DNA of 64,000 nt from Amantichitinum ursilacus (GTDB taxonomy: Bacteria; Pseudomonadota; Gammaproteobacteria; Burkholderiales; Chitinibacteraceae), in NCBI RefSeq assembly GCF_001294205.1, contig NZ_LAQT01000002.1, forward strand, positions 62,001 to 126,000. The letters run 5' to 3'. The position numbers and the translations under genes are program-made. This document shows, one piece after another, positions 1 through 64,000 of the stretch. The notes beneath the pieces were generated by a model, which saw only the letters and a program-made list of their open reading frames with translations, searched no databases and was not told where the DNA came from. The first letter of the stretch is position 1; each line of letters starts with the position of its first letter.

Positions 1-1383
1 CAAGGTAAAGCCATCGTGCGCGGTGACAAAATTGACGCTGGCCCAAGGCCGCCGCCCGCGGCGGTTAAACAGATCGCCTGATGCAGTCAAGCGCGTGGCC
101 AATTCGGCGGCCTTGCCTTCATCGCCTTTCCAGAAGCAGCGCGTGGTATCGCGAAAGCGATCATTCCATTCCGCCCAGCCGGGTGGAAAGCCGCCCACCT
201 GATAACCGCCGGGGCCGCAATCCCACGGTTCGGCAATCAATTTAACGCTGGAAAGAATCGGGTCCTGGCGACAGCTATCCAGAAAGCCGCCGCCTTCATC
301 AAAGCCATAAGGTTCGCGGCCCAGAATGGTGGCCAGATCAAAACGAAAACCATCTACGCGCATTTCAGTCAGCCAGTAACGCAGGCTGTCGGTCACCATT
401 TGCAGCACACGCGGGTGGCTTAGATTAAGCGTATTGCCGGTGCCGGTATCGTTGATGTAATAGCGGGGATTATCGGGCAGCAAGCGGTAATAGCTGGCGT
501 TATCAATGCCTTTAAAGCTCAGCATCGGGCCCAGTTCATTGCCTTCAGCGGTGTGGTTGTACACCACGTCCAGAATCACCTCCAGCCCGGCGCGATGGAA
601 GCGATCGACCATATTCTTGAATTCCGAAATCGAATTCGAAGAAAAGTATTGCGGATCGGCGGCAAAAAAACCGATCGTGTTATAGCCCCAATAATTGGCC
701 AGACCGCGTTGCAGCAGATAATCGTCATTCACAAATGAATGAATCGGCAATAACTCCACTGAAGTTACGCCCAGGCTTTTAATGTAATCGACGATTTCGG
801 GCTGGCTTAAACCGGCAAAAGTGCCGCGCAAATGTTCGGGCACATTGGGGTGCAATTGGGTAAAGCCACGCACATGGGTTTCGTACAGCACCGTTTTATC
901 CCACGGCACCCGCACGCCACTGCCGATTTCCCACGAAAAATTGGAATCGACCACCACGCATTTCGGCACGTATTTAGCGCTGTCGCGTTTATCGAAACTC
1001 AGGTCGCCATCTTTGTGGCCCACGGTATAGGCAAATACCTCGGGCGCCCACACCAACTGGCCCACGTGGCGCTTGGCATAGGGATCTAGCAGCAATTTGT
1101 TGGGGTTAAAACGGTGGCCTGCTTCCGGGTCATAGGGTCCGTGCACGCGATAGCCATACACCTGGCCCGGCGCCAGATCCGGGATATAGCCGTGCCAGAC
1201 TTCATCGGTGTATTCCGGGAGTTCAATGCGTTCCAGCTCGGTTTGTCCGCTGTCGTCGAACAGACACAATTCCACTTTGGTGGCATGCGCCGAGAACAGC
1301 GCAAAGTTAACGCCGTTGCCGTCCCAGGAGGCGCCTTGCGGCACCGGCGAGCCTTCTTTGATTGCGGCCAGATTGACTGCCAT
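1..1383 (-). CDS. glgX: Glycogen debranching enzyme GlgX (N-terminal 461 residues, cut by window edge)
   Basis: GH13 isoamylase-type enzyme that removes alpha-1,6 branches from phosphorylase-trimmed glycogen in the cytoplasm. The frame is open from the ATG at 1383 to the window edge, giving 461 codons of the roughly 700 usual for the family. The N-terminal CBM48-like part reads GASWDGNGVNFALFSAHAT. The GH13 motifs are visible: VDGFRFDLA (nucleophile D349), LIAEPWD (acid/base E385) and FVTAHDGF (D457, transition-state stabiliser). GGAG lies about 8 nt before the ATG and supports the start. The C-terminus and any glg neighbours lie outside the window. The catalytic core is intact as far as it can be read. 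Confidence 0.93.
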   Translation of the reverse strand, partial: MAVNLAAIKEGSPVPQGASWDGNGVNFALFSAHATKVELCLFDDSGQTELERIELPEYTDEVWHGYIPDLAPGQVYGYRVHGPYDPEAGHRFNPNKLLLDPYAKRHVGQLVWAPEVFAYTVGHKDGDLSFDKRDSAKYVPKCVVVDSNFSWEIGSGVRVPWDKTVLYETHVRGFTQLHPNVPEHLRGTFAGLSQPEIVDYIKSLGVTSVELLPIHSFVNDDYLLQRGLANYWGYNTIGFFAADPQYFSSNSISEFKNMVDRFHRAGLEVILDVVYNHTAEGNELGPMLSFKGIDNASYYRLLPDNPRYYINDTGTGNTLNLSHPRVLQMVTDSLRYWLTEMRVDGFRFDLATILGREPYGFDEGGGFLDSCRQDPILSSVKLIAEPWDCGPGGYQVGGFPPGWAEWNDRFRDTTRCFWKGDEGKAAELATRLTASGDLFNRRGRRPWASVNFVTAHDGFTL

Positions 1384-1535
1384 TCGTTTTTCTCCGCGTC
1401 GGGCGGGTGGTGTCATTGAGGTATAGACAGGATTTAATGCAACCCCAATACAGGGAAACCGCCAGATGTTGCGGCACAGCAAAACCCGGCCGCGCACGAG
1501 GGCGCAGTCGGGGCAATGCAATGCGTGAGTAGACA

Positions 1536-1562
1536 AAAATACGCTCGCAGAAAGCGAGCGTA
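1536..1562 (-). terminator. Intrinsic terminator after the small membrane-protein gene
   Basis: A perfect 9-bp inverted repeat (1540-1548 with 1554-1562, 5-nt loop) is followed on the minus strand by ATTTTTGTCT. It lies between the gene at 1642-1857 and glgX, so it probably separates the two transcripts. Confidence 0.75.
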
Positions 1563-1641
1563 GAAACGCTTGCGGCCCAAGTTACGGCGCGCGCAAACGC
1601 GAGGGTTGGGGGGTTGCAGGCTAACCGCGCCGGACGAAGAC

Positions 1642-1857
1642 TCAATCCAGCGTGGTGGTTTGCGTTACGCCCGGCTTGGTGCCTGTGCCAGCGGGGGTCA
1701 GCGCGGTGCCGCCTTCGCTTTCCCAGTCGCTGATCGGCGTAGCGCCCGCAGCGCGGCCGGTATCCACCAGTTTGCTGTGGGCCTGCTGGTCACGCGCATT
1801 GCGATACAGCATGACGCCCAATCCGGCCACGGCGGCCAGCAATAATGATCGCTTCAT
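1642..1857 (-). CDS. Small single-pass membrane protein, unknown function
   Basis: A 71-residue protein beginning MKRSLLLAAVAGLGVMLYRN, with one N-terminal hydrophobic segment (about residues 4-16) followed by a polar tail rich in Gly, Thr and Ala. I chose the ATG at 1857 because GGAG lies 8 nt before it; an upstream in-frame ATG would add 14 residues that do not look like a membrane-protein start. A strong terminator follows. I do not recognise the family. Its position beside a BON lipoprotein, a PRC-barrel protein and katE suggests a stress or envelope role, but that is context only. Confidence 0.6.
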   Translation of the reverse strand: MKRSLLLAAVAGLGVMLYRNARDQQAHSKLVDTGRAAGATPISDWESEGGTALTPAGTGTKPGVTQTTTLD

Positions 1858-1960
1858 GATGTGCTCCAGTCCCTGAGCCCGGCGCATACGCCCAGGCATC
1901 GATCGGGTTACGCCCCGTTCGGTTGAGCGGGGCGTGTGTTGGGTAATGCGGCTGTGGCGC

Positions 1961-2578
1961 TTACTTGACGGTGGTCTGATCGTCCACCGACTTCACGCCT
2001 TCCACCGCGGTGGCGACGGTCTTGATCTGATCCTTGTGCGCGGCGGTATCCACCGTTCCGGTCAGCGTGACTGCGCCATCCTTGGAGGTGACATTCAGCT
2101 TCAGCGTTGATAGCCCGGCATCTTTGGCCAGCGCGCTCTTCACCTTGGCGGTCAGGCCGGCATCGGACAACGCCGCGCCTGCCTTGTCGGAATTCTGTTT
2201 CAGCTTGTCGCCCGCGTCGGCGGTGGCGGCTTTGATCTTGTCGCCGGCTTCAGACGTGCCCGATTTCACCTTGTCGCTGGTGTCGGAAGTGGCAGCCTTG
2301 ATCTTGTCCCCCGCCTCGGATGCTTCGGCTTTGATCTTGTCGCCTGCGGCGGAGGCATCGGCCGACAGCGTGCTGCCGGTGCTGCTGCTATCGGTGGCCG
2401 GGGCCACGTCGGTGGTGCTGGCCGGCGCCATCGGCGGCGACATCGCATCGGCGCTCGAAGCGGGTGCGGATGCGGTATCTGTCGATTCATTCTTGCTGCA
2501 CGCGCTCAGGCTTAACGCCAGCAGCGCAGCGGTGATCACAAGGGTCGATTTGACCGGGGAGGGTTGCAGGGTCTTCAT
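1961..2578 (-). CDS. BON-domain lipoprotein with LEA-like 11-residue repeats
   Basis: A 205-residue predicted outer-membrane or periplasmic lipoprotein. It has an N-terminal signal (about residues 1-26) with lipobox LSACS, then a Ser/Ala/Thr/Pro-rich spacer (about 28-70). Next come five or six consecutive 11-residue units of the AGDKIKAATSD type (about 74-135). A C-terminal BON domain follows (about 140-205, LTAKVKSALAKDAG and VTLTGTVDT). BON domains are found in osmotically induced periplasmic proteins such as OsmY and are thought to bind membranes. The amphipathic Lys/Ala/Glu/Asp 11-mers resemble group 3 LEA desiccation proteins. The family call is firm for BON; the LEA-like function is inferred. 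Confidence 0.85.
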   Translation of the reverse strand: MKTLQPSPVKSTLVITAALLALSLSACSKNESTDTASAPASSADAMSPPMAPASTTDVAPATDSSSTGSTLSADASAAGDKIKAEASEAGDKIKAATSDTSDKVKSGTSEAGDKIKAATADAGDKLKQNSDKAGAALSDAGLTAKVKSALAKDAGLSTLKLNVTSKDGAVTLTGTVDTAAHKDQIKTVATAVEGVKSVDDQTTVK

Positions 2579-2631
2579 GTGCTTTTCTCCGTTGTTTGTT
2601 ATGCGTGTTGTTGACTAAGGCAGAGTGCCGG

Positions 2632-2652
2632 GGAAGGCCAGGCTGGCCTTCC
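2632..2652 (-). other. Perfect hairpin between the PRC-barrel and BON genes
   Basis: The 9-bp arms 2632-2640 and 2644-2652 are perfectly complementary with a 3-nt loop. It lies downstream of the PRC-barrel stop and just upstream of the BON lipoprotein start. No T-run follows on either strand, so it may be an mRNA-stabilising or attenuating structure rather than a simple intrinsic terminator. Confidence 0.45.
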
Positions 2653-2699
2653 GGTTCCGGTTACATGAGAATTTTTATGTGTAGGCAGCAACCCGCGGC

Positions 2700-3200
2700 T
2701 TAATCCCAATACGGGCGGGCTTCGTAATGCTTGTGCGTGTCCAGTGCCCATTCCGGCTGGCTCATGTCGGGCAACTCGCCGGGATGGCAAGCCGGTGCGT
2801 TCACCAGCGTTTCTTCTTCCACATTCAGCGTAAAGCAGGCCTGATTGGGGTCCACCGACACCGAGTGCCACGGCACGATGCGCAAAGAACCGCTGTCGGT
2901 GCGCAGATCGGGGCGCAGCGACACAATCAGATAAGCCACTCGGCCCTGATAAACGTCGATAACCAGGCCTCGCACATCGCCCAGCGCCAGACCTTCAAAG
3001 TCCACCACTTCGCCACCGGCCATTTCGCCCGCGACGGCCAGACGCATGGTCGGGCATGCGGCGCGCCCGGCCGTGGCGGGGCGTTGGCTGGCATTGCTGC
3101 GCGTGGAGAAATGCGGGCTGTCGTGCGAGAAGTCGTTTTGCGCTTCGTGCACGTGCGGGGTATCAAATTCGATGCCGTTGTTCAGATTCCAAAGTGCCAT
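2700..3200 (-). CDS. PRC-barrel domain protein
   Basis: A 166-residue soluble protein with a PRC-barrel-like region in the middle (about residues 60-125: VVDFEGLALGDVRGLVID, then GRVAYLIVSL and LRIVPWHSVSVD). In other bacteria such domains occur in RimM, in photosynthetic reaction-centre H subunits and in small stress-related proteins. I start it at the ATG at 3200, where AGGAG precedes by about 9 nt, rather than at the ATG at 3227. The tail reads PEWALDTHKHYEARPYWD. It sits between a BON lipoprotein and a sigma-54-type activator. The biochemical role is unknown. Confidence 0.75.
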   Translation of the reverse strand: MALWNLNNGIEFDTPHVHEAQNDFSHDSPHFSTRSNASQRPATAGRAACPTMRLAVAGEMAGGEVVDFEGLALGDVRGLVIDVYQGRVAYLIVSLRPDLRTDSGSLRIVPWHSVSVDPNQACFTLNVEEETLVNAPACHPGELPDMSQPEWALDTHKHYEARPYWD

Positions 3201-3338
3201 GATTGCTGCTCCTGTTTCTGTGGTCATACAGCGGGGTATTCAGCGTGCGCGTTTGCGCTAACTTGCGGTACGGCGCGCTGTATTCCGCGTCGATCCAGTT
3301 CTTGTCGTGCCGCTTGATTTATCGGGTGGCCCGGGCGT

Positions 3339-4388
3339 TCAGGACGCCTGCGCCGCCCAGGCATTCAAGCGGTTGTAAAGCGTTTTAAGGCTCACCCCCA
3401 GCACGATGGCGGTCTGACGTTTGTCGCCATCAAAGTGCTGCAGCGTGGCCAGAATCGCGTCGCGTTCCATCTCGGCCAGCGACTGGCCCACGCGCCACGT
3501 CAGTGTTTCTTGCGCTTCGTCCTGCGGGCTCCAGCTGCTGAGCGGGGCCACCGAGGCGGCATCCAGCGCATGGTCGGCCAGGATGTAAGCGCGTTGCACG
3601 CAGTTTTTAAGCTCGCGCACATTGCCGGGCCAGTCGTAACTGGCCAGCCGGGCTTCGGCTTCGGCGGTAAATTTTTTGCTGGTGCCGTACTGGCGATTCA
3701 TTTCAGCCAGAAAGTGGCGCGCCAGCATCAGCACATCGCCCTCGCGCGCACGCAATGGCGGCAGATTGATCGGGAACACGGCCAGCCGGAACATCAGATC
3801 GCGGCGCAATGCGCCGGCGCTGATGGCTTCAGCCGGATCACGGTTGGTGGCGGCCACAATGCGCGCCGTGCAAGTCAGTTCTTCGGTGCCGCCCAGGCGG
3901 GTAAATTCGCCGGTCTCCAGCACCCGCAACAGTCGCGCCTGCAAATCGGGCGACATGGCGGTAATTTCATCAAGGAACAAGGTGCCGCCCGCAGCGCGTT
4001 CAAACACACCGGCGTGGGTACGTTGCGCGCCCGCGAATGCACCTTTTTCATAACCAAACAATTCGGCTTCCAGCAATGTCGGCGAAATCGCGCCGCAGTT
4101 CACCGGCACAAACGGGCCCGCGCTCCGGCTGCTTTTTTCGTGCACGGTTTGCGCCACCAACTCTTTGCCACAGCCCGATTCGCCGAGGATCAGTACCGGC
4201 ACATCGGTGGGCGCAACGCGTTCGATCATCGCAAACGCCTGACGCAACGATTTGCTGCCGCCAAACATCCGGCCAAATTGCTGGCCATCGTGGTTGGCAG
4301 CGTGACGCGCGCTGGCGGGCTGATCGGCATAGCCCAGCAGTGCGTCATCCATAAAACCGGCAATCCGTTCGTTATGCGTCTTGAGCAT
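3339..4388 (-). CDS. PspF-like sigma-54-dependent activator with a GAFAGA loop
   Basis: A 349-residue bacterial enhancer-binding protein without a receiver or sensor domain; only about 45 residues precede the AAA+ module. Visible motifs are Walker A GESGCGKE (69-76), the sigma-54-contact loop at 116-121, Walker B GGTLFLDE (134-141), ATNRD at about 180-184 and WPGNVREL (253-260). A Fis-type helix-turn-helix closes the protein (about 310-343, KRQTAIVLGVSLKTLYNRL). The contact loop reads GAFAGA where the family has GAFTGA; the codon at 4032-4034 is GCG rather than an ACN Thr codon. The gene is transcribed toward the PRC-barrel and BON genes and follows katE, so control of that stress block is plausible but unproven. 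Confidence 0.88.
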   Translation of the reverse strand: MLKTHNERIAGFMDDALLGYADQPASARHAANHDGQQFGRMFGGSKSLRQAFAMIERVAPTDVPVLILGESGCGKELVAQTVHEKSSRSAGPFVPVNCGAISPTLLEAELFGYEKGAFAGAQRTHAGVFERAAGGTLFLDEITAMSPDLQARLLRVLETGEFTRLGGTEELTCTARIVAATNRDPAEAISAGALRRDLMFRLAVFPINLPPLRAREGDVLMLARHFLAEMNRQYGTSKKFTAEAEARLASYDWPGNVRELKNCVQRAYILADHALDAASVAPLSSWSPQDEAQETLTWRVGQSLAEMERDAILATLQHFDGDKRQTAIVLGVSLKTLYNRLNAWAAQAS

Positions 4389-4530
4389 TTGTATGTTTTC
4401 TCCGCGATGCGTCGCTGATGCGAGTGGTGTCTGGCGCCGCCGGCGCGTGGTTGTACAAATTGCGCAGGCTGGCCATGCCAGAGTAAAGCTTGCAGCGGCC
4501 TGTCACATTTGGACCGCGTCCGGTTCTTTT

Positions 4531-4568
4531 GTAGGCGGGCGGCCACACGCTGTCGGCCGCCTGCCTAC
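4531..4568 (-). other. Long hairpin downstream of katE
   Basis: A 14-bp stem with one mismatch (4531-4544 with 4555-4568) and a 10-nt loop lies 16 nt after the katE stop. On the minus strand it is followed by AAAAGAA, not a T-run, so it is not a classical intrinsic terminator. It may protect the katE mRNA 3' end. Confidence 0.4.
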
Positions 4569-4584
4569 GTGCCCAAAGCGACCG

Positions 4585-6693
4585 TTACGCAGCCACCTTG
4601 TCCACGCCCGGACGGTCCCAGAAACGATGGAAACGCATGGCGTGCAACAGGTCTTGCGGCACGCTCTTGCCGGTGCTGTCGGCCACCACAATGCCTTGGT
4701 CTTTCAGCGCTTGCGGATCGGTGCCGATGTCGGCCAACGGCAGGTTGGCGTCGTCCAGCACAGCAGCGGCATTCACGCCCACGGCGATCGGTTTGCAATG
4801 CATGAACGCTTCGGCCACAAAGGCCTTGGCTTTACCCAGCAAACGCAGGCCGTCGATATGTTCTTTGCCACCCGGCACAAACACAGCGTCGTACAACACC
4901 GAGCGCGTGTTTTCCAGCGTGGCATCGGGCGTCACGCTATTGCCTTTGCTGTCTTTAACCGGCGCCAACGTCGGCGCAATCAGGTGCCAGCTGACTTGCT
5001 CGGCTTTCAGGGCGGCTTGCAGCGCAGCCACTTCGGCGGCGTCGTGGCCTTCGCCCGCGATGATCGCCACTTTGCGACCGGCCACCGAACCACCCGGATG
5101 CACCATCGACAATGCGGGCGACGGCTTGTATTGCGGGGCCAGCTTCGGCGCGGGAATGGCGGGGGCGACCAGGCCCAGGCCCTTGGCCACTTCGCCAGCC
5201 AGTTCGGCGTCGATATGCGCCAGGTTTTCTACTACACGTTCGCGCACTTGCAGCGTGTCGCACTTCGACAATTCAAACTTCAGCGCATTCTGCAAATGCT
5301 TTTGCTCGGCCGGGGTCAGGCTGACGTAGAACAGCGTGGCCTGGCTGTAGTGGTCGGCAAACAGTTCGGGCTTGGCGCGCAAGAACTCGCCGTCCGCCTT
5401 TTGCGGAAACTCTTCATAACCGCCGGGCAGCTTGCCGATATGGGCCGGGGCGTCGGTTTGCAGCGAGCTGGGCGCATAGGCCACGCGGCCCATATCCACG
5501 CGTTGCTGGCTAAAGCCATCGCGCTGGAAGTTATGCACGGGACAGACCGGGCGGTTGATGGGGATCTGCGCAAAGTTGGGGCCACCCAGACGCAGTAATT
5601 GCGTGTCGGTATAGGAGAACAGGCGGCCTGCCAGCAGCGGATCGTTAGTAAAGTCGATGCCGGGCACCACGTGGCCGGGGTGGAAGGCCACTTGTTCGGT
5701 TTCAGCAAAGAAGTTGTCCGGGTTGCGGTTGAGCGTCATCTTGCCCAGCTTGGTTACCGGAATCACTTCTTCGGGGATGATCTTGGTCGGGTCGAGCAAG
5801 TCGATCTTGAGCTTGGCCGCGTCGGCTTCGCTGATGATCTGCACGCCCAGTTCCCATTCCGGGTACACGCCGTTTTCGATGGCTTCCCACAGGTCGCGGC
5901 GATGGAAATCCGGATCTGCGCCGTTGGTTTTGAGTGCTTCGTCCCATGCCACGCCGTGCGTGCCCAGCAGCGGCTTCCAGTGCCATTTAATAAACTGGCT
6001 TTCGCCTGCGGCATTGATAAAGCGGAAGGTGTGCACGCCAAAGCCTTCCATCATGCGATAGCTGCGCGGAATGGCACGATCCGACATCACCCACATGATC
6101 ATGTGGAACGATTCGGGCGTCAGCGAGATGAAGTCCCAGAACGTATCGTGCGCGCTGGCGGCTTGCGGAATCTCGTTATTGGGTTCCGGCTTTACCGAAT
6201 GGACAAAGTCGGGAAACTTGATGGCGTCCTGAATAAAGAACACCGGAATGTTATTGCCCACCAGATCAAAGTTGCCTTCGTCGGTGTAGAACTTGACGGC
6301 AAAGCCACGCGCGTCACGCGCCAGATCGGCCGAACCACGCGAACCGGCGACGGTGGAAAAGCGCACAAACACCGGCGTTTGTTTGGCCGGATCTTGTAGA
6401 AAGCCGGCCTTGGTGTATTTCTCGTTGCCCGGATAGGCCTGGAACACGCCATGCGCAGCCGCGCCACGTGCGTGCACGATGCGCTCAGGGATGCGTTCAT
6501 GGTCAAAGTGAGTAATCTTTTCGCGCAGCACAAAGTCTTGCAGCAGCGACGGGCCACGCACACCGGCCTTCAGCGAATTAGCGTCATCGCTTTCTTTAAG
6601 GCCTTGTTGCGTGGTGATGTTGACCGGATCGAATTCGCGGCGAGCGGCTTCGATAGCGGGCAGATCGGAAGGGGCACCGGGTTTTTGGGGCAT
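4585..6693 (-). CDS. katE: Catalase HPII (large-subunit monofunctional haem catalase)
   Basis: A 702-residue large-subunit catalase that disproportionates hydrogen peroxide. The distal His is H74 in [12 protein letters not shown], the distal Asn is N147 in LVGNNIP, and the proximal Tyr lies in [11 protein letters not shown]. After the catalase core and helical domain comes the flavodoxin/DJ-1-like C-terminal domain typical of HPII (from about residue 550, [16 protein letters not shown]). GGAG about 8 nt upstream supports the ATG at 6693. Length and domain order match the E. coli KatE class. The gene is followed by a sigma-54-type activator and stress-protein genes. Confidence 0.96.
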
Positions 6694-6881
6694 GGCAGTT
6701 CTCCACGGTTAAGCGCGGCAGGCGCGAAGAGGGATAGGGGAATATCGGATCAACGAGACTGTAACCTTGCTGCTTGCACCAGGCTGTCTACGGTCGGATG
6801 AATAGCGGGTAGGAATTGGCTGGGAAAATGTAGGTGTGTTGCAAGAAACTGCGTGGCCTGCGCGCGGCGGCGCACGACGGA

Positions 6882-6905
6882 AAACGGCCCCCGAAGGGGC
6901 CGTTT
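6882..6905. terminator. Bidirectional intrinsic terminator after the PEP-CTERM gene
   Basis: A perfect 10-bp stem (6882-6891 with 6896-6905) with CGAA loop, AAACGGCCCC / GGGGCCGTTT, with a T-rich end on both strands. It lies 67 bp after the stop of the PEP-CTERM gene. Confidence 0.85.
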
Positions 6906-6971
6906 ATTGGCAAGTCGGATACGGGCGTTCAGTAACGATCAAGCGATCATCAAACCCGCGGTACTACGGTC

Positions 6972-7496
6972 TTACTTTTGCTTGCGACGGCGAGCCGCCA
7001 CCAGCGCAACCAGACCCAGACCCATCAGGGCATAGGTTTCCGGTTCCGGGATCGGGGCCGAGACGTCCACCGTGCTCAGTTCCCACGAGAATTTGCCGCT
7101 GTAGTCAGCCGGATTGCACCAGCTGGTATTGCGATCGGCCAGCGCGATCAGACCGGCAAACAGGCGCACATTGGTAGCGCTGCTGAGGTCGAAATCAACG
7201 GTTTCAGACCAGCTGGTGCCGTTGACCTTGTCATACGAATAGCTGACCGGCTTGAAGATGTTCCAGTTTTCCAGCAGGGCGTAGCCCACTTTGAACGATT
7301 CAGCGGCCTTGCTGGTAAAGCTGAAGGTCAGGCTGTAATCGCCAGCGGCCAGCGAGCCAAAGTTAAGGCCAGTCCAGCCGGTGGTCCAGACGGTTTTGTT
7401 CTTGATGTTGGTGCTGCCCGAATCAATGACTTTGGCGCTGGCCATGCCAGACGCGAGTGCCATGCCCAGGAGTGCAACTGCGGCAAGTTTTTTCAT
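6972..7496 (-). CDS. PEP-CTERM sorting domain protein
   Basis: A 174-residue secreted protein. It has an N-terminal signal peptide (MKKLAAVALLGMALASGMASA), a beta-rich middle with a FxFTSKAAESFKVG-type region, and a C-terminal sorting signal: PEPETYALMGLGLVALVAA followed by RRRKQK. Proteins with this tripartite tail are substrates of exosortase/EpsH systems in exopolysaccharide-producing Gram-negatives. No exosortase lies in this window. A perfect terminator follows. The function of the mature part is unknown. Confidence 0.9.
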   Translation of the reverse strand: MKKLAAVALLGMALASGMASAKVIDSGSTNIKNKTVWTTGWTGLNFGSLAAGDYSLTFSFTSKAAESFKVGYALLENWNIFKPVSYSYDKVNGTSWSETVDFDLSSATNVRLFAGLIALADRNTSWCNPADYSGKFSWELSTVDVSAPIPEPETYALMGLGLVALVAARRRKQK

Positions 7497-8148
7497 GAGT
7501 AAGTGCTCCGAAGGTTTTATGATCGTTGTTCGCTACTGCTGACCCGGATATTAAATTTTCGGTCAGATAAGTCAATATCTTAAAAGCGGCTTAAGAAATC
7601 CCCGTCACAGCTATTTGTTTAAAAAACTGACGCAAGCCGCGCCGTTGCTTGTTCCTGACGGCCAAGCCCTGTTTTGCAAAAATGCTGAATGCCGACGAAA
7701 GGTAAATTCTTTCAGATTAAATCAAGTATTAGCTTACAGTGATATTCGAAAATAGCCCGGTAGATGGCGCTATGCCTGGCGTGTGGCCGGTTATGAAGGC
7801 GCAAGGTTTGCTGCGCGCAGCGGAATATGTTGCGACACGCTTGTAGGCGGAGTTGTCAGGTAGAAATAGCCATGCCGGAGGATGTGAGGAGAGGAGGCAA
7901 CGCGCTGACGGGCCAGAGTGCACACCGACAAGAAGAAGTGGCGTCCGCGCGGCGCACGCGAGATGGGTGAGGCGGGTCACAAGGAAACGTCAGCATAGGG
8001 TGGGACTCGGCGTCCCCGTCAAGACCCACCACCCAAGGCCGCCCGCGCAGAACTGACAAGTTGGCACATCATCGTGAAGCTTAAGCGCAGCGGCATGTCG
8101 CTGATGGCTTTGAATGGTGGGGCCAGCCCCACCCTATGGCGAGAAACT
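7497..8148. other. Gene-poor 650-bp spacer with REP-like element copy A
   Basis: No convincing gene. The left part (about 7540-7740) is AT-rich and probably carries the promoter of the PEP-CTERM gene, but I cannot assign boxes confidently. The right part holds the repeat element annotated at 7994-8141, ending just before the stop of the last gene of the secretion operon. Short reading frames here lack ribosome sites and family resemblance. Confidence 0.6.
7994..8141. repeat. REP-like dispersed element, copy A
   Basis: The element begins CATAGGGTGGG and ends CCCACCCTATGG, so its ends are inverted. The right end forms a perfect hairpin (8116-8123 with 8126-8133, GGTGGGGC / GCCCCACC). Internal blocks CCCAAGG and TGGCTTTGA are shared with copy B at 27713-27814. 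It abuts the 3' end of the secretion operon, where its hairpin could stabilise or terminate the transcript. I infer a REP/BIME-type element from the inverted hairpins; no transposase is nearby. Confidence 0.65.
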
Positions 8149-8664
8149 TCAGCGCACGCGCCCGCCGCCGGTGGGCCATTGCGCAAACTTCCATTCCTGG
8201 TAGTTATCTTTGTTGGCAAAGCCCACATAGCTGGCCGGAAAGTTATCGCGCTTCAGCGGCTTGTCCATCGACTTGCTGTACACGCCCATAAAGCCGCCAC
8301 CGGGCGCGGCGATATACAGCCAGTCTTCGCCGGTAATCGGGTCTTTATACGCATGGCGCAAAAACCGGCGTGGAAACGGCACGCGGTTATCGCTGATCAG
8401 ATCATCCAGCGAATGCGGATATTGCATGGCATTGGCGTTGCCCTGCTCGGTGTAATGCTTGATGGCCATGCGGATTTCGTCGCCTTCGGCCAGCAATTGC
8501 GTTTCTTTCATGCGGCGGATGCGCGTTTGCCAGACGTCGGCCACTTCCGCCAGATAGATGCCGGTAATCAGCACCATCATCAATGCCCACGCGTAGGCAA
8601 AGCCGCGCTGGCGCGTGCCCGACGCCTGGGCGTGCTTACCAGTCTTTGAAATTGCTGCCGTCAT
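8149..8664 (-). CDS. Minor pseudopilin-like protein lacking Glu5
   Basis: Last gene of the secretion operon. A 171-residue product has a short basic N-terminus, then RQRGFAYAWALMMVLITGIY, a prepilin-like hydrophobic helix. Position 5 after the presumed G|F cleavage site is Trp, not the Glu of major pilins, a feature shared with GspK-type tip pseudopilins. A coiled region RRMKETQLLAEGDEIRMAIK follows, then a globular domain with DPITGEDWLYIAAPGGGFMG. The start is uncertain: ATGs at 8682, 8676 and 8664 are in frame and all overlap the upstream gene; I use 8664 for the shortest overlap. It probably caps or initiates the pseudopilus. Confidence 0.7.
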   Translation of the reverse strand: MTAAISKTGKHAQASGTRQRGFAYAWALMMVLITGIYLAEVADVWQTRIRRMKETQLLAEGDEIRMAIKHYTEQGNANAMQYPHSLDDLISDNRVPFPRRFLRHAYKDPITGEDWLYIAAPGGGFMGVYSKSMDKPLKRDNFPASYVGFANKDNYQEWKFAQWPTGGGRVR

Positions 8665-9013
8665 GCGCCTGTCCATCCGCACCGCTTTTAACGTCGTACA
8701 CGCCGGTGCCGTTTTCGGGCGCCGTCACCACCCAGCTATCGCGCTTGCCGGTGATGGGGTCCAGCGGCACTTCGCGCAGATATTTTTTGCTGACCAGTTC
8801 GTCCAGGTTATCGGGATAGCGGCCGGTGTCGGCATCAAACTTGTCGATGGCGTCGCGCATGGCGATCAGGTTGTGGCGCAGCACCACTTCTTGCGCGCGA
8901 TCGGTTTGCTGAAAATAGCGTGGCACCACCAGCGTCAGCAGGCTGGCCATGATGGCCAGAACCACCAGCAATTCGATCAAGGTAAAGCCACGGCGCGAAT
9001 TACGACACAACAT
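8636..9013 (-). CDS. GspG-like pseudopilin
   Basis: A 125-residue type II secretion-like pseudopilin with the class III prepilin signal RRGFTLIELLVVLAIMASLL (cleavage after Gly, Glu at +5). A helix follows (RAQEVVLRHNLIAMRDAIDKFDADTGRYPDNLDELV), then a small C-terminal domain with DPITGKRDSW. It starts 3 nt after the upstream pseudopilin stop and its 3' end overlaps the downstream gene, so translation is probably coupled. Processing would need the prepilin peptidase encoded elsewhere. Confidence 0.85.
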   Translation of the reverse strand: MLCRNSRRGFTLIELLVVLAIMASLLTLVVPRYFQQTDRAQEVVLRHNLIAMRDAIDKFDADTGRYPDNLDELVSKKYLREVPLDPITGKRDSWVVTAPENGTGVYDVKSGADGQAHDGSNFKDW

Positions 9014-9016
9014 CGG

Positions 9017-9502
9017 TCACCACTGTCGATAAGGCACGCCGTTAAGACCGACGCCCTCGGATAAGGAGTAAACATCGTACACGTCGCGTCCTTCTTGCGG
9101 CGAGTCGGGCGGGCTGGCGTAGCTGCGCTTGCCCCAGGTTTCTTCGTTGCTGCGACTGGCGCAATCGCAAAACGGATCACGCGGCAAGCGGCGCAAAAAA
9201 TAAATCTTTTTGGCGGTCGGGTCTTTCAGGTCTTTTACGCCGTCCACTAGCAGGCTTAGCGTGGGCGGGTAGCCGGTTTCATCGATCGATTTGTTGATAC
9301 GGCCATCGTCCACGGCTTGCTTGTACGCATCGATGGCGGCGCGAATCTGCAGCAGATCGCGCTGCAGTTCCTCTTCGCGATTACGCTGCGCGCCGATCTG
9401 CCACAGCGGCAACGCCACCGTGGCCAGTACGGCCAGGATGGTGAGCGTCACCATCAGCTCGATCAGCGTAAAACCGCGCGTGCGCCGGGGCAGCGACGTC
9501 AT
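9017..9502 (-). CDS. Pseudopilin of the type II secretion-like system
   Basis: A 161-residue prepilin with basic leader MTSLPRRTR and the N-methylation signal RGFTLIELMVTLTILAVLAT (Glu at +5). An amphipathic helix EELQRDLLQIRAAIDAYKQ and a C-terminal domain follow. The latter contains RRLPRDPFCDCASRSNEETW, with two Cys that could pair. The ATG at 9502 lies 5 nt after the secretin stop; an in-frame TTG at 9511 overlapping that stop is an alternative. Second of three pseudopilin-type genes after the secretin. Confidence 0.85.
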   Translation of the reverse strand: MTSLPRRTRGFTLIELMVTLTILAVLATVALPLWQIGAQRNREEELQRDLLQIRAAIDAYKQAVDDGRINKSIDETGYPPTLSLLVDGVKDLKDPTAKKIYFLRRLPRDPFCDCASRSNEETWGKRSYASPPDSPQEGRDVYDVYSLSEGVGLNGVPYRQW

Positions 9503-9507
9503 GATCG

Positions 9508-11550
9508 TCAATGCCGCCCCATGGTGCCGCTCTTGGGCAACTGCGTTTCTTGCGCAGGCGCGGGGGGCGGCGTGGGTTGGGCGGGGGGAGGATTGCCCCC
9601 TTGTTGTTGCGGCTGCGGTTGCGGCACTTGCGGTTGCGGCGCCGGCTGGATCGGTTGCTGCACAATCGCCGGATTTTGCTGAATACCCGGGTTGCCCGCG
9701 CCACTGCCCGAGCTATCGATATTGACGGTGGATTTGCTGCGCAAGCGTAGCGGCTCAGTGGAAATCGAACCCTCAGTGCCGCTATCAAATTGCGTGATAT
9801 ACGAACTCGGCAGCGGCAGATTGCGCACCACGTGCGGCGTAATCAACAGCACCAGCTCGGTTTTGCCTTTTGACGTCGATTTGCTACCAAAAATGCGATC
9901 CAGCACCGGCACTTCGCCCAGCCCCGGAATGGCGCTGCCGCTGACCTGATCATTGCGGCTGAGCAAACCACCCAACACCTGGGTTTCGCTATCGCGCGAT
10001 GCCATCACCGTTTCGGCATGGCGCGTACCTACCTGGTACACGCGCAAGCCGGTTTGCGTGGTGATGGTGTCGACGATATTGGACACTTCCAGCGTCACTT
10101 TCATGCTGATATCGCCATCAATCGAAATGGTCGGCTCCACATTCAGCGTCAAACCGACGTCCTGGTAATTGACGTTTTCGCTGGTGACGCCATTGGACGT
10201 GGTATTGGTAATCACCGGCAAGCGATCACCAATCAATATCTTGGCTTTTTCTTTGTTTTTGACGCGGATATTCGGGCTGGCCAATACATTGGTATCGCCC
10301 TTGTCATGCGTCAGATTGGCGGTAATGGTGGGCGAGCCAAAATTGACCAGCACATTGCTGCGGTTAAACGCCGCCAGGTCGGCCAGACTCAAGGCGCCGC
10401 TATATGCGGTATTGGTGGTGGTCGTCGTGGTATCGGTGCCATTGGTGCCGACGGTAGCACTGATGGATTTGGGATATTGAATACCCAGATTCAACAAATC
10501 GGACGTGGTCACTTCGAGGATTTGCGCGCTGATATCCACTTCGGATTGCGGCAGATCAATCGCGGCAATCAAACGCTCGGCCACATCGATGGCTTCGGGC
10601 GTATCGCGCATCACGATCATGTTAAGCCGGTCATCGATATATACGTCGCGGGTTTTGACCATCTGCTTGAGCATGGCCAGCACTTGTTTGGGGTCGGCAT
10701 TGCCGACATAGAACGTGCGCATCACCAGATCTTTGTAATCGCGATCTTTATCCGGGCGCTTGGGGTAAATCAGGATCGTGTTTTCGTTAAGGATTTTTTT
10801 GTCGAGCTGATTGGTGGCCAGCAACAGATTGATGACGTCTTCCACCGTGGTATCGCGGGCAAAAATGGTGGTTTTAAGTTGCGGCGACACATCGCGATCA
10901 AAAATGAAATTGACCTTGCCGATGCGCGAAATAATGTCGAACACGCTGGTTAACGATTGATCGCGGAATTGCAGGCTGATCGGCGTGCGCAATGCCGCGG
11001 CCAATTGTGGCTTTAAGTTGGTGCGATTAAGCCGTGTCTGGATTTCGTCTTTAAGCCGGCGTGCCTGCAGATTGCGCGGATTGTCTTGCAGAATCTGGTC
11101 GACCGTCACCATCGCGTCTTCGGGATGTTCGGTCTTGATCGTGCCCGCGTACTTGAGCATCGAGGCGTGGCGCAAATCCATTTCGATATTGCTGACCACT
11201 TCTTTGGCGCGCAGATTGCCGCTGTCCCATTGCAATACATGCTGGAACGACGCGAGCGCAGTGGCGGTGTCGCCGGTGGCGCGCGCGGCATCGCCCTGTT
11301 TGATCAGGTTCTGCACATAAAACTGACGCTGGCGCTCAAAGGTGGCGCGCAGTTTGATGTCGTCCGGATTGGCGCGCAACTGGTCTTGCAACAGCTTGAG
11401 GCCGCCTTCGGGGTCGCCTTGCAGAATCATTTGCCGGCCCATTTCGGGCGGCGATTGCATACATGCGCTCAGCAGGGCCAGGGGCAGCACAATCGCCAGC
11501 AACAAACGTCGCGGCGGGCTCGAAAACAGGGGTAATGACGCACGCTTCAC
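9508..11550 (-). CDS. gspD: Secretin (GspD/PilQ superfamily) lipoprotein with N-terminal TPR region
   Basis: A 680-residue outer-membrane secretin. A lipoprotein signal LALLSACMQ is followed by a helical, tetratricopeptide-like region (about 35-175). Next is an N0-like domain (ISLQFRDQSLTSVFDIISRI), then N1-type repeats (RTFYVGNADPKQVLAML) and the secretin core (about 330-590: LGIQYPKS, VLASPNIRVKNKEKAKILIG, VGLTLNVEP, ELVLLITPHVV). The tail (about 610-680) is Pro/Gln rich, unlike the S-domain of classical GspD. It overlaps the upstream gene by 4 nt. The N-terminal helical region and tail resemble secretins of MSHA-type or otherwise non-canonical type II-like systems more than GspD of enzyme secretion. 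Confidence 0.9.
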   Translation of the reverse strand: MKRASLPLFSSPPRRLLLAIVLPLALLSACMQSPPEMGRQMILQGDPEGGLKLLQDQLRANPDDIKLRATFERQRQFYVQNLIKQGDAARATGDTATALASFQHVLQWDSGNLRAKEVVSNIEMDLRHASMLKYAGTIKTEHPEDAMVTVDQILQDNPRNLQARRLKDEIQTRLNRTNLKPQLAAALRTPISLQFRDQSLTSVFDIISRIGKVNFIFDRDVSPQLKTTIFARDTTVEDVINLLLATNQLDKKILNENTILIYPKRPDKDRDYKDLVMRTFYVGNADPKQVLAMLKQMVKTRDVYIDDRLNMIVMRDTPEAIDVAERLIAAIDLPQSEVDISAQILEVTTSDLLNLGIQYPKSISATVGTNGTDTTTTTTNTAYSGALSLADLAAFNRSNVLVNFGSPTITANLTHDKGDTNVLASPNIRVKNKEKAKILIGDRLPVITNTTSNGVTSENVNYQDVGLTLNVEPTISIDGDISMKVTLEVSNIVDTITTQTGLRVYQVGTRHAETVMASRDSETQVLGGLLSRNDQVSGSAIPGLGEVPVLDRIFGSKSTSKGKTELVLLITPHVVRNLPLPSSYITQFDSGTEGSISTEPLRLRSKSTVNIDSSGSGAGNPGIQQNPAIVQQPIQPAPQPQVPQPQPQQQGGNPPPAQPTPPPAPAQETQLPKSGTMGRH

Positions 11551-12107
11551 GGCGTTCCTCCGACGGGCAGTGTCTGCACCTGATTCAGCGGTAAATAGGT
11601 AAACGTAATGGCATCACGCGTTACCTGATCGACGCGGTAAATCCCGAGCAGCACTTCTCCTTGTTGTATGCGGCCCAATGCATCGCAGCGAGCGCAGATC
11701 ACATATTGCTGACCACCCACTTCCACCACGATGCGGTCGTTGGCGCCCTCGTGCCAGCTGGCGATCACCTGAAACGGCAACGGCGGCGCCACCGGCTTGG
11801 GTGTGGGCGTGGGTTTGGGCGTTGGGGTAGGGGGCGGTGGCGGCGGTTGCCAGCTCTGGCGCGGAAACAGATCCACCGCGCTGGCGGCGCTGGCGCCACT
11901 GGCGTGCGCCGCCGTGGCCGAGGCATTCATCACCGCGGCCACATGCGCCAGTGCGGCTTCGCTGGCGATGGACGCAATGGCGTGGCTGCGCGCGCGCACC
12001 GGCATCGCGCCCTCGGCGTTTTCATCTTCGTTACGGCCTTGCCACCACGCGTATCCGGTCAGGATGACGGTAATGGCCAGCACAATCTGCAGCGGGCGCG
12101 ACAACAT
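11547..12107 (-). CDS. GspC/PilP-like inner-membrane protein with Pro-rich linker
   Basis: A 186-residue bitopic protein with an N-terminal transmembrane helix (about residues 6-22, LQIVLAITVILTGYAWW) and an Ala-rich periplasmic stretch. A proline linker of PTPKP repeats (about 88-110) follows, then a small beta domain with VICARCDALG (a CxxC pair) and LLGIYRVDQVTRDAITFTYL. The layout matches GspC/PilP proteins that bridge the inner-membrane platform to the secretin, and the next gene is the secretin. As I recall, equivalents in Burkholderiales operons carry the odd label secretion system X translation initiation factor. Assignment is by position and architecture. Confidence 0.7.
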   Translation of the reverse strand: MLSRPLQIVLAITVILTGYAWWQGRNEDENAEGAMPVRARSHAIASIASEAALAHVAAVMNASATAAHASGASAASAVDLFPRQSWQPPPPPPTPTPKPTPTPKPVAPPLPFQVIASWHEGANDRIVVEVGGQQYVICARCDALGRIQQGEVLLGIYRVDQVTRDAITFTYLPLNQVQTLPVGGTP

Positions 12108-12634
12108 CAGCGCACCTCCGTCAGATAGCTCAGCGTGAGTTGCGCGGTCAGGTTGTCGTCGCCGATCTGGCTGCGACTGAACATCAGCGACTCAACGCGC
12201 ACGCCGGGCAGCGCCTGTAGATCGGCAACCAGGCCGCGCAGGTCGGGGTAACGACCTTGCGCCGGAAACTGAATACCAAAGCGCATCAAGTGGCCGTCAC
12301 CTTCGCTGACCGATTTGTATTCGCTTTGGGTGATGGCGACATGGTGCGCGTTGGCCATCTCGGTCAGCTGGCGCAGCATGTCGGTAAATTGATCGGGCGT
12401 ATCCAGCGGCGCGGGCGCGGCGGCTGCGGCGGCGCTGGCCTGGGCTGCCAGGCGCAACTGATGGCGCGCGCTATCGATGGCGATTTCGCGCCGGTCCAAG
12501 TCCTGACTGACCGGCACCACTTGCTGCCGATAAATCAACCAGCCCGCCAGCATCAGCGCCAGGCCCACCCAGCCCAGCAAGCCGGCCTGGCGCGGCCATT
12601 GCCGCATCCACCATAACAAGCGTGCGCTGTTCAT
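12107..12634 (-). CDS. PilO/GspM-like assembly protein
   Basis: A 175-residue bitopic inner-membrane protein. A transmembrane helix at about residues 18-36 (LLGWVGLALMLAGWLIY) is followed by a coiled-coil DLDRREIAIDSARHQLRLAA. The C-terminal ferredoxin-like fold contains FGIQFPAQGRYPDLRGLVAD and ends in a beta strand (TAQLTLSYLTEVR). This is the PilO/GspM architecture: the protein pairs with the PilN-like product of the preceding gene to form the platform. It overlaps both neighbours by 1-4 nt. Confidence 0.78.
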   Translation of the reverse strand: MNSARLLWWMRQWPRQAGLLGWVGLALMLAGWLIYRQQVVPVSQDLDRREIAIDSARHQLRLAAQASAAAAAAPAPLDTPDQFTDMLRQLTEMANAHHVAITQSEYKSVSEGDGHLMRFGIQFPAQGRYPDLRGLVADLQALPGVRVESLMFSRSQIGDDNLTAQLTLSYLTEVR

Positions 12635-13158
12635 CGGCGCACCTCGCGCCAGGTAAATTCCAGCTGCGATTGCGTGGGCTTGAACGGATCAACCACCTTC
12701 AGGCCCTGATGCGCAAACGTTACTTTGCTCACGCGCGGATCGCTGGTCAGGTTGTCGACCAGGCTGAGCGTGTCTTCCAGCGTGCGCGATTCCAGCTCCA
12801 GCTTGATGTCATGGTCGGCGGTGACCACTTCGAGTTTGGTCAGGCCGATATCGTTGCTCCAGTATTCCTCCAGCAAAGCCAGCGCCGGGATCGGGCTGAC
12901 CAACTGGCCTTTGCGGATGGCGGCGACTTTGTCATTCATCGGCGTTTCTTTGCGGGCGGCTTGTTGCGCCTGGTCTTGTTTCTTTTTCAGCCAGGCCACG
13001 TCGTCTTCGCGATCCGACACTTGCTGTTGGCGTTGCCGCACGATGTCTTGCTGTGCCAGCGCCCACAGGATGACCACCACGCCCAGGGCAACCAGCACCA
13101 GGCCGATCCATGGGGTGGTGCTGGGCTTGCGCTGGAAATCAAGTTGCACTGGCTTCAT
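12631..13158 (-). CDS. PilN-like assembly protein
   Basis: A 175-residue bitopic protein with a short cytoplasmic tail MKPVQLDFQRKPSTTPW. PilN proteins use this region to bind PilM. A transmembrane helix (about 18-36, GLVLVALGVVVILWAL), a coiled-coil (QRQQQVSDREDDVAWLKKKQ) and a periplasmic domain follow. It corresponds to PilN or the C-terminal half of GspL. Start and stop overlap the neighbours by 4 nt, a sign of tight translational coupling. Confidence 0.78.
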   Translation of the reverse strand: MKPVQLDFQRKPSTTPWIGLVLVALGVVVILWALAQQDIVRQRQQQVSDREDDVAWLKKKQDQAQQAARKETPMNDKVAAIRKGQLVSPIPALALLEEYWSNDIGLTKLEVVTADHDIKLELESRTLEDTLSLVDNLTSDPRVSKVTFAHQGLKVVDPFKPTQSQLEFTWREVRR

Positions 13159-13988
13159 GCCGCCACCTCGACTGCGGCACGCAGATCTATCGGTTGGCTA
13201 AAGCGCGGATGCACGCCGCCCAGCCACTGGATCGGGCCTTGGCCGGACAAGCTGGATAGCGGGATATCGGACGAGCTGACGTAAATTTGCGCCGGCATGG
13301 TTTCGCCACCCAGCACCGCGGCGTCGCGCACCAGCGCGGTAATCTGATCGGCGTCGGGCGCGTGGTGGGGCGGCGTGGCGTACGGCTGGGTAATCACGCT
13401 GTGCCAGCCTTTGTTAAAGAACAAACAGGTGGCGTATTCGGCTTCCAGCAACACCAGTACAAATTCCCGCGCCTTCAGCCTGGCGTGATGTCGGTTGATT
13501 GCGGTAATCAGCAGCGGCTCGCACTGGCTTAGCCGCAATTTGCTGGCGCGCGCCATTTCGTACACGGTCTGGAACAAACCCTGGTCCACCGCCGCCGCCA
13601 GCCGCGCCTGGCCAAAACCGCCGGGGGCGACGCGAATGCGCCAGGTGTCGGTGGCCACGCCATATTGCTGCGCCAGCAATACGCGCGCGTAGCCTTCCCA
13701 ATCGGCCTCGCGCTTGAGCGATGTTTGCCATGGCATAACGGCATAACGCACCCACGGTGCGCCCATCAACAAATGCAGTTGATCCAGCCCCAGGCTGCCG
13801 CGCGGCGCGTGCGCCAGCAATTGCTGCAAGCGCAACACGGCGTCATCGCCCACCGGTTGCACGGCGGCATGGGCGCGGTGCAATTGCGGCGTGCCTTTTT
13901 TCTGCCCGACGTTGATCCGTGGCCCGCTGGCGAGCAACACGTGGCGGCGGGTCAGCCAGGCGGTGTGCTCAATCCACAAACGTGACAC
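13155..13988 (-). CDS. PilM/GspL-cytoplasmic-like protein of the secretion operon
   Basis: A 277-residue soluble protein encoded between gspE and the pilN-like gene, where type IV pilus and type II secretion operons carry the actin-like PilM or GspL cytoplasmic domain. A stretch near residues 140-190 (FQTVYEMARASKLRLSQCEP) resembles the family pattern in which a helix precedes a Glu-Pro turn. I cannot see clear nucleotide-binding motifs, so the actin-like fold is an inference. It overlaps the gspE 3' end by 20 nt. It would link the GspE-like ATPase to the PilN-like protein. Confidence 0.6.
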   Translation of the reverse strand: MSRLWIEHTAWLTRRHVLLASGPRINVGQKKGTPQLHRAHAAVQPVGDDAVLRLQQLLAHAPRGSLGLDQLHLLMGAPWVRYAVMPWQTSLKREADWEGYARVLLAQQYGVATDTWRIRVAPGGFGQARLAAAVDQGLFQTVYEMARASKLRLSQCEPLLITAINRHHARLKAREFVLVLLEAEYATCLFFNKGWHSVITQPYATPPHHAPDADQITALVRDAAVLGGETMPAQIYVSSSDIPLSSLSGQGPIQWLGGVHPRFSQPIDLRAAVEVAA

Positions 13989-15627
13989 GATTTACTTCCT
14001 GCAAAGTGGTTTCGCCGCGCGCCACAACGGCCATCGCGGCCTGGCGCATGCTTAAAAAGCCCAGACTGGCCGCCAGTTGTTTGACTTCGACCGCAGGCGC
14101 GCGGCCGGCAATCGCTTGTTTCAGTTCGTCGTTAAGGCGCAAGACTTCGGCGATGGCTTTACGGCCCAGATAACCGGTGCCACGACAATGGTTACAGCCG
14201 GTGCCTTTGCGAAAGCGCCAGTGCGCGGTTTGTGCGCGCGTGACGCCCGAGGCCTCTAACAGTTCGTCGTCGGGTGCATCGTCGGTGATGCAATGCGGGC
14301 AGATCTTGCGCACCAGCCGTTGCGCCACCACGCCAATCAGCGCATCGACAAAGCTGTTGGGCTCCACGCCCATATGCATAAAGCGGTCGAGTACGGAAAA
14401 CACGTTGTTAGCGTGCACGCTGGTTAACACCAGGTGGCCCGTTAGCGCCGCTTGCACGGCGATATTGGCGGTTTCGCCGTCACGGATTTCGCCGACCAGA
14501 ATCTTGTCGGGGTCATGCCGCAAAATGGACCGCAACCCACGTGCAAAGCTCAGGCCTTTTTTATCATTGACCGGAATCTGCAGAATGCCTTGCAACTGGT
14601 ATTCCACCGGGTCTTCGATGGTGATGATCTTTTCTTCGCCGGTGTTGATTTCCGACAGCGTGGCGTACAGCGTGGTGGATTTGCCCGAACCGGTGGGGCC
14701 CGTCACCAGCAGCAGGCCATACGGCTCGGTGGCCAGGCCGCGGATATTGGCCATGGTGCTGTCGTCAAAGCCGAGAATATCCAGGCGCAGTTGCTTGAAG
14801 GCATCGCCGCCGTTTTGCTTGTCCAGAATCCGCAGCACCGCGTCTTCGCCATAAATCGACGGCATGATCGAGACGCGGAAATCCACATCGCGGCCATTGG
14901 CCAGCACTTTAAAGCGACCATCCTGCGGAATACGGCGCTCGGAGATATCCAGATCGGCCAATACCTTGATGCGCGAGATCACCTGTTCGGCGGTCTCGAC
15001 GCCGTTGGCGCCGCCGATATGCAATAGCACGCCATCGATCCGGTATTTGATCGACAAGCCGGTGGCGGTGCTTTCCAGGTGGATATCGGAGGCCTTGGAT
15101 TTAAGACCGTCGTACAGCGTGGAGTTGACCAGCCGCACCACCGGCGAGGCATCGCGCGCGATGGCGGCCAGCGAGATTTCGGTAACGCCTTCGTTGCCGG
15201 TTTCGGCATCGGGGCCCGCCTGCATCTGGTCCATGGCGCGATGCGAGGTCTCGAAACTATCCAGCCATGTGCGCACATCGGAGAAATGCGCAAACGCCGT
15301 CACATAGCTGACGTTAAGCCGCTGCTGCGCCCAGTTGCGCGTGATGCGATCAAACGGATCGCCCAATACCAGGCGCAGATGGCCTTCGGTGTCTTCGACC
15401 AGCACACATTGGCGGCCGACGGCTTCGGCATAGGGCAGCAGATCGTAGCGCGGAAACTGCGCGGTCAGCTCGTCGCGGTCCAGCGCAGGCAGGCCCAGAA
15501 AACGGCTGATTTCGGCGCGATAAGTGAGGTCATCCAGCCCCAGCGTTTGCTGGATTTGCAGCGGCAAGGCAGCGTCGGTCTGGGTCTGGCGCAGATGGTT
15601 GATCAGTTCGAGCGTTAGCGCGGTCAT
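13969..15627 (-). CDS. gspE: GspE-like secretion ATPase
   Basis: A 552-residue type II secretion/type IV pilus assembly ATPase. An N-terminal GspE-N-like region (about 1-130) precedes the ATPase core. Visible motifs are Walker A GPTGSGKSTT, an Asp box IITIEDPVEYQL, Walker B ILVGEIRDGETA and the His box LTGHLVLTSVHANN. The zinc-binding C-M type module is present as two Cys pairs, KICPHC and GCNHC, about 35 residues apart. It would hydrolyse ATP to drive pseudopilus growth. It overlaps gspF by 4 nt. Confidence 0.95.
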   Translation of the reverse strand: MTALTLELINHLRQTQTDAALPLQIQQTLGLDDLTYRAEISRFLGLPALDRDELTAQFPRYDLLPYAEAVGRQCVLVEDTEGHLRLVLGDPFDRITRNWAQQRLNVSYVTAFAHFSDVRTWLDSFETSHRAMDQMQAGPDAETGNEGVTEISLAAIARDASPVVRLVNSTLYDGLKSKASDIHLESTATGLSIKYRIDGVLLHIGGANGVETAEQVISRIKVLADLDISERRIPQDGRFKVLANGRDVDFRVSIMPSIYGEDAVLRILDKQNGGDAFKQLRLDILGFDDSTMANIRGLATEPYGLLLVTGPTGSGKSTTLYATLSEINTGEEKIITIEDPVEYQLQGILQIPVNDKKGLSFARGLRSILRHDPDKILVGEIRDGETANIAVQAALTGHLVLTSVHANNVFSVLDRFMHMGVEPNSFVDALIGVVAQRLVRKICPHCITDDAPDDELLEASGVTRAQTAHWRFRKGTGCNHCRGTGYLGRKAIAEVLRLNDELKQAIAGRAPAVEVKQLAASLGFLSMRQAAMAVVARGETTLQEVNRVTFVD

Positions 15628-16796
15628 TGCATGCTCCCGGCTAGCTGGAAGATCGGCATATATAAAAGGAAGACGATGGAGCCGATCATCACGCCGATGA
15701 TCAGCATCAGAATCGGTTCAAACAAACGGGTAAACATATCGATGGCGCGGTCGAGTTCTTCATCACAAAACTGCGCGGCGCGTTCGGCCATGGTGGCCAG
15801 CTCGCCGCTTTGCTCGCCCACGCGCAACAGGCGCTCGGCCACGGGCGTGGTCAGGCCATAACGCGGCAAGGTGGCGGAGACGGTCTGGCCCGCCTTGATA
15901 TCGACCAGCGCACGCGTTAACGCCAGGCGCATCGGGGTGGGCAATAACTGCGCGGCCAGTTCCATCGCGGCTACCACCGACAAGCCGCCCGACAACAACA
16001 AGCCGACCGTGCGATAAAAGCGGGTGAGGGAAAACAGGCGACGATAGCCATCCAGGCTGGGCAAGCGCCAGAACGCTTCCAATAAAGCGGCCTGCACTGC
16101 GGGCGTACGCAACAACACAATCGCCAGCGCGATGGTGCCGACGATGCCGGCAAACAACACCGGGCCATGGTCATGCACCAGATTGCCCCACCACAGCAGC
16201 ACGGCGGCGGCAAAGGGCAGGTCTTTCATGCTGGCGTAAATCTGGCTGAATTTGGGAATCACATAAAACAGCAAAAACAGCATGATGCCGCTGCCGATGC
16301 TGATGATGACGGCCGGGTAAACCAGTGCCGAAATAATCTTCTTTTTGACCGAAGCCAGCCGCGATTCGTAATGGTGGTAGCGCTTGAGCGCATTGGCCAG
16401 GTGGCCGGTCTTTTCGGCCGAGCCCACGGTGGCGATATACAGTGGCGGAAAATGCTCGGGCATCTGGCTGAGCACGCGCGACATCGGCAGACCTTGATAC
16501 AACCCGTCAATCAGCCGCGACAACACCACGCGGTTGCCATCGGCGGCGGCTTTTTCTTTGAGGGTTTCCACCGCCTCGACCAGCGTCAGGCCAGCTTCGA
16601 GCAGCGCGATCAGCTCTTGCGTAAACAGCGAGAGCGCAAATTCACTTTTGCGAAAGCTGACCCGATGCTGGGCGTGCGCCGACACCAGCTCAAGCCCCTG
16701 CGACGACAGGCGCTGCTTGAGCTCGGCTTCGTTGGCGGCCTCCAGGTCCAGCTCTTGCAGCAAGCCGGCCTGGAGCGCTTTGACTTTGTAGCGCAT
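15624..16796 (-). CDS. gspF: GspF-like inner-membrane platform protein
   Basis: A 390-residue polytopic platform protein with two T2SF domains. The first is cytoplasmic (about 60-170, FTQELIALLEAGLTLVEAVE). A transmembrane segment follows near residues 158-180 (IISIGSGIMLFLLFYVIPKF), then a second segment, the second cytoplasmic domain (FYRTVGLLLSGGLSVVAAME) and a final helix (LMLIIGVMIGSIVFLLYMPI). It recruits the ATPase and couples it to pseudopilin assembly. It lies 27 nt after gspG with no strong ribosome site, so translation may depend on the upstream gene. Confidence 0.94.
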   Translation of the reverse strand: MRYKVKALQAGLLQELDLEAANEAELKQRLSSQGLELVSAHAQHRVSFRKSEFALSLFTQELIALLEAGLTLVEAVETLKEKAAADGNRVVLSRLIDGLYQGLPMSRVLSQMPEHFPPLYIATVGSAEKTGHLANALKRYHHYESRLASVKKKIISALVYPAVIISIGSGIMLFLLFYVIPKFSQIYASMKDLPFAAAVLLWWGNLVHDHGPVLFAGIVGTIALAIVLLRTPAVQAALLEAFWRLPSLDGYRRLFSLTRFYRTVGLLLSGGLSVVAAMELAAQLLPTPMRLALTRALVDIKAGQTVSATLPRYGLTTPVAERLLRVGEQSGELATMAERAAQFCDEELDRAIDMFTRLFEPILMLIIGVMIGSIVFLLYMPIFQLAGSMQ

Positions 16797-16823
16797 GGCT
16801 AGGGGTCAGTGACGCGGGCTGCG

Positions 16824-17249
16824 TTACTGAAAATACGAGATATCGGCGTCTTCACCCGTGCCGCCTGGCTTGCCGTCAGCGCCATAGGTGATGAGATCGA
16901 AATCGTGGCCGTTTTCGCCAGGGCGGCGATAAACATAGGGGTGATCCCACGGATCGTTGGGCACGTCCTTGGTCAGATACGGGCCTTGCCATTTGGCTTC
17001 GTCGCCCGGTTTGACGCTAAGTACGGCCAGACCTTGTTCGGTGGTGGGGTAGTGGCCGACGTCCAGCCGGTAATGATCAAGCGCATCGGCCAGCGACTTC
17101 ATCTGGCTGGCTGCGGTTTTCATCTTGGCCTTGCCCACTTCGCCGAACAGCTTGGGGCCGACGTAACCGGCCAACAGCGCAATAATCAACAGCACTACCA
17201 ACAGTTCGAGCAGCGTAAAGCCGCGCTCGCGCAGATTGCTTCGTTGCAT
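16824..17249 (-). CDS. gspG: Major pseudopilin GspG
   Basis: A 141-residue major pseudopilin and the first gene of the 11-gene operon. The prepilin signal is RERGFTLLELLVVLLIIALL (Glu +5). A helix KMKTAASQMKSLADALDHYR follows, then the GspG-type C-terminal domain with YPTTEQGLAVL, GPYLTKDVPNDPWDHPYVYR and GEDADISYFQ. These are the calcium-binding loop and C-terminus typical of true GspG. Length and motifs are close to classical family members, unlike the other pseudopilins of the operon. Confidence 0.95.
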   Translation of the reverse strand: MQRSNLRERGFTLLELLVVLLIIALLAGYVGPKLFGEVGKAKMKTAASQMKSLADALDHYRLDVGHYPTTEQGLAVLSVKPGDEAKWQGPYLTKDVPNDPWDHPYVYRRPGENGHDFDLITYGADGKPGGTGEDADISYFQ

Positions 17250-17746
17250 GGATCGAATCTCGGTTTCTTATGTATTTGTGGTAACAGCAGCCGCAGCCAG
17301 AAACGGCGCGGCGACTGCACAGTGACTGTGTTCGTTACGCGCGGGGTTGTTTGTATCGACTGTCGGTGCAGTTACTTGTTTGCGGTTACGCCTTTGTCAT
17401 GCGCAACTCCATCCTCTGCGCATCCTATACGGCGCATTTTGACGCTGCAAGCGCATTCACGGTGGGGTGAGCAAGGCGCGCAAATGCAGCTTTACCGTAA
17501 TCAGATCAACTGCATGCGGGGGATGCTTGCCAGATTGCCGTAACTTACGCCAGGCGGCTTAAAGCGACCTTCAAGCGGCGTAAATCAGCAGATTGGTGGG
17601 GTGTGACGGCGGTACGGATTGGTATCGTTGTAAGAATTTAACTGTCAATGATGTTGCACACCTGACGCAAAAAAACCACGAAACCGTTTGCGGCGGACGG
17701 CGGTTTTGCACGATACCGGTGCATGCGATGGCGGCAGGCTGACGCG
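17250..17746. other. Spacer upstream of the secretion operon
   Basis: About 500 bp between gspG and the DUF3224 gene without a convincing gene. It must hold the secretion-operon promoter (a TACATA-like -10 is possible near 17270-17276 on the minus strand, with no clear -35). Small reading frames here have no support. Confidence 0.5.
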
Positions 17747-18160
17747 TCAGCCATGCAACTCATAATCCAGCACATAACTGTGCCCACCATCTTGCAACAC
17801 AATCTGGCAGCGCCCGCTAATGCCAAACAGATCGCCCGTGCCCGAATCCGGCACGATGGTGATCGATAACTGCGGCTGGCCGCGCGCCATGGTGCCGCTG
17901 TGTTGCAACACAAAACTGCCGCGCTTGCCGTGCAGACTGCCTTCGACGTGCTCGATGGCCACGTAGCCCGCCGAGCCTTCGACCTCCGTGGTGGCGGTCA
18001 GCATCTGGCCGCGCCCGGTGGCTTGCAGATCGCCGCTGTAGTACTTGAGCAGTTGCAGGCGGCCCAGCTGCTGCGGCAGCAACGAGGGGGGTGAGGCGTC
18101 GGCGTCTGGCGTGGTGGGCGTCATCGAAACCGAAAACGCGCCGGTGGCTTGGGTCATCAT
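17747..18160 (-). CDS. DUF3224 family protein
   Basis: A 137-residue protein with the DUF3224 pattern: an N-terminal TGAFSVSMTP strand, YYSGDLQATGRGQML, GYVAIEHVEGSLHGKRGSFV, LQHSGTM and the C-terminal HSYVLDYEL. The family is small, allene-oxide-cyclase-like beta-barrel in appearance and of unknown function. The ATG at 18160 (MMTQ) has GGAG about 7-8 nt upstream. The longer in-frame extension runs through a terminator and the sodB 3' end, so it is not real. Single gene, no operon partner. Confidence 0.8.
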   Translation of the reverse strand: MMTQATGAFSVSMTPTTPDADASPPSLLPQQLGRLQLLKYYSGDLQATGRGQMLTATTEVEGSAGYVAIEHVEGSLHGKRGSFVLQHSGTMARGQPQLSITIVPDSGTGDLFGISGRCQIVLQDGGHSYVLDYELHG

Positions 18161-18330
18161 GAGCGGCTCCGCACGGATTAACCTGGCTGGTGCTGGGAGC
18201 ATAGAAAGCGGTAGATGCAGCCGCCAGCAACATCGTGTATCTGGCGGGTATCGGCGGAAGGGCGGGGCGACGGCGCAAGCGTATCTGGCAAGTGCGGGCC
18301 ATGGGCGGCAGTGTGGCCGGGCGATGGACG

Positions 18331-18361
18331 AAAAAAAAGACCCGCATTGCGGGCCTTTTTT
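18331..18361 (-). terminator. Intrinsic terminator of sodB
   Basis: A GC-rich hairpin CCCGC-ATT-GCGGG flanked by A-run and T-run on either side gives a U-tail on both strands. It begins 27 bp after the sodB stop. Confidence 0.85.
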
Positions 18362-18387
18362 CAGGGGACGATCAGTAATGCAATCGC

Positions 18388-18978
18388 TTAGCCGAAGCGC
18401 TTGCTTACGGAATCCCAATTCACCAGCTTCCAGAACGCGCCCAGGTAGTTGGGACGGCTGTTGCGGTAGTCGATGTAGTACGCGTGTTCCCACACGTCGG
18501 CGGTCAGTAGCGCAACGTCAGCGGTGGTGAGGGGGGTCGCGGCGTTGGACGTGTTGACGATGTCCACCGAGCCATCCGGCTTTTTAACCAGCCACGTCCA
18601 GCCCGAACCAAAATTGCCGGCGGCGGAAGCGTTGAAGGCTTCTTTGAACTTGTCGAAAGAACCCCACTTGGCGTTGATCGCGTCGGCCACAGCGCCGGTG
18701 GGCGCGCGGTCTGCGTCGGACGGGTTAGGCGCCAGGCTTTCCCAGAAGAAGGTGTGGTTCCACACCTGGGCGGAGTTGTTGAACAGGCCGCCGGCCGGGG
18801 CTTTCTTGACCGTTTCTTCGATGCTGAGGTTTTCGAACTCAGTACCTTCGATCAGCTTGTTCAGGTTGGTAACGTAAGTTTGGTGATGCTTGCCATAGTG
18901 ATATTCGAGTGTCTCTTCGGACATGTGCGGAGCAAGCGCATTTTTTTCGTAAGGCAGGGGGGGAAGGGTATGTGCCAT
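18388..18978 (-). CDS. sodB: Superoxide dismutase [Fe]
   Basis: A 196-residue cytoplasmic Fe-SOD that converts superoxide to oxygen and peroxide. The metal ligands are H27 (EYHYGKHH), H75 (QVWNHTF), D161 and H165 ([10 protein letters not shown]). Gln71 in NNSAQVWNH is the iron-type outer-sphere residue, so iron rather than manganese is expected. The sequence is very close to E. coli SodB throughout. An extended -10 promoter lies about 100 bp upstream and a strong terminator follows, so it is a monocistronic unit. Confidence 0.97.
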
Positions 18979-19282
18979 AGATGTATCTCCTCGGTTGGCG
19001 GGACTCGGTTTGGCTACTGCGAGGCCACTCGCGGTCGTTTCAAGATCCCGGAAACGGCTTATGCGGAAGTGCGAGTTTATAACAAATGGGGCAGCGGCCA
19101 GCGCATTTCAAGCTGGTTTTGCATAAGTCTTATGTCAGCGTAACGCGGCTTTAGTGCCATAGTAGGGCTGTGGTATCGTGCGTGCCTGGACTGGCGCTGC
19201 AAGGTGGCCAGGCCCGTTTATCGAATATGCATTCTGAAAACTAGCAAGCGCGGTTGCCACCAGCGCTTCCCGGATGGGTTTT
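18979..19282. other. Divergent control region of sodB and the CobD-like gene
   Basis: About 300 bp between two divergent genes. It holds the sodB extended -10 (19076-19084) and, at 19122-19134, a perfect palindrome CATAAG-T-CTTATG that could be a regulator site. No gene is seen. Confidence 0.55.
19076..19084 (-). promoter_or_regulatory. Extended -10 promoter element of sodB
   Basis: On the minus strand the bases read TGTTATAAA, an extended -10 (TGn plus TATAAA). No good -35 is visible at 17 bp, as expected when an extended -10 is used. The sodB ATG is about 98 bp downstream. Confidence 0.45.
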
Positions 19283-20209
19283 ATGACCTTTTTGTCGTTG
19301 ATCATCGCCTTGGCTCTGGAGCAACTTCGCCCCATCAGTAGTCGCAACCCCGCCTATCTGGCTTTCGTGCGGCTAGCCAATAATCTGGAACGTAACCTCA
19401 ACGCCGGCGAATACCGCAACGGCGTCTACGGTTGGCTGCTGGCCATGTTGCCGCCGCTGATCGTGGCGATTTCGGTTTATTTTTTGCTGGCGCGCCACAG
19501 CCCGCTGATGGCGCTGCTGTGGAATGTGGCCATCCTGTATCTGACCATGGGCTTCCGCCAGTTTAGCCATGCGTTCTCGGGCATTTCGCGCGCGCTGCAA
19601 GTAGACGACGTCGATTCCGCCCGCTTGCTGCTGGCCGACTGGACGGGCCAGCACACGTCGCAAATGGGCCCTGACGAGATTTCGCGCCTGGCCATCGAGC
19701 AGGGCCTGGTCGATTCGTTCCGTTACGTGTTTGGCACGGTGTTCTGGTTTGTAGCGCTGGGCTGGATTGCCGGGCCGGCGGGCGCGGTGTTGTACCGCAC
19801 TTCCAGCCTGCTGGCGCAAAAGTGGGGCGCATTCGACAACCAGAATGCGTTTGGCCGCTTTGCCACCATGATGCACGACCTGCTCGATTATATTCCGGTG
19901 CGGTTGACCGCCGTCAGCTTTGCCATCATGGGCGACTTTCAGGACGCGGTGGATTGCTGGAATGCGCAAGCGCGCACATGGGCCGATTACACCAGCGGCA
20001 TCTTGCTAAGCGCAGGCGCTGGCGCCATCGGCATCCGCCTGGGCGATGTGCTGCACCAGGACCACACCGTCAAATTCCGCCCGGAACTGGGCCTGGGTGA
20101 GGCCGCCAACCCCGATTATCTTGCAAGCGCGGTCGGCTTGATCTGGCGTTCGGTGTTGTTGTGGCTGGCGCTGATCCTGCTGTTCAGCGCCGCCATCTGG
20201 ATACGCTAA
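19283..20209 (+). CDS. CobD/CbiB-family membrane protein
   Basis: A 308-residue polytopic membrane protein of the CobD/CbiB-like group. It has an N-terminal hydrophobic stretch MTFLSLIIALALEQLRP, a second pair of segments near residues 50-95, a central region with LLADWTGQHT and conserved IPVRLTAVSFAIMG, and a final transmembrane helix ending in IWIR. CobD/CbiB attaches aminopropanol to cobyric acid, but this stand-alone betaproteobacterial type is short and far from cobalamin genes, so a cobalamin role is doubtful. I start at 19283; an ATG 9 nt earlier is possible. Confidence 0.75.
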   Translation: MTFLSLIIALALEQLRPISSRNPAYLAFVRLANNLERNLNAGEYRNGVYGWLLAMLPPLIVAISVYFLLARHSPLMALLWNVAILYLTMGFRQFSHAFSGISRALQVDDVDSARLLLADWTGQHTSQMGPDEISRLAIEQGLVDSFRYVFGTVFWFVALGWIAGPAGAVLYRTSSLLAQKWGAFDNQNAFGRFATMMHDLLDYIPVRLTAVSFAIMGDFQDAVDCWNAQARTWADYTSGILLSAGAGAIGIRLGDVLHQDHTVKFRPELGLGEAANPDYLASAVGLIWRSVLLWLALILLFSAAIWIR

Positions 20210-20358
20210 GCCGGTGATCTGACTGTGCAAAACGGCTGGATAATGACTGGTGCTGACGGAGTAGGAAAAACGCCGACGTAAGATTTGCGTTGGCAGCCTT
20301 TGTCAGAATCGACGCGCTGGCGCAAAATTGCGGCTCAGTCACTTGGGAGTCCTTCGCC

Positions 20359-21009
20359 GTGCCGCAAATCCAGATTGCCGATCGCACCCTTACCGTTGCG
20401 AATATCTTTTGTGTAGGCCGTAATTATCAGGCCCATGCGGCTGAAATGGGCTCCAGCATCGGCGCGGAGCCCATGGTGTTTCTGAAACCCAATTCCGCCA
20501 TCGTCCGTCCCGGCACGCCGCTGCAGTTGCCCGCGTGGTCCCACGAAATCCATCACGAAACCGAATTGGTCGTCGCCATCGGCAAAAGCGGTCGCCATAT
20601 TGCGCGTGAAGACGCGATGCAATACGTGGCGGGCTATGCGCTGGGCCTGGATCTGACTGCACGCGATGTGCAGGCCGAAGCCAAGAAAAAGGGCCAACCG
20701 TGGACGCTGGCCAAGGGCTTTGCCGGCGCTGCCGTGTTGGGCCAGTTTGTGCCCGCCAGCGCCATTCCCAATCCGGCCGACGTCAGCTTTACGCTGCACA
20801 TCAACGATGCACTGACCCAGCAAGCGCATACGCGCGACATGGCGTTTGATATTCCGGCGCTGATTGCCTGGATTTCCGACCGCTTTGGCCTGACCGAGGG
20901 CGATCTGATCTATACCGGCACGCCTGAAGGCGTGGGCCCGATTGTTTCGGGCGACCAACTAATGCTGCAACTGGGCAATGTGTTGCACGACCACTATCAG
21001 GTGGCCTGA
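20359..21009 (+). CDS. Fumarylacetoacetate hydrolase family protein
   Basis: A 216-residue cytoplasmic FAH-fold enzyme of the YcgM/acylpyruvase size class. Key features are IFCVGRNYQAHAAEMG, the metal-binding HHETELVVAIGK (Glu-x-Glu), GYALGLDLTARDVQ (metal Asp), GQPWTLAKGFAG and YTGTPEGVGPI. Known relatives hydrolyse acylpyruvates or decarboxylate oxaloacetate; the substrate here cannot be read from sequence. I use the GTG at 20359, with GGGAG 9 nt upstream; an in-frame TTG at 20290 would add an unrelated extension. Its stop overlaps the next start as TGATG, so the two are co-translated. Confidence 0.88.
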   Translation: MPQIQIADRTLTVANIFCVGRNYQAHAAEMGSSIGAEPMVFLKPNSAIVRPGTPLQLPAWSHEIHHETELVVAIGKSGRHIAREDAMQYVAGYALGLDLTARDVQAEAKKKGQPWTLAKGFAGAAVLGQFVPASAIPNPADVSFTLHINDALTQQAHTRDMAFDIPALIAWISDRFGLTEGDLIYTGTPEGVGPIVSGDQLMLQLGNVLHDHYQVA

Positions 21010-21476
21010 TGCTGATCCGACGGGCAGGCCCTGACGATCTGGCTGCGCTGCAAAGCTGTTTCTTTGCATCGGTGTCGGTATTGGCCGCGCCGCATTACAC
21101 GCCCGAGCAACGGCGGGCCTGGGTGGAGCGCGCCTTGAGCGATGCGGCGAGCTGGCGCGAAAAGCTGGTCAGCAACACCGTCTGGCATGCACTTGAGGGC
21201 GATGTGGTGGCAGGCTTTTGCAGTCTGACCCACGCGGGTCTGGTCGACTGGCTGTTTGTGCATCCGGCGTTTGCGCGCAAAGGCGTGGCGCGGGCGTTGC
21301 TGGAGCAGGCCGAAACCATGGCGCGCTATGAAGGCCTGACGCGGATGGATACCTTCGCCAGCCTGGCGGCGCAGCCGGTGTTTGCCGCCTGCGGCTTTAC
21401 GCTGGACTATCGGCAGGATGTGGACGTCAACGGCATCAAGCTCGAGAACGCCCACATGGTGCGCGAACTCGGCTGA
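21009..21476 (+). CDS. GNAT family N-acetyltransferase
   Basis: A 155-residue GNAT enzyme. Motif A, which binds acetyl-CoA, is visible as LFVHPAFARKGVARALLEQA, and the C-terminal LAAQPVFAACGFTLDYR is typical of the family. The start overlaps the stop of the FAH gene by one base. The acceptor substrate is unknown; ElaA- or RimI-like small-molecule or protein acetylation are both possible. Confidence 0.82.
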   Translation: MLIRRAGPDDLAALQSCFFASVSVLAAPHYTPEQRRAWVERALSDAASWREKLVSNTVWHALEGDVVAGFCSLTHAGLVDWLFVHPAFARKGVARALLEQAETMARYEGLTRMDTFASLAAQPVFAACGFTLDYRQDVDVNGIKLENAHMVRELG

Positions 21477-21501
21477 TGTCGCGCCGGAGGGCGATCGACG
21501 C

Positions 21502-22515
21502 TCAGCAGGCTTCCAGCGTCGATAGATCCCAGCGCGGGCGTGCCCCGTAGCTGTACTGCGGCGTGGCGTATTGCAGTCGCATCGCGCCAGCAAACGCAAT
21601 CATCGCGCCATTGTCGGTACACAATTCCAGCGGTGGATAAAACACTTCAAATTTGCGACGGCGCGCGGCTTCGTTCAGCGCGTTGCGCAATTGTTTGTTG
21701 GCGCCGACGCCGCCCGCAATCACCAGGCGCTGCATGCCGGTCTGCTGCAAGGCTGCCACGCATTTCTTCAGCAAGACCTCCACCACTGCCTCCTGAAACG
21801 CCGCACAGATGTCGGCGCGCGTTTGATCGTCGATGGGCGCTTGCTGGTTGACCAGGTTCAGTACGGCGGTCTTGAGGCCCGAGAAGCTGAAGTCCAGATC
21901 GCCCGAGTGCAGCATCGGCCGCGGCAGTTTAAAGCGCGTGGCGTCGCCGGTATCGGCCAGCTTTGATAAGGCCGGGCCCCCGGGGTAGCCCAGATCCAGC
22001 AGCTTGGCGGATTTATCAAATGCCTCGCCCGCAGCGTCGTCCACCGTTTCGCCGAGGATTTCGTACTGGCCGATGCCCCGCACCGCCATTAATTGCGTGT
22101 GGCCGCCCGACACCAGCAAAGCCACAAACGGAAAATCCGGACGCGGCGTGGACAGTAGCGGCGATAACAAATGGCCTTCAAGGTGATGCACGGCGACGAT
22201 GGGTTTTTCCAGCGCAAACGCCAGCGCATTGGCCACGCTGGCGCCGACCAGCAGCGCTCCGGCAAGGCCTGGCCCCGCGGTATAGGCAATCGCGTCGATG
22301 TCTTTGCGCGTGCGCTGGGCTTCGGCGAGGCACGCTTCGGTTAAGGGCAGCACGCGGCGGATATGGTCACGCGACGCCAGCTCGGGCACCACGCCACCGT
22401 ATTCGGTATGCATGGCAATTTGCGAATGAATGCGATGGGCCAGCAGGCCCTGTTCACTGTCGTATAATGCGACGCCGGTTTCGTCGCAGGATGATTCGAT
22501 GCCTAGCACTAGCAT
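21502..22515 (-). CDS. tsaD: tRNA N6-adenosine threonylcarbamoyltransferase TsaD
   Basis: A 337-residue ASKHA-fold enzyme that transfers threonylcarbamoyl to A37 of ANN-decoding tRNAs with TsaB and TsaE. Motifs: [19 protein letters not shown], the metal-binding [46 protein letters not shown] and the C-terminal [12 protein letters not shown]. The ATG at 22515 gives the conserved N-terminus; a longer frame exists but is not conserved. It is divergent from rpsU, the classic arrangement around the macromolecular-synthesis operon. Confidence 0.97.
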
Positions 22516-22588
22516 GGCGCGCCTCGTCGGTCTGGGTGGGCAAGGGCGCATCGTACCCGTTCATGCAACACCCGAAAAGCACAGGGTT

Positions 22589-22617
22589 TTGACACGAGGG
22601 CTCAGGTCGTGGATAAT
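22589..22617 (+). promoter_or_regulatory. Sigma-70 promoter of the rpsU-yqeY-dnaG-rpoD operon
   Basis: Perfect -35 TTGACA (22589-22594), 17-bp spacer and -10 GATAAT (22612-22617), about 50 bp before the rpsU start. It is the best sigma-70 promoter I see in the window. Confidence 0.88.
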
Positions 22618-22666
22618 CCGTGGCTTTCTTCCGGGCACTAAGCCCTAACAACAGGATTTACGCTCG

Positions 22667-22879
22667 ATGCCTTCTGTTCGCGTTAAAGAGAACGAGCCCT
22701 TTGAAGTCGCAATGCGCCGCTTCAAGCGCTCTGTAGAAAAAACCGGTCTGCTGACCGAACTGCGTAGCCGTGAGTTTTATGAAAAGCCCACTGCAGAACG
22801 CAAGCGTAAGCTCGCTGCCGCCGTCAAGCGCCACTACAAGCGCCTGCGCAGCCAGCAACTGCCCCCGAAGCTGTACTAA
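22667..22879 (+). CDS. rpsU: 30S ribosomal protein S21
   Basis: A 70-residue, Lys/Arg-rich ribosomal protein that sits near the anti-Shine-Dalgarno end of 16S rRNA and aids initiation. The sequence [20 protein letters not shown] and the C-terminal RHYKRLRSQ are fully typical. First gene of the macromolecular-synthesis operon, under a consensus promoter. A strong terminator 27 bp after the stop should make it more abundant than the downstream dnaG and rpoD products. Confidence 0.98.
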
Positions 22880-22906
22880 GCCGGGTAGGCTGCAAGCCAG
22901 ATTATG

Positions 22907-22930
22907 AAAGGCCGCACACGTGCGGCCTTT
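22907..22930 (+). terminator. Attenuating terminator between rpsU and yqeY
   Basis: A perfect 10-bp stem AAAGGCCGCA / TGCGGCCTTT (22907-22916 with 22921-22930) with CACG loop. The T-tail is short (TTT within the stem, then CCG), so partial read-through into yqeY-dnaG-rpoD is likely, as in E. coli rpsU. Confidence 0.75.
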
Positions 22931-22985
22931 CCGTCTTTGTGTTACGTCGCCGACGTAACGCTTCAATCGCCAAGAGAAACGGATC

Positions 22986-23426
22986 ATGAGCCTTAAAGTA
23001 CGCATCACGGACGACATGAAAACAGCGATGAAAGCCAAAGAGACGGATCGTCTGGGCACCATCCGCTTGTTGCTGGCGGCGATGAAGCAGCGTGAGGTGG
23101 ATGAGCGCATCGAACTGGATGACGCCGCCATCGCCGCCATCATCGAAAAGATGCTCAAACAGCGCAAAGACAGCATCAGCCAGTTTGAAGCCGCCCAGCG
23201 CCAGGATCTGGCCGACAAAGAAAAAGCCGAAGTCGCTGTGCTGTCGGCGTACTTGCCTGAACGCATGTCCGATGCCGAAGTGGCCGCGATTGTTGATGCC
23301 AGCATCGCCACGCACGGCCAGACGCCCGCGGCCATGGGCAAGATCATGGCCGATCTGAAAACGCAGCTTGCGGGCAAGGCCGATATGGCCGAAGTCAGCA
23401 AGCTGGTTAAAGCGCGCATGCAATAA
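22986..23426 (+). CDS. GatB/YqeY domain protein
   Basis: A 146-residue all-helical protein with the YqeY fold: MSLKVRITDDMKTAMKAKET, RLGTIRLLLAAMKQREVDER, LPERMSDAEVAAIVDASI and GKADMAEVSKLVKARM. It resembles the tail domain of GatB, which contacts tRNA in Asp/Glu-tRNA amidotransferase. The stand-alone form is commonly inserted between rpsU and dnaG in betaproteobacteria. Its molecular role is unsettled. Confidence 0.93.
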   Translation: MSLKVRITDDMKTAMKAKETDRLGTIRLLLAAMKQREVDERIELDDAAIAAIIEKMLKQRKDSISQFEAAQRQDLADKEKAEVAVLSAYLPERMSDAEVAAIVDASIATHGQTPAAMGKIMADLKTQLAGKADMAEVSKLVKARMQ

Positions 23427-23483
23427 AGGAATGACGCATGATGCCGACCGCATGTACGGGCCTGGCATTGTGCGTTGTCGACC

Positions 23484-25418
23484 ATGGCGCGCATCCCCGA
23501 GGCTTTCATTCAGGACTTACTGAACCGCGTTGACATTGTCGACGTGGTTGAGCGCTATCTGCCGCTCAAGAAAGCCGGGATGAACTACTCGGCCTGCTGT
23601 CCGTTTCACAAAGAGAAAAGCCCGTCGTTTACGGTGAGCCACTCCAAACAGTTTTATCACTGCTTTGGCTGCGGCGCGCACGGCTCGGCGGTTAACTTTG
23701 TGATGGAGTACGAAGCGCTGTCGTTTCCCGAAGCGATTCGCAAACTGGCCGAAAGCGTGGGTTTGCAGGTGCCCGAAGAAGCCGGCGGCGCAGCTGCGGC
23801 GCCCAAAGGCGAGCCGGGCGTCTATGACGTATTAAAGGCAGCCAGTGAATATTACCGGCAGCAACTGAAAACCGCGCCAGCGGCCATCAATTATCTGAAA
23901 GGCCGTGGCCTGGAAGGGCGCACCGCGGCACGCTTTGGCTTGGGTTATGCGCCGGGCAGCAGCGGTCATGGACTTAAAAAAGTATTCGAAGATTACGACT
24001 GGAATAAATTGCTGACCGAAGCCGGGTTGGTGGGCGAGGACGAAGAATCGCATCGCCGCTATGACCGCTTTCGTGACCGTGTGATTTTTCCCATTCTTAA
24101 TCAGCGCGGTTCGGTGATTGGCTTTGGCGGCCGCATTATCGGCGATGGCAAACCCAAATATCTGAACAGCCCGGAAACGCCGGTATTCCAGAAAGGCAAC
24201 GAGCTATACGGCTTGAGCCAGGCGCGCACCGCCATTCGCGACAACGGTCGCGTGCTGGTCGTGGAAGGCTATATGGACGTGGTGATGCTGGCGCAGCATG
24301 GCGTGGAATATGCCGTCGCCACGCTGGGCACCGCTTGCACCCCGGTGCACGTGCAAAAGCTGTTAAAGCTGGCCGACGAAGTGGTGTTCTGTTTTGACGG
24401 CGACAAGGCCGGTCGCAAAGCGGCCTGGCGCGCGCTGGAAAACAGCCTTGAATATCTGGTGGATGGCAAACGCCTGGCATTTCTGTTTTTGCCAGAAGAG
24501 CATGATCCGGATAGTTATGTGCAGCAGTTTGGCCGCGAACGGTTTGAACAAGTGCTGACGCAAGACGCCGTACCACTGGCGCAGTTTCTTCTTAGAGAAC
24601 TGGCCGCGCAGGTCGAACTGGAAAGCGAAGAAGGGCGGGCCCGCCTGGTGCATCTGGCCAAGCCATTGATGAGCAAGGTCACAGCACCCGCCTATGGTTT
24701 GATGATCCGTAAACGTCTGGCTGAACTATGTCGGCTGGAGTTGTCTGAACTTGACCCGATTTTGTCAGGTCGCAACGAACCGGCCAGCGCGGCGGCGCCG
24801 CAAGCTTACGATGATCCGGGTTATCCGCCTGAATATGACGATGGCTTTGTGCCGCAGCGGCGCTTTAAACCGCGCGACGGTAACAACTGGCGCAATGACG
24901 GCGGCGGTGGTCGGGGCAACTGGAAAAGGAAAGGCAACTGGCGTGATCGAGAAGAAGAACGTCCGCGTTTAACGCCGCGCGTGCAGCCCGATATGGTGCA
25001 GGGGTTGTTGCAATTGCTGTTGTTTGAACCAGTGCTGGCCACCCGGTGCGAGCCGGTCTGGCTGACCTGGCCCGCGCATGGCGACGAGCTGCTGCAGGAT
25101 GTGCTGCAATCGGCGCGCACGCATGGCGCGCGCATGAATTCAGCGCAGTTGCTGGAGTTGTGGCGCGATGAGCCGGTGTATACGCGGCTGGCGGCAATGG
25201 CCAGCGCGGGCATGGCGCGCTTTGAGCGTTGGTCGGATGAAGAGCGCGAGCTGGAGTTTGCCAACGCGCTCCAGGCGGCCGGGCAAAGTCTGATTCGCGC
25301 GGCTACACTGAACCGCAAGGCGGAACTCGAGTACCGCCAGGCACACGGAGGATTGTCTGATGTCGAACGGCAAGAATATATGGCTTTGCTGACGCAGTCC
25401 CGCAGCGTCACTTCATAG
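23484..25418 (+). CDS. dnaG: DNA primase
   Basis: A 644-residue replicative primase. The CHC2 zinc finger is at the N-terminus (C39, H42, C60, C63 in CCPFHKEKS and CFGCGAHG). The catalytic core has the ERYDRF-like YDRFRDRVIFPI and GRIIGDGKPKYLNSPETP. The TOPRIM domain follows (LVVEGYMDVVML with metal Glu, then FCFDGDKAGRKA). A low-complexity linker rich in Asp, Gly, Arg and Asn (about 440-500) precedes the C-terminal DnaB-binding helicase-interaction domain. I start at the ATG at 23484; a TTG 9 nt earlier is in frame. No strong ribosome site is seen, which fits the low expression usual for dnaG. Confidence 0.97.
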   Translation: MARIPEAFIQDLLNRVDIVDVVERYLPLKKAGMNYSACCPFHKEKSPSFTVSHSKQFYHCFGCGAHGSAVNFVMEYEALSFPEAIRKLAESVGLQVPEEAGGAAAAPKGEPGVYDVLKAASEYYRQQLKTAPAAINYLKGRGLEGRTAARFGLGYAPGSSGHGLKKVFEDYDWNKLLTEAGLVGEDEESHRRYDRFRDRVIFPILNQRGSVIGFGGRIIGDGKPKYLNSPETPVFQKGNELYGLSQARTAIRDNGRVLVVEGYMDVVMLAQHGVEYAVATLGTACTPVHVQKLLKLADEVVFCFDGDKAGRKAAWRALENSLEYLVDGKRLAFLFLPEEHDPDSYVQQFGRERFEQVLTQDAVPLAQFLLRELAAQVELESEEGRARLVHLAKPLMSKVTAPAYGLMIRKRLAELCRLELSELDPILSGRNEPASAAAPQAYDDPGYPPEYDDGFVPQRRFKPRDGNNWRNDGGGGRGNWKRKGNWRDREEERPRLTPRVQPDMVQGLLQLLLFEPVLATRCEPVWLTWPAHGDELLQDVLQSARTHGARMNSAQLLELWRDEPVYTRLAAMASAGMARFERWSDEERELEFANALQAAGQSLIRAATLNRKAELEYRQAHGGLSDVERQEYMALLTQSRSVTS

Positions 25419-25515
25419 GCGAATTAACTGCCGATACAAATAAACGACGGCGGACAGCTTGAAATGTGGATACGTGACAATCACTTCCCACTATGAAACT
25501 TGATCTGGTTTCTGG

Positions 25516-25544
25516 CATCCAGAAGCCGGGTTATCTGATATAAT
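25516..25544 (+). promoter_or_regulatory. Internal extended -10 promoter before rpoD
   Basis: TGATATAAT at 25536-25544 is a perfect -10 with the extended TGn element, 38 bp before the rpoD ATG. No good -35 is present. It probably gives rpoD expression independent of the upstream operon promoter, like the internal promoters known in E. coli dnaG. Confidence 0.65.
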
Positions 25545-25581
25545 CCTCGGTTTTTCCGAATCTTTCCGAGTCTCACGAGTC

Positions 25582-27534
25582 ATGGCGGCAGAACACGATA
25601 CTGACAAAGTAGACCTCACCCGCGGCACCGCTCCTGGCGGCAAGCACGGCGAAGAGGATCAGCAACTTGATGCTGAAGCCCGTAAGGCAAAATTCAAGTC
25701 CCTGATCGTGCTCGGTAAAGAGCGCGGTTATCTTACGTACGCTGAAATCAACGATCACTTGCCTGAAGACATGCTCGACGCCGAGCAGATCGAAGGTGTG
25801 ATCAGCATGATCAGCAACATGGGCATTCAGGTTTACGACGAAGCCCCTGATGCTGAAGACCTGTTGATGTCTGATGCTACGCCGGCCGTCGCCGATGACG
25901 ACGCCGTCGAAGAAGCCGAGGCTGCATTGTCTTCGGTCGATTCCGAGTTCGGTCGTACGACCGACCCGGTGCGGATGTACATGCGCGAAATGGGTACGGT
26001 CGAACTGCTGACCCGCGAAGGCGAAATCGAAATCGCCAAGCGGATCGAAGACGGCCTCAAGCACATGATTCAGGCGATCTCGGCTTGTCCGACCACCATC
26101 ACCCAGATTCTGGAGCTGGTGGACAAGGGCCTGAACGACGAAATCCGCATCGACGACATCATCGACGGCTTTATCGACCCCAATGCAGTTGAAGAAGTCG
26201 CGCAACCGCCGGTCGAAGTAGTCGAAGAAGAAGAACTCGAAGACGCCGAAGAAACCGAAGAAGAAGACGAAGACGCTGATGGCAGCGCCGTCTCCGCCGC
26301 CAACCTGGAACTGCTGAAGGGCCAGGCGCGCGAGCACTTCGATGTAGTGCGCGAGCTGTATGCCCAGATGGTCGCCTCTTTGCAAAAAGACGGCGTGCAA
26401 GGCAAGGGTTATCAGGCCGCGCAACAGGGCATCGCAGACCAGTTCCAGAACATCCGCTTCTCGGCGCGTCAGGTGGAAGCCCTGTGCGACCAGCTGCGTT
26501 CGATGGTGGATGAAATTCGCGGTTACGAGCGCGAAATCATGGACCTGTGCACGCAGAAAGTCCGCATGCCGCGCGAACATTTCATCAAGACCTTCCCGGG
26601 CCGCGAAACCGATCTGGATTGGGTGCAAGAAGAATTGTCGTCGGGCCAGAAATACGCCGAAGTCCTGGAGCGCTATCAGCACGCCATCGTTGAAAAACAA
26701 GGCCGTCTGAAAGAACTGCAAGAAAAAGCGATGCTCCCGATCAAGGAGCTGAAGGAAATCAACCGCCAGATGTCCACGGGCGAAGCCAAGGCACGTCGCG
26801 CCAAGCGGGAAATGATCGAGGCCAACCTGCGTCTGGTGATTTCCATCGCCAAGAAATACACCAACCGTGGCTTGCAGTTCCTCGATCTGATTCAGGAAGG
26901 CAACATTGGCCTGATGAAGGCGGTGGACAAGTTCGAATATCGTCGCGGCTATAAATTCTCCACGTACGCCACGTGGTGGATCCGCCAGGCCATTACCCGC
27001 TCGATCGCGGATCAGGCACGCACTATCCGGATTCCGGTTCATATGATCGAAACGATCAACAAGATGAACCGTATCCAGCGCCAGATCCTGCAAGAGACCG
27101 GCCTGGAGCCGACGCCGGACGAACTGGCGACGCGCATGGAAATGCCGGAAGACAAGATCCGCAAGATTCTGAAGATTGCCAAAGAACCGATTTCGATGGA
27201 AACGCCGATTGGCGATGACGACGATTCGCATCTGGGCGACTTTATTGAAGATGCAGTGACGGTCGCCCCGGCAGAAGCGGCAGTGTATGCCGGCCTGCGC
27301 GAAGCTACCCGCGAAGTGCTCGACACCCTGACGCCGCGCGAAGCCAAAGTGCTGCGCATGCGTTTCGGTATCGACATGAGCACCGACCACACGCTGGAAG
27401 AAGTGGGCAAACAGTTTGACGTAACGCGTGAGCGTATCCGTCAGATCGAAGCCAAGGCACTGCGCAAGCTGCGCCACCCGACCCGTTCGGAACGCCTGAA
27501 GAGTTTTCTTGAAAGCGTGAGCAACGAGCCGTAA
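25582..27534 (+). CDS. rpoD: RNA polymerase sigma factor RpoD (sigma-70)
   Basis: A 650-residue primary sigma factor. Region 1.1 is at the N-terminus ([20 protein letters not shown]), region 1.2 reads [20 protein letters not shown], and an acidic non-conserved region lies at about 210-240. Region 2 contains [19 protein letters not shown] and the -10 recognition helix [18 protein letters not shown]; region 3 follows. Region 4 ends in the -35 helix-turn-helix [17 protein letters not shown]. Length and order match betaproteobacterial RpoD. Last protein gene of the operon, followed by a tRNA gene 18 bp downstream. Confidence 0.98.
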
Positions 27535-27552
27535 TATCACGCCTCTTCGTGT

Positions 27553-27629
27553 GGGCCTGTAGCTCAGTCGGTTAGAGCAGAGGACTCATAATCCTTTGGT
27601 CGTGGGTTCGAGCCCCACCGGGCCCACCA
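27553..27629 (+). tRNA. tRNA-Ile2 (anticodon CAU, read as lysidine-modified)
   Basis: A 77-nt cloverleaf with encoded CCA and anticodon CAT at 27587-27589. Elongator Met, initiator Met and Ile2 tRNAs share this anticodon. The acceptor stem pairs GGGCCTG with CGGGCCC, giving C4-G69 and C5-G68, the pairs known as positive determinants for lysidine synthetase TilS. Initiator features, such as a 1-72 mismatch, are absent. In E. coli the Ile2 gene ileX also lies just downstream of rpoD. Automated tools may label it tRNA-Met. Confidence 0.85.
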
Positions 27630-27651
27630 GAACAGGTTGCAGATGTAAAAA

Positions 27652-27681
27652 AGCCAGACATTTCGATGTCTGGCTTTTTTG
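27652..27681 (+). terminator. Intrinsic terminator after rpoD-tRNA
   Basis: A perfect 10-bp stem AGCCAGACAT / ATGTCTGGCT with TTCG tetraloop, followed by TTTTTT. It ends the macromolecular-synthesis/tRNA transcript. Confidence 0.93.
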
Positions 27682-27712
27682 TTTTCTGGAGCGAAATGCT
27701 GCGTTGCAACTG

Positions 27713-27814
27713 CATAGGGTGGGTCCAGACCCACCAGCCCAAGGCGTACCGAAGAACGCAGACGTTTACACACTATTCCCTGGCTTTGATCGGTGGGTCT
27801 AGACCCACCCTATG
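27713..27814. repeat. REP-like dispersed element, copy B
   Basis: A 102-bp element with inverted ends CATAGGGTGGG and CCCACCCTATG. Each end is itself a perfect hairpin: GGTGGGTC-CA-GACCCACC at 27718-27735 and GGTGGGTC-TA-GACCCACC at 27792-27809. The interior shares CCCAAGGC and TGGCTTTGA with copy A at 7994-8141. It lies between the tRNA terminator and the 3' end of nadE, the usual extragenic location of REP/BIME elements. Confidence 0.75.
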
Positions 27815-27865
27815 CGAACAGCGCAGTTAACAGCCGTATTCTTAGTCCTTAACCGTCCGCCCCCA

Positions 27866-29914
27866 TCACTGCTCCGGCACCCCATTCTCCAGCTCCTCCA
27901 GCCACAACCGCGCATTTCCATCCGACGGTGCGCGCCAATCGCCGCGTGGCGACAGCGACCCGCCCGCCACCACTTTCGGCCCGTTCGGCACTGCCGAACG
28001 TTTGAACTGGCTAAATCCAAAGAAGCGTTGCACAAACACCTGCAGCCAGCGGCGGATGGTGACTAGCTCATACTGATTACGCGCTTCGGGCGGGAATGCT
28101 GCGGGCCATTCGCCGGTGCTCGCATCGCCCCAGGCATGCAGCGCCATAAACGCAATCTTCGAGGGCCGGAAGCCGTAGCGCAGGATGTAGAACAGGTTGA
28201 AATCCTGCAATTCATACGGTCCGATTTTGGCCTGCGTGCTTTGCAGCGGTTCGCCTGCGGTGGCGGGCACCAGTTCGGGCGAGATTTCCTGGTTCAGGAT
28301 TTCCAGCAGCGTGGCGTTGACGTCGCCTTCAAACTGGCGCGTTTCGATCACCCAGCGCAGCAGATGCTGGATCAGCGTTTTGGGTAGCCCGGCGTTGACG
28401 TTGTAGTGCGACATCTGGTCGCCGACGCCATAGGTGCACCAGCCCAACGCCAGCTCGGACAGATCGCCCGTGCCGATCACCATGCCGTTGTGATGGTTGG
28501 CCAGGCGGAACAGGTAATCAGTGCGCAGGCCGGCTTGCACGTTTTCGAAGGTCACGTCATACACCGCCTCGCCGCGCGAGTAGGGGTGGCCCATATCCTT
28601 CAGCATCTGTTCGGCGGCCGGGCGGATGTCGATTTCGTGGGCGCTGACGCCCAGCGCCTGCATCAGGCGATGCGCATTGGCTTTGGTGCCTTCGCCCGTG
28701 GCAAAGCCGGGCAGGGTATAGGCCATGATGGCGCTGCGCGGCAGGCCGAGGCGGTCGGCGGTCTGCGCGGCCACGATCAGCGCCTGGGTCGAATCCAGTC
28801 CGCCCGAAATCCCGATGACCAATGTTTTGCTACCGGTGCTGCGTACCCGTTGCAGCAAGCCCGCCACCTGGATGTTGTAGGCCTCGTAACAATCCTGATC
28901 CAGTTGCGCCTTGTTGGCGGGCACAAACGGAAAACGCGAAATCTTGCGCAGCAGACCCAGATCACGTGTCGGTGCATTCAACTGGAATTCAACGGTGCGA
29001 AACACGCGGCCATGCACGCGGCGATTGTCATCAAACGTGCCCTGGCGCGCACGTTCCTGGCGCAGCAAGTCCAGATCGATATCGGCGAGGGCAATGCGTT
29101 CGCCATCGGGAAAGCGATCGGTGGCGGCCAGCTCCGCGCCGTTTTCATAAATGGTGGCCTGGCCATCCCACGCCAGATCGGTGGTCGATTCGCCGTTGCC
29201 AGCCGCCGCATACAGATACGCCGCCAGGCAGCGCGACGACTGCGACTGGCACAGCTGATGGCGTGTATCGGCTTTGCCGACGGTGATATTGCTGGCGGAC
29301 AGATTGGCCAGCACGGTGGCGCCCGCCAGCGCGCCGGTCGAACTGGGCGGCACCGGCACCCACAGGTCTTCGCAGATTTCGGCGTGCACCACCAGGCCCG
29401 GTAAATCGCGCGCAGCAAATAGCAGGTCCGGGCCAAACGGGGCGATCCGGCTGCCGACGCGGATTTCCCCGCCTTCGGTATCGATGCCCGAGGCAAAGTG
29501 GCGGCGTTCGTAAAATTCGCGGTAATTGGGCAGATGCAGCTTGGGCACCACGCCCAGCAACTGCCCGGCCTGGATCGCCAAGGCGCAGTTGTAGATGCGG
29601 CCGGCGTGGCGCAGCGGCGCGCCCACCAGCAGCAACGTGGCCCAGTTGCCCGAGGCACTGATCAGCCGCTCGATTTCGCGCTCCACGCTGTCCAGCAACA
29701 CGTCCTGCAGCAGCAAGTCATCAATCGAATAACCGGACACACACAGCTCCGGAAACACCGCCAGCGCTGCGCCTTGGGCATGGCATTGCTGCGCCACGTG
29801 GATGATGGCATCCACGTTGGCGTGCGGATCGGCCAGCGTGCAGTTGAGAGTCGCGGCTGCGACACGCGCAAAGCCGTGGTGATAAAGCGAATAAAAAGCA
29901 GCGGAGCCAGTCAT
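27866..29914 (-). CDS. nadE: Glutamine-dependent NAD+ synthetase
   Basis: A 682-residue two-domain enzyme that amidates deamido-NAD using glutamine-derived ammonia. The N-terminal nitrilase-type glutaminase carries the catalytic triad Glu ([15 protein letters not shown]), Lys ([14 protein letters not shown]) and Cys ([13 protein letters not shown]). The C-terminal synthetase has the PP-loop [14 protein letters not shown] and [17 protein letters not shown] start at the ATG at 29914, which gives the conserved N-terminus and the usual family length of about 680; the open frame extends upstream without conservation. Single gene; nadC of the same pathway lies at the far end of the window. Confidence 0.96.
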
Positions 29915-29996
29915 CGGTAACAGCCAGACAAAGAGGTTCGGCGCGCGGTGGCGCAAGGCTCCCAATATACCACCGGCCGCGCGCCAGGCCGCCAGC

Positions 29997-31076
29997 CTAC
30001 TTGGGGCGCGGTGGCTGCAGACTGGCGTCGGCGCGTTGCTCGCCAGCGCGCGTGCGCTTGACGGCAATGGCCACGGCGCGCGCCAGATTGCGCGCTTCTT
30101 CCTGGATTGCGGTGTCTTTATCCAGCGTGTCATGGCTGGTGGCATACGGTTCGTAATAGCCGATATAGCGGTCCAGCCGCGCCATCGAACCCGATTCCAC
30201 CAGGCCCATCCAGTCCAGCCAATCAGTCAGGGCGCGGCGCGAACCTTCGATGCCCGCGACGTCACCGTGCACCAGCACGCCATAAGCGCGGCCCGCCAGA
30301 TGCTTGGGATAGTCCCAGCCGTCCAGTTCGATAGCCTTGGCTTCGGCATTCTTTTTGCCGTGCGTGCTGCTGGGGTCCGGATTGCCGCCATCGGCGCACA
30401 CCAGCCGGTCCATCAGCAACTTGAGCGGGCTGGCCACCTGAAACCAATGCGTTGGCGTCACAAACACCACGCCGTGGCAGGCGGCAAAGCGTTCATACAC
30501 ATCGTTCATGATGTCGTTGACCTGGCCCAGCGAATGATTGGGATAGCAACTACAGGGCCAATGACACAACGGCATGGCGGTCGAGACACAGCCTTTGCAC
30601 GGATAAATATGTAAATCCGGGTCTGACGTCAGCCGCGACAAATCCAGCTTGTCCACATGCATGCCTTGCAATTGCAGCGTTTGCTCGATCAGCCCCATCA
30701 GCCGATAGCTTTTCGACATCTCGCCGGGACAGGTGTAATCGTTGCGCGGCGATGCGTTGATAATCAGCACGCGTGACATCGTGGCCGGGTCTTGCTGGCG
30801 CTTTTGTGCAGCTTCGATGCGGTCGTGCGCAGCGCGCCATTCCACCGACAAATCGTAATCCGGGTCCTTGAAACCGGGGCCAGCTTTGGCAGTAATCGGC
30901 GATTTGCGACCTTCGCTATACGCTTGCCAGGCGATGGCTTCCAGTTTGTCGATTTCGGCCTTGGCCTCGTTAAACGCCGGGTCATAAAAACGCGCCAGAT
31001 AACGTGCGCGAAATTGCTCGCGGGCAAGCGGTTGCGTCACCTGGCCGGTGCGGGCGGGAGGTACGGCGGCGGGCAT
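29997..31076 (-). CDS. Flavodoxin-fold NAD(P)H-dependent oxidoreductase with cysteine cluster
   Basis: A 359-residue protein. An N-terminal helical extension of about 98 residues with no recognised domain precedes a flavodoxin-like fold beginning SRVLIINASPRND. Near residue 155 lies a compact cysteine group CKGCVSTAMPLCHWPCSC, then VVFVTPTHWFQVASPLKLLM and AGRAYGVLVHGDVAGIEG, typical of FMN-binding NADPH-dependent reductases. The Cys spacing recalls iron-sulphur flavoproteins of the Isf group, but the spacing differs, so a cluster is only possible. AAGGAC about 8 nt before the ATG supports the start. Substrate unknown. Confidence 0.78.
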   Translation of the reverse strand: MPAAVPPARTGQVTQPLAREQFRARYLARFYDPAFNEAKAEIDKLEAIAWQAYSEGRKSPITAKAGPGFKDPDYDLSVEWRAAHDRIEAAQKRQQDPATMSRVLIINASPRNDYTCPGEMSKSYRLMGLIEQTLQLQGMHVDKLDLSRLTSDPDLHIYPCKGCVSTAMPLCHWPCSCYPNHSLGQVNDIMNDVYERFAACHGVVFVTPTHWFQVASPLKLLMDRLVCADGGNPDPSSTHGKKNAEAKAIELDGWDYPKHLAGRAYGVLVHGDVAGIEGSRRALTDWLDWMGLVESGSMARLDRYIGYYEPYATSHDTLDKDTAIQEEARNLARAVAIAVKRTRAGEQRADASLQPPRPK

Positions 31077-31358
31077 CGCGGAAGTCCTTATCAGAGGGGG
31101 AGTAGGCTGTCCTGCAGCCTGCGCCGGTCAAATCCGCGCGCCCATCCGGCAACATCCGGCGTGCGCTGTAGGCGGCGCACTTATTTAAAAGACTTGCGAC
31201 TCGTCCGATACTCGGCGAATACAAATCGCTGCACGCGCGACAAACTGCCGATACAGGTTTCGGTTGTAATACGCTGACCCGGATTGCGTTCCGGGATTAC
31301 GGGCAAGACCGCCAGGCAAGGCCAACTCACGGCCCGCGCTGGCAACAGGGGAATCCGG

Positions 31359-32012
31359 ATGTCCACCATCTCATCGTTATCGCAAATCGCGTCGTCGCTG
31401 GGGACCAGCAATACCGCCAGCAGCAACGCCACGTCCGCCAGCAGCGCCAGCAGTGCGGCTTCCGGTTCCAGCAGCGCCAACACCGCCGCCACGCCGTCCG
31501 CAGCCACGCCCAGCAGTACGGTCAGCATCGGCAGCGGCACCGCCGCCAGCGGTTCCACTTATACGTCGGCCGGTCTGCTCAATACGCTGAACACCATCAA
31601 GGCCGAAAACATGGCCAGCAACCCGCTGTACAGCCTGGGCGATGGCTCGACGGTGGACAGCGGCAATAGCGATAGCCTGATGAGCATGCTCGGTGGCACC
31701 AGCAGCAGCGATTCCAGCACCAGCCTCACCGACACGGTCAACAATCTGCTGGGCCAGATTGAAGACATTAAATCCAACGCGGCATCGACGGCAGCGGCGG
31801 CTACGGGCAGCAGCGCCAGCAGCGCGGCGTCCGGCAGCACCAGCACCGATGCGGCCTCGGGCAGCACCAGCACCGTCACCGACGCCACGTCGGCCGACGC
31901 GGTGTCCAAGCAGTGGGCCGCCATCCTCAAACAGAATCCGCAAGCCGCTGCGCTGGTCACCAAAAATTCGCTGGATCAGAACCTGATCAGCAACCTGCTT
32001 GCCACGTCTTAA
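31359..32012 (+). CDS. Ser/Ala/Thr-rich low-complexity protein, unknown function
   Basis: A 217-residue protein starting MSTISSLSQIASSLG, with GGGGA 6 nt before the ATG. Two low-complexity blocks of Ser, Ala, Thr and Gly (about 16-65 and 155-190) flank a more ordered part, AGLLNTLNTIKAENMASNPLY. A C-terminal helical segment reads QWAAILKQNPQAAALVTKNS. No signal peptide or cysteine. It resembles secreted appendage-associated proteins in composition only; I do not recognise a family. Its stop codon shares the palindrome TTAA at 32009-32012 with the stop of the convergent regulator gene. Confidence 0.65.
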   Translation: MSTISSLSQIASSLGTSNTASSNATSASSASSAASGSSSANTAATPSAATPSSTVSIGSGTAASGSTYTSAGLLNTLNTIKAENMASNPLYSLGDGSTVDSGNSDSLMSMLGGTSSSDSSTSLTDTVNNLLGQIEDIKSNAASTAAAATGSSASSAASGSTSTDAASGSTSTVTDATSADAVSKQWAAILKQNPQAAALVTKNSLDQNLISNLLATS

Positions 32013-32698
32013 GCCGCCAGCGCGGTGTCCTGGCGTTCGCGCCGGATAATCGGATTGAGCGTTTGCGGCGGCATGGTCGGTGGCGCCAGCAAACCGCGCG
32101 CCTGGGCAATGGCGGCTGCCTCCGTGCGGGTAGTGGCCTGCAGCTTGCCCAGGATGGCCGCCACATGCGATTTGGCAGTGCCCACCGAAATCCCCAGCAT
32201 GGTCGCAATCGCCTTGTTGCACGCGCCTTGCGCCATCACCCCCAGCACATCCAGTTCACGCCGCGTCAGCGACACGCGCGACAAGCTGTCCACCAGCCGC
32301 TGCGACACCGAATCGCACACATAGCGATTGCCGCGTTGCAGCGCCAGCACGCCGCTCACCAGTTCGTGCCGTTGGCAGTCGGTCAGCACATAGGCATGCA
32401 CGCCCAGATCCAACGCCTGACGCACTTCCCATTCGCGTTCTTGCGCCGTCACGATCATTAACCGCGGTGCGCTGGCGGGATAGTCGGACTGGCCGCGCAG
32501 GCGCGTCATAAACGCGATGATGGTGTCGTAGTCGCCCACCAGCACGTCCACGTTGCTAAAGCTGGTCTGGCCGATCTGGCTGGCGTCGGTGCGGGTTAAC
32601 AACAGGCCGGGTTCTTCGGCCAGCAGCGCCGAGACACCGGCACCAATTACGGGATTACGGTGAGCCACCAACACCCGGGTATGCATTTCTTTGCTCAT
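32009..32698 (-). CDS. NarL/FixJ-type regulator with degenerate receiver domain
   Basis: A 229-residue protein with a receiver-like N-terminal half and a LuxR-type C-terminal helix-turn-helix (SLTRRELDVLGVMAQGACNK and GISVGTAKSHVAAILGKL). The receiver keeps a candidate phospho-Asp (VLVGDYDT) and the Thr (MIVTAQE). It lacks the acidic pair (VLVAHRNP where the family has VDDHP) and the conserved Lys (AYVLTD for GYLLKD). Metal-dependent phosphorylation is therefore unlikely and it may act as a pseudo-receiver. GGAG 8-9 nt upstream supports the start. It lies close to a complete paralogue-type regulator at 33771. Confidence 0.85.
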   Translation of the reverse strand: MSKEMHTRVLVAHRNPVIGAGVSALLAEEPGLLLTRTDASQIGQTSFSNVDVLVGDYDTIIAFMTRLRGQSDYPASAPRLMIVTAQEREWEVRQALDLGVHAYVLTDCQRHELVSGVLALQRGNRYVCDSVSQRLVDSLSRVSLTRRELDVLGVMAQGACNKAIATMLGISVGTAKSHVAAILGKLQATTRTEAAAIAQARGLLAPPTMPPQTLNPIIRRERQDTALAA

Positions 32699-32882
32699 GT
32701 CGTTGCTCCAGATTCAAAAGGCAGTTTGAAATCGTGATCCCTGGCGTGGTCCGGATAGGTGTCCCGCCGGGGTAGCTGTTCTGTTCGGTCGAGGGATGGT
32801 CAACACGATAAACAACGCTGAACAAACGCAAATCCCTGATTCGTGATCCTGGCGTACTACCCGAAAGGGTAAGCGCCGATAT

Positions 32883-33260
32883 TTAATGCCTGCCCTCATC
32901 GGGCGAGTGCGACAACACAATGCGGCGGCCAAACATGCGCGCATCCAGCGACCACGCCCCGGGCCCCAGCAGCGCCAGCGCCGCCGCGTTCATGGTCAGC
33001 AACAGCGCCATCGGCAGCAGTGGCGGCAAGCACCAGCGCAAGCCGGCCAGTTGCAGCAGCACGACCACGCCCGCCGTCATTGGCGTAAACAAACCCAGCG
33101 CCAGCAACGCCGCCAGCACGCCAACGGCAATATCGACGCCTGCCCATGGCGTGTTGGCGCAGCAGCCGTATAAGGGCAGCGCAATGGCCGTGGCCGCGCG
33201 CAACAACAGCAGGCCCACGCCGGGCGCACCAGCGGGAAACATGGAATAGAGTCTTTGCAT
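32883..33260 (-). CDS. Small DoxX-like membrane protein
   Basis: A 125-residue protein with three or four hydrophobic segments (about 12-30, 42-60, 62-80, 82-100), including GLLLLRAATAIALPLYG and LLALGLFTPMTAGVVVLL. The pattern resembles DoxX-type quinol oxidase accessory proteins. No catalytic motif is visible. It sits between two LuxR-type regulators; AT-rich spacers on both sides suggest an independent transcript. Confidence 0.65.
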   Translation of the reverse strand: MQRLYSMFPAGAPGVGLLLLRAATAIALPLYGCCANTPWAGVDIAVGVLAALLALGLFTPMTAGVVVLLQLAGLRWCLPPLLPMALLLTMNAAALALLGPGAWSLDARMFGRRIVLSHSPDEGRH

Positions 33261-33770
33261 CGGGCCAGCTTAGGCAGCCCGCACGCAACCCACATCCTTC
33301 GATCCACGCGGCTTGCGCTCACCCGGTCGGGTTAGTCGCGCCTACGCTGTGCGCCGGTGAGGCGCATCGAGATAGTTGTAGGCGGTGGCCGGACAAGATG
33401 CAAATGACAATGGCGTTGCCCTGCCGTCGCCACGTCAGGAATTGCCCATGGTTGAAAGCACCGCGTTTTTAACGATAACGATGCACCTGGGCACTAGGGC
33501 AGGCCGCGCAAATGCTTTAAAGTGTGGGCCCGCGCGCGTTACGGCACATGCGGGCATTGCTTCCGTCTGTCGGTTATGCTTCCGCCAATTATCGTATTCA
33601 CCACAATTAGCCTATCACTAGCCATTTCCATTTTTGCTACAAAATTACTTTATGAGTAAAATTGCCTGCCAAAATGTCAGTTAACGATGGCGGGCGCAAA
33701 CGATTCCGGCTGCTTGCCTTTTTCGCGCGCTCGCACTTTGCGCGGCATTCCTCGCTTCAGGACCTGACCT
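33261..33770. other. Spacer upstream of the response regulator
   Basis: About 510 bp without a convincing gene. The stretch 33590-33670 is notably AT-rich compared with its surroundings and probably holds the promoter and control sites for the regulator at 33771. I cannot assign boxes with confidence. Confidence 0.5.
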
Positions 33771-34421
33771 ATGTTCACCACCGCTGAAACCGCCATCACG
33801 CCGCGCCCGATTACCGTGCTGGCCGTCGACGACCACCCGTTGTTGCGCGAAGGCATTGGCGGCGTTATTGGCAGCCAGGCCGATATGCATCTGGTGGGCG
33901 AAGCATCCAACGGGCGCGAGGCGGTGGAGATGTATCTGGCGCATCGGCCCGACGTCACGTTGATGGACATCGTGATGCCCGAAATGGACGGCATCGAGGC
34001 GCTGACGCAAATCCGCCGGCAAGACGCCAAGGCGCGCATCGTGATGCTGACTACCTATCGCGGCGACGTGCAGGCGCTTAACGCCATCAAAGCGGGCGCC
34101 TCGGGTTATTTGCTCAAAAGCATGTTGCGCAAGGAACTGCTGGAAACCATACGCTCGGTGCACGCGGGCCAACGCCGCATTCCGCCCGAGGTGGCGATGG
34201 AATTGGCCGAGCACGTCAGCCAGGACAATCTAAGCCAGCGCGAGATCGAAGTGCTGCAACAAGCGGCGGCGGGCCGATCCAATAAGCGCATTGGCGCGCA
34301 GTTGTCGATTTCGGAAGAAACCGTCAAAGCGCATATGAAAAACATCCTGGCCAAATTGATTGCCAACGACCGCACGCACGCGGTGACGATTGCGCTCAAG
34401 CGCGGGATTATTTCGGTGTAA
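33771..34421 (+). CDS. NarL/FixJ family response regulator
   Basis: A 216-residue response regulator with a complete receiver: acidic pair VLAVDDHPLLREG, phospho-Asp in VTLMDIVMPEMDG, Thr in IVMLTTYRG and Lys in GYLLKSML. The C-terminal LuxR helix-turn-helix is NLSQREIEVLQQAAAGRSNK and SISEETVKAHMKNILAKL. No histidine kinase is encoded nearby, so it is an orphan regulator. AGGA about 9 nt before the ATG. A bidirectional terminator follows. Confidence 0.92.
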   Translation: MFTTAETAITPRPITVLAVDDHPLLREGIGGVIGSQADMHLVGEASNGREAVEMYLAHRPDVTLMDIVMPEMDGIEALTQIRRQDAKARIVMLTTYRGDVQALNAIKAGASGYLLKSMLRKELLETIRSVHAGQRRIPPEVAMELAEHVSQDNLSQREIEVLQQAAAGRSNKRIGAQLSISEETVKAHMKNILAKLIANDRTHAVTIALKRGIISV

Positions 34422-34451
34422 CGGGTCTGCGTGATGCGCCTGGCCCACCAT

Positions 34452-34483
34452 AAAAAAACGCGCCTGTAACAGGCGCGTTTTTG
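34452..34483. terminator. Bidirectional terminator between convergent genes
   Basis: A perfect 12-bp stem AAAACGCGCCTG / CAGGCGCGTTTT (34455-34466 with 34470-34481), TAA loop, A/T runs on both sides. It serves the regulator on the plus strand and the chitin-binding gene on the minus strand. Confidence 0.93.
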
Positions 34484-34502
34484 TTGCTGAACACCGGTGC
34501 GA

Positions 34503-36336
34503 TTACAGCTGCGACAAGGTGGTGGCGTTGAATTTCTGCCCCAGCGTGGTTTCCAGATTATTGATCGCGCCTTCCAGAATGCTGAAGATTTGCGCGCGAT
34601 CGCTGGCTTTACTCAAGTCCAGCGTGGCATCGGCCGGCACGCTGACTTGCGCGCGTGCGGTATCGAAGGCAGCACGTGACGTCGCCGCCGGAATAAACGC
34701 CGCCTTGCCCGTGCTATCTACGTACGACAAGGTGCCAAACACATTGGCAAACACCGTTTGCAACTGCGTCAGATTGAACGCGACGTGGTTGTTGGGCGTG
34801 ACCAGCGTGGTTGCGCTGGTGGTCGGGATCGGATTGCCATACAGCTGATCCAGGTAATAACGCACCTGATACGGATATTGCGCGTAGGTATCGGTCTTGC
34901 CCCACACCGAGCTGAAATCATTGACCGTGGTCACCGTGCTGGCGGTAGCCGTTGCGCCCAGCTTGCTGTAGCTGGACATCAACGGGCCATAGAAGCCCTG
35001 GTTGTAGGCCACGTTCAACAACACATCAAAGAAGTTGTTGGGCAGCGTTTTAAAGGTCACCAGCGCCTGGTCAAACGCCGGTTGCCACGGTGTGGTCCAG
35101 CCGCCGGTGCCCTTGCCGGTTTCCACCAATGCAACAAAATCGTTGTAGTGGAAATAACCCGTCAGCATCGGGCCGTAATACTTGTTGTTAAACGAGGGCG
35201 GGGTGACCTTGGTGTATTGCGTGGCGGCATCGGCCATCGAGTAGCCGATGTTTTTTTGCAGCGCCACGTAATTGATCAGCGAATGCCCGGCAGGCGCATA
35301 ACCGCCCGACACCATATCGGCCGCGTAATTGTTGATCTGATACGGGCCGCCCTGGCCCTGGCCCATCACGGCTTGCTGGTCGGCGGACGGATCGATCAGA
35401 TCGCCCGTGGCTTTGTACAGGCCGGTTTCGATGTTCTCTTGCAGCAACTGGCCCAGGATGGAACCGTAGAGGAAATCCTTGTTGAACTGGATGCCGGGGT
35501 AGTACGTCTGCACCAGATGGCCTGTCATCACGCCAGCAATGATGTTGGACATGAACAGATCGGTGTAATTGTCACCATCCAGCGTCAGCGTATCTTGCGC
35601 AGTGCCTGCGCCCAGCAACAGATGGAAGTTAAGCGTGCCGCTGCTGACCAGGCTGCCGGACGGGGTTGGCGCGGGTGTCGGCGTCGGTGTTGGAGCGGGC
35701 GTTGGAGCGGGTGTGGGCGCCGGCGTTGGAGCTGGTGTCGGCGCCGGCGTTGGTGCGGGAGTTGGTGCGGCGTCGGAGCCGGGTCGGCGTTGCGCCGCCA
35801 CACGTGGCTTGTCTGGTCCACGGCTGGCCGCTGCCATCGCTGCCGTTGTTGGTGGCCGGGTTCACGCCTTGAGTCCACCAGTTGGCCTTGTAGTTAACGC
35901 CGCTGACGCTAACGATGGCGCCAGCGGAATACGCGGTGGTCGCGTTCCATGCCGCCGCGCAGCTGCCCGCTGGCGTCGGCGCCGGAGTGGGTGCCGGGGT
36001 CGGGGCGGGCGTTGCAGCAGGGGTTGGCGTCGGCTTCGGCGTGGGTGCGGGAGTCGGCGCAGGCGTAGCGACCGGTGTCGGTGTCGGCGTGGCGGCGCCG
36101 GTATCCGCGCCCAGGTCCTGCCACAGGCTCGGTGTGCTGGCCGGGTTCCAGTTGGCGCCCACGTAATCGGTTTGCGTCACCAGCGCTTTGTAGTCGTGGC
36201 CGTTGTACAGCACCACGGTGCCCGCGCTATAGGTGCCGCCGTCCACCCAGGCCGGATAAGCCATGGCGACGGTGCTGGCGCCACCAAAAATCAGCGCGCA
36301 CGCGCCCGCCAACCGGCGATATGTCGGTTTTTTCAT
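34503..36336 (-). pseudogene. Secreted chitin-binding protein with lysozyme-like C-terminal domain, frameshifted
   Basis: Two overlapping minus-strand frames make one modular protein. Frame 1 (ATG at 36336) has a signal peptide and two CBM5/12 chitin-binding modules (YPAWVDGGTYSAGTVVLY with [29 protein letters not shown] with GQPWTRQATCG), joined by PTPAPTP linkers. Frame 2 continues the same linker and a domain of about 380 residues to the stop at 34503. That domain contains LLQENIETGLYK and GQGQGGPYQINNY, reminiscent of lysozyme-fold glycosidases. The frames switch between about 35775 and 35800: restoring the linker needs two bases, or removal of one. Either a real mutation or an assembly error in a GC-rich repeat explains it. 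A chitinase or chitosanase-like activity is inferred. Confidence 0.75.
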
Positions 36337-36471
36337 CGTTTCCATCCTCTATCTTCGTGTTTGTTTTATCGCCCCTTGAAACGGGGCTGCTGCAGTCTAG
36401 TTCAGCTTTTTATAATGTGAAGCCGCACGCAGGATGAACGCGAAGGCCGATAAGACAACTGGTGCGCCAGA

Positions 36472-37956
36472 TCACGTCGCGGCACGGTTTTGCTGCCCCA
36501 TTGCGGTGCCCAGACGCTGCGCGCCCAGCCACAACTGCTCGGTTTGCAGCGGGCCAAAGCCCAGCCGCAAGCCATGCACCGCGCGCTGGTCCGCGGCAAA
36601 GCTGGCGCTGTCCGGCACGCGCACGCCCAAAGCCAGGGCATCGTGCTGCAAGCGCGCCATATCCAGCCAGTCAGGCAAACGCAACCACAAGGCCAGACCG
36701 CCATCGGGCAAATCAAACTGCGCCTGGCCGCCCACATGCTGGCGCAGCGCGTGTTCAAATTCGGCGCGGCGTTGCTGGTAGATGCGCAGCGTGCGGCGAA
36801 TATGGCGTTTCAGCTCGCCGCTTTGCATCAGATCAGCCACCGCCAGTTCAGTCACCGCATTGCCTTGCCGATCGATGGCCATCACCTGCGCGGCGCATCG
36901 TTCAATCAAGGCCGTAGGCCCCGCGATATAACCCACGCGTAACCCGGGAGCGAGCACTTTGGACAGCGAGCCGATGTACACCACCTGGTCGGGCGCGGCG
37001 CTGGCCATGGGGGAGGTGGGGTGATGGGCGAACTGGAATTCATGATCGTAATCGTCCTCGACGACGGCAAAGCGATGCCGCGCCGCCAGCGCCAGCACCT
37101 GCAAGCGGCGCTCGGCGCTGAGCAAGGTGGTGGTGGGAAATTGATGATGCGGCGTCAGATACACCGCCTTGATCGCATGCGCCTGGCACAGGGCCTCCAG
37201 ATGTTCGGGCCGCATGCCGCCCGCATCCTGTTCAATGCAGACTATGCGCGCACCCGCCGCAATAAACGCCGCGCGTGCGGGCGGGTAGGTCAGCGCATCC
37301 ATGGCCACCACATCGCCCGGCCGCACCAGCACGCGCGCCGCGACGTAAATGCCCATCTGGCTGCCGCGCACCACGCACAATTGTTGCGGGCCAAGGCTCA
37401 GGCCGCGCTCCAGATTCAGCATCGCGGCAATCTGCGCACGCAGTTCCAGCTGGCCGCGCGGGTCGCCATACGCCAGTTGCCCGGCGCGCGCCGTGCTGAT
37501 CAAGGCGCGACGATAGGCGCGGCCCAGCACATCAAACGGGATCAAGCGCGAATCGGGCACGCCGTCGGAAAACTCGATCACTCGGGCCGCGCTGGGGGCG
37601 GGCTCGCTCCAGCGGGGGCCATGTAACGCGTATTGCGCTTGCTGCGGTGGCGTCGCCGTCAAGACGCTCACGCCGCGCGCCTTGTCTTGCGCCGTCAACA
37701 AAGCGGGCGCCACGCGCGTGCCGCGGCGGCCTTCCGCCACCAGCCAACCTTGCGCCACCAACTCGTCATAGGCCTCAACGACGGTCTTGCGATTGATGCC
37801 CAATTGCTGCGCCAGTTCGCGCGTGCCGGGCAAGAGTGCTTTGCCGGGCAGCCGACCCTGGCGTATCGCCACCGTCAATTGGTGCACCAGCTGCAGATGT
37901 AACGATTCAGCGGCGGCACGGTCCAGGCTCAGTTTGAGTTTCCACACGCGTTGCAT
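36472..37956 (-). CDS. MocR/PdxR-type regulator (GntR helix-turn-helix fused to aminotransferase fold)
   Basis: A 494-residue MocR-family regulator. The N-terminal GntR winged helix (about 15-80) reads LHLQLVHQLTVAIRQGRLPG, GTRELAQQLGINRKTVVEAY. The class I aminotransferase-like domain (about 120-490) has the PLP lysine region VVYIGSLSKVLAPGLRVGYI and NPTTT-type substrate loops replaced by TPHHQFPT. Such proteins sense PLP or amino-acid aldimines. It is divergent from the ferredoxin reductase/M24 operon, with direct repeats in the 109-bp spacer, so it very probably controls that operon. Confidence 0.92.
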   Translation of the reverse strand: MQRVWKLKLSLDRAAAESLHLQLVHQLTVAIRQGRLPGKALLPGTRELAQQLGINRKTVVEAYDELVAQGWLVAEGRRGTRVAPALLTAQDKARGVSVLTATPPQQAQYALHGPRWSEPAPSAARVIEFSDGVPDSRLIPFDVLGRAYRRALISTARAGQLAYGDPRGQLELRAQIAAMLNLERGLSLGPQQLCVVRGSQMGIYVAARVLVRPGDVVAMDALTYPPARAAFIAAGARIVCIEQDAGGMRPEHLEALCQAHAIKAVYLTPHHQFPTTTLLSAERRLQVLALAARHRFAVVEDDYDHEFQFAHHPTSPMASAAPDQVVYIGSLSKVLAPGLRVGYIAGPTALIERCAAQVMAIDRQGNAVTELAVADLMQSGELKRHIRRTLRIYQQRRAEFEHALRQHVGGQAQFDLPDGGLALWLRLPDWLDMARLQHDALALGVRVPDSASFAADQRAVHGLRLGFGPLQTEQLWLGAQRLGTAMGQQNRAAT

Positions 37957-37965
37957 TCAGGCTCC

Positions 37966-38026
37966 GGACCAGTCTGGACCAGTGAAGTTTAAAAAACTGG
38001 CGGATTTTACCCATCCAGAAACTGGC
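37966..38026. promoter_or_regulatory. Direct-repeat operator candidate for the MocR regulator
   Basis: GGACCAGT occurs twice, at 37966-37973 and 37976-37983, exactly 10 bp apart (one helical turn). ACTGGC occurs at 37996-38001 and 38021-38026, 25 bp apart. The repeats lie between the regulator start (37956) and the divergent operon (38066). MocR-family proteins are known to bind direct repeats in such positions. Confidence 0.6.
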
Positions 38027-38065
38027 TAGCATCCTGCTCCTTAATCGCTCTTCAAGGAAGCCCGC

Positions 38066-39109
38066 ATGCCCGCCCCTCAGCCCTTACCCGCCCCGTCGTC
38101 CTGTCGGCTTACCGTGCTTAAGGCACAGCGCCTTGCGCCGCACGTGCTGCAACTCTGGCTGCAAGCCGAAACCGCATTCCGGTATCGCGAAGGCCAGTTT
38201 TTAAGCCTGATGCTGCCCGATGGCGCGTGCCGCAGTTATTCGATGGCCAATGCCTACCACTCGGCCGGGCGCATCGAGCTGAATATCCGATTGATTGAAG
38301 GCGGCCAGGTCTCGGGCTGGCTGGCGCAGCATGCCGCGCCGGGGCTGGCGCTCAGCGCCACTGGGCCATATGGCGATTGTTGCTGGCAAGCGGGTGCGGC
38401 CAGCGTGGACATCATGCTGGCCACCGGCACCGGTATTGCGCCGATCAAGGCGATGATCGAACAACGCCTGCAATCGGGCCTGACGCGGCCGCTGATCGTG
38501 TATTGGGGCGCGCGCCACGTTGATGACCTGTATCTGCAGGAGCTGTTTGCGCAGTGGATGTTGCTGCACCCGCTGTTGCGTTTTGTCGGTGTAATTGACG
38601 ACAGCGCCACGCCTGCGCGCACCGTGCAAGGCTGCGCCGCGCAAGACCATCCCGATCTAAGCGCCGCCCATGTCTACGCCTGCGGCGGCCCGGCCATGGT
38701 GCACGCGGCGCAACAGTTGCTGACCACGCAATGCGGCTTGCCGCTGGAGAATTTCCACGCCGATGCCTTCGAACCCGCCAGCGTTGCTGCCACGAGTGCG
38801 CCGACCGCTGGCGTCACCCTGCAGGTAACGGATCGCGCCGGGCAAACGCAGCCACTGACCGTGGCGGTGGGCCAATCGCTGATGCAGGCGTTGGCGGCCG
38901 CGCAAGTGTTGCAAGGCGTGTGTGGCGGTAAAGCATCGTGCGGCACCTGCCGGGTGGCTTTGCCCGAACCATGGTTGGCGCGCCTGCCCGCGCCCGCGCG
39001 CGCCGAAGCCCGCTTATTGCGCGCGCTGGAACAGCCTCAGCCCAACCAGCGGCTCGCCTGCCAGATTGCACTCAACCCCGAGCTGGATGGCTTGCAGGTT
39101 TCGTTATAA
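38066..39109 (+). CDS. FAD/NAD(P)H oxidoreductase with C-terminal [2Fe-2S] ferredoxin domain
   Basis: A 347-residue electron-transfer protein. The FAD domain contains YREGQFLSLMLPDGACRSYS (RxYS flavin motif). The NAD(P)H domain contains MLATGTGIAPIKAMIE and YACGGPAMV. The C-terminal ferredoxin domain has cluster ligands in GVCGGKASCGTCRV (C-x5-C-x2-C) and LACQI. The order FAD-NAD-ferredoxin resembles phthalate-dioxygenase-reductase-like or Hcr-type reductases. It would pass electrons from NAD(P)H to an oxygenase or similar partner. It forms an operon with the M24 gene 58 bp downstream, opposite the MocR regulator. Confidence 0.88.
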   Translation: MPAPQPLPAPSSCRLTVLKAQRLAPHVLQLWLQAETAFRYREGQFLSLMLPDGACRSYSMANAYHSAGRIELNIRLIEGGQVSGWLAQHAAPGLALSATGPYGDCCWQAGAASVDIMLATGTGIAPIKAMIEQRLQSGLTRPLIVYWGARHVDDLYLQELFAQWMLLHPLLRFVGVIDDSATPARTVQGCAAQDHPDLSAAHVYACGGPAMVHAAQQLLTTQCGLPLENFHADAFEPASVAATSAPTAGVTLQVTDRAGQTQPLTVAVGQSLMQALAAAQVLQGVCGGKASCGTCRVALPEPWLARLPAPARAEARLLRALEQPQPNQRLACQIALNPELDGLQVSL

Positions 39110-39167
39110 AGCCCGCGCCATCGGTACTTATTGCCCATTACTTATTAACTCGACAAGGAAACCTGAT

Positions 39168-39851
39168 ATGAACGCGCCAACCCAATTTACCGCCGAACAA
39201 GTCGGCGCCGCCTACGATCCCGAAAAGCTGCTGCTGGTGCGCTCCAAAACGCGCGACGCCATCCTGCGTATCGCCGCGCAGGTCAAGCCGGGCATGGTGG
39301 AAGAAGACGCCGTCGAAATGGCCAAGGACATTCTGGAAGAATGCGACATGCTGCGCGGCTGGCACGATGTGTATGTGCGCTTTGGCACCAATACGCTCAA
39401 GACCTTCGGCGCGCCGTCCGACCCGGGCATCGTGCTGGGCGAGGATGATATTTTTCTGCTGGATATCGGCCCGGTGTGGCAGCAATGGGAAGGCGATGGC
39501 GGCCAGACCTTTGTGACCGGCACCGATCCGGAAAAAAAACGCTGCGCCGATGACGCCTGCGCCATCTTTCATGAAGTGCGCCAGCATTGGCTGAAGACCG
39601 GCGCCAGCGGCCGCGAGCTGTATGAATTTGCCACGGCCTGTGCCGAAAACCGCGGTTGGGAACTGAACCTGGATTTGTCGGGCCACCGCATCAGCGATTT
39701 TCCACATGCCGCCATCCACGAAGGCCCGATGGCCGAAGTCGAATTCAAACCCTCGCGTTTGCTGTGGGTGCTGGAAATCCACATTCGCCATCCGGACCAC
39801 ACGTTTGGCGCGTTTTATGAAGACATGCTGCTGGAAGACAGCTACTTCTAA
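39168..39851 (+). CDS. M24 family (creatinase/Xaa-Pro-type) metallopeptidase
   Basis: A 227-residue single-domain pita-bread-fold protein, shorter than aminopeptidase P and without its N-terminal domain. Candidate metal ligands are Asp in FLLDIGPVW, Asp in WEGDGGQTF, His in DLSGHRISDFPH and Glu in LWVLEIHIR; the late Glu pattern is divergent from methionine aminopeptidase. The enzyme may be a peptidase or a small-molecule hydrolase. It is co-transcribed with the ferredoxin reductase and ends at a strong terminator. Confidence 0.82.
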   Translation: MNAPTQFTAEQVGAAYDPEKLLLVRSKTRDAILRIAAQVKPGMVEEDAVEMAKDILEECDMLRGWHDVYVRFGTNTLKTFGAPSDPGIVLGEDDIFLLDIGPVWQQWEGDGGQTFVTGTDPEKKRCADDACAIFHEVRQHWLKTGASGRELYEFATACAENRGWELNLDLSGHRISDFPHAAIHEGPMAEVEFKPSRLLWVLEIHIRHPDHTFGAFYEDMLLEDSYF

Positions 39852-39879
39852 TCTCAGCGGCGGCCACACCCGCACAAAG

Positions 39880-39915
39880 AAAAAGCCCACGCAGAAGAGG
39901 TACGTGGGCTTTTTT
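39880..39915 (+). terminator. Intrinsic terminator after the M24 gene
   Basis: An 11-bp stem AAAAGCCCACG / CGTGGGCTTTT (39881-39891 with 39903-39913), 11-nt loop, then TTTT on the plus strand. A-run on the other side makes it usable for the convergent thrH transcript as well. Confidence 0.88.
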
Positions 39916-39945
39916 GGGTTGCCTGCCAGGCCGGAATTTCAAAGC

Positions 39946-40563
39946 TTAAATCAGCGCATGCGCCAGTTGATCCTGCTGCAGCCGTACCAGCACTTCGGCC
40001 AGCGAGTCGGCCACTGGCAAATCGCCCGCCAGCGCCACGGTGGTGGGGGACGGACGCAGCAGGTAGCCATATGTTGCGGCTTTCAGCATGCCGATATCGT
40101 TCAGCGCATCACCCACCGCCAGCACATCTATGCCATCGCGAATAAGCGTATTCACCACATCCTGCTTGCCTTGGCGCTGGGCAAAGCGGCATTGCGTGAT
40201 AAAGCCATCGGCATCGGTGTCCAGCCGGTGCGCCATCAGACGCGGATAGCCCAAGCCCGGCAAAAAGCTTTCGGCCAGTTCTTCAAAACAGTCGGACACG
40301 ATAAACACCGCGCGATCACGCGCCAGCACATCCAGAAAACGGCGCGCATCGCGGTAGGGCTGCAGCATCGACACAATGGCGCGCACGTCCGACAGGCGCA
40401 GATTGTTTTCACGCAGGGCCTCGATGCGGGCGCGCATCAGTTTGGGGTAGTCGGGCTCTTCGCGCGTGGTGCGGTTCAACGCCGCGATGCCGGTGTGGCG
40501 GCTGATATGCGGCCACAACTCGGGCACCAGAACGCCTTCAAGATCGATGCATGCAACTTTCAT
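39946..40563 (-). CDS. thrH: ThrH: phosphoserine phosphatase / homoserine phosphotransferase
   Basis: A 205-residue HAD-superfamily enzyme. The N-terminus MKVACIDLEGVLVPELW is diagnostic of ThrH (D7 nucleophile in the DLEG motif). Later HAD motifs are FIVSDCFEELAESF and the C-terminal VGDALNDIGMLKAA. Pseudomonas ThrH moves phosphate from phosphoserine to homoserine. I start at the ATG at 40563 (GGAG 9 nt upstream); an ATG at 40641 overlapping the lysE stop would add 26 residues. It is last in a minus-strand group after a 2-oxoglutarate dioxygenase and a LysE exporter, so its substrate could be a hydroxy-amino acid. Confidence 0.9.
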   Translation of the reverse strand: MKVACIDLEGVLVPELWPHISRHTGIAALNRTTREEPDYPKLMRARIEALRENNLRLSDVRAIVSMLQPYRDARRFLDVLARDRAVFIVSDCFEELAESFLPGLGYPRLMAHRLDTDADGFITQCRFAQRQGKQDVVNTLIRDGIDVLAVGDALNDIGMLKAATYGYLLRPSPTTVALAGDLPVADSLAEVLVRLQQDQLAHALI

Positions 40564-40637
40564 GGTATTGGCTCCAGATCGGGCAATTTGCGATTCATTA
40601 AGCGGCACGGGGCCACGACGGCGTAACGGTGGGTTGC

Positions 40638-41270
40638 TCATCGTCCTACTCCCGAAAACAACAGCGAAAAGCCCAGACCCACCAGCGCTGAGCCAATCGC
40701 ACGGTTAAGGATGTACTGGCGTTGCAACATCAAAGCGCGCAGGCGCGGGGACGAGAAAAACAGCGCCACCAGGCTAAACCACACCCAATGCGCAAACGAC
40801 ATGAAGCCGCCCAGCAACAGACTGGTGCCCAATGAGGTATTGGCGTGCATCACCTGGGTGTAACAGCTGACCACAAACAGCATGGTTTTGGGGTTGAGCG
40901 CATTGGTCAGAAAACCGGTGCGAAACGCGGCGCGCAACGATACGGCAGCGGCTTCGCGCCCGCTTTCAGTCGCCTCGTTGGCGGCGGCCACCGGGTGGCT
41001 GAAGATCGATTTAAGGCCGATGTACACCAGATAGCCCGCGCCGATGATCTTCATCACCATAAACAGCGCCGGCGTGTGCTGCACCAGCACGGCCACGCCA
41101 AAAATCGTATAGAACACATGCACCTGCACACCCAGCCCCACGCCCAGCGCGGATAACAGACCGGCGCCACGGCCTAGTTGATAGCTGTTGCGGGTCACCA
41201 TGGCAAAGTCAGCGCCGGGGCTGATGACGGCCAGGATGGTAATGATGGCGACTGCGGCAAATTCATTCAT
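40638..41270 (-). CDS. LysE family amino-acid exporter
   Basis: A 210-residue inner-membrane protein with the LysE/RhtB fold: VISPGADFAMVTRNSYQLGR near the N-terminus, then about six hydrophobic segments, and GFLTNALNPKTMLFVVSCY in the middle. Family members export basic amino acids, threonine, homoserine and their derivatives. GGGAG precedes the start. It lies 67 bp after the dioxygenase gene, separated by a terminator-like hairpin, and 74 bp before thrH. Confidence 0.93.
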   Translation of the reverse strand: MNEFAAVAIITILAVISPGADFAMVTRNSYQLGRGAGLLSALGVGLGVQVHVFYTIFGVAVLVQHTPALFMVMKIIGAGYLVYIGLKSIFSHPVAAANEATESGREAAAVSLRAAFRTGFLTNALNPKTMLFVVSCYTQVMHANTSLGTSLLLGGFMSFAHWVWFSLVALFFSSPRLRALMLQRQYILNRAIGSALVGLGFSLLFSGVGR

Positions 41271-41288
41271 TGTGTAGTTCTCCCAGGC

Positions 41289-41321
41289 AAAAAAAGGCGC
41301 GCCGACGCTCGACGACGCGCC
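41289..41321 (-). terminator. Terminator/attenuator between the dioxygenase and LysE genes
   Basis: On the minus strand, stem GGCGCG / CGCGCC (41316-41321 with 41296-41301), 14-nt loop, followed by seven T. It lies 17 bp after the dioxygenase stop. The exporter is probably transcribed at a lower level by read-through or from its own promoter. Confidence 0.75.
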
Positions 41322-41337
41322 ACCGAGGTCGACGCGG

Positions 41338-42120
41338 TTATTTCTTGCTGAACGTCACCACCAGCACGTCGCGATACGCTTCGCGCGTTTCGTCCAGTTG
41401 CACGATGGGCGTCACGCCATGCATCACGCGTTCGTCATTGACGATGGCGGTATCAAACGGCTGCATCAGCGTGAAATCAGTCAGAAAGTGTTTGTTGCGG
41501 TCATAGATGCGCGTGGTGCCGTTCACCACGTTCTGGCGATGCACCATCATCATGAACACATAGTTGACACCGTCGCGGTGCACGCCTTCCGGGGTGGGGT
41601 TGCCGGCTTGCGCGCCCTGGGCGTAAATGCGGAACTGATGCGCTTCGATGTGCCAGGCAAAGTAGGGCGACAGCGCGCCAAACGTTTCGCAGCACAAGCC
41701 CAAGATGGACTGCATGACTTCGCCGTGCACCGTGGCGTCTTCAAACGGCGCAAAGTCGCGCGCAATGCCGCCGTTGAGGCTGTTGTAATCCACGCTCTGG
41801 TAATGCGGCTGATGTTTTTCCAGATACGCCTGGCGGCCCGAAGGCAGCGCGCTGAAGGTGGCATGGCGACGATAGCGATAGGTGCCGCCATCGCGCATGA
41901 ACTGATCTTGTTCCAGCCGGTTCCAGCTATCGGCAAATTCGGTCCAGGCCTGGCTGTCGTGCTCGATATCCAGACCCAGCAGTTGTTGGGTTTTCTGCGC
42001 GTTCAGAAAGCAAAAGTCTTTGCGGGCGACCAGATTGCATAGTCGCTCCACATCGGTGCTCTGGCTGTCAGGGGTTCTCGTGTACAGATCTTGCGCATGT
42101 TCAACGACAAGTTGTTCCAT
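41338..42120 (-). CDS. 2-oxoglutarate/Fe(II) dioxygenase of the L-isoleucine dioxygenase (IDO) family
   Basis: A 260-residue enzyme of the bacterial family that hydroxylates free L-amino acids. The iron triad is H181, D183 (PEGVHRDGVNYVF) and H234 (ERVMHGVTPI); R246 or R250 probably binds 2-oxoglutarate. I use the ATG at 42120, preceded by GGAG at about 9 nt; the frame extends upstream without conservation. Known members hydroxylate isoleucine, leucine, methionine or related residues. It is divergent from a LysR regulator and precedes a LysE exporter and thrH. Substrate unknown; membership of the family is well supported. Confidence 0.88.
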   Translation of the reverse strand: MEQLVVEHAQDLYTRTPDSQSTDVERLCNLVARKDFCFLNAQKTQQLLGLDIEHDSQAWTEFADSWNRLEQDQFMRDGGTYRYRRHATFSALPSGRQAYLEKHQPHYQSVDYNSLNGGIARDFAPFEDATVHGEVMQSILGLCCETFGALSPYFAWHIEAHQFRIYAQGAQAGNPTPEGVHRDGVNYVFMMMVHRQNVVNGTTRIYDRNKHFLTDFTLMQPFDTAIVNDERVMHGVTPIVQLDETREAYRDVLVVTFSKK

Positions 42121-42332
42121 CGGATTGCTCCAGATCGCAGTCAAATTTTTAAAGCGCACGTGTGCGCCGTTCTCACCGAATGCACAGATGTATGCGCCTG
42201 CTGGCATCATGCAGTTTGTGCTGTGATTCGGCTTGCAGAGCCCGTAGGCCGTGATGCCGAAGTCATTATTGACAGCTTCACGTCAAGAAAAAAGCGATTA
42301 AAATGCAGTTTTTACGTGAGGAATATTCACAG

Positions 42333-43220
42333 ATGCGTTTGCCTCCGCTTAACACATTGCGCGTATTTGACGTGGCCGCCCGCACGCTCAGCTTTGTAAA
42401 AGCTGCGGAGGAATTGCACGTTACGCACGGTGCCGTCAGCCGCCAGATCCGCCAATTAGAGGAAGCGCTAGGGGTGGAACTGTTCCAGCGCCGCAACCGC
42501 GCGGTGTTCCTCACCGACGCCGGGCTGGCGCTACAGGCCGCCACCGCCTCGGCGTTTGCGCAGCTGATTACTGCCATCGGCAAACTGCAGTCGGACGAAA
42601 CCGGCAATGTGATCGTGGTGTCGTGCGAACCCACCATCGCGATGAAATGGCTGATACCGCGGCTGCCACGATTTCAGCAGGCCTATCCCGAACTGCAGGT
42701 GCATTTGTATGCCGCAGGCGGGCCGATTGATCTGGTGCGCGCGGGCGTGGATGTGGCCTTGCGGCGCAATGATTTTCAGTGGGATGAAACCTGGGACACC
42801 TGGCGCGTGGGCGAAGAATCGGTGGGGCCGGTGTGTGTGCCGCAACTGGCGCCGGGCGAGGGGCCATGGCAGGGCAAATTGCTGCATACGCTATCGCGAC
42901 CCAATAGCTGGGCCAATTGGGCCAAAGCCACCGGCCACGAAATCCGCGCCACCGGCCGCATCAATTACGAGCACTTTTATTTATGCGTGCAAGCGGCCGC
43001 GGCCGGCATCGGTGCGGCCTTGGCGTCGTGCTATATGGTGGAAGAAGAACTGGCGGGCGGACGGCTGATTGCACCGTGCGGCTTTGTGCCGGATGGCTCC
43101 GCCTATTATTTGCTGTCGCCGCGGCGTATCCACGACGACAGCCGTTTGCTGCGCTTTGCCGAATGGATTACCGCCGAAATGGCGGCCACCCGTGACAAAG
43201 CGCGCACGCTAACGGCTTAG
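42333..43220 (+). CDS. LysR-family regulator (GcvA/AmpR subgroup), divergent from the dioxygenase gene
   Basis: A 295-residue LysR protein. The N-terminal winged helix reads MRLPPLNTLRVFDVAARTLS, FVKAAEELHVTHGAVSRQI, with LEEALGVELFQRRNRAVFLT. The C-terminal effector domain begins near residue 85. I choose the ATG at 42333, with GAGGAA 9 nt upstream; an ATG at 42303 would add ten residues. The MxLPPLNxLRVF start is typical of the GcvA/AmpR group. The 212-bp divergent spacer is the natural place for its operator, and amino-acid effectors are common in this group. Confidence 0.9.
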   Translation: MRLPPLNTLRVFDVAARTLSFVKAAEELHVTHGAVSRQIRQLEEALGVELFQRRNRAVFLTDAGLALQAATASAFAQLITAIGKLQSDETGNVIVVSCEPTIAMKWLIPRLPRFQQAYPELQVHLYAAGGPIDLVRAGVDVALRRNDFQWDETWDTWRVGEESVGPVCVPQLAPGEGPWQGKLLHTLSRPNSWANWAKATGHEIRATGRINYEHFYLCVQAAAAGIGAALASCYMVEEELAGGRLIAPCGFVPDGSAYYLLSPRRIHDDSRLLRFAEWITAEMAATRDKARTLTA

Positions 43221-43273
43221 GCTAATCCGGCCCGCAGCCACACGCCCGCCAACGCACGGCTGCGGGCGCGCGA

Positions 43274-44215
43274 TCAGCCGGCCAGCGCCTTCAATGCAAT
43301 GCGCGTGGCTTCGGCCAGCACCGTTTCGGGCGGATCGGCGTCTTTATGTTTGCTGCCTACGTAGATGGCCATGCAGATTGGCGCTGCGCCGTTGCCGGGC
43401 CACAGCACCGCAATATCGTTGGTGCTGCCATACGCCCCGGTGCCGGTTTTATCGCCCACCATCCAGCCCGCAGGCACACCGGCGCGAATGCGCTTGTCGC
43501 CCGTGGTATTGCCCTTCAGCCATTCGGACAGCAAGCCGCGTTCGTGCTCGGGCAAGGCCTCGCCCAGCACCAGCGTTTGCAGGCTGCGGGCCATATCCGC
43601 CGGCGTGACTGTATCGCGCACGTCGCCCGGTATCGAGGTATTGAGTTCGGGCTCCATGCGATCCAGCCGGAAACTGGCATTGCCGGTTTTGCGTGCAAAC
43701 GCCGTCACTTTGGCCGGGCCGCCCAGGTAACGTAGCAAGGCATTGGCCGCGCCGTTATCGCTGTATTCAATGGCCGCTTTGCACAGATCGCTGACGATCA
43801 TGCCGTCGGCCACATGCTTTTCGGTGATGGGCGAATGCGCGGGTAGCTGCTTGTGCGTATACAGCAGCCGCTCCTGCAACACACGCGGTTGGCGCTTGCG
43901 TTCGTTCAGTACGGCGGCGGCCAGCATGAACTTGAAGGTACTGCAAAAGGCAAAGCGTTCGTCGGCGCGCCAGTCAAAGCGTTTGCCGTTGCCGGTATCA
44001 AAGGCGCTGACGCCAATGCGGATGTCGGAAGCGTGTTCCAGCGCGGCCATTGCAGCGGCCAGATCGGGGCTGGCGCTGGTGGCGGCAGATGCGGCAGCGG
44101 CCCATGCTCGGCCGGGCAGCGCAAAGGCCAGCGGCGTAAGTGCGGCTATCTTCAGCAAATTACGGCGCGTGGCCGAAAGGCCGGGCGCGGACGGCTTCTC
44201 GTGGGATCGGTTCAT
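43274..44215 (-). CDS. Class A serine beta-lactamase
   Basis: A 313-residue periplasmic penicillinase-fold enzyme. Ambler motifs: S70-T-F-K (FCSTFKFML), S130-D-N (EYSDNGAAN), E166 and N170 (RMEPELN), K234-T-G (GDKTGTGAYGSTND). Cys lies at position 69 but Gly occupies 238, so the C69-C238 disulphide of class A carbapenemases is absent. The signal peptide contains TRRNLLKIAALTPLAFALPG, a twin-arginine type. The start is either ATG 44215 (GAG-rich 8 nt upstream) or 44224. It is divergent from an AmpR-type regulator, the classical inducible arrangement. Confidence 0.93.
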   Translation of the reverse strand: MNRSHEKPSAPGLSATRRNLLKIAALTPLAFALPGRAWAAAASAATSASPDLAAAMAALEHASDIRIGVSAFDTGNGKRFDWRADERFAFCSTFKFMLAAAVLNERKRQPRVLQERLLYTHKQLPAHSPITEKHVADGMIVSDLCKAAIEYSDNGAANALLRYLGGPAKVTAFARKTGNASFRLDRMEPELNTSIPGDVRDTVTPADMARSLQTLVLGEALPEHERGLLSEWLKGNTTGDKRIRAGVPAGWMVGDKTGTGAYGSTNDIAVLWPGNGAAPICMAIYVGSKHKDADPPETVLAEATRIALKALAG

Positions 44216-44340
44216 TGCGGTCATCTCGGTAGTGGGGTCGGGTTGAATGCAGCCGGTGCAGCTGGCGACTATCCACTGCTTGCGCGGGCATGACAAACGA
44301 GGATATTTTTAGCCAGCCCCCACAAAATCTATGGTCTGCG

Positions 44341-45204
44341 ATGAACAACCCCCATTTACCGCTGAACGCTTTGCGCGCGTTTGAAGCCTCGGCGCGCCAT
44401 CTCAACTTCACGCGTGCGGCGCAAGAACTGAACGTGACGCAAGCCGCCGTCAGCCAGCAAGTGCGCGCGCTGGAAGAGCGGCTGGGCGCGGAATTGTTCA
44501 AGCGGCTGCCACGTGGTCTGGGCTTGACCGACGAAGGCCGCGCCTTGTTGCCGGTATTAACCGACGCCTTCGGCCGCATCGCGCAGGTGCTTAAGCAGTT
44601 TGAAGGCGGGCATTTTCGCGAAGTGCTGACCGTGGGCGTGGTCGGCACCTTTGCCATAGGCTGGCTGATGCCTCGGCTAACAGCGTTTGCCCAGGCGCAC
44701 CCGTTTATCGAACTGCGGTTGCTGACCCATAACAACCTGGTCGATCTGGCGGCTGAAGGGTTGGATCTGGCGATCCGCTTCGGCGATGGTGGCTGGCCCG
44801 GCACGCAGAACGAACTGTTGCTGCAAGCGCCGCTCACGCCGCTGTGCGCTCCCGCGGTGGCGCAGCGCTTGCGCAGCCCGGCCGATCTGGCGCGCGAAAC
44901 GTTGCTGCGTTCTTATCGCGCCGAAGAGTGGCACGACTGGCTGACCGCCGCAGGTTTGACACCGTGGGCGGTGAGCGGGCCGGTGTTTGATTCGTCGCGT
45001 TTGATGGTGGAAGCGGCCCTGCAAGGCGCGGGCGTGGCGTTGGCGCCCTGGCAGATGTTTGAGCGCGAACTGGCGGCGGGCCAGTTGCTGCGGCCGTTTG
45101 CGCTGGAACGGGTGGAAGGCGCGTACTGGCTGTCGTGGCTCAAATCGCGCCGCATCACGCCCGCGATGCAGGCGTTCCAGACGTGGATTTGCGCGCAGCT
45201 GTAA
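44341..45204 (+). CDS. AmpR-type LysR regulator of the beta-lactamase gene
   Basis: A 287-residue LysR protein of the AmpR/GcvA group. The N-terminus MNNPHLPLNALRAFEASARH and LNFTRAAQELNVTQAAVSQQ is the AmpR signature, followed by RALEERLGAELFKRLPRG. AmpR proteins sense cell-wall muropeptides and switch on a divergent bla gene. The 125-bp spacer lies between the two genes. The ATG at 44341 fits the family N-terminus although the ribosome site is weak; an ATG at 44290 is in frame. Its stop abuts the stop of the convergent isochorismatase gene. Confidence 0.9.
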   Translation: MNNPHLPLNALRAFEASARHLNFTRAAQELNVTQAAVSQQVRALEERLGAELFKRLPRGLGLTDEGRALLPVLTDAFGRIAQVLKQFEGGHFREVLTVGVVGTFAIGWLMPRLTAFAQAHPFIELRLLTHNNLVDLAAEGLDLAIRFGDGGWPGTQNELLLQAPLTPLCAPAVAQRLRSPADLARETLLRSYRAEEWHDWLTAAGLTPWAVSGPVFDSSRLMVEAALQGAGVALAPWQMFERELAAGQLLRPFALERVEGAYWLSWLKSRRITPAMQAFQTWICAQL

Positions 45205-45744
45205 TCAACTGTGGAATTCGATTTCGGCGCTGTTGAGCGCCAGGATCGGCACGCCAAAGCTCTCGATATTCTGCAGCGTGGCGTTGTGGTGAGTGCGGAT
45301 CAGCTCGGCCGAGGCGTGCGGCTGATCATGCGTGGTATGCGCGTCGGCGGCCAGCGTCACGTAATAACCCAGCCCGGCCGCGCGCCGCGTGGTGGTATCG
45401 ACGCAAAAATCGCTGGCATAACCGCAGATGACCACATGCTTGACGCCCAGCGCATCCAGTTGCGCTTGCAGATCGGTGCGCAAAAACGAATCGGGCGTGG
45501 TTTTGCTGATGCGCAGATCACCCGGTTCGGTTTGCACGTTGCGTTGCAATTGCCAGCTATCGCTGCCCGCCGACAACGGCTCATCGGCGCGGGTGTGCTG
45601 GATGAAAATCACCGGCACCTGGGCGGCGCGGGCCCGCGCCGTCAGCGTATTGATGCGCGCGACCACATCATCGGCCTGCCACGGGCGTGGCAGCGGATCA
45701 AACAGACCTTGTTGCACATCGATAACTAGAACAGCGGTTTGCAT
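45205..45744 (-). CDS. Isochorismatase-fold cysteine hydrolase
   Basis: A 179-residue enzyme of the isochorismatase/nicotinamidase superfamily. The catalytic triad is Asp9 (AVLVIDVQQGLFD), Lys (ISKTTPDSF) and Cys (GYASDFCVDTTTRRA). A cis-peptide-type VICGYASD precedes the Cys. Relatives hydrolyse nicotinamide, ureidoacrylate, N-carbamoyl amines or isochorismate; the substrate cannot be told. GGAG about 10 nt upstream. Single gene between two LysR genes. Confidence 0.88.
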   Translation of the reverse strand: MQTAVLVIDVQQGLFDPLPRPWQADDVVARINTLTARARAAQVPVIFIQHTRADEPLSAGSDSWQLQRNVQTEPGDLRISKTTPDSFLRTDLQAQLDALGVKHVVICGYASDFCVDTTTRRAAGLGYYVTLAADAHTTHDQPHASAELIRTHHNATLQNIESFGVPILALNSAEIEFHS

Positions 45745-45804
45745 GACAGGGGCTCCAGGTGCGAAGCCGGAAGTTTACCAAGATGCAAGGCGGTGGGCGG
45801 CGTT

Positions 45805-46716
45805 TCATAGCGGCGCGCTAAAGCCGGGCAGGGCGACGAGGGCGCGGGCCAGATAATCCAGCAACAAGCGGGCGCGCAAAGGCTGATACCGGCGCTGCGG
45901 ATACACCAGCCACGCGGGTTGCGGCTGCCCGTTCCATTCCGGCAACACGCGCATCAGACGCCCCTCATCCAGCAGATCCTGCACCAGCCATGCGGGCGTT
46001 AAACACAAACCGGCGCCGTGCAACATGGCGTCGCGCAAGGCCAGCGAACTGTTGCTGCGATAGTGCGCGCTGGCCGGGATGGCCATGCGCTGCTGCGCCG
46101 GGCCCAGCAATTGCAGATCGCCTGCGCTGAGCCATGCATTGCGCAGCCATTGTTGCCCTTGCAGCAAATCGGCGGGTGTATGCAATGGCGGCGCAGCGTG
46201 CAGATACGTCGGCGCGGCCACCAGCCAGCGCGGGCTATCGGCCATGTGTCGCGCAATGGCATTGCCGGGCGGCGGCCCGCCCAGACGCAGTGCGATATCG
46301 ACGTTTTCTTCGGTCAGATCGATAAAGCGATCGTTGAGCACCAGCTCCACCTCGATGCGCGGATGCTGCTGCATAAACGCCAGCAGCAAGGCATTCAGCC
46401 GCAACACGCCCAGGCTGACCGGCGCGTTGACGCGCAAGACGCCCACGGCGGTTTCGGCCTGGTCGCGCACATCGGCCAGCGCGGCCGCGTATTCCTCCAG
46501 CACGCCACGCGCTTTGGGATAAAAGCGCTTGCCCGCTTCCGTCAGCGCCAGGGTGGTGGTGCTGCGTGTCAGCAAGCGCGCGCCGACGTGCTTTTCCAAT
46601 GCCGCCACCTGCTTGCTGGCGGTGGGTTGGGTTAATGCCAGTTCTCGCGCTGCAGCGGACAAACTGCCCAGTTCCACCGCGCGCACAAGGCACTGCATTG
46701 CTTTCAGATGATCCAT
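45805..46716 (-). CDS. LysR-family regulator divergent from an SGNH hydrolase
   Basis: A 303-residue LysR protein of the large CrgA/DmlR-like group: MDHLKAMQCLVRAVELGSLS, AAARELALTQPTASKQVAAL, and an effector domain with DIALRLGGPPPGNAIAR. I start at the ATG at 46716; the upstream in-frame extension is not conserved. It lies 102 bp from the divergent SGNH hydrolase gene, its likely target. Confidence 0.9.
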   Translation of the reverse strand: MDHLKAMQCLVRAVELGSLSAAARELALTQPTASKQVAALEKHVGARLLTRSTTTLALTEAGKRFYPKARGVLEEYAAALADVRDQAETAVGVLRVNAPVSLGVLRLNALLLAFMQQHPRIEVELVLNDRFIDLTEENVDIALRLGGPPPGNAIARHMADSPRWLVAAPTYLHAAPPLHTPADLLQGQQWLRNAWLSAGDLQLLGPAQQRMAIPASAHYRSNSSLALRDAMLHGAGLCLTPAWLVQDLLDEGRLMRVLPEWNGQPQPAWLVYPQRRYQPLRARLLLDYLARALVALPGFSAPL

Positions 46717-46818
46717 ACAGCCATTCCAATGTGGCATGAAGTGTATGCAGTTTAGCCTTCTACTCGATCCGGATGGCATGGGCCACGCTACGGCCTTCAC
46801 CCCAACCGGAGCGATCCC

Positions 46819-48054
46819 ATGCCGTGTTTTATGCGTAATACCTTGTTGAGTTTGACCGCCGTGCTAAGCCTGAGCGCCCTGCCCGCGCACGCGGACTGGA
46901 TCACCACATGGACCGCCAGCCCGCAGCGCGCCTGGCGCGCCGACGAACTGCCGCTGCCCACGCGCATCCCGACTCAATTGCAGGACCAGACCGTGCGCCA
47001 GACGCTGCGCGTCAGCGTCGGCGGCAAGGCCGTGCGCATTGCGCTATCCAATTTGTATGGCCAGCAACCGCTGCAAGTGGCGGCCGCCAGCCTCGCCGCA
47101 GACCGCAATGCCGCGCCCATCCCTCTGCGCTTTTCCGGCATATCCGACGTGAGCGTGGCGGCGGGCGCGCAGGTGTGGAGCGATCCGCTGCCGCTGCCGA
47201 TACCGGCGCTAAGCAGTGTGCAGATTGCGCTGTATATTCGCGCCGCCACGCCGCTGACCACCTTCCACTGGGACGGCAAACAAACCGCGTACATCGAAGC
47301 GGGCGACCAGACCGCGCACAGCGTGGCGCGCGCCAATGCCATGCCGATTGAAGCGCGCTTGTGGCTGACCGCGGTACAAGTGGATGCCATCGCTGATCCG
47401 GGTGTGGCGGCGTTGGGCGATTCGATCACCGATGGCAACGGCGTGCCGCTGGACAGCAATCAGCGCTGGACCGACGCCTTGGCCGCCGCCTTGCCCGGCC
47501 GCGCCGTCCTCAACGCCGGTATTTCTGGCGCGCGTTTGCTGCAAGACGGCATGGGCGAGCGCGCCAGCGCGCGGCTGCAGCGCGACGCGTTGGCGCAAGC
47601 CGGTGTGCGCGATGTGGTGGTGTTGCTGGGCACCAACGATATCGCCTGGCCCGGCAGCAGCTTTGCGCCGTCTGCCGCCTTGCCCGAACTGGCCCGCCTG
47701 CAGCGCGGCTATCTGGCGCTGATCGCGCAAACGCATGCGCGCGGCCAGCGTATTTTTTTAGGCACCTTGCCGCCGTTTGCCCATGCGCTAGAAGGCTCGC
47801 CCATCCTCCACTACGCCAGTCCCACTAAGGACGCCTTGCGCCAGGCACTCAATGACTGGCTGCGCGCGGGGCAGGGCGCGGACGGAGTGATCGACTTTGA
47901 TGCGCTGTTGCGCGATCCGGCCCGGCCCACGCAACTACGCGCCGAATACGACAGTGGTGACCATCTGCATCCGGGCCCGGCGGGCAATGCGGCGATGGCT
48001 GCGGCTGCTGCCGCGATCCTGCAAAAATCGACGTCGGCTGATGCAAAATTTTGA
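46819..48054 (+). CDS. Secreted SGNH/GDSL-type hydrolase
   Basis: A 411-residue protein. The signal peptide ends ALPAHA before DWITTWTASPQ. An N-terminal beta-sandwich-like region (about 40-180) precedes an SGNH esterase domain with block I ALGDSITDGNG (nucleophile Ser), block II Gly in LNAGISGARL, block III Asn in LLGTNDIAWPG and block V Asp-x-x-His in SGDHLHPGP. The arrangement resembles rhamnogalacturonan or carbohydrate acetylesterases and lipases. GGAG about 8 nt upstream of the ATG. Divergent LysR regulator upstream. Confidence 0.9.
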   Translation: MPCFMRNTLLSLTAVLSLSALPAHADWITTWTASPQRAWRADELPLPTRIPTQLQDQTVRQTLRVSVGGKAVRIALSNLYGQQPLQVAAASLAADRNAAPIPLRFSGISDVSVAAGAQVWSDPLPLPIPALSSVQIALYIRAATPLTTFHWDGKQTAYIEAGDQTAHSVARANAMPIEARLWLTAVQVDAIADPGVAALGDSITDGNGVPLDSNQRWTDALAAALPGRAVLNAGISGARLLQDGMGERASARLQRDALAQAGVRDVVVLLGTNDIAWPGSSFAPSAALPELARLQRGYLALIAQTHARGQRIFLGTLPPFAHALEGSPILHYASPTKDALRQALNDWLRAGQGADGVIDFDALLRDPARPTQLRAEYDSGDHLHPGPAGNAAMAAAAAAILQKSTSADAKF

Positions 48055-48213
48055 GATATTTGAGAGCTGAATTTGCCGCTTAATCAATAGCTTGTGTGCG
48101 AGTTGCGGTGCTGCATCAAACATCAGTTAAGTAAACTCGGATTTGTCCTTTGCGCGACGTGGCGCGGGTGTCTCAGGATGCCAGGTTGATCAACCGTACG
48201 AGGACAAAAACAA

Positions 48214-50184
48214 ATGCTACGCCTGCACCCACTCGCTTTATCTTTAGCCGCTGCGCTGTCGATATCAGCCGCGCTGGCCGCTACCGCACCCAAAGACGCC
48301 ACCGCCCAAACCCGGGCCGCCAATGCCGCCGTGCTGCAACAATTGCCGTTTGCCGACCAACAGGATTTTGCAGACGCCCAACGCGGCTTTGTGGCCACGC
48401 TTAGCCCGATGACCATCAAAACCGACAGCGGCCTGGTGTCGTGGGACCTGACCAGTTACGACTTTATCAAGGGCGACGCGCCCGCAACGGTCAACCCCAG
48501 CCTGTGGCGGATTGCCCAACTGAACCTGGCCAATGGTTTGTTCAAGGTCACCGACAAGGTGTACCAGATCCGCGGCTTTGATCTGTCGAACATGACCATT
48601 ATCGAAGGCAAAACCGGCCTGATCATTATCGACCCGCTGGTGACCGCCGAAGTGGCACGCGCCGGGTTGGAGCTGTATTTCAAGCACCGCGGCGTCAAGC
48701 CCGTGGCGGCCGTCATCTATACCCATAGCCATGCCGACCACTACGGCGGCGTAAAAGGCGTGACCACCGAGGCCGATGTCAAAGCCGGCAAAACGAAGAT
48801 CATCGCGCCAGAAGGCTTTCTGGCTGAAGCCGTCGAAGAGAACGTGCTGGCAGGCAACGCCATGAGCCGCCGCACGCTGTACCAGTACGGCGCATTGCTG
48901 CCACGCAGCGCCCAGGGCCAACTGGACGCGGGCCTGGGCAAAACCACCTCGTTTGGCACCTTTACCCTGATTGCCCCCACCGACACCGTTAAAAAAAGCG
49001 GCGAAAAACGCACGGTGGATGGCGTGGAAATGGAATTCCAGATCGCGCCCGGCACCGAAGCGCCCGCTGAATTCCTGATCTGGTTTCCGCAGTTCAACAT
49101 GCTGAACACGGCCGAGGACGCCACCCACACGCTGCACAATCTATACACGCTGCGCGGCGCTCAGGTGCGCGATGCCAATAACTGGTGGAAAACGCTGAAT
49201 ACCGCCATCAACAACTACGGCGGCAAAGTGGACGTGGTGATCGCGCAGCATCACTGGCCGACGTGGGATCGCGCGCGCATCAACACCTTTCTGAGCGACC
49301 AGCGCGATATGTTCAAGTATCTGCACGACCAGGTGCTGCATATGGCCAACCGCGGCTACACCATGACCGAGATCGCCGAGCGCATCCAGCTGCCGGCCAG
49401 TGTGGGCAACAAATGGGCGCAACGCGGCTATTACGGCTCGGTGAACCACGACGCCAAAGCGGTCTATCAACGCTACCTGGGCTGGTACGACTCCAACCCG
49501 GCGCACCTGTGGGCGCTGCCGCCGGCTGAAAGCGGCAAACGCTACGTCGAATTCATGGGCGGCGCGGACGCCGTCATCGCCCGGGCGCGGCAGACCTTTG
49601 CCGCAGGCGACTACCGCTTTACCGCCGAAGTGCTCAGCCACGTGGTGTTTTCCGACCCGACCAACCAGGCCGCACGTGAACTGGAAGCCGACGCGCTGGA
49701 ACAACTGGGTTATCAAACCGAAAACCCCACCTGGCGTAATGAGTTTTTGATGGGCGCCTACGAACTGCGCAACGGCGTGCCGAAAGCACCGGGCGTCAGC
49801 ACCGCCAGCGCCGACATGGTGGCCGCAATGAGCCCGGAACTGTTGCTCGACTACATGGGCGTGCGCCTGGACGGCCCGGCCGCAGTCGGCAAACATTCGC
49901 GCATCAACTGGCAACAACCGGACGGCAAAGTATTCGCGCTGGAATTGCGCAACGGCGTGCTGATCTACTCGGCCGATAAACCGTTCGACAAACCGGACGC
50001 CACTTTGCGAATCGACAAGATCGGCTTTGCCGAATTGCTGATGGGCGGAGCGCGGCTGGATCAGCTAACCAGTGCTAACAAGGCGACGGTGAGCGGGGAT
50101 AGAGCGCAGGTTGAACAGATGTTTGCACTGCTGCAGACGTTTGATCCGATGTTCCCGATTGTTGCGCCGGATACTGTTCGGTAA
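48214..50184 (+). CDS. SdsA1-like alkylsulfatase (class III, metallo-beta-lactamase fold)
   Basis: A 656-residue periplasmic alkylsulfatase that cleaves primary alkyl sulfates such as dodecyl sulfate. The signal peptide ends SISAALA. The zinc site is THSHADHYGGVKG, with further ligands in NMLNTAEDATHTLHNLYTLR and AQHHWPTWD. An all-helical dimerisation domain (about 380-525) and a C-terminal SCP-2-like domain (about 530-656) complete the class III architecture. A terminator follows 17 bp after the stop. Single gene. Confidence 0.94.
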   Translation: MLRLHPLALSLAAALSISAALAATAPKDATAQTRAANAAVLQQLPFADQQDFADAQRGFVATLSPMTIKTDSGLVSWDLTSYDFIKGDAPATVNPSLWRIAQLNLANGLFKVTDKVYQIRGFDLSNMTIIEGKTGLIIIDPLVTAEVARAGLELYFKHRGVKPVAAVIYTHSHADHYGGVKGVTTEADVKAGKTKIIAPEGFLAEAVEENVLAGNAMSRRTLYQYGALLPRSAQGQLDAGLGKTTSFGTFTLIAPTDTVKKSGEKRTVDGVEMEFQIAPGTEAPAEFLIWFPQFNMLNTAEDATHTLHNLYTLRGAQVRDANNWWKTLNTAINNYGGKVDVVIAQHHWPTWDRARINTFLSDQRDMFKYLHDQVLHMANRGYTMTEIAERIQLPASVGNKWAQRGYYGSVNHDAKAVYQRYLGWYDSNPAHLWALPPAESGKRYVEFMGGADAVIARARQTFAAGDYRFTAEVLSHVVFSDPTNQAARELEADALEQLGYQTENPTWRNEFLMGAYELRNGVPKAPGVSTASADMVAAMSPELLLDYMGVRLDGPAAVGKHSRINWQQPDGKVFALELRNGVLIYSADKPFDKPDATLRIDKIGFAELLMGGARLDQLTSANKATVSGDRAQVEQMFALLQTFDPMFPIVAPDTVR

Positions 50185-50201
50185 TTGGGGTTAATCAAGG
50201 G

Positions 50202-50228
50202 CCGCAATCTCTGGATTGCGGTTTTTTT
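50202..50228 (+). terminator. Intrinsic terminator after the alkylsulfatase gene
   Basis: An 8-bp stem CCGCAATC / GATTGCGG (50202-50209 with 50214-50221), TCTG loop, followed by TTTTTTT. Confidence 0.93.
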
Positions 50229-50438
50229 GCGCCTGCTGATAACAGCGCGAATGGGGCGTGTGGATTTACCGAAAACCAATCCTGACAAGCCGTTTGGGCT
50301 GTGGCTCAAAGTAAAATAACAAAAATTGAAAGCTTATTCTTGTATTTAAGACAGTTTTATCCGATTGTTTTTAAGTGCCGCGTCGCCGGCAGCAATGGGC
50401 GGTCCTGTCCCTCCACTGATCACATCGGAGATTTATTT

Positions 50439-51173
50439 ATGCGTTTGTCTTTCATTTTGTTGGGCGGAGTGTTGCTATCCCCACTAGCCATGGCCAATTC
50501 GTATGTCATTGATACTGCCGGGTACACGTTAACGATCGGCGGCATTGCTGATGCGCCCACGCTACAAAGCTATGATTTTTTCTCGCAGCGACCATTTGGC
50601 GAGCCTGGCGTGCAAGAAGCGCTGTCTGGCCAGTTCACTTTGCCCACTATTGATTTACCTGCAGGGAGCCAGTATCAGAATGAGTTCACCTTGAGTCTGG
50701 TGATCAAACCGGGCTGGGCCTTTAATTACCTGACCTTTAGCGCTTCAAACCTGACTTATCTGTCATCGGGTACCGAACCGCTTCCCACGTTCTCCGCAAA
50801 GTGGAACGCCACGGCCTACGGTAGCGCTGCAGCCGATACGGTGGAGCTTCCGATTACAGAAGGCTATCTGGAGCAGCCCGGTTGGAAGACCGGCGATCTG
50901 CGCTACGCCTACTACTGGGTTGACGAGCCCTCCGTTGGCGCCAGCAATTACCCGCTTGACCTCGCAACCCATCCTTATCAGGTCGATCTGAATAATTTAC
51001 TGACTTTAAGCGAACCGGATGGAAGCACCGCGTTGGGTACATCCTTCACGCCGCTTGTTGATGTCTCCGTGATGCGCGCCGTACCCGAACCCGAAACCTG
51101 GGCGCTAATGGGGCTTGGTCTGGTCGGCATGGTGGGTGCACGACGCAGCAGGCGTGTAAACCGCGTGAGGTAA
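50439..51173 (+). CDS. PEP-CTERM sorting domain protein
   Basis: A 244-residue secreted protein with signal peptide MRLSFILLGGVLLSPLAMA and a beta-rich body. The C-terminal sorting signal is VPEPETWALMGLGLVGMVGA followed by RRSRRVNRVR. The ATG at 50439 has GGAG 8 nt upstream; the open frame extends further without a signal sequence. It is the second exosortase substrate of the window; the N-terminal body does not resemble the first one (6972-7496). Confidence 0.9.
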   Translation: MRLSFILLGGVLLSPLAMANSYVIDTAGYTLTIGGIADAPTLQSYDFFSQRPFGEPGVQEALSGQFTLPTIDLPAGSQYQNEFTLSLVIKPGWAFNYLTFSASNLTYLSSGTEPLPTFSAKWNATAYGSAAADTVELPITEGYLEQPGWKTGDLRYAYYWVDEPSVGASNYPLDLATHPYQVDLNNLLTLSEPDGSTALGTSFTPLVDVSVMRAVPEPETWALMGLGLVGMVGARRSRRVNRVR

Positions 51174-51363
51174 CACCCTGGATTCGAAGCGCGAGGACGA
51201 TAGCAGACGCAAATGTTGCGGACTGCAACGGCAGGCATCGGTGTACACACCGCAGCAAGCTTGTAAGCCAAGCGCACGAGCATCTGTGGGTTGTGGTCAT
51301 TCGGAGCAGAATTGCGGAAAGGATTTGCAGTTGGCGCGGGCCAGATAGCCGGCCGACGAAAGC

Positions 51364-51392
51364 AAAAAAGCCCTGACTAATCAGGGCTTTTT
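51364..51392. terminator. Bidirectional terminator between the PEP-CTERM and tRNA-Ser genes
   Basis: A perfect 10-bp stem AAAGCCCTGA / TCAGGGCTTT (51367-51376 with 51381-51390), CTAA loop, A/T runs on both sides. It lies 11 bp from the 3' end of the tRNA. Confidence 0.88.
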
Positions 51393-51402
51393 GCATTCAT
51401 TC

Positions 51403-51492
51403 TGGCGGAGGCCGTGAGATTCGAACTCACGGAGGACTCACATCCTCGGCAGTTTTCAAGACTGCTGGTTTAAACCACTCACCCAGACCTCC
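51403..51492 (-). tRNA. tRNA-Ser (anticodon UGA)
   Basis: A 90-nt class II tRNA with encoded CCA. The acceptor stem GGAGGTC pairs with GGCCTCC, the anticodon loop is CTTGAAA with TGA (plus-strand TCA at 51456-51458), a long variable arm GAGGATGTGAGTCCTC and the T-loop GTTCGAATC are present. It decodes UCA and related serine codons. Confidence 0.95.
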
Positions 51493-51580
51493 ATTCAGAC
51501 CGGCAGAGCGATCTGAGGCGCGTATTCTAGCCGCAAACGGCGCGGCTGCCCAGCCGGACTTGCGTCCTGGCTTTGGGGCT

Positions 51581-53107
51581 TTACGCGGCGATCTTTTCCA
51601 GGACTGAAAATTGCGCAATGGCAGTGCGCGGGCCGCGTTCGGTGGCTTGCGCCAGACGGATGCGGTAGGCCTTGCCTTGCGCCGAGAGCCGGAATTCGCG
51701 GTTCTCATCGGCGTGGTGTTGCGGCACGATCAAAAAGCGGCCGGGCGCGGGGTTGACACTGTCGGGGCAATACAGCGCCAGCACGCGGCGCTGGTCGGGC
51801 AGCGAGGTCAGTTCCACCGCCACCGGGCTTTGCGACAACGTTTCGATGCCCACGTGCACTTCGCCGTCGCGGCTGCGGTTAATGCGGCGGATGGTGCCGA
51901 TGGTAAACGGCTTGTTGCCGATACCGCTCATGCACACGATCTCGCCTACCAGCAGCTTGTCGTCGTTGGCGATGCGATAAGTAATGCCGATGCCGCCGTC
52001 GCTTTCGTTTTCCAGTTCCCAACGCGCCACGCCCATGCCGCTATCGGGCCGGGTGCCACGCAGAAACTGGATGATTTCCTCCAGCCCGCGCACCACATGG
52101 ATGGGCTTTTGCGCGATGCGGCGTTCGTATTTGCGGATCGGCGCGGGGATTTCGCGGCACCACATATTGGCCAGATGCGTCAGCAGCTGCACATTGGCTT
52201 CGGTGCCGGTATCGGCGCGCAAACCCATAGCCGCGGGCGAGCCGCCTTGTTCCAGTCGCTGCGCCGCCTCGCGCATCTTCAGCACCAGCGCATCGGTGCT
52301 CCAGTAGCGCCAGTTTTCGCCAACCATATCGCGGCGCAAGCGTTTGGGCGGCGTAGCGCCACCGATATTTACGCCAAACAGCTGATGGTTGGGCCGGATT
52401 TCGCTTTCGATTTCCAGCAGGCCGCTCCAGCGCTTTAAAAACTGCGCGGTCATGCTGATCTGCACGGGTTGCATTTTGTCGGGCTGCGCCAGCGACAGCA
52501 TCATGGCTTGCAGGTATTCGCTACGCACATCGCTAAACGGGGCGTCTTCGTACGCAGCCAGGCCTTCGCCCACGTAACCGCCTTGTTCGGCATAGGTATA
52601 CAGGCGATGCAGGCTGCGCCAGGTGCGGCTTTCCAGATCCAGATAACGCAAATAGCACCAACGCGCCTGGGCCACGTAATAGCTCATGCCCCGCAAGCAG
52701 AACAAATGCAGTTGTTTATCCAGATTGCGCGCCTTGGTGGCCAGCGCCTGTTTGATACAGACGCGATAGGCGTCGCCCATTTCCTGCCAGAACGCCAGCA
52801 TGGTTGGCAGCACTTGCTGCGGGCTGGCGGTTTCATCCAGGATGTTGCCTTCGCACACGTCCACCAGATGGCGTTGCAGATGGCGCGCTTTTTCGTCCAG
52901 ATAGGGCACGGTGCGCAGTCGTTCTTTCAGCGAGATATCGCCATTGGCATTCATTTGCCGCAGTGCTTTTACGATCTCGATCTGTGCTTGCAGGATGTCG
53001 CTTTCAGGCAGCACCTGCATCAGCTGCGTGGCCGACTGAAAGTCATATACACCGTCTTGTTCTCGACGGTTAAGGAGGGCGCCTACCAGCCCCTTGAAAT
53101 CAAACAT
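51581..53107 (-). CDS. Conserved protein of unknown function with possible PilZ-like C-terminus
   Basis: A 508-residue cytoplasmic protein without signal or membrane segments. The N-terminal two thirds are helical (MFDFKGLVGALLNRREQDGV and FCLRGMSYYVAQARWCYLRY). The C-terminal part is beta-rich: RWELENESDGGIGITYRIAN then KLLVGEIVCMSG and GEVHVGIETLS. NESDGGIG followed by a GEIV strand resembles the D/N-x-S-x-x-G half of a PilZ c-di-GMP site, but no clear RxxxR is seen. I cannot assign a function. It is divergent from the ABC-F gene. Confidence 0.7.
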   Translation of the reverse strand: MFDFKGLVGALLNRREQDGVYDFQSATQLMQVLPESDILQAQIEIVKALRQMNANGDISLKERLRTVPYLDEKARHLQRHLVDVCEGNILDETASPQQVLPTMLAFWQEMGDAYRVCIKQALATKARNLDKQLHLFCLRGMSYYVAQARWCYLRYLDLESRTWRSLHRLYTYAEQGGYVGEGLAAYEDAPFSDVRSEYLQAMMLSLAQPDKMQPVQISMTAQFLKRWSGLLEIESEIRPNHQLFGVNIGGATPPKRLRRDMVGENWRYWSTDALVLKMREAAQRLEQGGSPAAMGLRADTGTEANVQLLTHLANMWCREIPAPIRKYERRIAQKPIHVVRGLEEIIQFLRGTRPDSGMGVARWELENESDGGIGITYRIANDDKLLVGEIVCMSGIGNKPFTIGTIRRINRSRDGEVHVGIETLSQSPVAVELTSLPDQRRVLALYCPDSVNPAPGRFLIVPQHHADENREFRLSAQGKAYRIRLAQATERGPRTAIAQFSVLEKIAA

Positions 53108-53481
53108 TGGATTGGCCTCATTGAGCGGATGCCGAATGCCCTTTGCGGGTCAGACTGCGCACAGTATGCGCGTGTCACGAATCTGGAACAACTGCCTGAC
53201 GCAAGCGGCCAGCTTACGGATTGGCGACGTAAAACAAAGCGTTACGCGGTGTGCTGCGCGCCAACCCGCGAAAATTGTAGGCGCTTGTGTATGTGTATCG
53301 TAAGTATGTGTCTGGCACGAAGAGGGCGCTGACACCGCGCGCCTGTCATCTGGCCAGGCCGCTGTCACCGCGGGTCGCACGCGCCGCAAGCGCGCTATGT
53401 TAGAATCCGCCGTTTTGCAATGTCCTGAATTTGAATCGCTTTCGTCCCACCACGCTGGGGCGGCGAAGGAAAACGCCAGAG
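53108..53481. other. Divergent control region upstream of the ABC-F gene
   Basis: About 370 bp between two divergent genes with no convincing coding sequence. It contains the extended -10 element annotated at 53398-53406. Confidence 0.5.
53398..53406 (+). promoter_or_regulatory. Extended -10 promoter of the ABC-F gene
   Basis: TGTTAGAAT: TGn followed by TAGAAT, 76 bp before the ATG at 53482, with no clear -35. Confidence 0.5.
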
Positions 53482-55086
53482 ATGATCAGTACCTCCAATA
53501 TTACGATGCAGTTCGGCGCCAAGCCGCTGTTTGAAAAAGTCAGCGTCAAGTTTGGCGATGGCAACCGCTACGGCCTGATTGGCGCCAACGGCTGCGGTAA
53601 ATCCACCTTTATGAAAATCCTGGGTGGCGATCTGGAACCGACCGCGGGCAATGTGGCGCTCGACCCCGGCGTACGTCTGGGCAAATTGCGCCAGGACCAG
53701 TTTGCTTATGAAGACCAGCGCGTCATCGACGTGGTGATGCAAGGCCATGGCGAGCTGTGGGCGGCCATCGCCGAACGCGACGCGATTTACGCGAATGCCG
53801 AAGCCACCGAAGACGATTACATGCGCGCCGCCGAGCTCGAAGGCGTGGTGGCCGAATACGACGGCTACACCGCCGAAGCGCGCGCCGGCGCGTTGTTGCT
53901 GGGCGCGGGCATTCCGCTGGAACAACATAATGGTCCGATGAGTGATGTGGCGCCGGGCTGGAAGCTGCGCGTGCTGCTGGCGCAGGCGCTGTTCAGCAAT
54001 CCGGACGTGCTGTTGCTGGACGAACCGACCAACAACCTGGATATCAACACAATTCGCTGGCTGGAAGACGCCTTGAACGAGCGCGATTCCACCATGGTGA
54101 TCATTTCGCACGATCGTCACTTTTTGAACCAGGTATGTACCCATATTGCCGATGTGGATTACCGCGAAATCCGCATCTACCCGGGCAATTACGACGATTA
54201 CATGCTGGCCGCCACACAAGCGCGCGCCCGTTTGTTGACGGATAACGCCAAGGCCAAAGAAAAGGTGCAAGAACTGCAAGCGTTTGCCCAGCGCTTTGCC
54301 GCCAACAAATCCAAGAGCCGCCAGGCCACCAGCCGTTTGAAGCTGGCGGACAAAATCAAAGAGAACATGGTCGAGGTCAAGCCGTCGTCGCGGCAGAACC
54401 CGTACATCCGCTTTGATGTGGAAGACAAAGCCAAGCTGCACCGCTTTGCTTTTGATGCGGCCAATCTGTCCAAGTCGTTTGACAAGCCGCTGATCCAGAG
54501 CCTGACGCTGATTTTAGAAGCGGGTCAGAAGCTGGCCGTCATCGGTGGTAACGGCGTGGGTAAATCCACGCTGATGAAATTGCTGGTGGGCCAGTTGGCG
54601 CCCGATGCCGGTACCGTCAAATGGGCCGAAAAAGCGCAGCCCGGCTACTTTGCGCAGGACCACGAAGCCGACTTCGAAGAAGACATCACGCTGTTTGACT
54701 GGATGAAGCAATGGTCGCAACCGGGTACAGACGATCAGGTCATCCGCGGCATCCTGGGCCGCCTGCTGTTTGGCGGTGACGATGTGCACAAGTCGGTGAA
54801 GGTGCTGTCTGGCGGTGAGAAGGGTCGCATGCTGTACGGCAAGCTGATCCTGGAAACGCCCAACGTGCTGGTGATGGATGAGCCGACCAACCATATGGAT
54901 ATGGAATCGATCGAATCGTTGAACCTGGCGCTGGAGCTGTACAAAGGCACGCTGATTTTCGTATCGCACGACCGCCAGTTTGTGACTTCGCTGGCCACGC
55001 AGATTCTCGAATTGAACGGTGACGGCAGCTACACGCATTACGTGGGTGGCTATGAGGAATATCTGCACAGCCGCGGCGTGGAATAA
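53482..55086 (+). CDS. ybiT: ABC-F family ATPase, YbiT type
   Basis: A 534-residue soluble protein with two ABC domains and no membrane part, of the ribosome-associated ABC-F class. Domain 1 has Walker [16 protein letters not shown], the degenerate signature [18 protein letters not shown] and Walker [13 protein letters not shown]. The second domain has [27 protein letters not shown] and [12 protein letters not shown]. The degenerate first signature, the P-site-tRNA linker region and the length match E. coli YbiT. ABC-F proteins act at the ribosomal E-site to relieve stalls. I start at 53482, as the upstream extension is not conserved. Confidence 0.94.
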
Positions 55087-55118
55087 ACCGACCGGCCCAG
55101 TCCACTGCTGCAGCTAAC

Positions 55119-55146
55119 AAAAACGCCCTCCGGGGCGTTTTTTTTT
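55119..55146 (+). terminator. Intrinsic terminator after the ABC-F gene
   Basis: An 8-bp stem AAACGCCC / GGGCGTTT with TCCG loop (55121-55128 with 55133-55140), followed by TTTTTT. Confidence 0.93.
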
Positions 55147-55211
55147 GGTCCGCGTTTTAGCGGACTAGAAACAGCATTCGCTTATGTTTGAACCTGTATG
55201 TAAGAGCCATA

Positions 55212-55240
55212 TTGTATCGATGTAAGATTTATCTTATAGT
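55212..55240 (+). promoter_or_regulatory. Sigma-70 promoter with internal palindrome before the MBOAT operon
   Basis: -35 TTGTAT (55212-55217), 17-bp spacer, -10 TATAGT (55235-55240), 55 bp before the start. The spacer and first -10 bases form a perfect palindrome TAAGAT-TT-ATCTTA (55223-55236), a good candidate operator where a bound regulator would block polymerase. Confidence 0.65.
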
Positions 55241-55294
55241 CGGCGTAAGTGCCCTTAGGCCCGCCCACCATCGACGACCTTGCTGGAGCTTGCT

Positions 55295-56776
55295 GTGGTT
55301 TTCAGTTCGCCCGTGTTTCTGTTTCTGTTTTTGCCGCTGACGCTGGCGCTGTATTACCTGTTGGCGCGCAGCTATCGCAACGTGCTGCTGCTCTGCGCCA
55401 GCTTGCTGTTTTATGCGTGGGGCGAGCCGGTCTATGTGTTGCTGATGCTGGCGTCGATTGCGTTTAACTGGCTGGTCGGCATCGCCGTTGAGGCCACGGC
55501 GGGCAAGCGTATCTCGGGCTGGATACTGGGCGGGGCAGTGGGCGTTAACTTGCTGGTGCTGGCGCATTACAAATATGCGTTCTTTCTGGCCTCGGCCTTT
55601 AACAGCGTGGCGATACCGCTGTTTCACTTTGGCTATACCCCTGCCGCAGTCACATTGCCTTTAGGTATTTCGTTTTTTACCTTCCACGCTATTTCTTACA
55701 TCGTGGATGTGCATCGCAAACAGGCGCATGCGCTAAAAAGCCCGTTGGATATGGGCGTATATATTTCGCTGTTTCCACAATTGGTGGCCGGCCCGATCAT
55801 TCGTTTTCATGATATCGCCGAGCAAATCCAGAACCGCACCAACACCATGGACCGGTTCTGTTCCGGCATCGAACGCTTTTCGTTTGGCCTTGGCAAAAAG
55901 GTGTTGATTGCCAACACCATGGGCCAGATCGCTGATCAGGCCTTTGCCGTTACGCCGGGCGAATTGTCCACGCCAGTGGCCTGGCTGGGCGTGTTTTGTT
56001 ACACGCTGCAGATTTACTTCGATTTCTCCGGCTATTCGGATATGGCGATTGGCCTGGCGCGCATGTTTGGTTTTGAGCTGACCGAAAACTTCAACTATCC
56101 GTATATCGCTCGCTCGGTGCGCGAATTCTGGCGGCGCTGGCATTTGTCGCTGTCCACATGGTTCCGCGACTATTTATACATCCCTCTGGGCGGCAATCGC
56201 GCTTCGCCTGCGCGGGTTAAATTCAATCTGTTTACCGTGTTTTTTCTGTGCGGCTTGTGGCACGGCGCCAGCTGGAATTTTGTGCTGTGGGGGATTTTCC
56301 ACGGCGCGTTGCTGGTGCTGGAACGCGGTCGGCTGGGGCGCTGGGTGGATGCCTTGCCGCGCTGGGCCGGGCATATCTACACGCTGTTGCTGATCATGTT
56401 TGGCTGGGTGTTCTTCCGCGCCGATACCTTGCCGCATGCGCTGGCCTGGATTGGCGCGCTGGTCGGCTTTAGCCACGGCCACGGTCTGCCCGCGGCGTTA
56501 CTGGCCAATATCACCTCGGTCACGTTGGTGACGGCGGTGTTGGGCATGATCTTGTCCACGCCCATTGCCACCAGCCTGTGCCGCGACTGGAAAAGCCGCA
56601 TCTATCCGCCGCATGCCGCCGAGCCCTATCCGCCGATGGTGGCGCGCGTGGGCAACGGTCTGGCCAGTTTGCCAGGCATGACCGTCAGCGCGTTTGCCTC
56701 GCTGGGCATTTTGCTGCTGTGCGCCGCGCAACTGGCCGCCAGCACGTACAACCCCTTTATTTATTTCCGGTTCTGA
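55295..56776 (+). CDS. MBOAT family O-acyltransferase (AlgI-like)
   Basis: A 493-residue polytopic inner-membrane acetyl-transfer protein. The start VVFSSPVFLFLFLPLTLALY is the AlgI-type N-terminus. Conserved MBOAT features are LPLGISFFTFHAISYIVDV, LYIPLGGNR and the catalytic His in FFLCGLWHGASWNFVLWG. It moves acetyl groups across the membrane for polysaccharide O-acetylation. I use the GTG at 55295 (GGAG 6 nt upstream); a TTG at 55280 would add five residues. The AlgJ/AlgX-like gene follows after one base. No alginate-synthesis genes are nearby. Confidence 0.94.
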   Translation: MVFSSPVFLFLFLPLTLALYYLLARSYRNVLLLCASLLFYAWGEPVYVLLMLASIAFNWLVGIAVEATAGKRISGWILGGAVGVNLLVLAHYKYAFFLASAFNSVAIPLFHFGYTPAAVTLPLGISFFTFHAISYIVDVHRKQAHALKSPLDMGVYISLFPQLVAGPIIRFHDIAEQIQNRTNTMDRFCSGIERFSFGLGKKVLIANTMGQIADQAFAVTPGELSTPVAWLGVFCYTLQIYFDFSGYSDMAIGLARMFGFELTENFNYPYIARSVREFWRRWHLSLSTWFRDYLYIPLGGNRASPARVKFNLFTVFFLCGLWHGASWNFVLWGIFHGALLVLERGRLGRWVDALPRWAGHIYTLLLIMFGWVFFRADTLPHALAWIGALVGFSHGHGLPAALLANITSVTLVTAVLGMILSTPIATSLCRDWKSRIYPPHAAEPYPPMVARVGNGLASLPGMTVSAFASLGILLLCAAQLAASTYNPFIYFRF

Positions 56777-56777
56777 T

Positions 56778-58493
56778 ATGGCGCGCTATTACCTGAAGGC
56801 TAAAGATTTGCTACTGGCGGCTCTGTTCTTGCTGTTTATCATCGGCCCGGTGATCAGCATGAGCCACAAAAGCAGCAACACCACCGAAGCGCGCGAGCTG
56901 GCCGGCATGCCCGCGCTTGAATTTACTCGCGATTCCTTGCGCACCTATCCGTCGCGCTTTGAAGCGTTTTTTAACGATCACTTTGGTTTGCGTGGCACGT
57001 TGCTCAAAGTAAATGCCGTGTTTACCGATAAATTGTTTGCCACTTCAGGCTCCAGCAAAGTGTTGTTCGGCCAGCATGACTGGCTGTTCTTTGCCGCAGA
57101 AGACGAGCTATCAGACATGTTGGGCCAAAGCCCGATGAGCAATGATCAATTGCAGACCTGGGCGCGCTATATCAAAGACCGCGGCGACTGGCTGCAGGCG
57201 CAACATATCCCGTACCGCTTTGTGGTCAGCCCGGAAAAACACAGCATTTATCACGATTTCTTACCGTCCAATGTGCAATACGCGGGCAAACCGCGCGCCG
57301 ATGCGTGGCGTGCCGCGGTTAACGGTTCGCCCTATGTGGTGGACTTGCAAAGCGGCCTGCAAGCGCAGCGCGCGGTGGCGGGCGACAAGCTGTATCTGCA
57401 CACCGATACGCACTGGACCAGTTGGGGCGCCTACACCGGCTACCGTCAGATTGTGCAATCGCTGGGTGGTGATTACGCCCGCCATGCGCTGCAATTTGCG
57501 CCCGCGGATTTCAGCCAGCGTGATGCGGGGCGCATGCGCGATCTGCAACGCATGGCGGGCCGCGCGGGCATCGAGGCGGACTACCAACCTGACCTCAACA
57601 AGCTGCCCGCTTGCCGCGAAGTGCCGACCGGTTTGCTGGCGCTGGGCACCGAACACGCTGACCGTAATGCACTGATGAGCTTTATCACGCAAAGCTGCCC
57701 GGGCGGTAAAGGCACGGCGCTGGTATTTCGCGATTCGTTTGTGACTGCGATGATTCCGTATCTGTCGCAAAGCTTTGCCCGCATCACTTATGTATTTGGC
57801 GAGCCCAACGATGATCTGTTTGTGCGCATGGTGCAGCAAGAGCATCCGGACGTAGTGATCGAGGAGCGCGTCGAGCGGTATCTACGCGTGCCGTTGCAAG
57901 CGCAACTGGGCCCGGCGTTGCAACGCCTGAAAGACCCGCAAGCGCGCGGCTACACCACGGCCGCCTTTGATGCGCGCCAGAATGCCTATGCCTTGCTGAC
58001 GCGCAATGGCCAGCTCAAGCAGGACAGCAACGGCCGCTATTTTGAAAGCGCGGGCCAACGTTGGGGCAATGTGGTCGATACACCCATCGCGGATGCGGGC
58101 GGCCGCGTGCAGACCGCCAGCAAGTTCTACCGCGATTACGACGGCAAGTTTCTCGGCTATCAGATTGGCGGCTGGGCCGTCATGCAACACGACAAGGTCA
58201 GCGCGGATTACGTGCTGGTGGTGGCCGATGGCTATGCCTCTTTCGTCAAACCGGTGGACCAGGTGCAGGCCGACGTGGCTAACCGGTTTGATTCGGCGGG
58301 CGCGGCGCAATCGGGCTTCAGCTTTGTGCTGCCCGCCACCTTGCTGGAAAAGCACCCGTGCGACGTGCAGTTGTACGCGCTGCATGGTCGCGCGGCGGCG
58401 GCTATCGATATGAGCGCATTGCGTAAACAGATGAAAGTGGACCGGGGCGATGCGTGCGCGCCATTAGCGCCGCAGGCGGGCTTCTACTTCTGA
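56778..58493 (+). CDS. AlgJ/AlgX-like SGNH polysaccharide O-acetyltransferase
   Basis: A 571-residue protein anchored by an N-terminal hydrophobic helix (DLLLAALFLLFIIGPVISM). The AlgX/AlgJ SGNH domain has the Asp-x-His pair YLHTDTHWTSWGAY and the Ser nucleophile region ALVFRDSFVTAMIPYLSQSF. The C-terminal 190 residues are extra, beta-rich and unlike AlgJ, possibly a carbohydrate-binding part. It would receive acetyl from the MBOAT partner and place it on an exported glycan. Start is 1 nt after the previous stop, so the pair is translationally coupled; a perfect terminator follows. Confidence 0.88.
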   Translation: MARYYLKAKDLLLAALFLLFIIGPVISMSHKSSNTTEARELAGMPALEFTRDSLRTYPSRFEAFFNDHFGLRGTLLKVNAVFTDKLFATSGSSKVLFGQHDWLFFAAEDELSDMLGQSPMSNDQLQTWARYIKDRGDWLQAQHIPYRFVVSPEKHSIYHDFLPSNVQYAGKPRADAWRAAVNGSPYVVDLQSGLQAQRAVAGDKLYLHTDTHWTSWGAYTGYRQIVQSLGGDYARHALQFAPADFSQRDAGRMRDLQRMAGRAGIEADYQPDLNKLPACREVPTGLLALGTEHADRNALMSFITQSCPGGKGTALVFRDSFVTAMIPYLSQSFARITYVFGEPNDDLFVRMVQQEHPDVVIEERVERYLRVPLQAQLGPALQRLKDPQARGYTTAAFDARQNAYALLTRNGQLKQDSNGRYFESAGQRWGNVVDTPIADAGGRVQTASKFYRDYDGKFLGYQIGGWAVMQHDKVSADYVLVVADGYASFVKPVDQVQADVANRFDSAGAAQSGFSFVLPATLLEKHPCDVQLYALHGRAAAAIDMSALRKQMKVDRGDACAPLAPQAGFYF

Positions 58494-58512
58494 CCTTGAA
58501 GTTAGCCCCCCA

Positions 58513-58545
58513 AAACAACGGCCCGCACCCTGCGGGCCGTTGTTT
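58513..58545. terminator. Bidirectional terminator between the acetyltransferase and phosphatase genes
   Basis: A perfect 15-bp stem AAACAACGGCCCGCA / TGCGGGCCGTTGTTT (58513-58527 with 58531-58545) with CCC loop. It lies between two convergent genes. Confidence 0.93.
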
Positions 58546-58562
58546 ATGGCGCGACGGCGGCA

Positions 58563-60239
58563 TTAGCCAAAATGCAACGCGTTGGTCAGATCGCCGGGCG
58601 GCTGCGCGCCGCGTGCGGCGAACGCGTCATCACGCAGCTTGATGCCTTCCAGTTTCGGCAAGCCGTGGATGCGCGTAATCAAACGCAGAATCGACGTCGT
58701 GTCGTAAAAGGTATGGTCCACCACGCCGCGCTTGGCAAAGGGCGAAACCACAATGGCCGGAATGCGCGAACCTGGCCCCCAACGATCGCCTTTGGGCGGC
58801 GCCACGTGGTCCCACCAGCCGCCGTTTTCATCGTGGGTAATGATCACCACCATGTTTTTCCATTGCGGGCCGCCCATCAAATGCGACAACACATTGGCCA
58901 CATGGCGATCACCGGATTCCACATCCGAATAACCGGCGTGCATGTTCAGATTGCCTTGTGGTTTATAAAACGCCACCGCAGGCAATTTGCCGGCAATCGC
59001 GTCGGCAATAAATTTGTTGGATAAAGGGCTATCGCCCAAGCCGCCGTCTTTTAAATGCTGGTCGCGCGCGGCGGTGCCGGGGCCGAATTGTTTAAAGTAA
59101 TTAAACGGCTGATGGTGGAATTGGAAATTGGGCGTATCCGGGCCGCCTTTGCCATCCAGCGCCGCTTGCCAGCTACCAGCATACCAGGCCCAGCTGACGT
59201 TTTTGCGGCTAAGCAAATCGCCAATCGTGTCGTAGCTTTGCGGCGGGCACACCGCGGCATCGGCCGGATCCGCGCTTTGGGCGTCACCGCCTTCGGCTGG
59301 CGCAATCCAGCTGGGCTGATAGGGCGGGGCCAGGGTGTTGACGGCATAACCATCGGGTGTAATCGCACCGTTATTCACAAACCTGGGCACGCCATCCAGC
59401 GCCGAGGCCGGGCTGTCCTTGGCGACGCTTAAACGCGTACCCTGCGGGCCATCGTCCAGCACGGCAATTTTCTTTTTGGCGGCGGTTTGTGCGGCATTGA
59501 AATATTCATTGGGGCGGCTGGCAATCAGGTATTGGTGGTTCATATAAGAACCGCCAAACGCCGCCATAAAGAAGCGATCGCACAGCACATATTTGCGCGC
59601 AATCTGCCACATATTCAGGTTTTCGGCCGATTTTTCGTAATAGCCCATCACCAGACCGCCCGAATCCGCCCACGCGGCAAACTGGTCATTTTTGCCGCCA
59701 TTAATCTGCATCTGGTTTTGGTAAAACACATGCCACAAATCGCGCGTGACCACCGCTTCGGGCAAGGGTTGGCCTTCGGCGTCTTTAAGCGCAAACGGCG
59801 CATTGGGCAGATGGGTAATCTGGTCTTCCTTGATCAGATAATATTTGCCGCCCACGGTCTGGCCTTTTTGCACCAGCCCGCCCCAGATTTTTGGCAGCGT
59901 GGTCAACGCTTTGCCATCGCGATCCAGCTGCGTGTATTGCTCCGGCTTTAAAGATGACAACGGCTGTTCCACGCCCGGAAAATCGCCATACAGATTGTTA
60001 AAGCTGCGGTTTTCCAGATAGATGACCACCACGTTCTTGATATGCGCTTTCAGTTGCGCATCCAGCGATCCGCCCTGCGCGGCGGGCGTCGCCGCGGCGG
60101 CCTCTTCGCTGGCCAGCGCGGGCAGCACGCCAGCGGCGCTAAGCGCGGCCAGGCCTTCCAGCATGCGGCGGCGCGAGGGGTTGGTGGGTTGGTCATCCAG
60201 TTCGGCGGCGTTTTGGGACTCGAATTCAGACGGGGTCAT
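58563..60239 (-). CDS. AcpA-like acid phosphatase / phosphoesterase family protein
   Basis: A 558-residue secreted phosphoesterase related to Francisella AcpA and phospholipase C. A Tat-type leader with NPSRRRMLEGLAALSAAGV is followed by the motif VVIYLENRSFNNLYGDFPG (catalytic Ser/Asn region). Later motifs are the metal-binding NMHAGYSDVESGDRHVAN, VVIITHDENGGWWDHVAPPK and SPFAKRGVVDHTFYDTTS. I start at the ATG at 60239; the ribosome site is weak. Convergent with the acetyltransferase pair; a role in phosphate scavenging is plausible. Confidence 0.88.
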   Translation of the reverse strand: MTPSEFESQNAAELDDQPTNPSRRRMLEGLAALSAAGVLPALASEEAAAATPAAQGGSLDAQLKAHIKNVVVIYLENRSFNNLYGDFPGVEQPLSSLKPEQYTQLDRDGKALTTLPKIWGGLVQKGQTVGGKYYLIKEDQITHLPNAPFALKDAEGQPLPEAVVTRDLWHVFYQNQMQINGGKNDQFAAWADSGGLVMGYYEKSAENLNMWQIARKYVLCDRFFMAAFGGSYMNHQYLIASRPNEYFNAAQTAAKKKIAVLDDGPQGTRLSVAKDSPASALDGVPRFVNNGAITPDGYAVNTLAPPYQPSWIAPAEGGDAQSADPADAAVCPPQSYDTIGDLLSRKNVSWAWYAGSWQAALDGKGGPDTPNFQFHHQPFNYFKQFGPGTAARDQHLKDGGLGDSPLSNKFIADAIAGKLPAVAFYKPQGNLNMHAGYSDVESGDRHVANVLSHLMGGPQWKNMVVIITHDENGGWWDHVAPPKGDRWGPGSRIPAIVVSPFAKRGVVDHTFYDTTSILRLITRIHGLPKLEGIKLRDDAFAARGAQPPGDLTNALHFG

Positions 60240-60435
60240 GGCAGGACTCGCGGCGTGATAAAAAAAGAGGACTTCCGGGGTCGGGATGCGCGCTATTTTG
60301 CTCGCATGCACAGCGGGTATACGCGCCGATTGTTAAATAAATTTGTAACCTGCTTGCAGATACAAATGCGCGCCCTCATTACCGAGGCTGGCCCTCACTC
60401 TTGAAGCGTTGCCACGCTTGCTCTAGCCTTTGCCC

Positions 60436-61458
60436 ATGTCCAAGTCTCAGCCCCTGTTTTTACGCCCGTATCGCGCGCCTGCGTGGTTGCCGGGTGGCCA
60501 TCTGCAAACGCTGTATCCGGCGCTGGCCTTGCGTCGCGGCGGGCCGGCGTTCCGGCGCGAAACCTGGCAAACGCCCGATGCCGATCAGATTGTGGTGGAC
60601 TGGATGGACGCCGCCGATGCGCAGGCGCCGGTGCTGGTGCTGTTTCATGGCCTGGAAGGCAGCTCGGCCAGCCATTATTCGCAATCGCTATTTGCTGCGG
60701 CACGCGCGTTGGGCTGGCATGGGGTAGTGCCGCATTTCCGTTCCTGCGGCGAAGTCGAAAATCTTAAATTGCGCGCTTACCACGCGGGCGATACCGATGA
60801 AATTGACTGGATACTGGCGCGCATTCAGGCCGCGCATCCGGGCGTGCCGATCTTTGCGGCTGGCGTTTCGTTGGGCGGCAATGCCTTGCTGAAATGGCTG
60901 GGCGAGCAGGGCGCCGCCGCCCACCAGCGCATCCAGGCGGGCGCCGCCGTGTGTGCGCCGCTGGATCTGGCCGCCTGCGGCGCGGTGCTCGATACCGGGC
61001 TGAACCGCCATATCTACACACGCGAATTCTTGCGCACGCTCAAAGCCAAGATGCTGCACAAGCTGACCTTGCATGGCGACACTCAAATCGATCAGGCCGA
61101 AGTGCGCCGCGCCACCACGCTGCGCGCGTTTGATAACCTGGTGACGGCCCCGATCCACGGTTTTCGCGATGTCGATCACTATTGGCAGTCTTCCAGCAGC
61201 AAACCGCACCTGATCAACATTTGCGTGCCTACACTGGTCATCAATGCCCGCAACGATCCGTTTGTGCCCGCCGCCAGTTTGCCTACGCAAGCCGAGGTAT
61301 CGACGGCAGTGACCTTGTTGCAGCCCGAACATGGCGGCCATGTCGGCTTTGCCTCGGGTGGCTTTACCGCGAACAACGTGCCTGGCCGGCTGGACTGGTT
61401 GCCCGGCACGTTGCTGGATTTTTTTAAAAGCAATCTCCCGACTCAGGAGTACGCATGA
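60436..61458 (+). CDS. YheT-family alpha/beta hydrolase
   Basis: A 340-residue alpha/beta-hydrolase. The family start RPYRAPAWLPGGHLQTLYPA is typical of YheT. The catalytic elements are Ser in FAAGVSLGGNALLKWL, Asp in VINARNDPFVP and His in EHGGHVGFASGG. Natural substrate unknown; relatives hydrolyse carboxyl esters. The stop overlaps the next start by 4 nt (ATGA), so it is co-translated with the phosphomannomutase. Confidence 0.9.
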   Translation: MSKSQPLFLRPYRAPAWLPGGHLQTLYPALALRRGGPAFRRETWQTPDADQIVVDWMDAADAQAPVLVLFHGLEGSSASHYSQSLFAAARALGWHGVVPHFRSCGEVENLKLRAYHAGDTDEIDWILARIQAAHPGVPIFAAGVSLGGNALLKWLGEQGAAAHQRIQAGAAVCAPLDLAACGAVLDTGLNRHIYTREFLRTLKAKMLHKLTLHGDTQIDQAEVRRATTLRAFDNLVTAPIHGFRDVDHYWQSSSSKPHLINICVPTLVINARNDPFVPAASLPTQAEVSTAVTLLQPEHGGHVGFASGGFTANNVPGRLDWLPGTLLDFFKSNLPTQEYA

Positions 61459-62819
61459 TGGCGCAGATCGATCGCACTCTGTTCAAGGCTTATGACGTCC
61501 GCTCCACCGTCGACAAACTCACGCCGCAAGCCGCGTATTACATTGGCCGCGCCGCTGGCACCATGGCCGTGCGCGCGGGCCATACCCGCTTTGCCGTGGG
61601 CCGCGACGGCCGTTTATCCAGCCCGGTGCTGGCCGACCAGCTGATCAAAGGCCTGGTGGAATGCGGCCTGCACGTGCTGGACCTGGGCCTGGCCGCCACG
61701 CCGATGATGTATTACGCGGCGCTCTACCGCGCGGACGGTTGCGGCGCGGTGGTAACGGGTAGCCACAATCCGCCCGATTACAACGGCATCAAGATCATGG
61801 ACGGCGGCGTAACCGTTGGCGACGCAAGGCTGGCCGGCCTGGCCGATCTGATCGAAGCCGAAGATTTTGTAACCGCGGTAGGCAAGGTCGAGCCGCTGAT
61901 TATCGCCACCGATTACATCAACGGCGTATGCGAACAAAACGTGCTGGCCAAACCGCTGACCGTGGTCATCGATTGTGGCAACGGCGCGCCCGGCGCGTTT
62001 GCGCCGCAGCTGTATCGCCAGCTCGGTTGTCATGTCATCGAACTGTTTTGCGAGGTGGATGGGCATTTCCCTAATCACCATCCCGATCCGCAAGTGGCGG
62101 CCAATCTGGTTGATCTGCAAGCGGCCGTGGCGGCGCATAACGCCGATGTCGGCCTGGCGTTTGATGGCGATGGCGACCGCCTGGGCGTGGTCACCCGATC
62201 CGGCCGCACCGTGCCGGGGGATCGCATTTTGATGCTGTTTGCCGCCGATTGCCTGAAAGCGCAGCCGGGTGGCCACGTGCTGTACGACGTTAAATCGTCA
62301 CGCGCGGTGTCGGCATGGGTGGAAGAACTGGGTGGCACCAGCGAAGCCATCGCCACCGGCCACACGCATATGAAAAAACGCCTGAAAGAAACCGGCGCGC
62401 TAGTGGCGGGTGAATTGTCCGGCCATCTGGCCTTCGGGCAATGGAAGTTTGATGACGGCCTGTACGCCGGTGCGCGCATCGCCCGCATGATTGCCGGCGG
62501 TGTTGATCTGGACCAGTTGCTGGACGATATGCCGCAATACCAGTCGTCGCCCGAAGTGCAGGTGCACGTGGATGAAGATGGCCACAGCGTGGTGCGCCGC
62601 ATTGCCACCACGGCGCAGTTTCCCACTGCTAAAGAAATCATCACCATCGATGGTTTACGTATCGAATATGCGGACGGCTTTGGCCTGATCCGCGCCTCCA
62701 ACACCACGCCAGTGCTGACGTTGCGGTTTGAAGCCGAAACGCCCGAAGCGCTGGCGCGGATCCGTAATGAAATCAAAGCTGCCATCGCTCCGCTGCAATG
62801 GCCCGAGGACGCCGCATGA
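61455..62819 (+). CDS. Phosphomannomutase/phosphoglucomutase (AlgC family)
   Basis: A 454-residue alpha-D-phosphohexomutase that interconverts 1- and 6-phosphates of mannose or glucose, supplying sugar nucleotides for LPS and exopolysaccharide. Phosphoserine loop [15 protein letters not shown], metal loop [14 protein letters not shown], sugar-binding loop [13 protein letters not shown] and phosphate-binding loop [15 protein letters not shown] are all present. AGGAG precedes the ATG at 61455. It could feed the glycan that the nearby MBOAT/AlgJ pair acetylates. It overlaps nadC by 4 nt. Confidence 0.94.
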
Positions 62820-63661
62820 CCGCTGTTTTGCCCGCTCGCCACATCATCGCCGCACAAGTGGCCGCTACGCTCACCGAAGACGTCGGCGCCGCCGATTACA
62901 CCGCCATGCTGATCCCGGCCGACCGCCACGGCAGCGCCGCCGTGGTGGCGCGCGAGGCCGCCGTCATTTGCGGCCAGGCCTGGTTTGAAGAAGCGCTGCA
63001 TCAGGTTAACCTGGCCTGCCAGGTGGCATGGCAGGTGGCCGAGGGCGATACCGTCGCGCCCAATACCGTGCTGTGCACCTTGCAAGGCCCGGCGCGCAGT
63101 CTGCTGACGGCCGAGCGCACCGCGCTTAACTTTCTGCAATTGCTGTCGAGCGTCGCCACCGAAACCCGTCGCTATGCCGAGGTGATCGCTGGTACCCGCG
63201 CCAAGGTGTATGACACGCGCAAAACCTTGCCCGGCCTGCGGCTGGCGCAAAAGTACGCGGTACGCGTGGGCGGGGGTGAAAACCAGCGCATTGGCTTGTA
63301 CGACGGCATTCTGATCAAGGAAAACCACATCATGGCCGCGGGCGGCATCGCCCAGGCGCTGGCGGCCGCACGCGAGATTGCGCCGGCGCATGTCAGCATC
63401 CAGATCGAAGTGGAAAATCTGGACGAGCTGGAGCAAGCGCTGGCCGGCGGTGCGGTGTCGGTGTTGCTGGACAACATGAGCCTGGCCGATATGCGCTCGG
63501 CCGTGGCGCGCGCTGCAGGCAAGGCGGTGCTGGAGGCGTCGGGCGGCATTGACCTTGAACAGATACGCGCGATTGCCGAAACCGGCGTCGACCGGATTTC
63601 GGTGGGCAAGCTGACCAAGGACGTGCGCGCCATCGATTTGTCGATGCGTTTTGCCCTGTAA
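62816..63661 (+). CDS. nadC: Nicotinate-nucleotide diphosphorylase (carboxylating)
   Basis: A 281-residue quinolinate phosphoribosyltransferase of de novo NAD synthesis. Features are [53 protein letters not shown] with the following [55 protein letters not shown] and [15 protein letters not shown]. Start overlaps the previous stop by 4 nt. Third gene of the YheT-PMM-nadC operon; nadE of the same pathway lies at 27.9 kb. Confidence 0.97.
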
Positions 63662-63794
63662 GCCACGCGCGGCGTACGGCGGTCACATCGTGATATGAAA
63701 TCGGCGGGTGGATGGTTTAGGCTCAAGGCGGAATCGCAATTCCATGTTTTGCCCAAAGACCATAAAACCAGAAACCCAAAGAGGACATACCAGG

Positions 63795-64000
63795 ATGGAG
63801 ACCCGGCAACAGATGCAAGTCGATCATGAATGGCGCCGCTGGCTAGCGGAAAACCTGATTCTGGGCAGCAACCCTGCCGAGCTGGTGGGCATCATGATCC
63901 ACGCGGGCGTCGACCCCGAAACCGCGCGCGCGGAAATTGATCAGGCTTTGGCCAGCCCTTATCTGGCGGGCGCACAGCGTTTAAAGAATCGTCTGGCCAA
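63795..64000 (+). CDS. N-terminal fragment of a possible cupin-like (JmjC-type) domain protein
   Basis: The frame opens at the ATG at 63795 (GAGGA about 10 nt upstream) and runs off the window after 68 codons. The visible part, with WRRWLAENLILGSNPAELVG, MIHAGVDPETARAEIDQAL and PYLAGAQRLKNRL, resembles the helical leader that precedes the cupin-like/JmjC-type domain in a family of bacterial 2-oxoglutarate-fold proteins. No catalytic residue is inside the window, so the call is tentative. Confidence 0.5.
   Translation, partial: METRQQMQVDHEWRRWLAENLILGSNPAELVGIMIHAGVDPETARAEIDQALASPYLAGAQRLKNRLA

Follow-up and report, generated by a model that had tools for sequence, protein, structure and literature searches.

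The eleven-gene operon at positions 8149–17249, on the minus strand of the Amantichitinum ursilacus window (the whole 64,000-nucleotide stretch analyzed here), very probably encodes the secretion machine of a type II secretion-like exporter that lies on a branch of its own. The trees of its GspE, GspF, and secretin share one clade, which stands apart from the reference rows of the classical type II secretion system (T2SS) and the type IV pilus. The family to which the operon belongs co-occurs with exosortase, an association that is new in this analysis, and PEP-CTERM surface proteins may be the main cargo of the exporter, a reading that we favor only tentatively.

Composition of the operon

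The gene order is GspG-GspF-GspE-PilM/GspL-like-PilN-PilO-GspC/PilP-like-secretin-pseudopilins 2, 3, and 4 (in short, G-F-E-M-N-O-C-D-2-3-4, hereafter the window order). This is the order given in an initial annotation of the DNA; all eleven ORFs are found on one strand, and neighbors overlap or almost do so in the ORF list. The identical order is seen in 15 of 15 Chitinibacteraceae-type loci among the matches listed (in three of which the third pseudopilin slot is better matched by the GspG query), indicating that the arrangement is not due to chance.

The major pseudopilin gene, gspG (16824–17249), gives 167.7 bits with TIGR01710 (cut-off, 88.85) and matches T2SSG (PF08334). Its product carries the C-terminal segment GADG..GTG.DADI in an alignment with E. 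coli GspG and, judged from sequence, is a true GspG of the T2SS type. The GspF/PilC-like platform protein (15624–16796) forms its own clade in the tree and scores 250 bits with TIGR02120, under the cut-off of 424. The GspE/PilB-like assembly ATPase (13969–15627) scores 482 bits with TIGR02533 and 464 bits with TIGR02538, both under cut-off. GspF, GspE, and the secretin each match both T2SS and type IV pilus models, under the cut-off of every model listed.

The next gene (13155–13988), which has no Pfam match at E 0.1, encodes a protein like PilM or the cytoplasmic domain of GspL, with an actin-like fold. Its AlphaFold model (pLDDT 91.2) is matched best by PilM (5eoy, E 6.6e-11) and also by EpsL (1yf5, E 1.4e-10) in Foldseek, and the predicted fold thus resembles PilM/GspL and fits either alike. 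The two inner membrane proteins that follow are labeled from position and weak matches only. The PilN-like one (12631–13158) is assigned by position and size; it has no meaningful family match and is kept in relatives. The PilO/GspM-like one (12107–12634) matches T2SSM (PF04612, E 3.8e-4) and GspM_XpsM (E 9.5e-5) weakly, under the cut-offs.

A proline linker and a CxxC, both noted initially, are observed in the GspC-HR/PilP-like connector (11547–12107), which likewise has no Pfam match at E 0.1. Its predicted fold (pLDDT 80.9) resembles GspC-HR (3oss, TMt 0.74, the best) and PilP (2y4y, TMt 0.61) and fits either alike, with all E values above 0.001 (best, 3.2e-3). The CxxC is found in 12 Chitinibacteraceae-type rows of the alignment and in 0 of the other 11 rows, which rules it out as a feature of the whole family. 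The secretin (9508–11550) is, as first described, a lipoprotein with a TPR-like N-terminus; a lipobox Cys, a TPR-like region, STN, one Secretin_N, the secretin domain, and a Pro/Gln tail are all observed.

Residue +5 of the pseudopilins should be noted. Glu+5 is kept in pseudopilin 2 (9017–9511; N_methyl) in 124 of 124 ungapped rows, in pseudopilin 3 (8636–9013; N_methyl and weak T2SSG) in 122 of 122 rows, and in GspG in 103 of 103 rows of the alignment. Pseudopilin 4 (8149–8682; no Pfam or NCBIfam match) lacks this Glu in all of its 102 rows. This pattern suggests that the four-pilin set is less odd than it appears, with three ordinary pseudopilins and one that is putatively GspK-like. Family models recognize none of the minor pseudopilins GspH/I/J/K in the operon, the missing Glu+5 being the sole likeness to GspK, and Pfam and NCBIfam scans of the operon find no prepilin peptidase, in agreement with the initial annotation. 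The single Peptidase_A24 (prepilin peptidase) gene found in the A. ursilacus genome lies inside the pilBC locus.

A search of this genome for a second, classical T2SS, suggested initially, finds a separate classical gsp set. The genome also contains a second, rearranged copy of the operon's system adjoining an RHS-type gene. The rearranged form is a circular permutation with the order O-C-D-2-3-4-(G)-F-E-M-N, so that both forms are present in A. ursilacus. Other pilus-type ATPases, labeled by eye from neighbors and from the GspE tree, are PilB, PilT/U-like (only on contig C26), MSHA-like, and Tad-like.

Phylogenetic position and described relatives

The clade of the operon comprises 35 rows in the GspE tree (support, 100/100) and 35 rows in the secretin tree (98/99), and its relatives come from Betaproteobacteria, Geothermobacter, and Rhodobacterales. 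GspE, GspF, and GspD all fall outside the classical clade, in trees with few classical and pilus rows, a subset of loci in each, and several long branches, that of MSHA among them. With these few reference rows, the three trees bear out the initial description as neither classical Gsp nor type IV pilus. The opposite outcome considered there, with all parts inside the T2SS clade and forming the sole gsp set, does not hold, since the clade is separate and the classical gsp set lies elsewhere in the genome.

A profile search (E ≤ 1e-60) of 300 genomes from the order finds the family in 111, with 132 secretin places; L079–L082, four of 44 loci among the matches listed in another scan, are weak partial matches and are not counted. 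Of the family-bearing genomes, 53 of 111 have no classical GspD at E ≤ 1e-100, suggesting that the system can probably stand alone. The presence of the family and that of classical GspD are statistically independent (odds ratio 1.2, 300 genomes).

The operon resembles the classical T2SS (Gsp/Xcp) in its GspG (TIGR01710 over cut-off), its pilin that is GspK-like by Glu+5, and its GspC-HR-like connector. It differs in its own branch, in having no GspH/I/J, in PilM/N/O-like proteins replacing GspL/M, in a secretin that is a TPR lipoprotein with fewer N domains, and in gene order (C-D-E-F-G in the E. coli classical T2SS). Its inner parts may be PilMNOP-like, as in the type IVa pilus and MSHA, and with MSHA it shares the lack of its own prepilin peptidase, as described in PMC6668835. 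It is unlike both in its GspG major subunit, in having no retraction ATPase, and in its separate position in the trees, where MSHA placement is limited by one long-branch reference. A PilA-type major pilin, which together with a retraction ATPase marks the type IVa pilus, is absent from the operon, and the MshL-type secretin model of MSHA (TIGR02519) gives 115 bits against a cut-off of 250.

The initial remark that cargo and function are undescribed is only partly right, since relatives are in print, namely the Geobacteraceae Pul system and, as a putative relative, the unorthodox T2SS of Ralstonia. None of the open-licence PMC papers searched contains the words "predicted secretion system X". 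Among described systems, the atypical Pul-OxpG T2SS of Geobacter/Pelobacter comes closest. Its pseudopilins are PulG, OxpG, and TklG, and it is reported in PMC3543383 to be required for OmpB secretion (Mehta 2006, as cited by others). All three trees place the Geothermobacter locus L077 in the operon's clade, with a support of only 94/81 for GspF. It has GspE, F, PilM/N/O/P-like genes, a secretin, and two pseudopilins, and stands beside ftsE/ftsX-like genes, matching the pul genes of the Pelobacter paper (cell division; PMC3543383, in part). It is through these gene neighbors that L077 is tied to the published pul genes. In the Geothermobacter stretch examined, L077 lacks gspG and pseudopilin 4, which the operon has, and its secretin tail reads cohesin-like.

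Two further systems were compared by description. The Ralstonia solanacearum unorthodox T2SS has seven core genes according to PMC5080846 and may be related to the operon. The Shewanella vesiculosa HM13 system has G, E, F, K, and D homologues, lacks GspCLM/HIJ/N, and is needed to load P49 onto vesicles, as stated in the sections available (PMC6971210); its gene order is unlike that of the operon.

Association with exosortase and PEP-CTERM genes

Among the 300 genomes, 73 have both the family and exosortase, 38 the family only, 37 exosortase only, and 152 neither (odds ratio 7.9). The Mantel-Haenszel odds ratio is 7.4 within taxonomic families (p 3e-5), 6.3 over genome-size strata, and 3.8 within genera, where it is only just significant (p 0.0497; 11 informative strata). 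These stratified tests make genome size or shared ancestry alone an unlikely cause, borderline at the genus level. Classical GspD has no association with exosortase in the same tests (odds ratios, 1.5 overall, 1.25 within families, 0.9 within genera, and 1.1 over genome-size strata). No exosortase match is found in 38 of the 111 family genomes, including three of 11 Chitinibacteraceae (G096, G131, and G298).

Gene order was classed at all 132 secretin places from the sampled order or the side of the PilM match, with no disagreement between them and 23 places unclassed. Exosortase is present in 63 of 85 genomes with a window-order locus; where the family is absent, the figure is 37 of 189 genomes (odds ratio 11.8). 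Exosortase is present in two of six genomes with the rearranged order and no window-order copy, which is not significantly different from 63/85 (p 0.053), and in eight of 20 with only unclassed copies. G067, G142, and G174 have a rearranged copy in addition to a window-order copy; of the five genomes that carry both orders, three have no exosortase.

Exosortase lies within 50 kb of a family secretin nine times; about 3.2 would be expected, taking 3.7 Mb as the one mean size for every genome and counting at least 102 exosortase genes. Classical GspD also lies that close to exosortase, as seen by eye among the matches listed, in G013, G027, G032, G076, and G225, so that the linkage is not shown to be specific. 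The exosortase of A. ursilacus is on a different contig from the operon.

The next gene downstream of the operon, on the same strand after a gap of 652 bp, encodes a PEP-CTERM protein (6972–7496; PF07589, and TIGR02595 over cut-off), a candidate cargo. A consensus scan finds no sigma-54 box near its start and gives 53 matches in the window against 56 expected. Flanks were compared at 80 loci chosen roughly by score from the 132 places, A. ursilacus excluded, and at 40 control loci, which are classical GspD places in genomes also bearing the family. The rates refer to the 80 sampled loci, which have some contigs in common with the 44 loci listed above; sampled order was judged solely by E before or after D, and order strings miss genes at misleading ORF starts or overlaps. 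In exosortase-positive genomes, PEP-CTERM genes lie within about 10 kb of 20/48 window-order loci and 3/26 classical GspD loci (p 0.009; 4/26 and p 0.036 before one false control match was removed). The control matches removed, at L214 and L231, have no NCBIfam model match, while every one of the 21 family loci has tested ORFs that fit PEP-CTERM models (at L112, not TIGR02595 itself). Such genes are near 20/63 window-order and 0/12 rearranged loci (p 0.029). Large Sec-type ORFs, counted without bias across the flanks, show no clear excess (p 0.56, 0.056, and 0.27 at 400, 600, and 800 aa). Transglycosylase and regulator clusters were tested after being noticed. For the Ig/cadherin-domain neighbor of L072, a search without positive control finds no relative in the A. 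ursilacus genome.

Possible mechanism, cargo, and rival explanations

Beyond the gene set, the predicted folds of two parts, the separate clade, the Glu+5 pattern, and the exosortase association, we infer how the system may be assembled, in which direction it transports, and what it carries. PilD from the pilBC locus would cleave the pseudopilins of the operon. GspE, anchored by the PilM/GspL-like protein with PilN and PilO, would power GspF, which would build a short periplasmic filament from GspG, pseudopilins 2 and 3, and pseudopilin 4 as a GspK-like tip. The GspC/PilP-like protein would couple the inner base to the secretin, a lipoprotein whose built-in TPR domain may be pilotin-like, and the filament would push folded periplasmic proteins out through it. 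The cargo of the window-order type would be PEP-CTERM surface proteins released by exosortase, with enzymes encoded beside the operon, such as GH18 chitinases, as possible extra cargo in some genomes.

The co-occurrence with exosortase suggests that the family could provide the route, so far missing, by which PEP-CTERM proteins leave through the outer membrane. In the parts available, the 2006 PEP-CTERM paper proposes that these proteins are exported to the outer membrane or across it by an unnamed route (PMC1569441), and the later open-licence PMC papers examined name no tested route. Precedents are MYXO-CTERM and GlyGly-CTERM proteins, said in the available text of PMC11980579 to exit by the T2SS; against the reading counts that the authors found no special T2SS subclass for GlyGly-CTERM (PMC3237569, in part). 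At the 34th best PEP-CTERM profile match, the accessible part of Haft 2006 (PMC1569441) has hits including Tbd_1295, Daro_3223, GSU1783, Pcar_0131, and RSp0148, the last, from Ralstonia, in the hit list of NE1609. None of the open-licence PMC papers searched brings together PEP-CTERM, exosortase, outer membrane, and pseudopilin, or RHS repeat, pseudopilin, and secretin. Co-occurrence is not transport, and the family and exosortase could both mark environmental biofilm formers.

An ecological exosortase link is also part of the reading in which the cargo of the same machine is limited to enzymes encoded nearby (chitinase, proteases, multicopper oxidase, and RHS proteins), which we regard as a serious possibility, if a doubtful one. 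It is consistent with the reported need of OmpB for Geobacter Pul (PMC3543383, in part) and with GH18 chitinase genes that immediately precede gspG on its own strand. These are found in 6/15 Chitinibacteraceae-type loci among the matches listed and in 5/80 sampled loci (one, L177, outside Chitinibacteraceae; L062 and L157 apparently on the same contig) versus 0/40 classical loci, an excess that is not significant by itself (p 0.17). RHS genes are near 14/80 family and 0/40 classical loci (p 0.005). However, they track the rearranged order (7/12) and not the window order (5/63; p 0.15 against controls), which gives no significant support for RHS proteins as cargo of the window-order type. Moreover, the A. 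ursilacus window operon has no adjoining enzyme of these kinds, and this reading leaves the odds ratio for exosortase inside taxonomic families unexplained. A combined reading, in which the window-order form is the long-missing PEP-CTERM exit in Betaproteobacteria and the rearranged form serves RHS proteins, seems rather unlikely to us, the more so as the order contrast by genome is weak. OmpB, which to our knowledge has no link to PEP-CTERM, is the best experimental lead.

Two further explanations concern the machine itself. Assembly of a surface pilus for adhesion, motility, or DNA uptake would account for the PilM, PilN, PilO, and PilP-like parts, for PilB as the best match of GspE among PDB sequences, and for the GspF tree, which joins PilC, weakly, before classical GspF. 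The true GspG as major pilin, the conserved GspK-like fourth pilin, the lack of a retraction ATPase in the operon, and a genome already equipped with the other pilus-type ATPases labeled by eye make this improbable. An ordinary T2SS in which some genes have diverged or are missing, aided by the classical gsp set of the same genome, would agree with the GspG type; it is highly improbable, given the exclusion from the classical clade in three trees and the many family genomes with no classical GspD match, the two being independent in presence.

The analysis defines a secretion family that the scanned family models do not single out. With a separately branching, type II secretion-like exporter as the favored reading, and given the co-occurrence with exosortase inside taxonomic families, unlike the classical T2SS, the question of the outer-membrane exit for PEP-CTERM proteins is narrowed to one gene deletion.

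Parts of the operon

The eleven ORFs of the operon run on the minus strand from 17249 to 8149, and the longest gap between them is about 30 bases. In the family scans, GspG is firmly assigned, and GspF, GspE, and the secretin lie between the T2SS and T4P models, below the cut-off of every listed model. For the PilM-, PilN-, and GspC-like products and pseudopilin 4, Pfam yielded nothing meaningful at E 0.1, and a TMEM51 match of the PilN-like product (0.013) was regarded as noise. Structural models built on 25-row and 23-row alignments, respectively, assign two of these products: the PilM-like one has an actin-like PilM/GspL fold and, with weaker scores, the GspC-like one has a TM helix, a proline linker, and then a GspC-HR/PilP domain.

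STN, Secretin_N, and Secretin domains are found in 43/43 secretins of the family alignment (A3), and TPR_14 is matched by 31/43. The lipobox Cys is almost invariant in the secretin alignment, and the secretin may be self-targeting, with a fused pilotin-like TPR. A cohesin domain is found in 13/43 of the A3 secretins, the window's not among them; within an outer-membrane secretin, it is a possible docking site for dockerin-like cargo. The residue at position 5 of the mature pilins should be noted. Glu occupies it in every ungapped row of GspG and pseudopilins 2 and 3, and is absent from pseudopilin 4 in 102/102 rows. GspK, which takes the tip position, has no Glu+5, and the classical GspK of this genome likewise reads without it.

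Spread of the family and companion systems

In the GspE tree, 35 family rows group together (support 100/100), PilB and classical GspE rows form a separate clade (96/91), and MshE and three other rows have no resolved place. The secretin (35 rows, 98/99) and GspF (33 rows, 94/81) trees also unite the family. Using profile A3 (E ≤ 1e-60), the family secretin was found in 111/300 sampled Burkholderiales genomes, including 11/11 Chitinibacteraceae, and in 6/249 genomes of a phylum sample, all six from this order. Classical GspD (E ≤ 1e-100) occurs in 148/300; both secretins are present in 58 genomes, the family alone in 53, the classical one alone in 90, and neither in 99. A scan of named genomes gave at least 44 loci, with 40 of the matches listed counted as family. 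Secretin identity to that of the window is 56-78% in Chitinibacteraceae-type loci, 36-42% in Thiobacillus, Rhodocyclaceae, Duganella, and other Betaproteobacteria, and 31-33% in Geothermobacter and a MAG titled Deltaproteobacteria. The plasmid records examined (11 of 25 matching) are mostly from Burkholderiales. The operon on an Aliiroseovarius (Rhodobacterales) plasmid (L099, 5972-15168) opens with an A24 prepilin peptidase gene of its own.

Among 80 sampled family loci, 63 have the window's order (E before D), 12 are rearranged (D before E), and 5 are partial. Circular permutation of the window's order gives the string typical of the rearranged loci, O-C-D-2-3-4-(G)-F-E-M-N. The window's genome (G000; 4.93 Mb, 38 contigs, 99.75% complete) carries two copies, the second on C1 at 404-413 kb, which clusters in the trees with Rhizobacter, Roseateles, and Janthinobacterium loci. 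This copy is rearranged (3315-12362 of L085, G000:C1:401000-420900) and is directly followed by a 1631-aa ORF with SpvB, TcdB-middle, FG-GAP, and Ig domains, and then by another large ORF, incomplete at the stretch end.

Eight T2SSE ATPase matches were found in G000. Classical gspC-D-E lies on C30 (GspD above its cut-off, GspC below), and GspF, GspI, GspJ, and GspK, all above cut-off, at C1:145-150 kb; C1 also has a second GspG, at 147 kb. ORFs read by eye point to pilB-C-D (C38), an MSHA-like locus (C3), and PilT/U-like and Tad-like ATPases (C26 and C8). One Peptidase_A24 gene was found, within the pilBC locus, and pseudopilin processing is therefore presumably common to several systems.

The operon, described in the initial annotation as neither classical Gsp nor type IV pilus, belongs to a real, widespread, and distinct branch of T2SS-like machines. 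This branch is known in outline from Geobacter, and the models used here do not single it out. Published relatives are the Pul systems of Pelobacter and Geobacter (PMC3543383); pulGPQF and OmpB are mentioned in transcriptomic work (PMC10599522), OmpB/MofA kinship is in print (PMC5566968), and an unorthodox T2SS is described in Ralstonia (PMC5080846). The scope of Denise 2019 is T2SS, T4aP, T4bP, MSH, Tad, Com, and archaeal systems (PMC6668835).

Neighboring genes as cargo clues

RHS-type genes lie near 14/80 family loci and 0/40 control loci around classical GspD, and near 7/12 rearranged and 5/63 window-order loci. A GH18 chitinase just upstream of gspG was counted at 5/80 versus 0/40 (p 0.17), one case being outside Chitinibacteraceae. 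GH18-like genes stand there on the same strand in L041, L042 (the one covered by the domain scan), L046, L048, L051, L062, L121, L149, L150, L157, and L177, the last from a different taxonomic family (f20). Counts are 1/80 versus 1/40 for M4 protease and 1/80 versus 0/40 each for astacin and multicopper oxidase, and an unbiased test gave no significant excess of large exported ORFs in the flanks. A lytic transglycosylase gene is near 13/80 versus 0/40 loci (p 0.0045 in a post hoc test), none of the 13 in Chitinibacteraceae.

A partly recurring cassette adjoins the operon in L070, L093, L114, L148, L158, L163, L165, L167, and L191 (L070 and L158 are probably one contig). It comprises a LuxR-type regulator, known from a scan of L070, POTRA and filamentous haemagglutinin-like proteins, as annotated in L093, and PEP-CTERM proteins. 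L135, L159, L160, L179, and L183 have two other genes near the operon: one resembles a secreted protease, with I9 and PA domains in the single locus scanned (L183), and the other encodes a PEP-CTERM protein of family NF038120 (checked in 5/5).

Association with exosortase

Exosortase (PF09721), which processes the PEP-CTERM surface tag, occurs in 110/300 genomes of the order; 73 have both it and the family, 38 the family only, 37 exosortase only, and 152 neither (odds ratio 7.9). The Mantel-Haenszel odds ratio is 7.4 with taxonomic families as strata (18 of them informative) and 3.8 with genera (11 informative, p 0.0497); it is 6.3 when genome size defines the strata and 5.8 when taxonomic family and size are combined. 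Within-family permutation gave a mean of 62.2 co-occurrences against the 73 observed (p 1e-4), and in logistic regression including size, the family reaches a z of 7.1 and classical GspD one of 0.9. Exosortase-positive are 63/85 genomes with a window-order copy, 2/6 with a rearranged copy without one (p 0.053), 2/5 with both orders, 8/20 unclassed, and 37/189 family-negative.

PEP-CTERM ORFs detected by pattern lie near 21/80 family and 5/40 classical loci (p 0.10); after model check, the classical count is 3/40 (p 0.016). In exosortase-positive genomes, the counts are 20/48 window-order versus 3/26 classical loci (p 0.009; unfiltered 4/26, p 0.036). Across the sampled loci, rearranged ones gave 0/12 versus 20/63 for window-order ones (p 0.029). 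Among the matches listed, exosortase and a family secretin come within 50 kb of each other 9 times, where 3.2 would be expected, and within 20 kb 4 times, against an expectation of 1.3; five pairs of exosortase with classical GspD within 50 kb were also seen by eye. In G036:C18 and G080:C16, some 6-7 kb separate the exosortase gene from the family secretin.

A same-strand PEP-CTERM gene sits a short way downstream of the operon in the window, G004, G163, G193, and G221. About 2.6 kb past this gene in the window is a sigma-54 activator with a Fis-type HTH (3339-4388, minus strand), and the ORF between them (4585-6693) looks by eye like a catalase.

In Haft 2006, NE1609 (T2SS protein E), taken here to be a putative family member, is the 34th best PEP-CTERM profile match, in a row whose matches include GSU1783 and Pcar_0131; 'type II secretion' and 'NE1609' each occur once in the main text, in that table (PMC1569441). 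For PepA, a PEP-CTERM protein, a floc paper mentions type II secretion, in its words to the periplasm (PMC9850573). According to PMC11980579, MYXO-CTERM and GlyGly-CTERM proteins go through T2SS, and the authors of the GlyGly-CTERM work found no T2SS subclass peculiar to that tag (PMC3237569).

The contrast between the two gene orders is suggestive only. Against background, both the family and the window's gene order are strongly associated with exosortase, and this association is the new, testable part.
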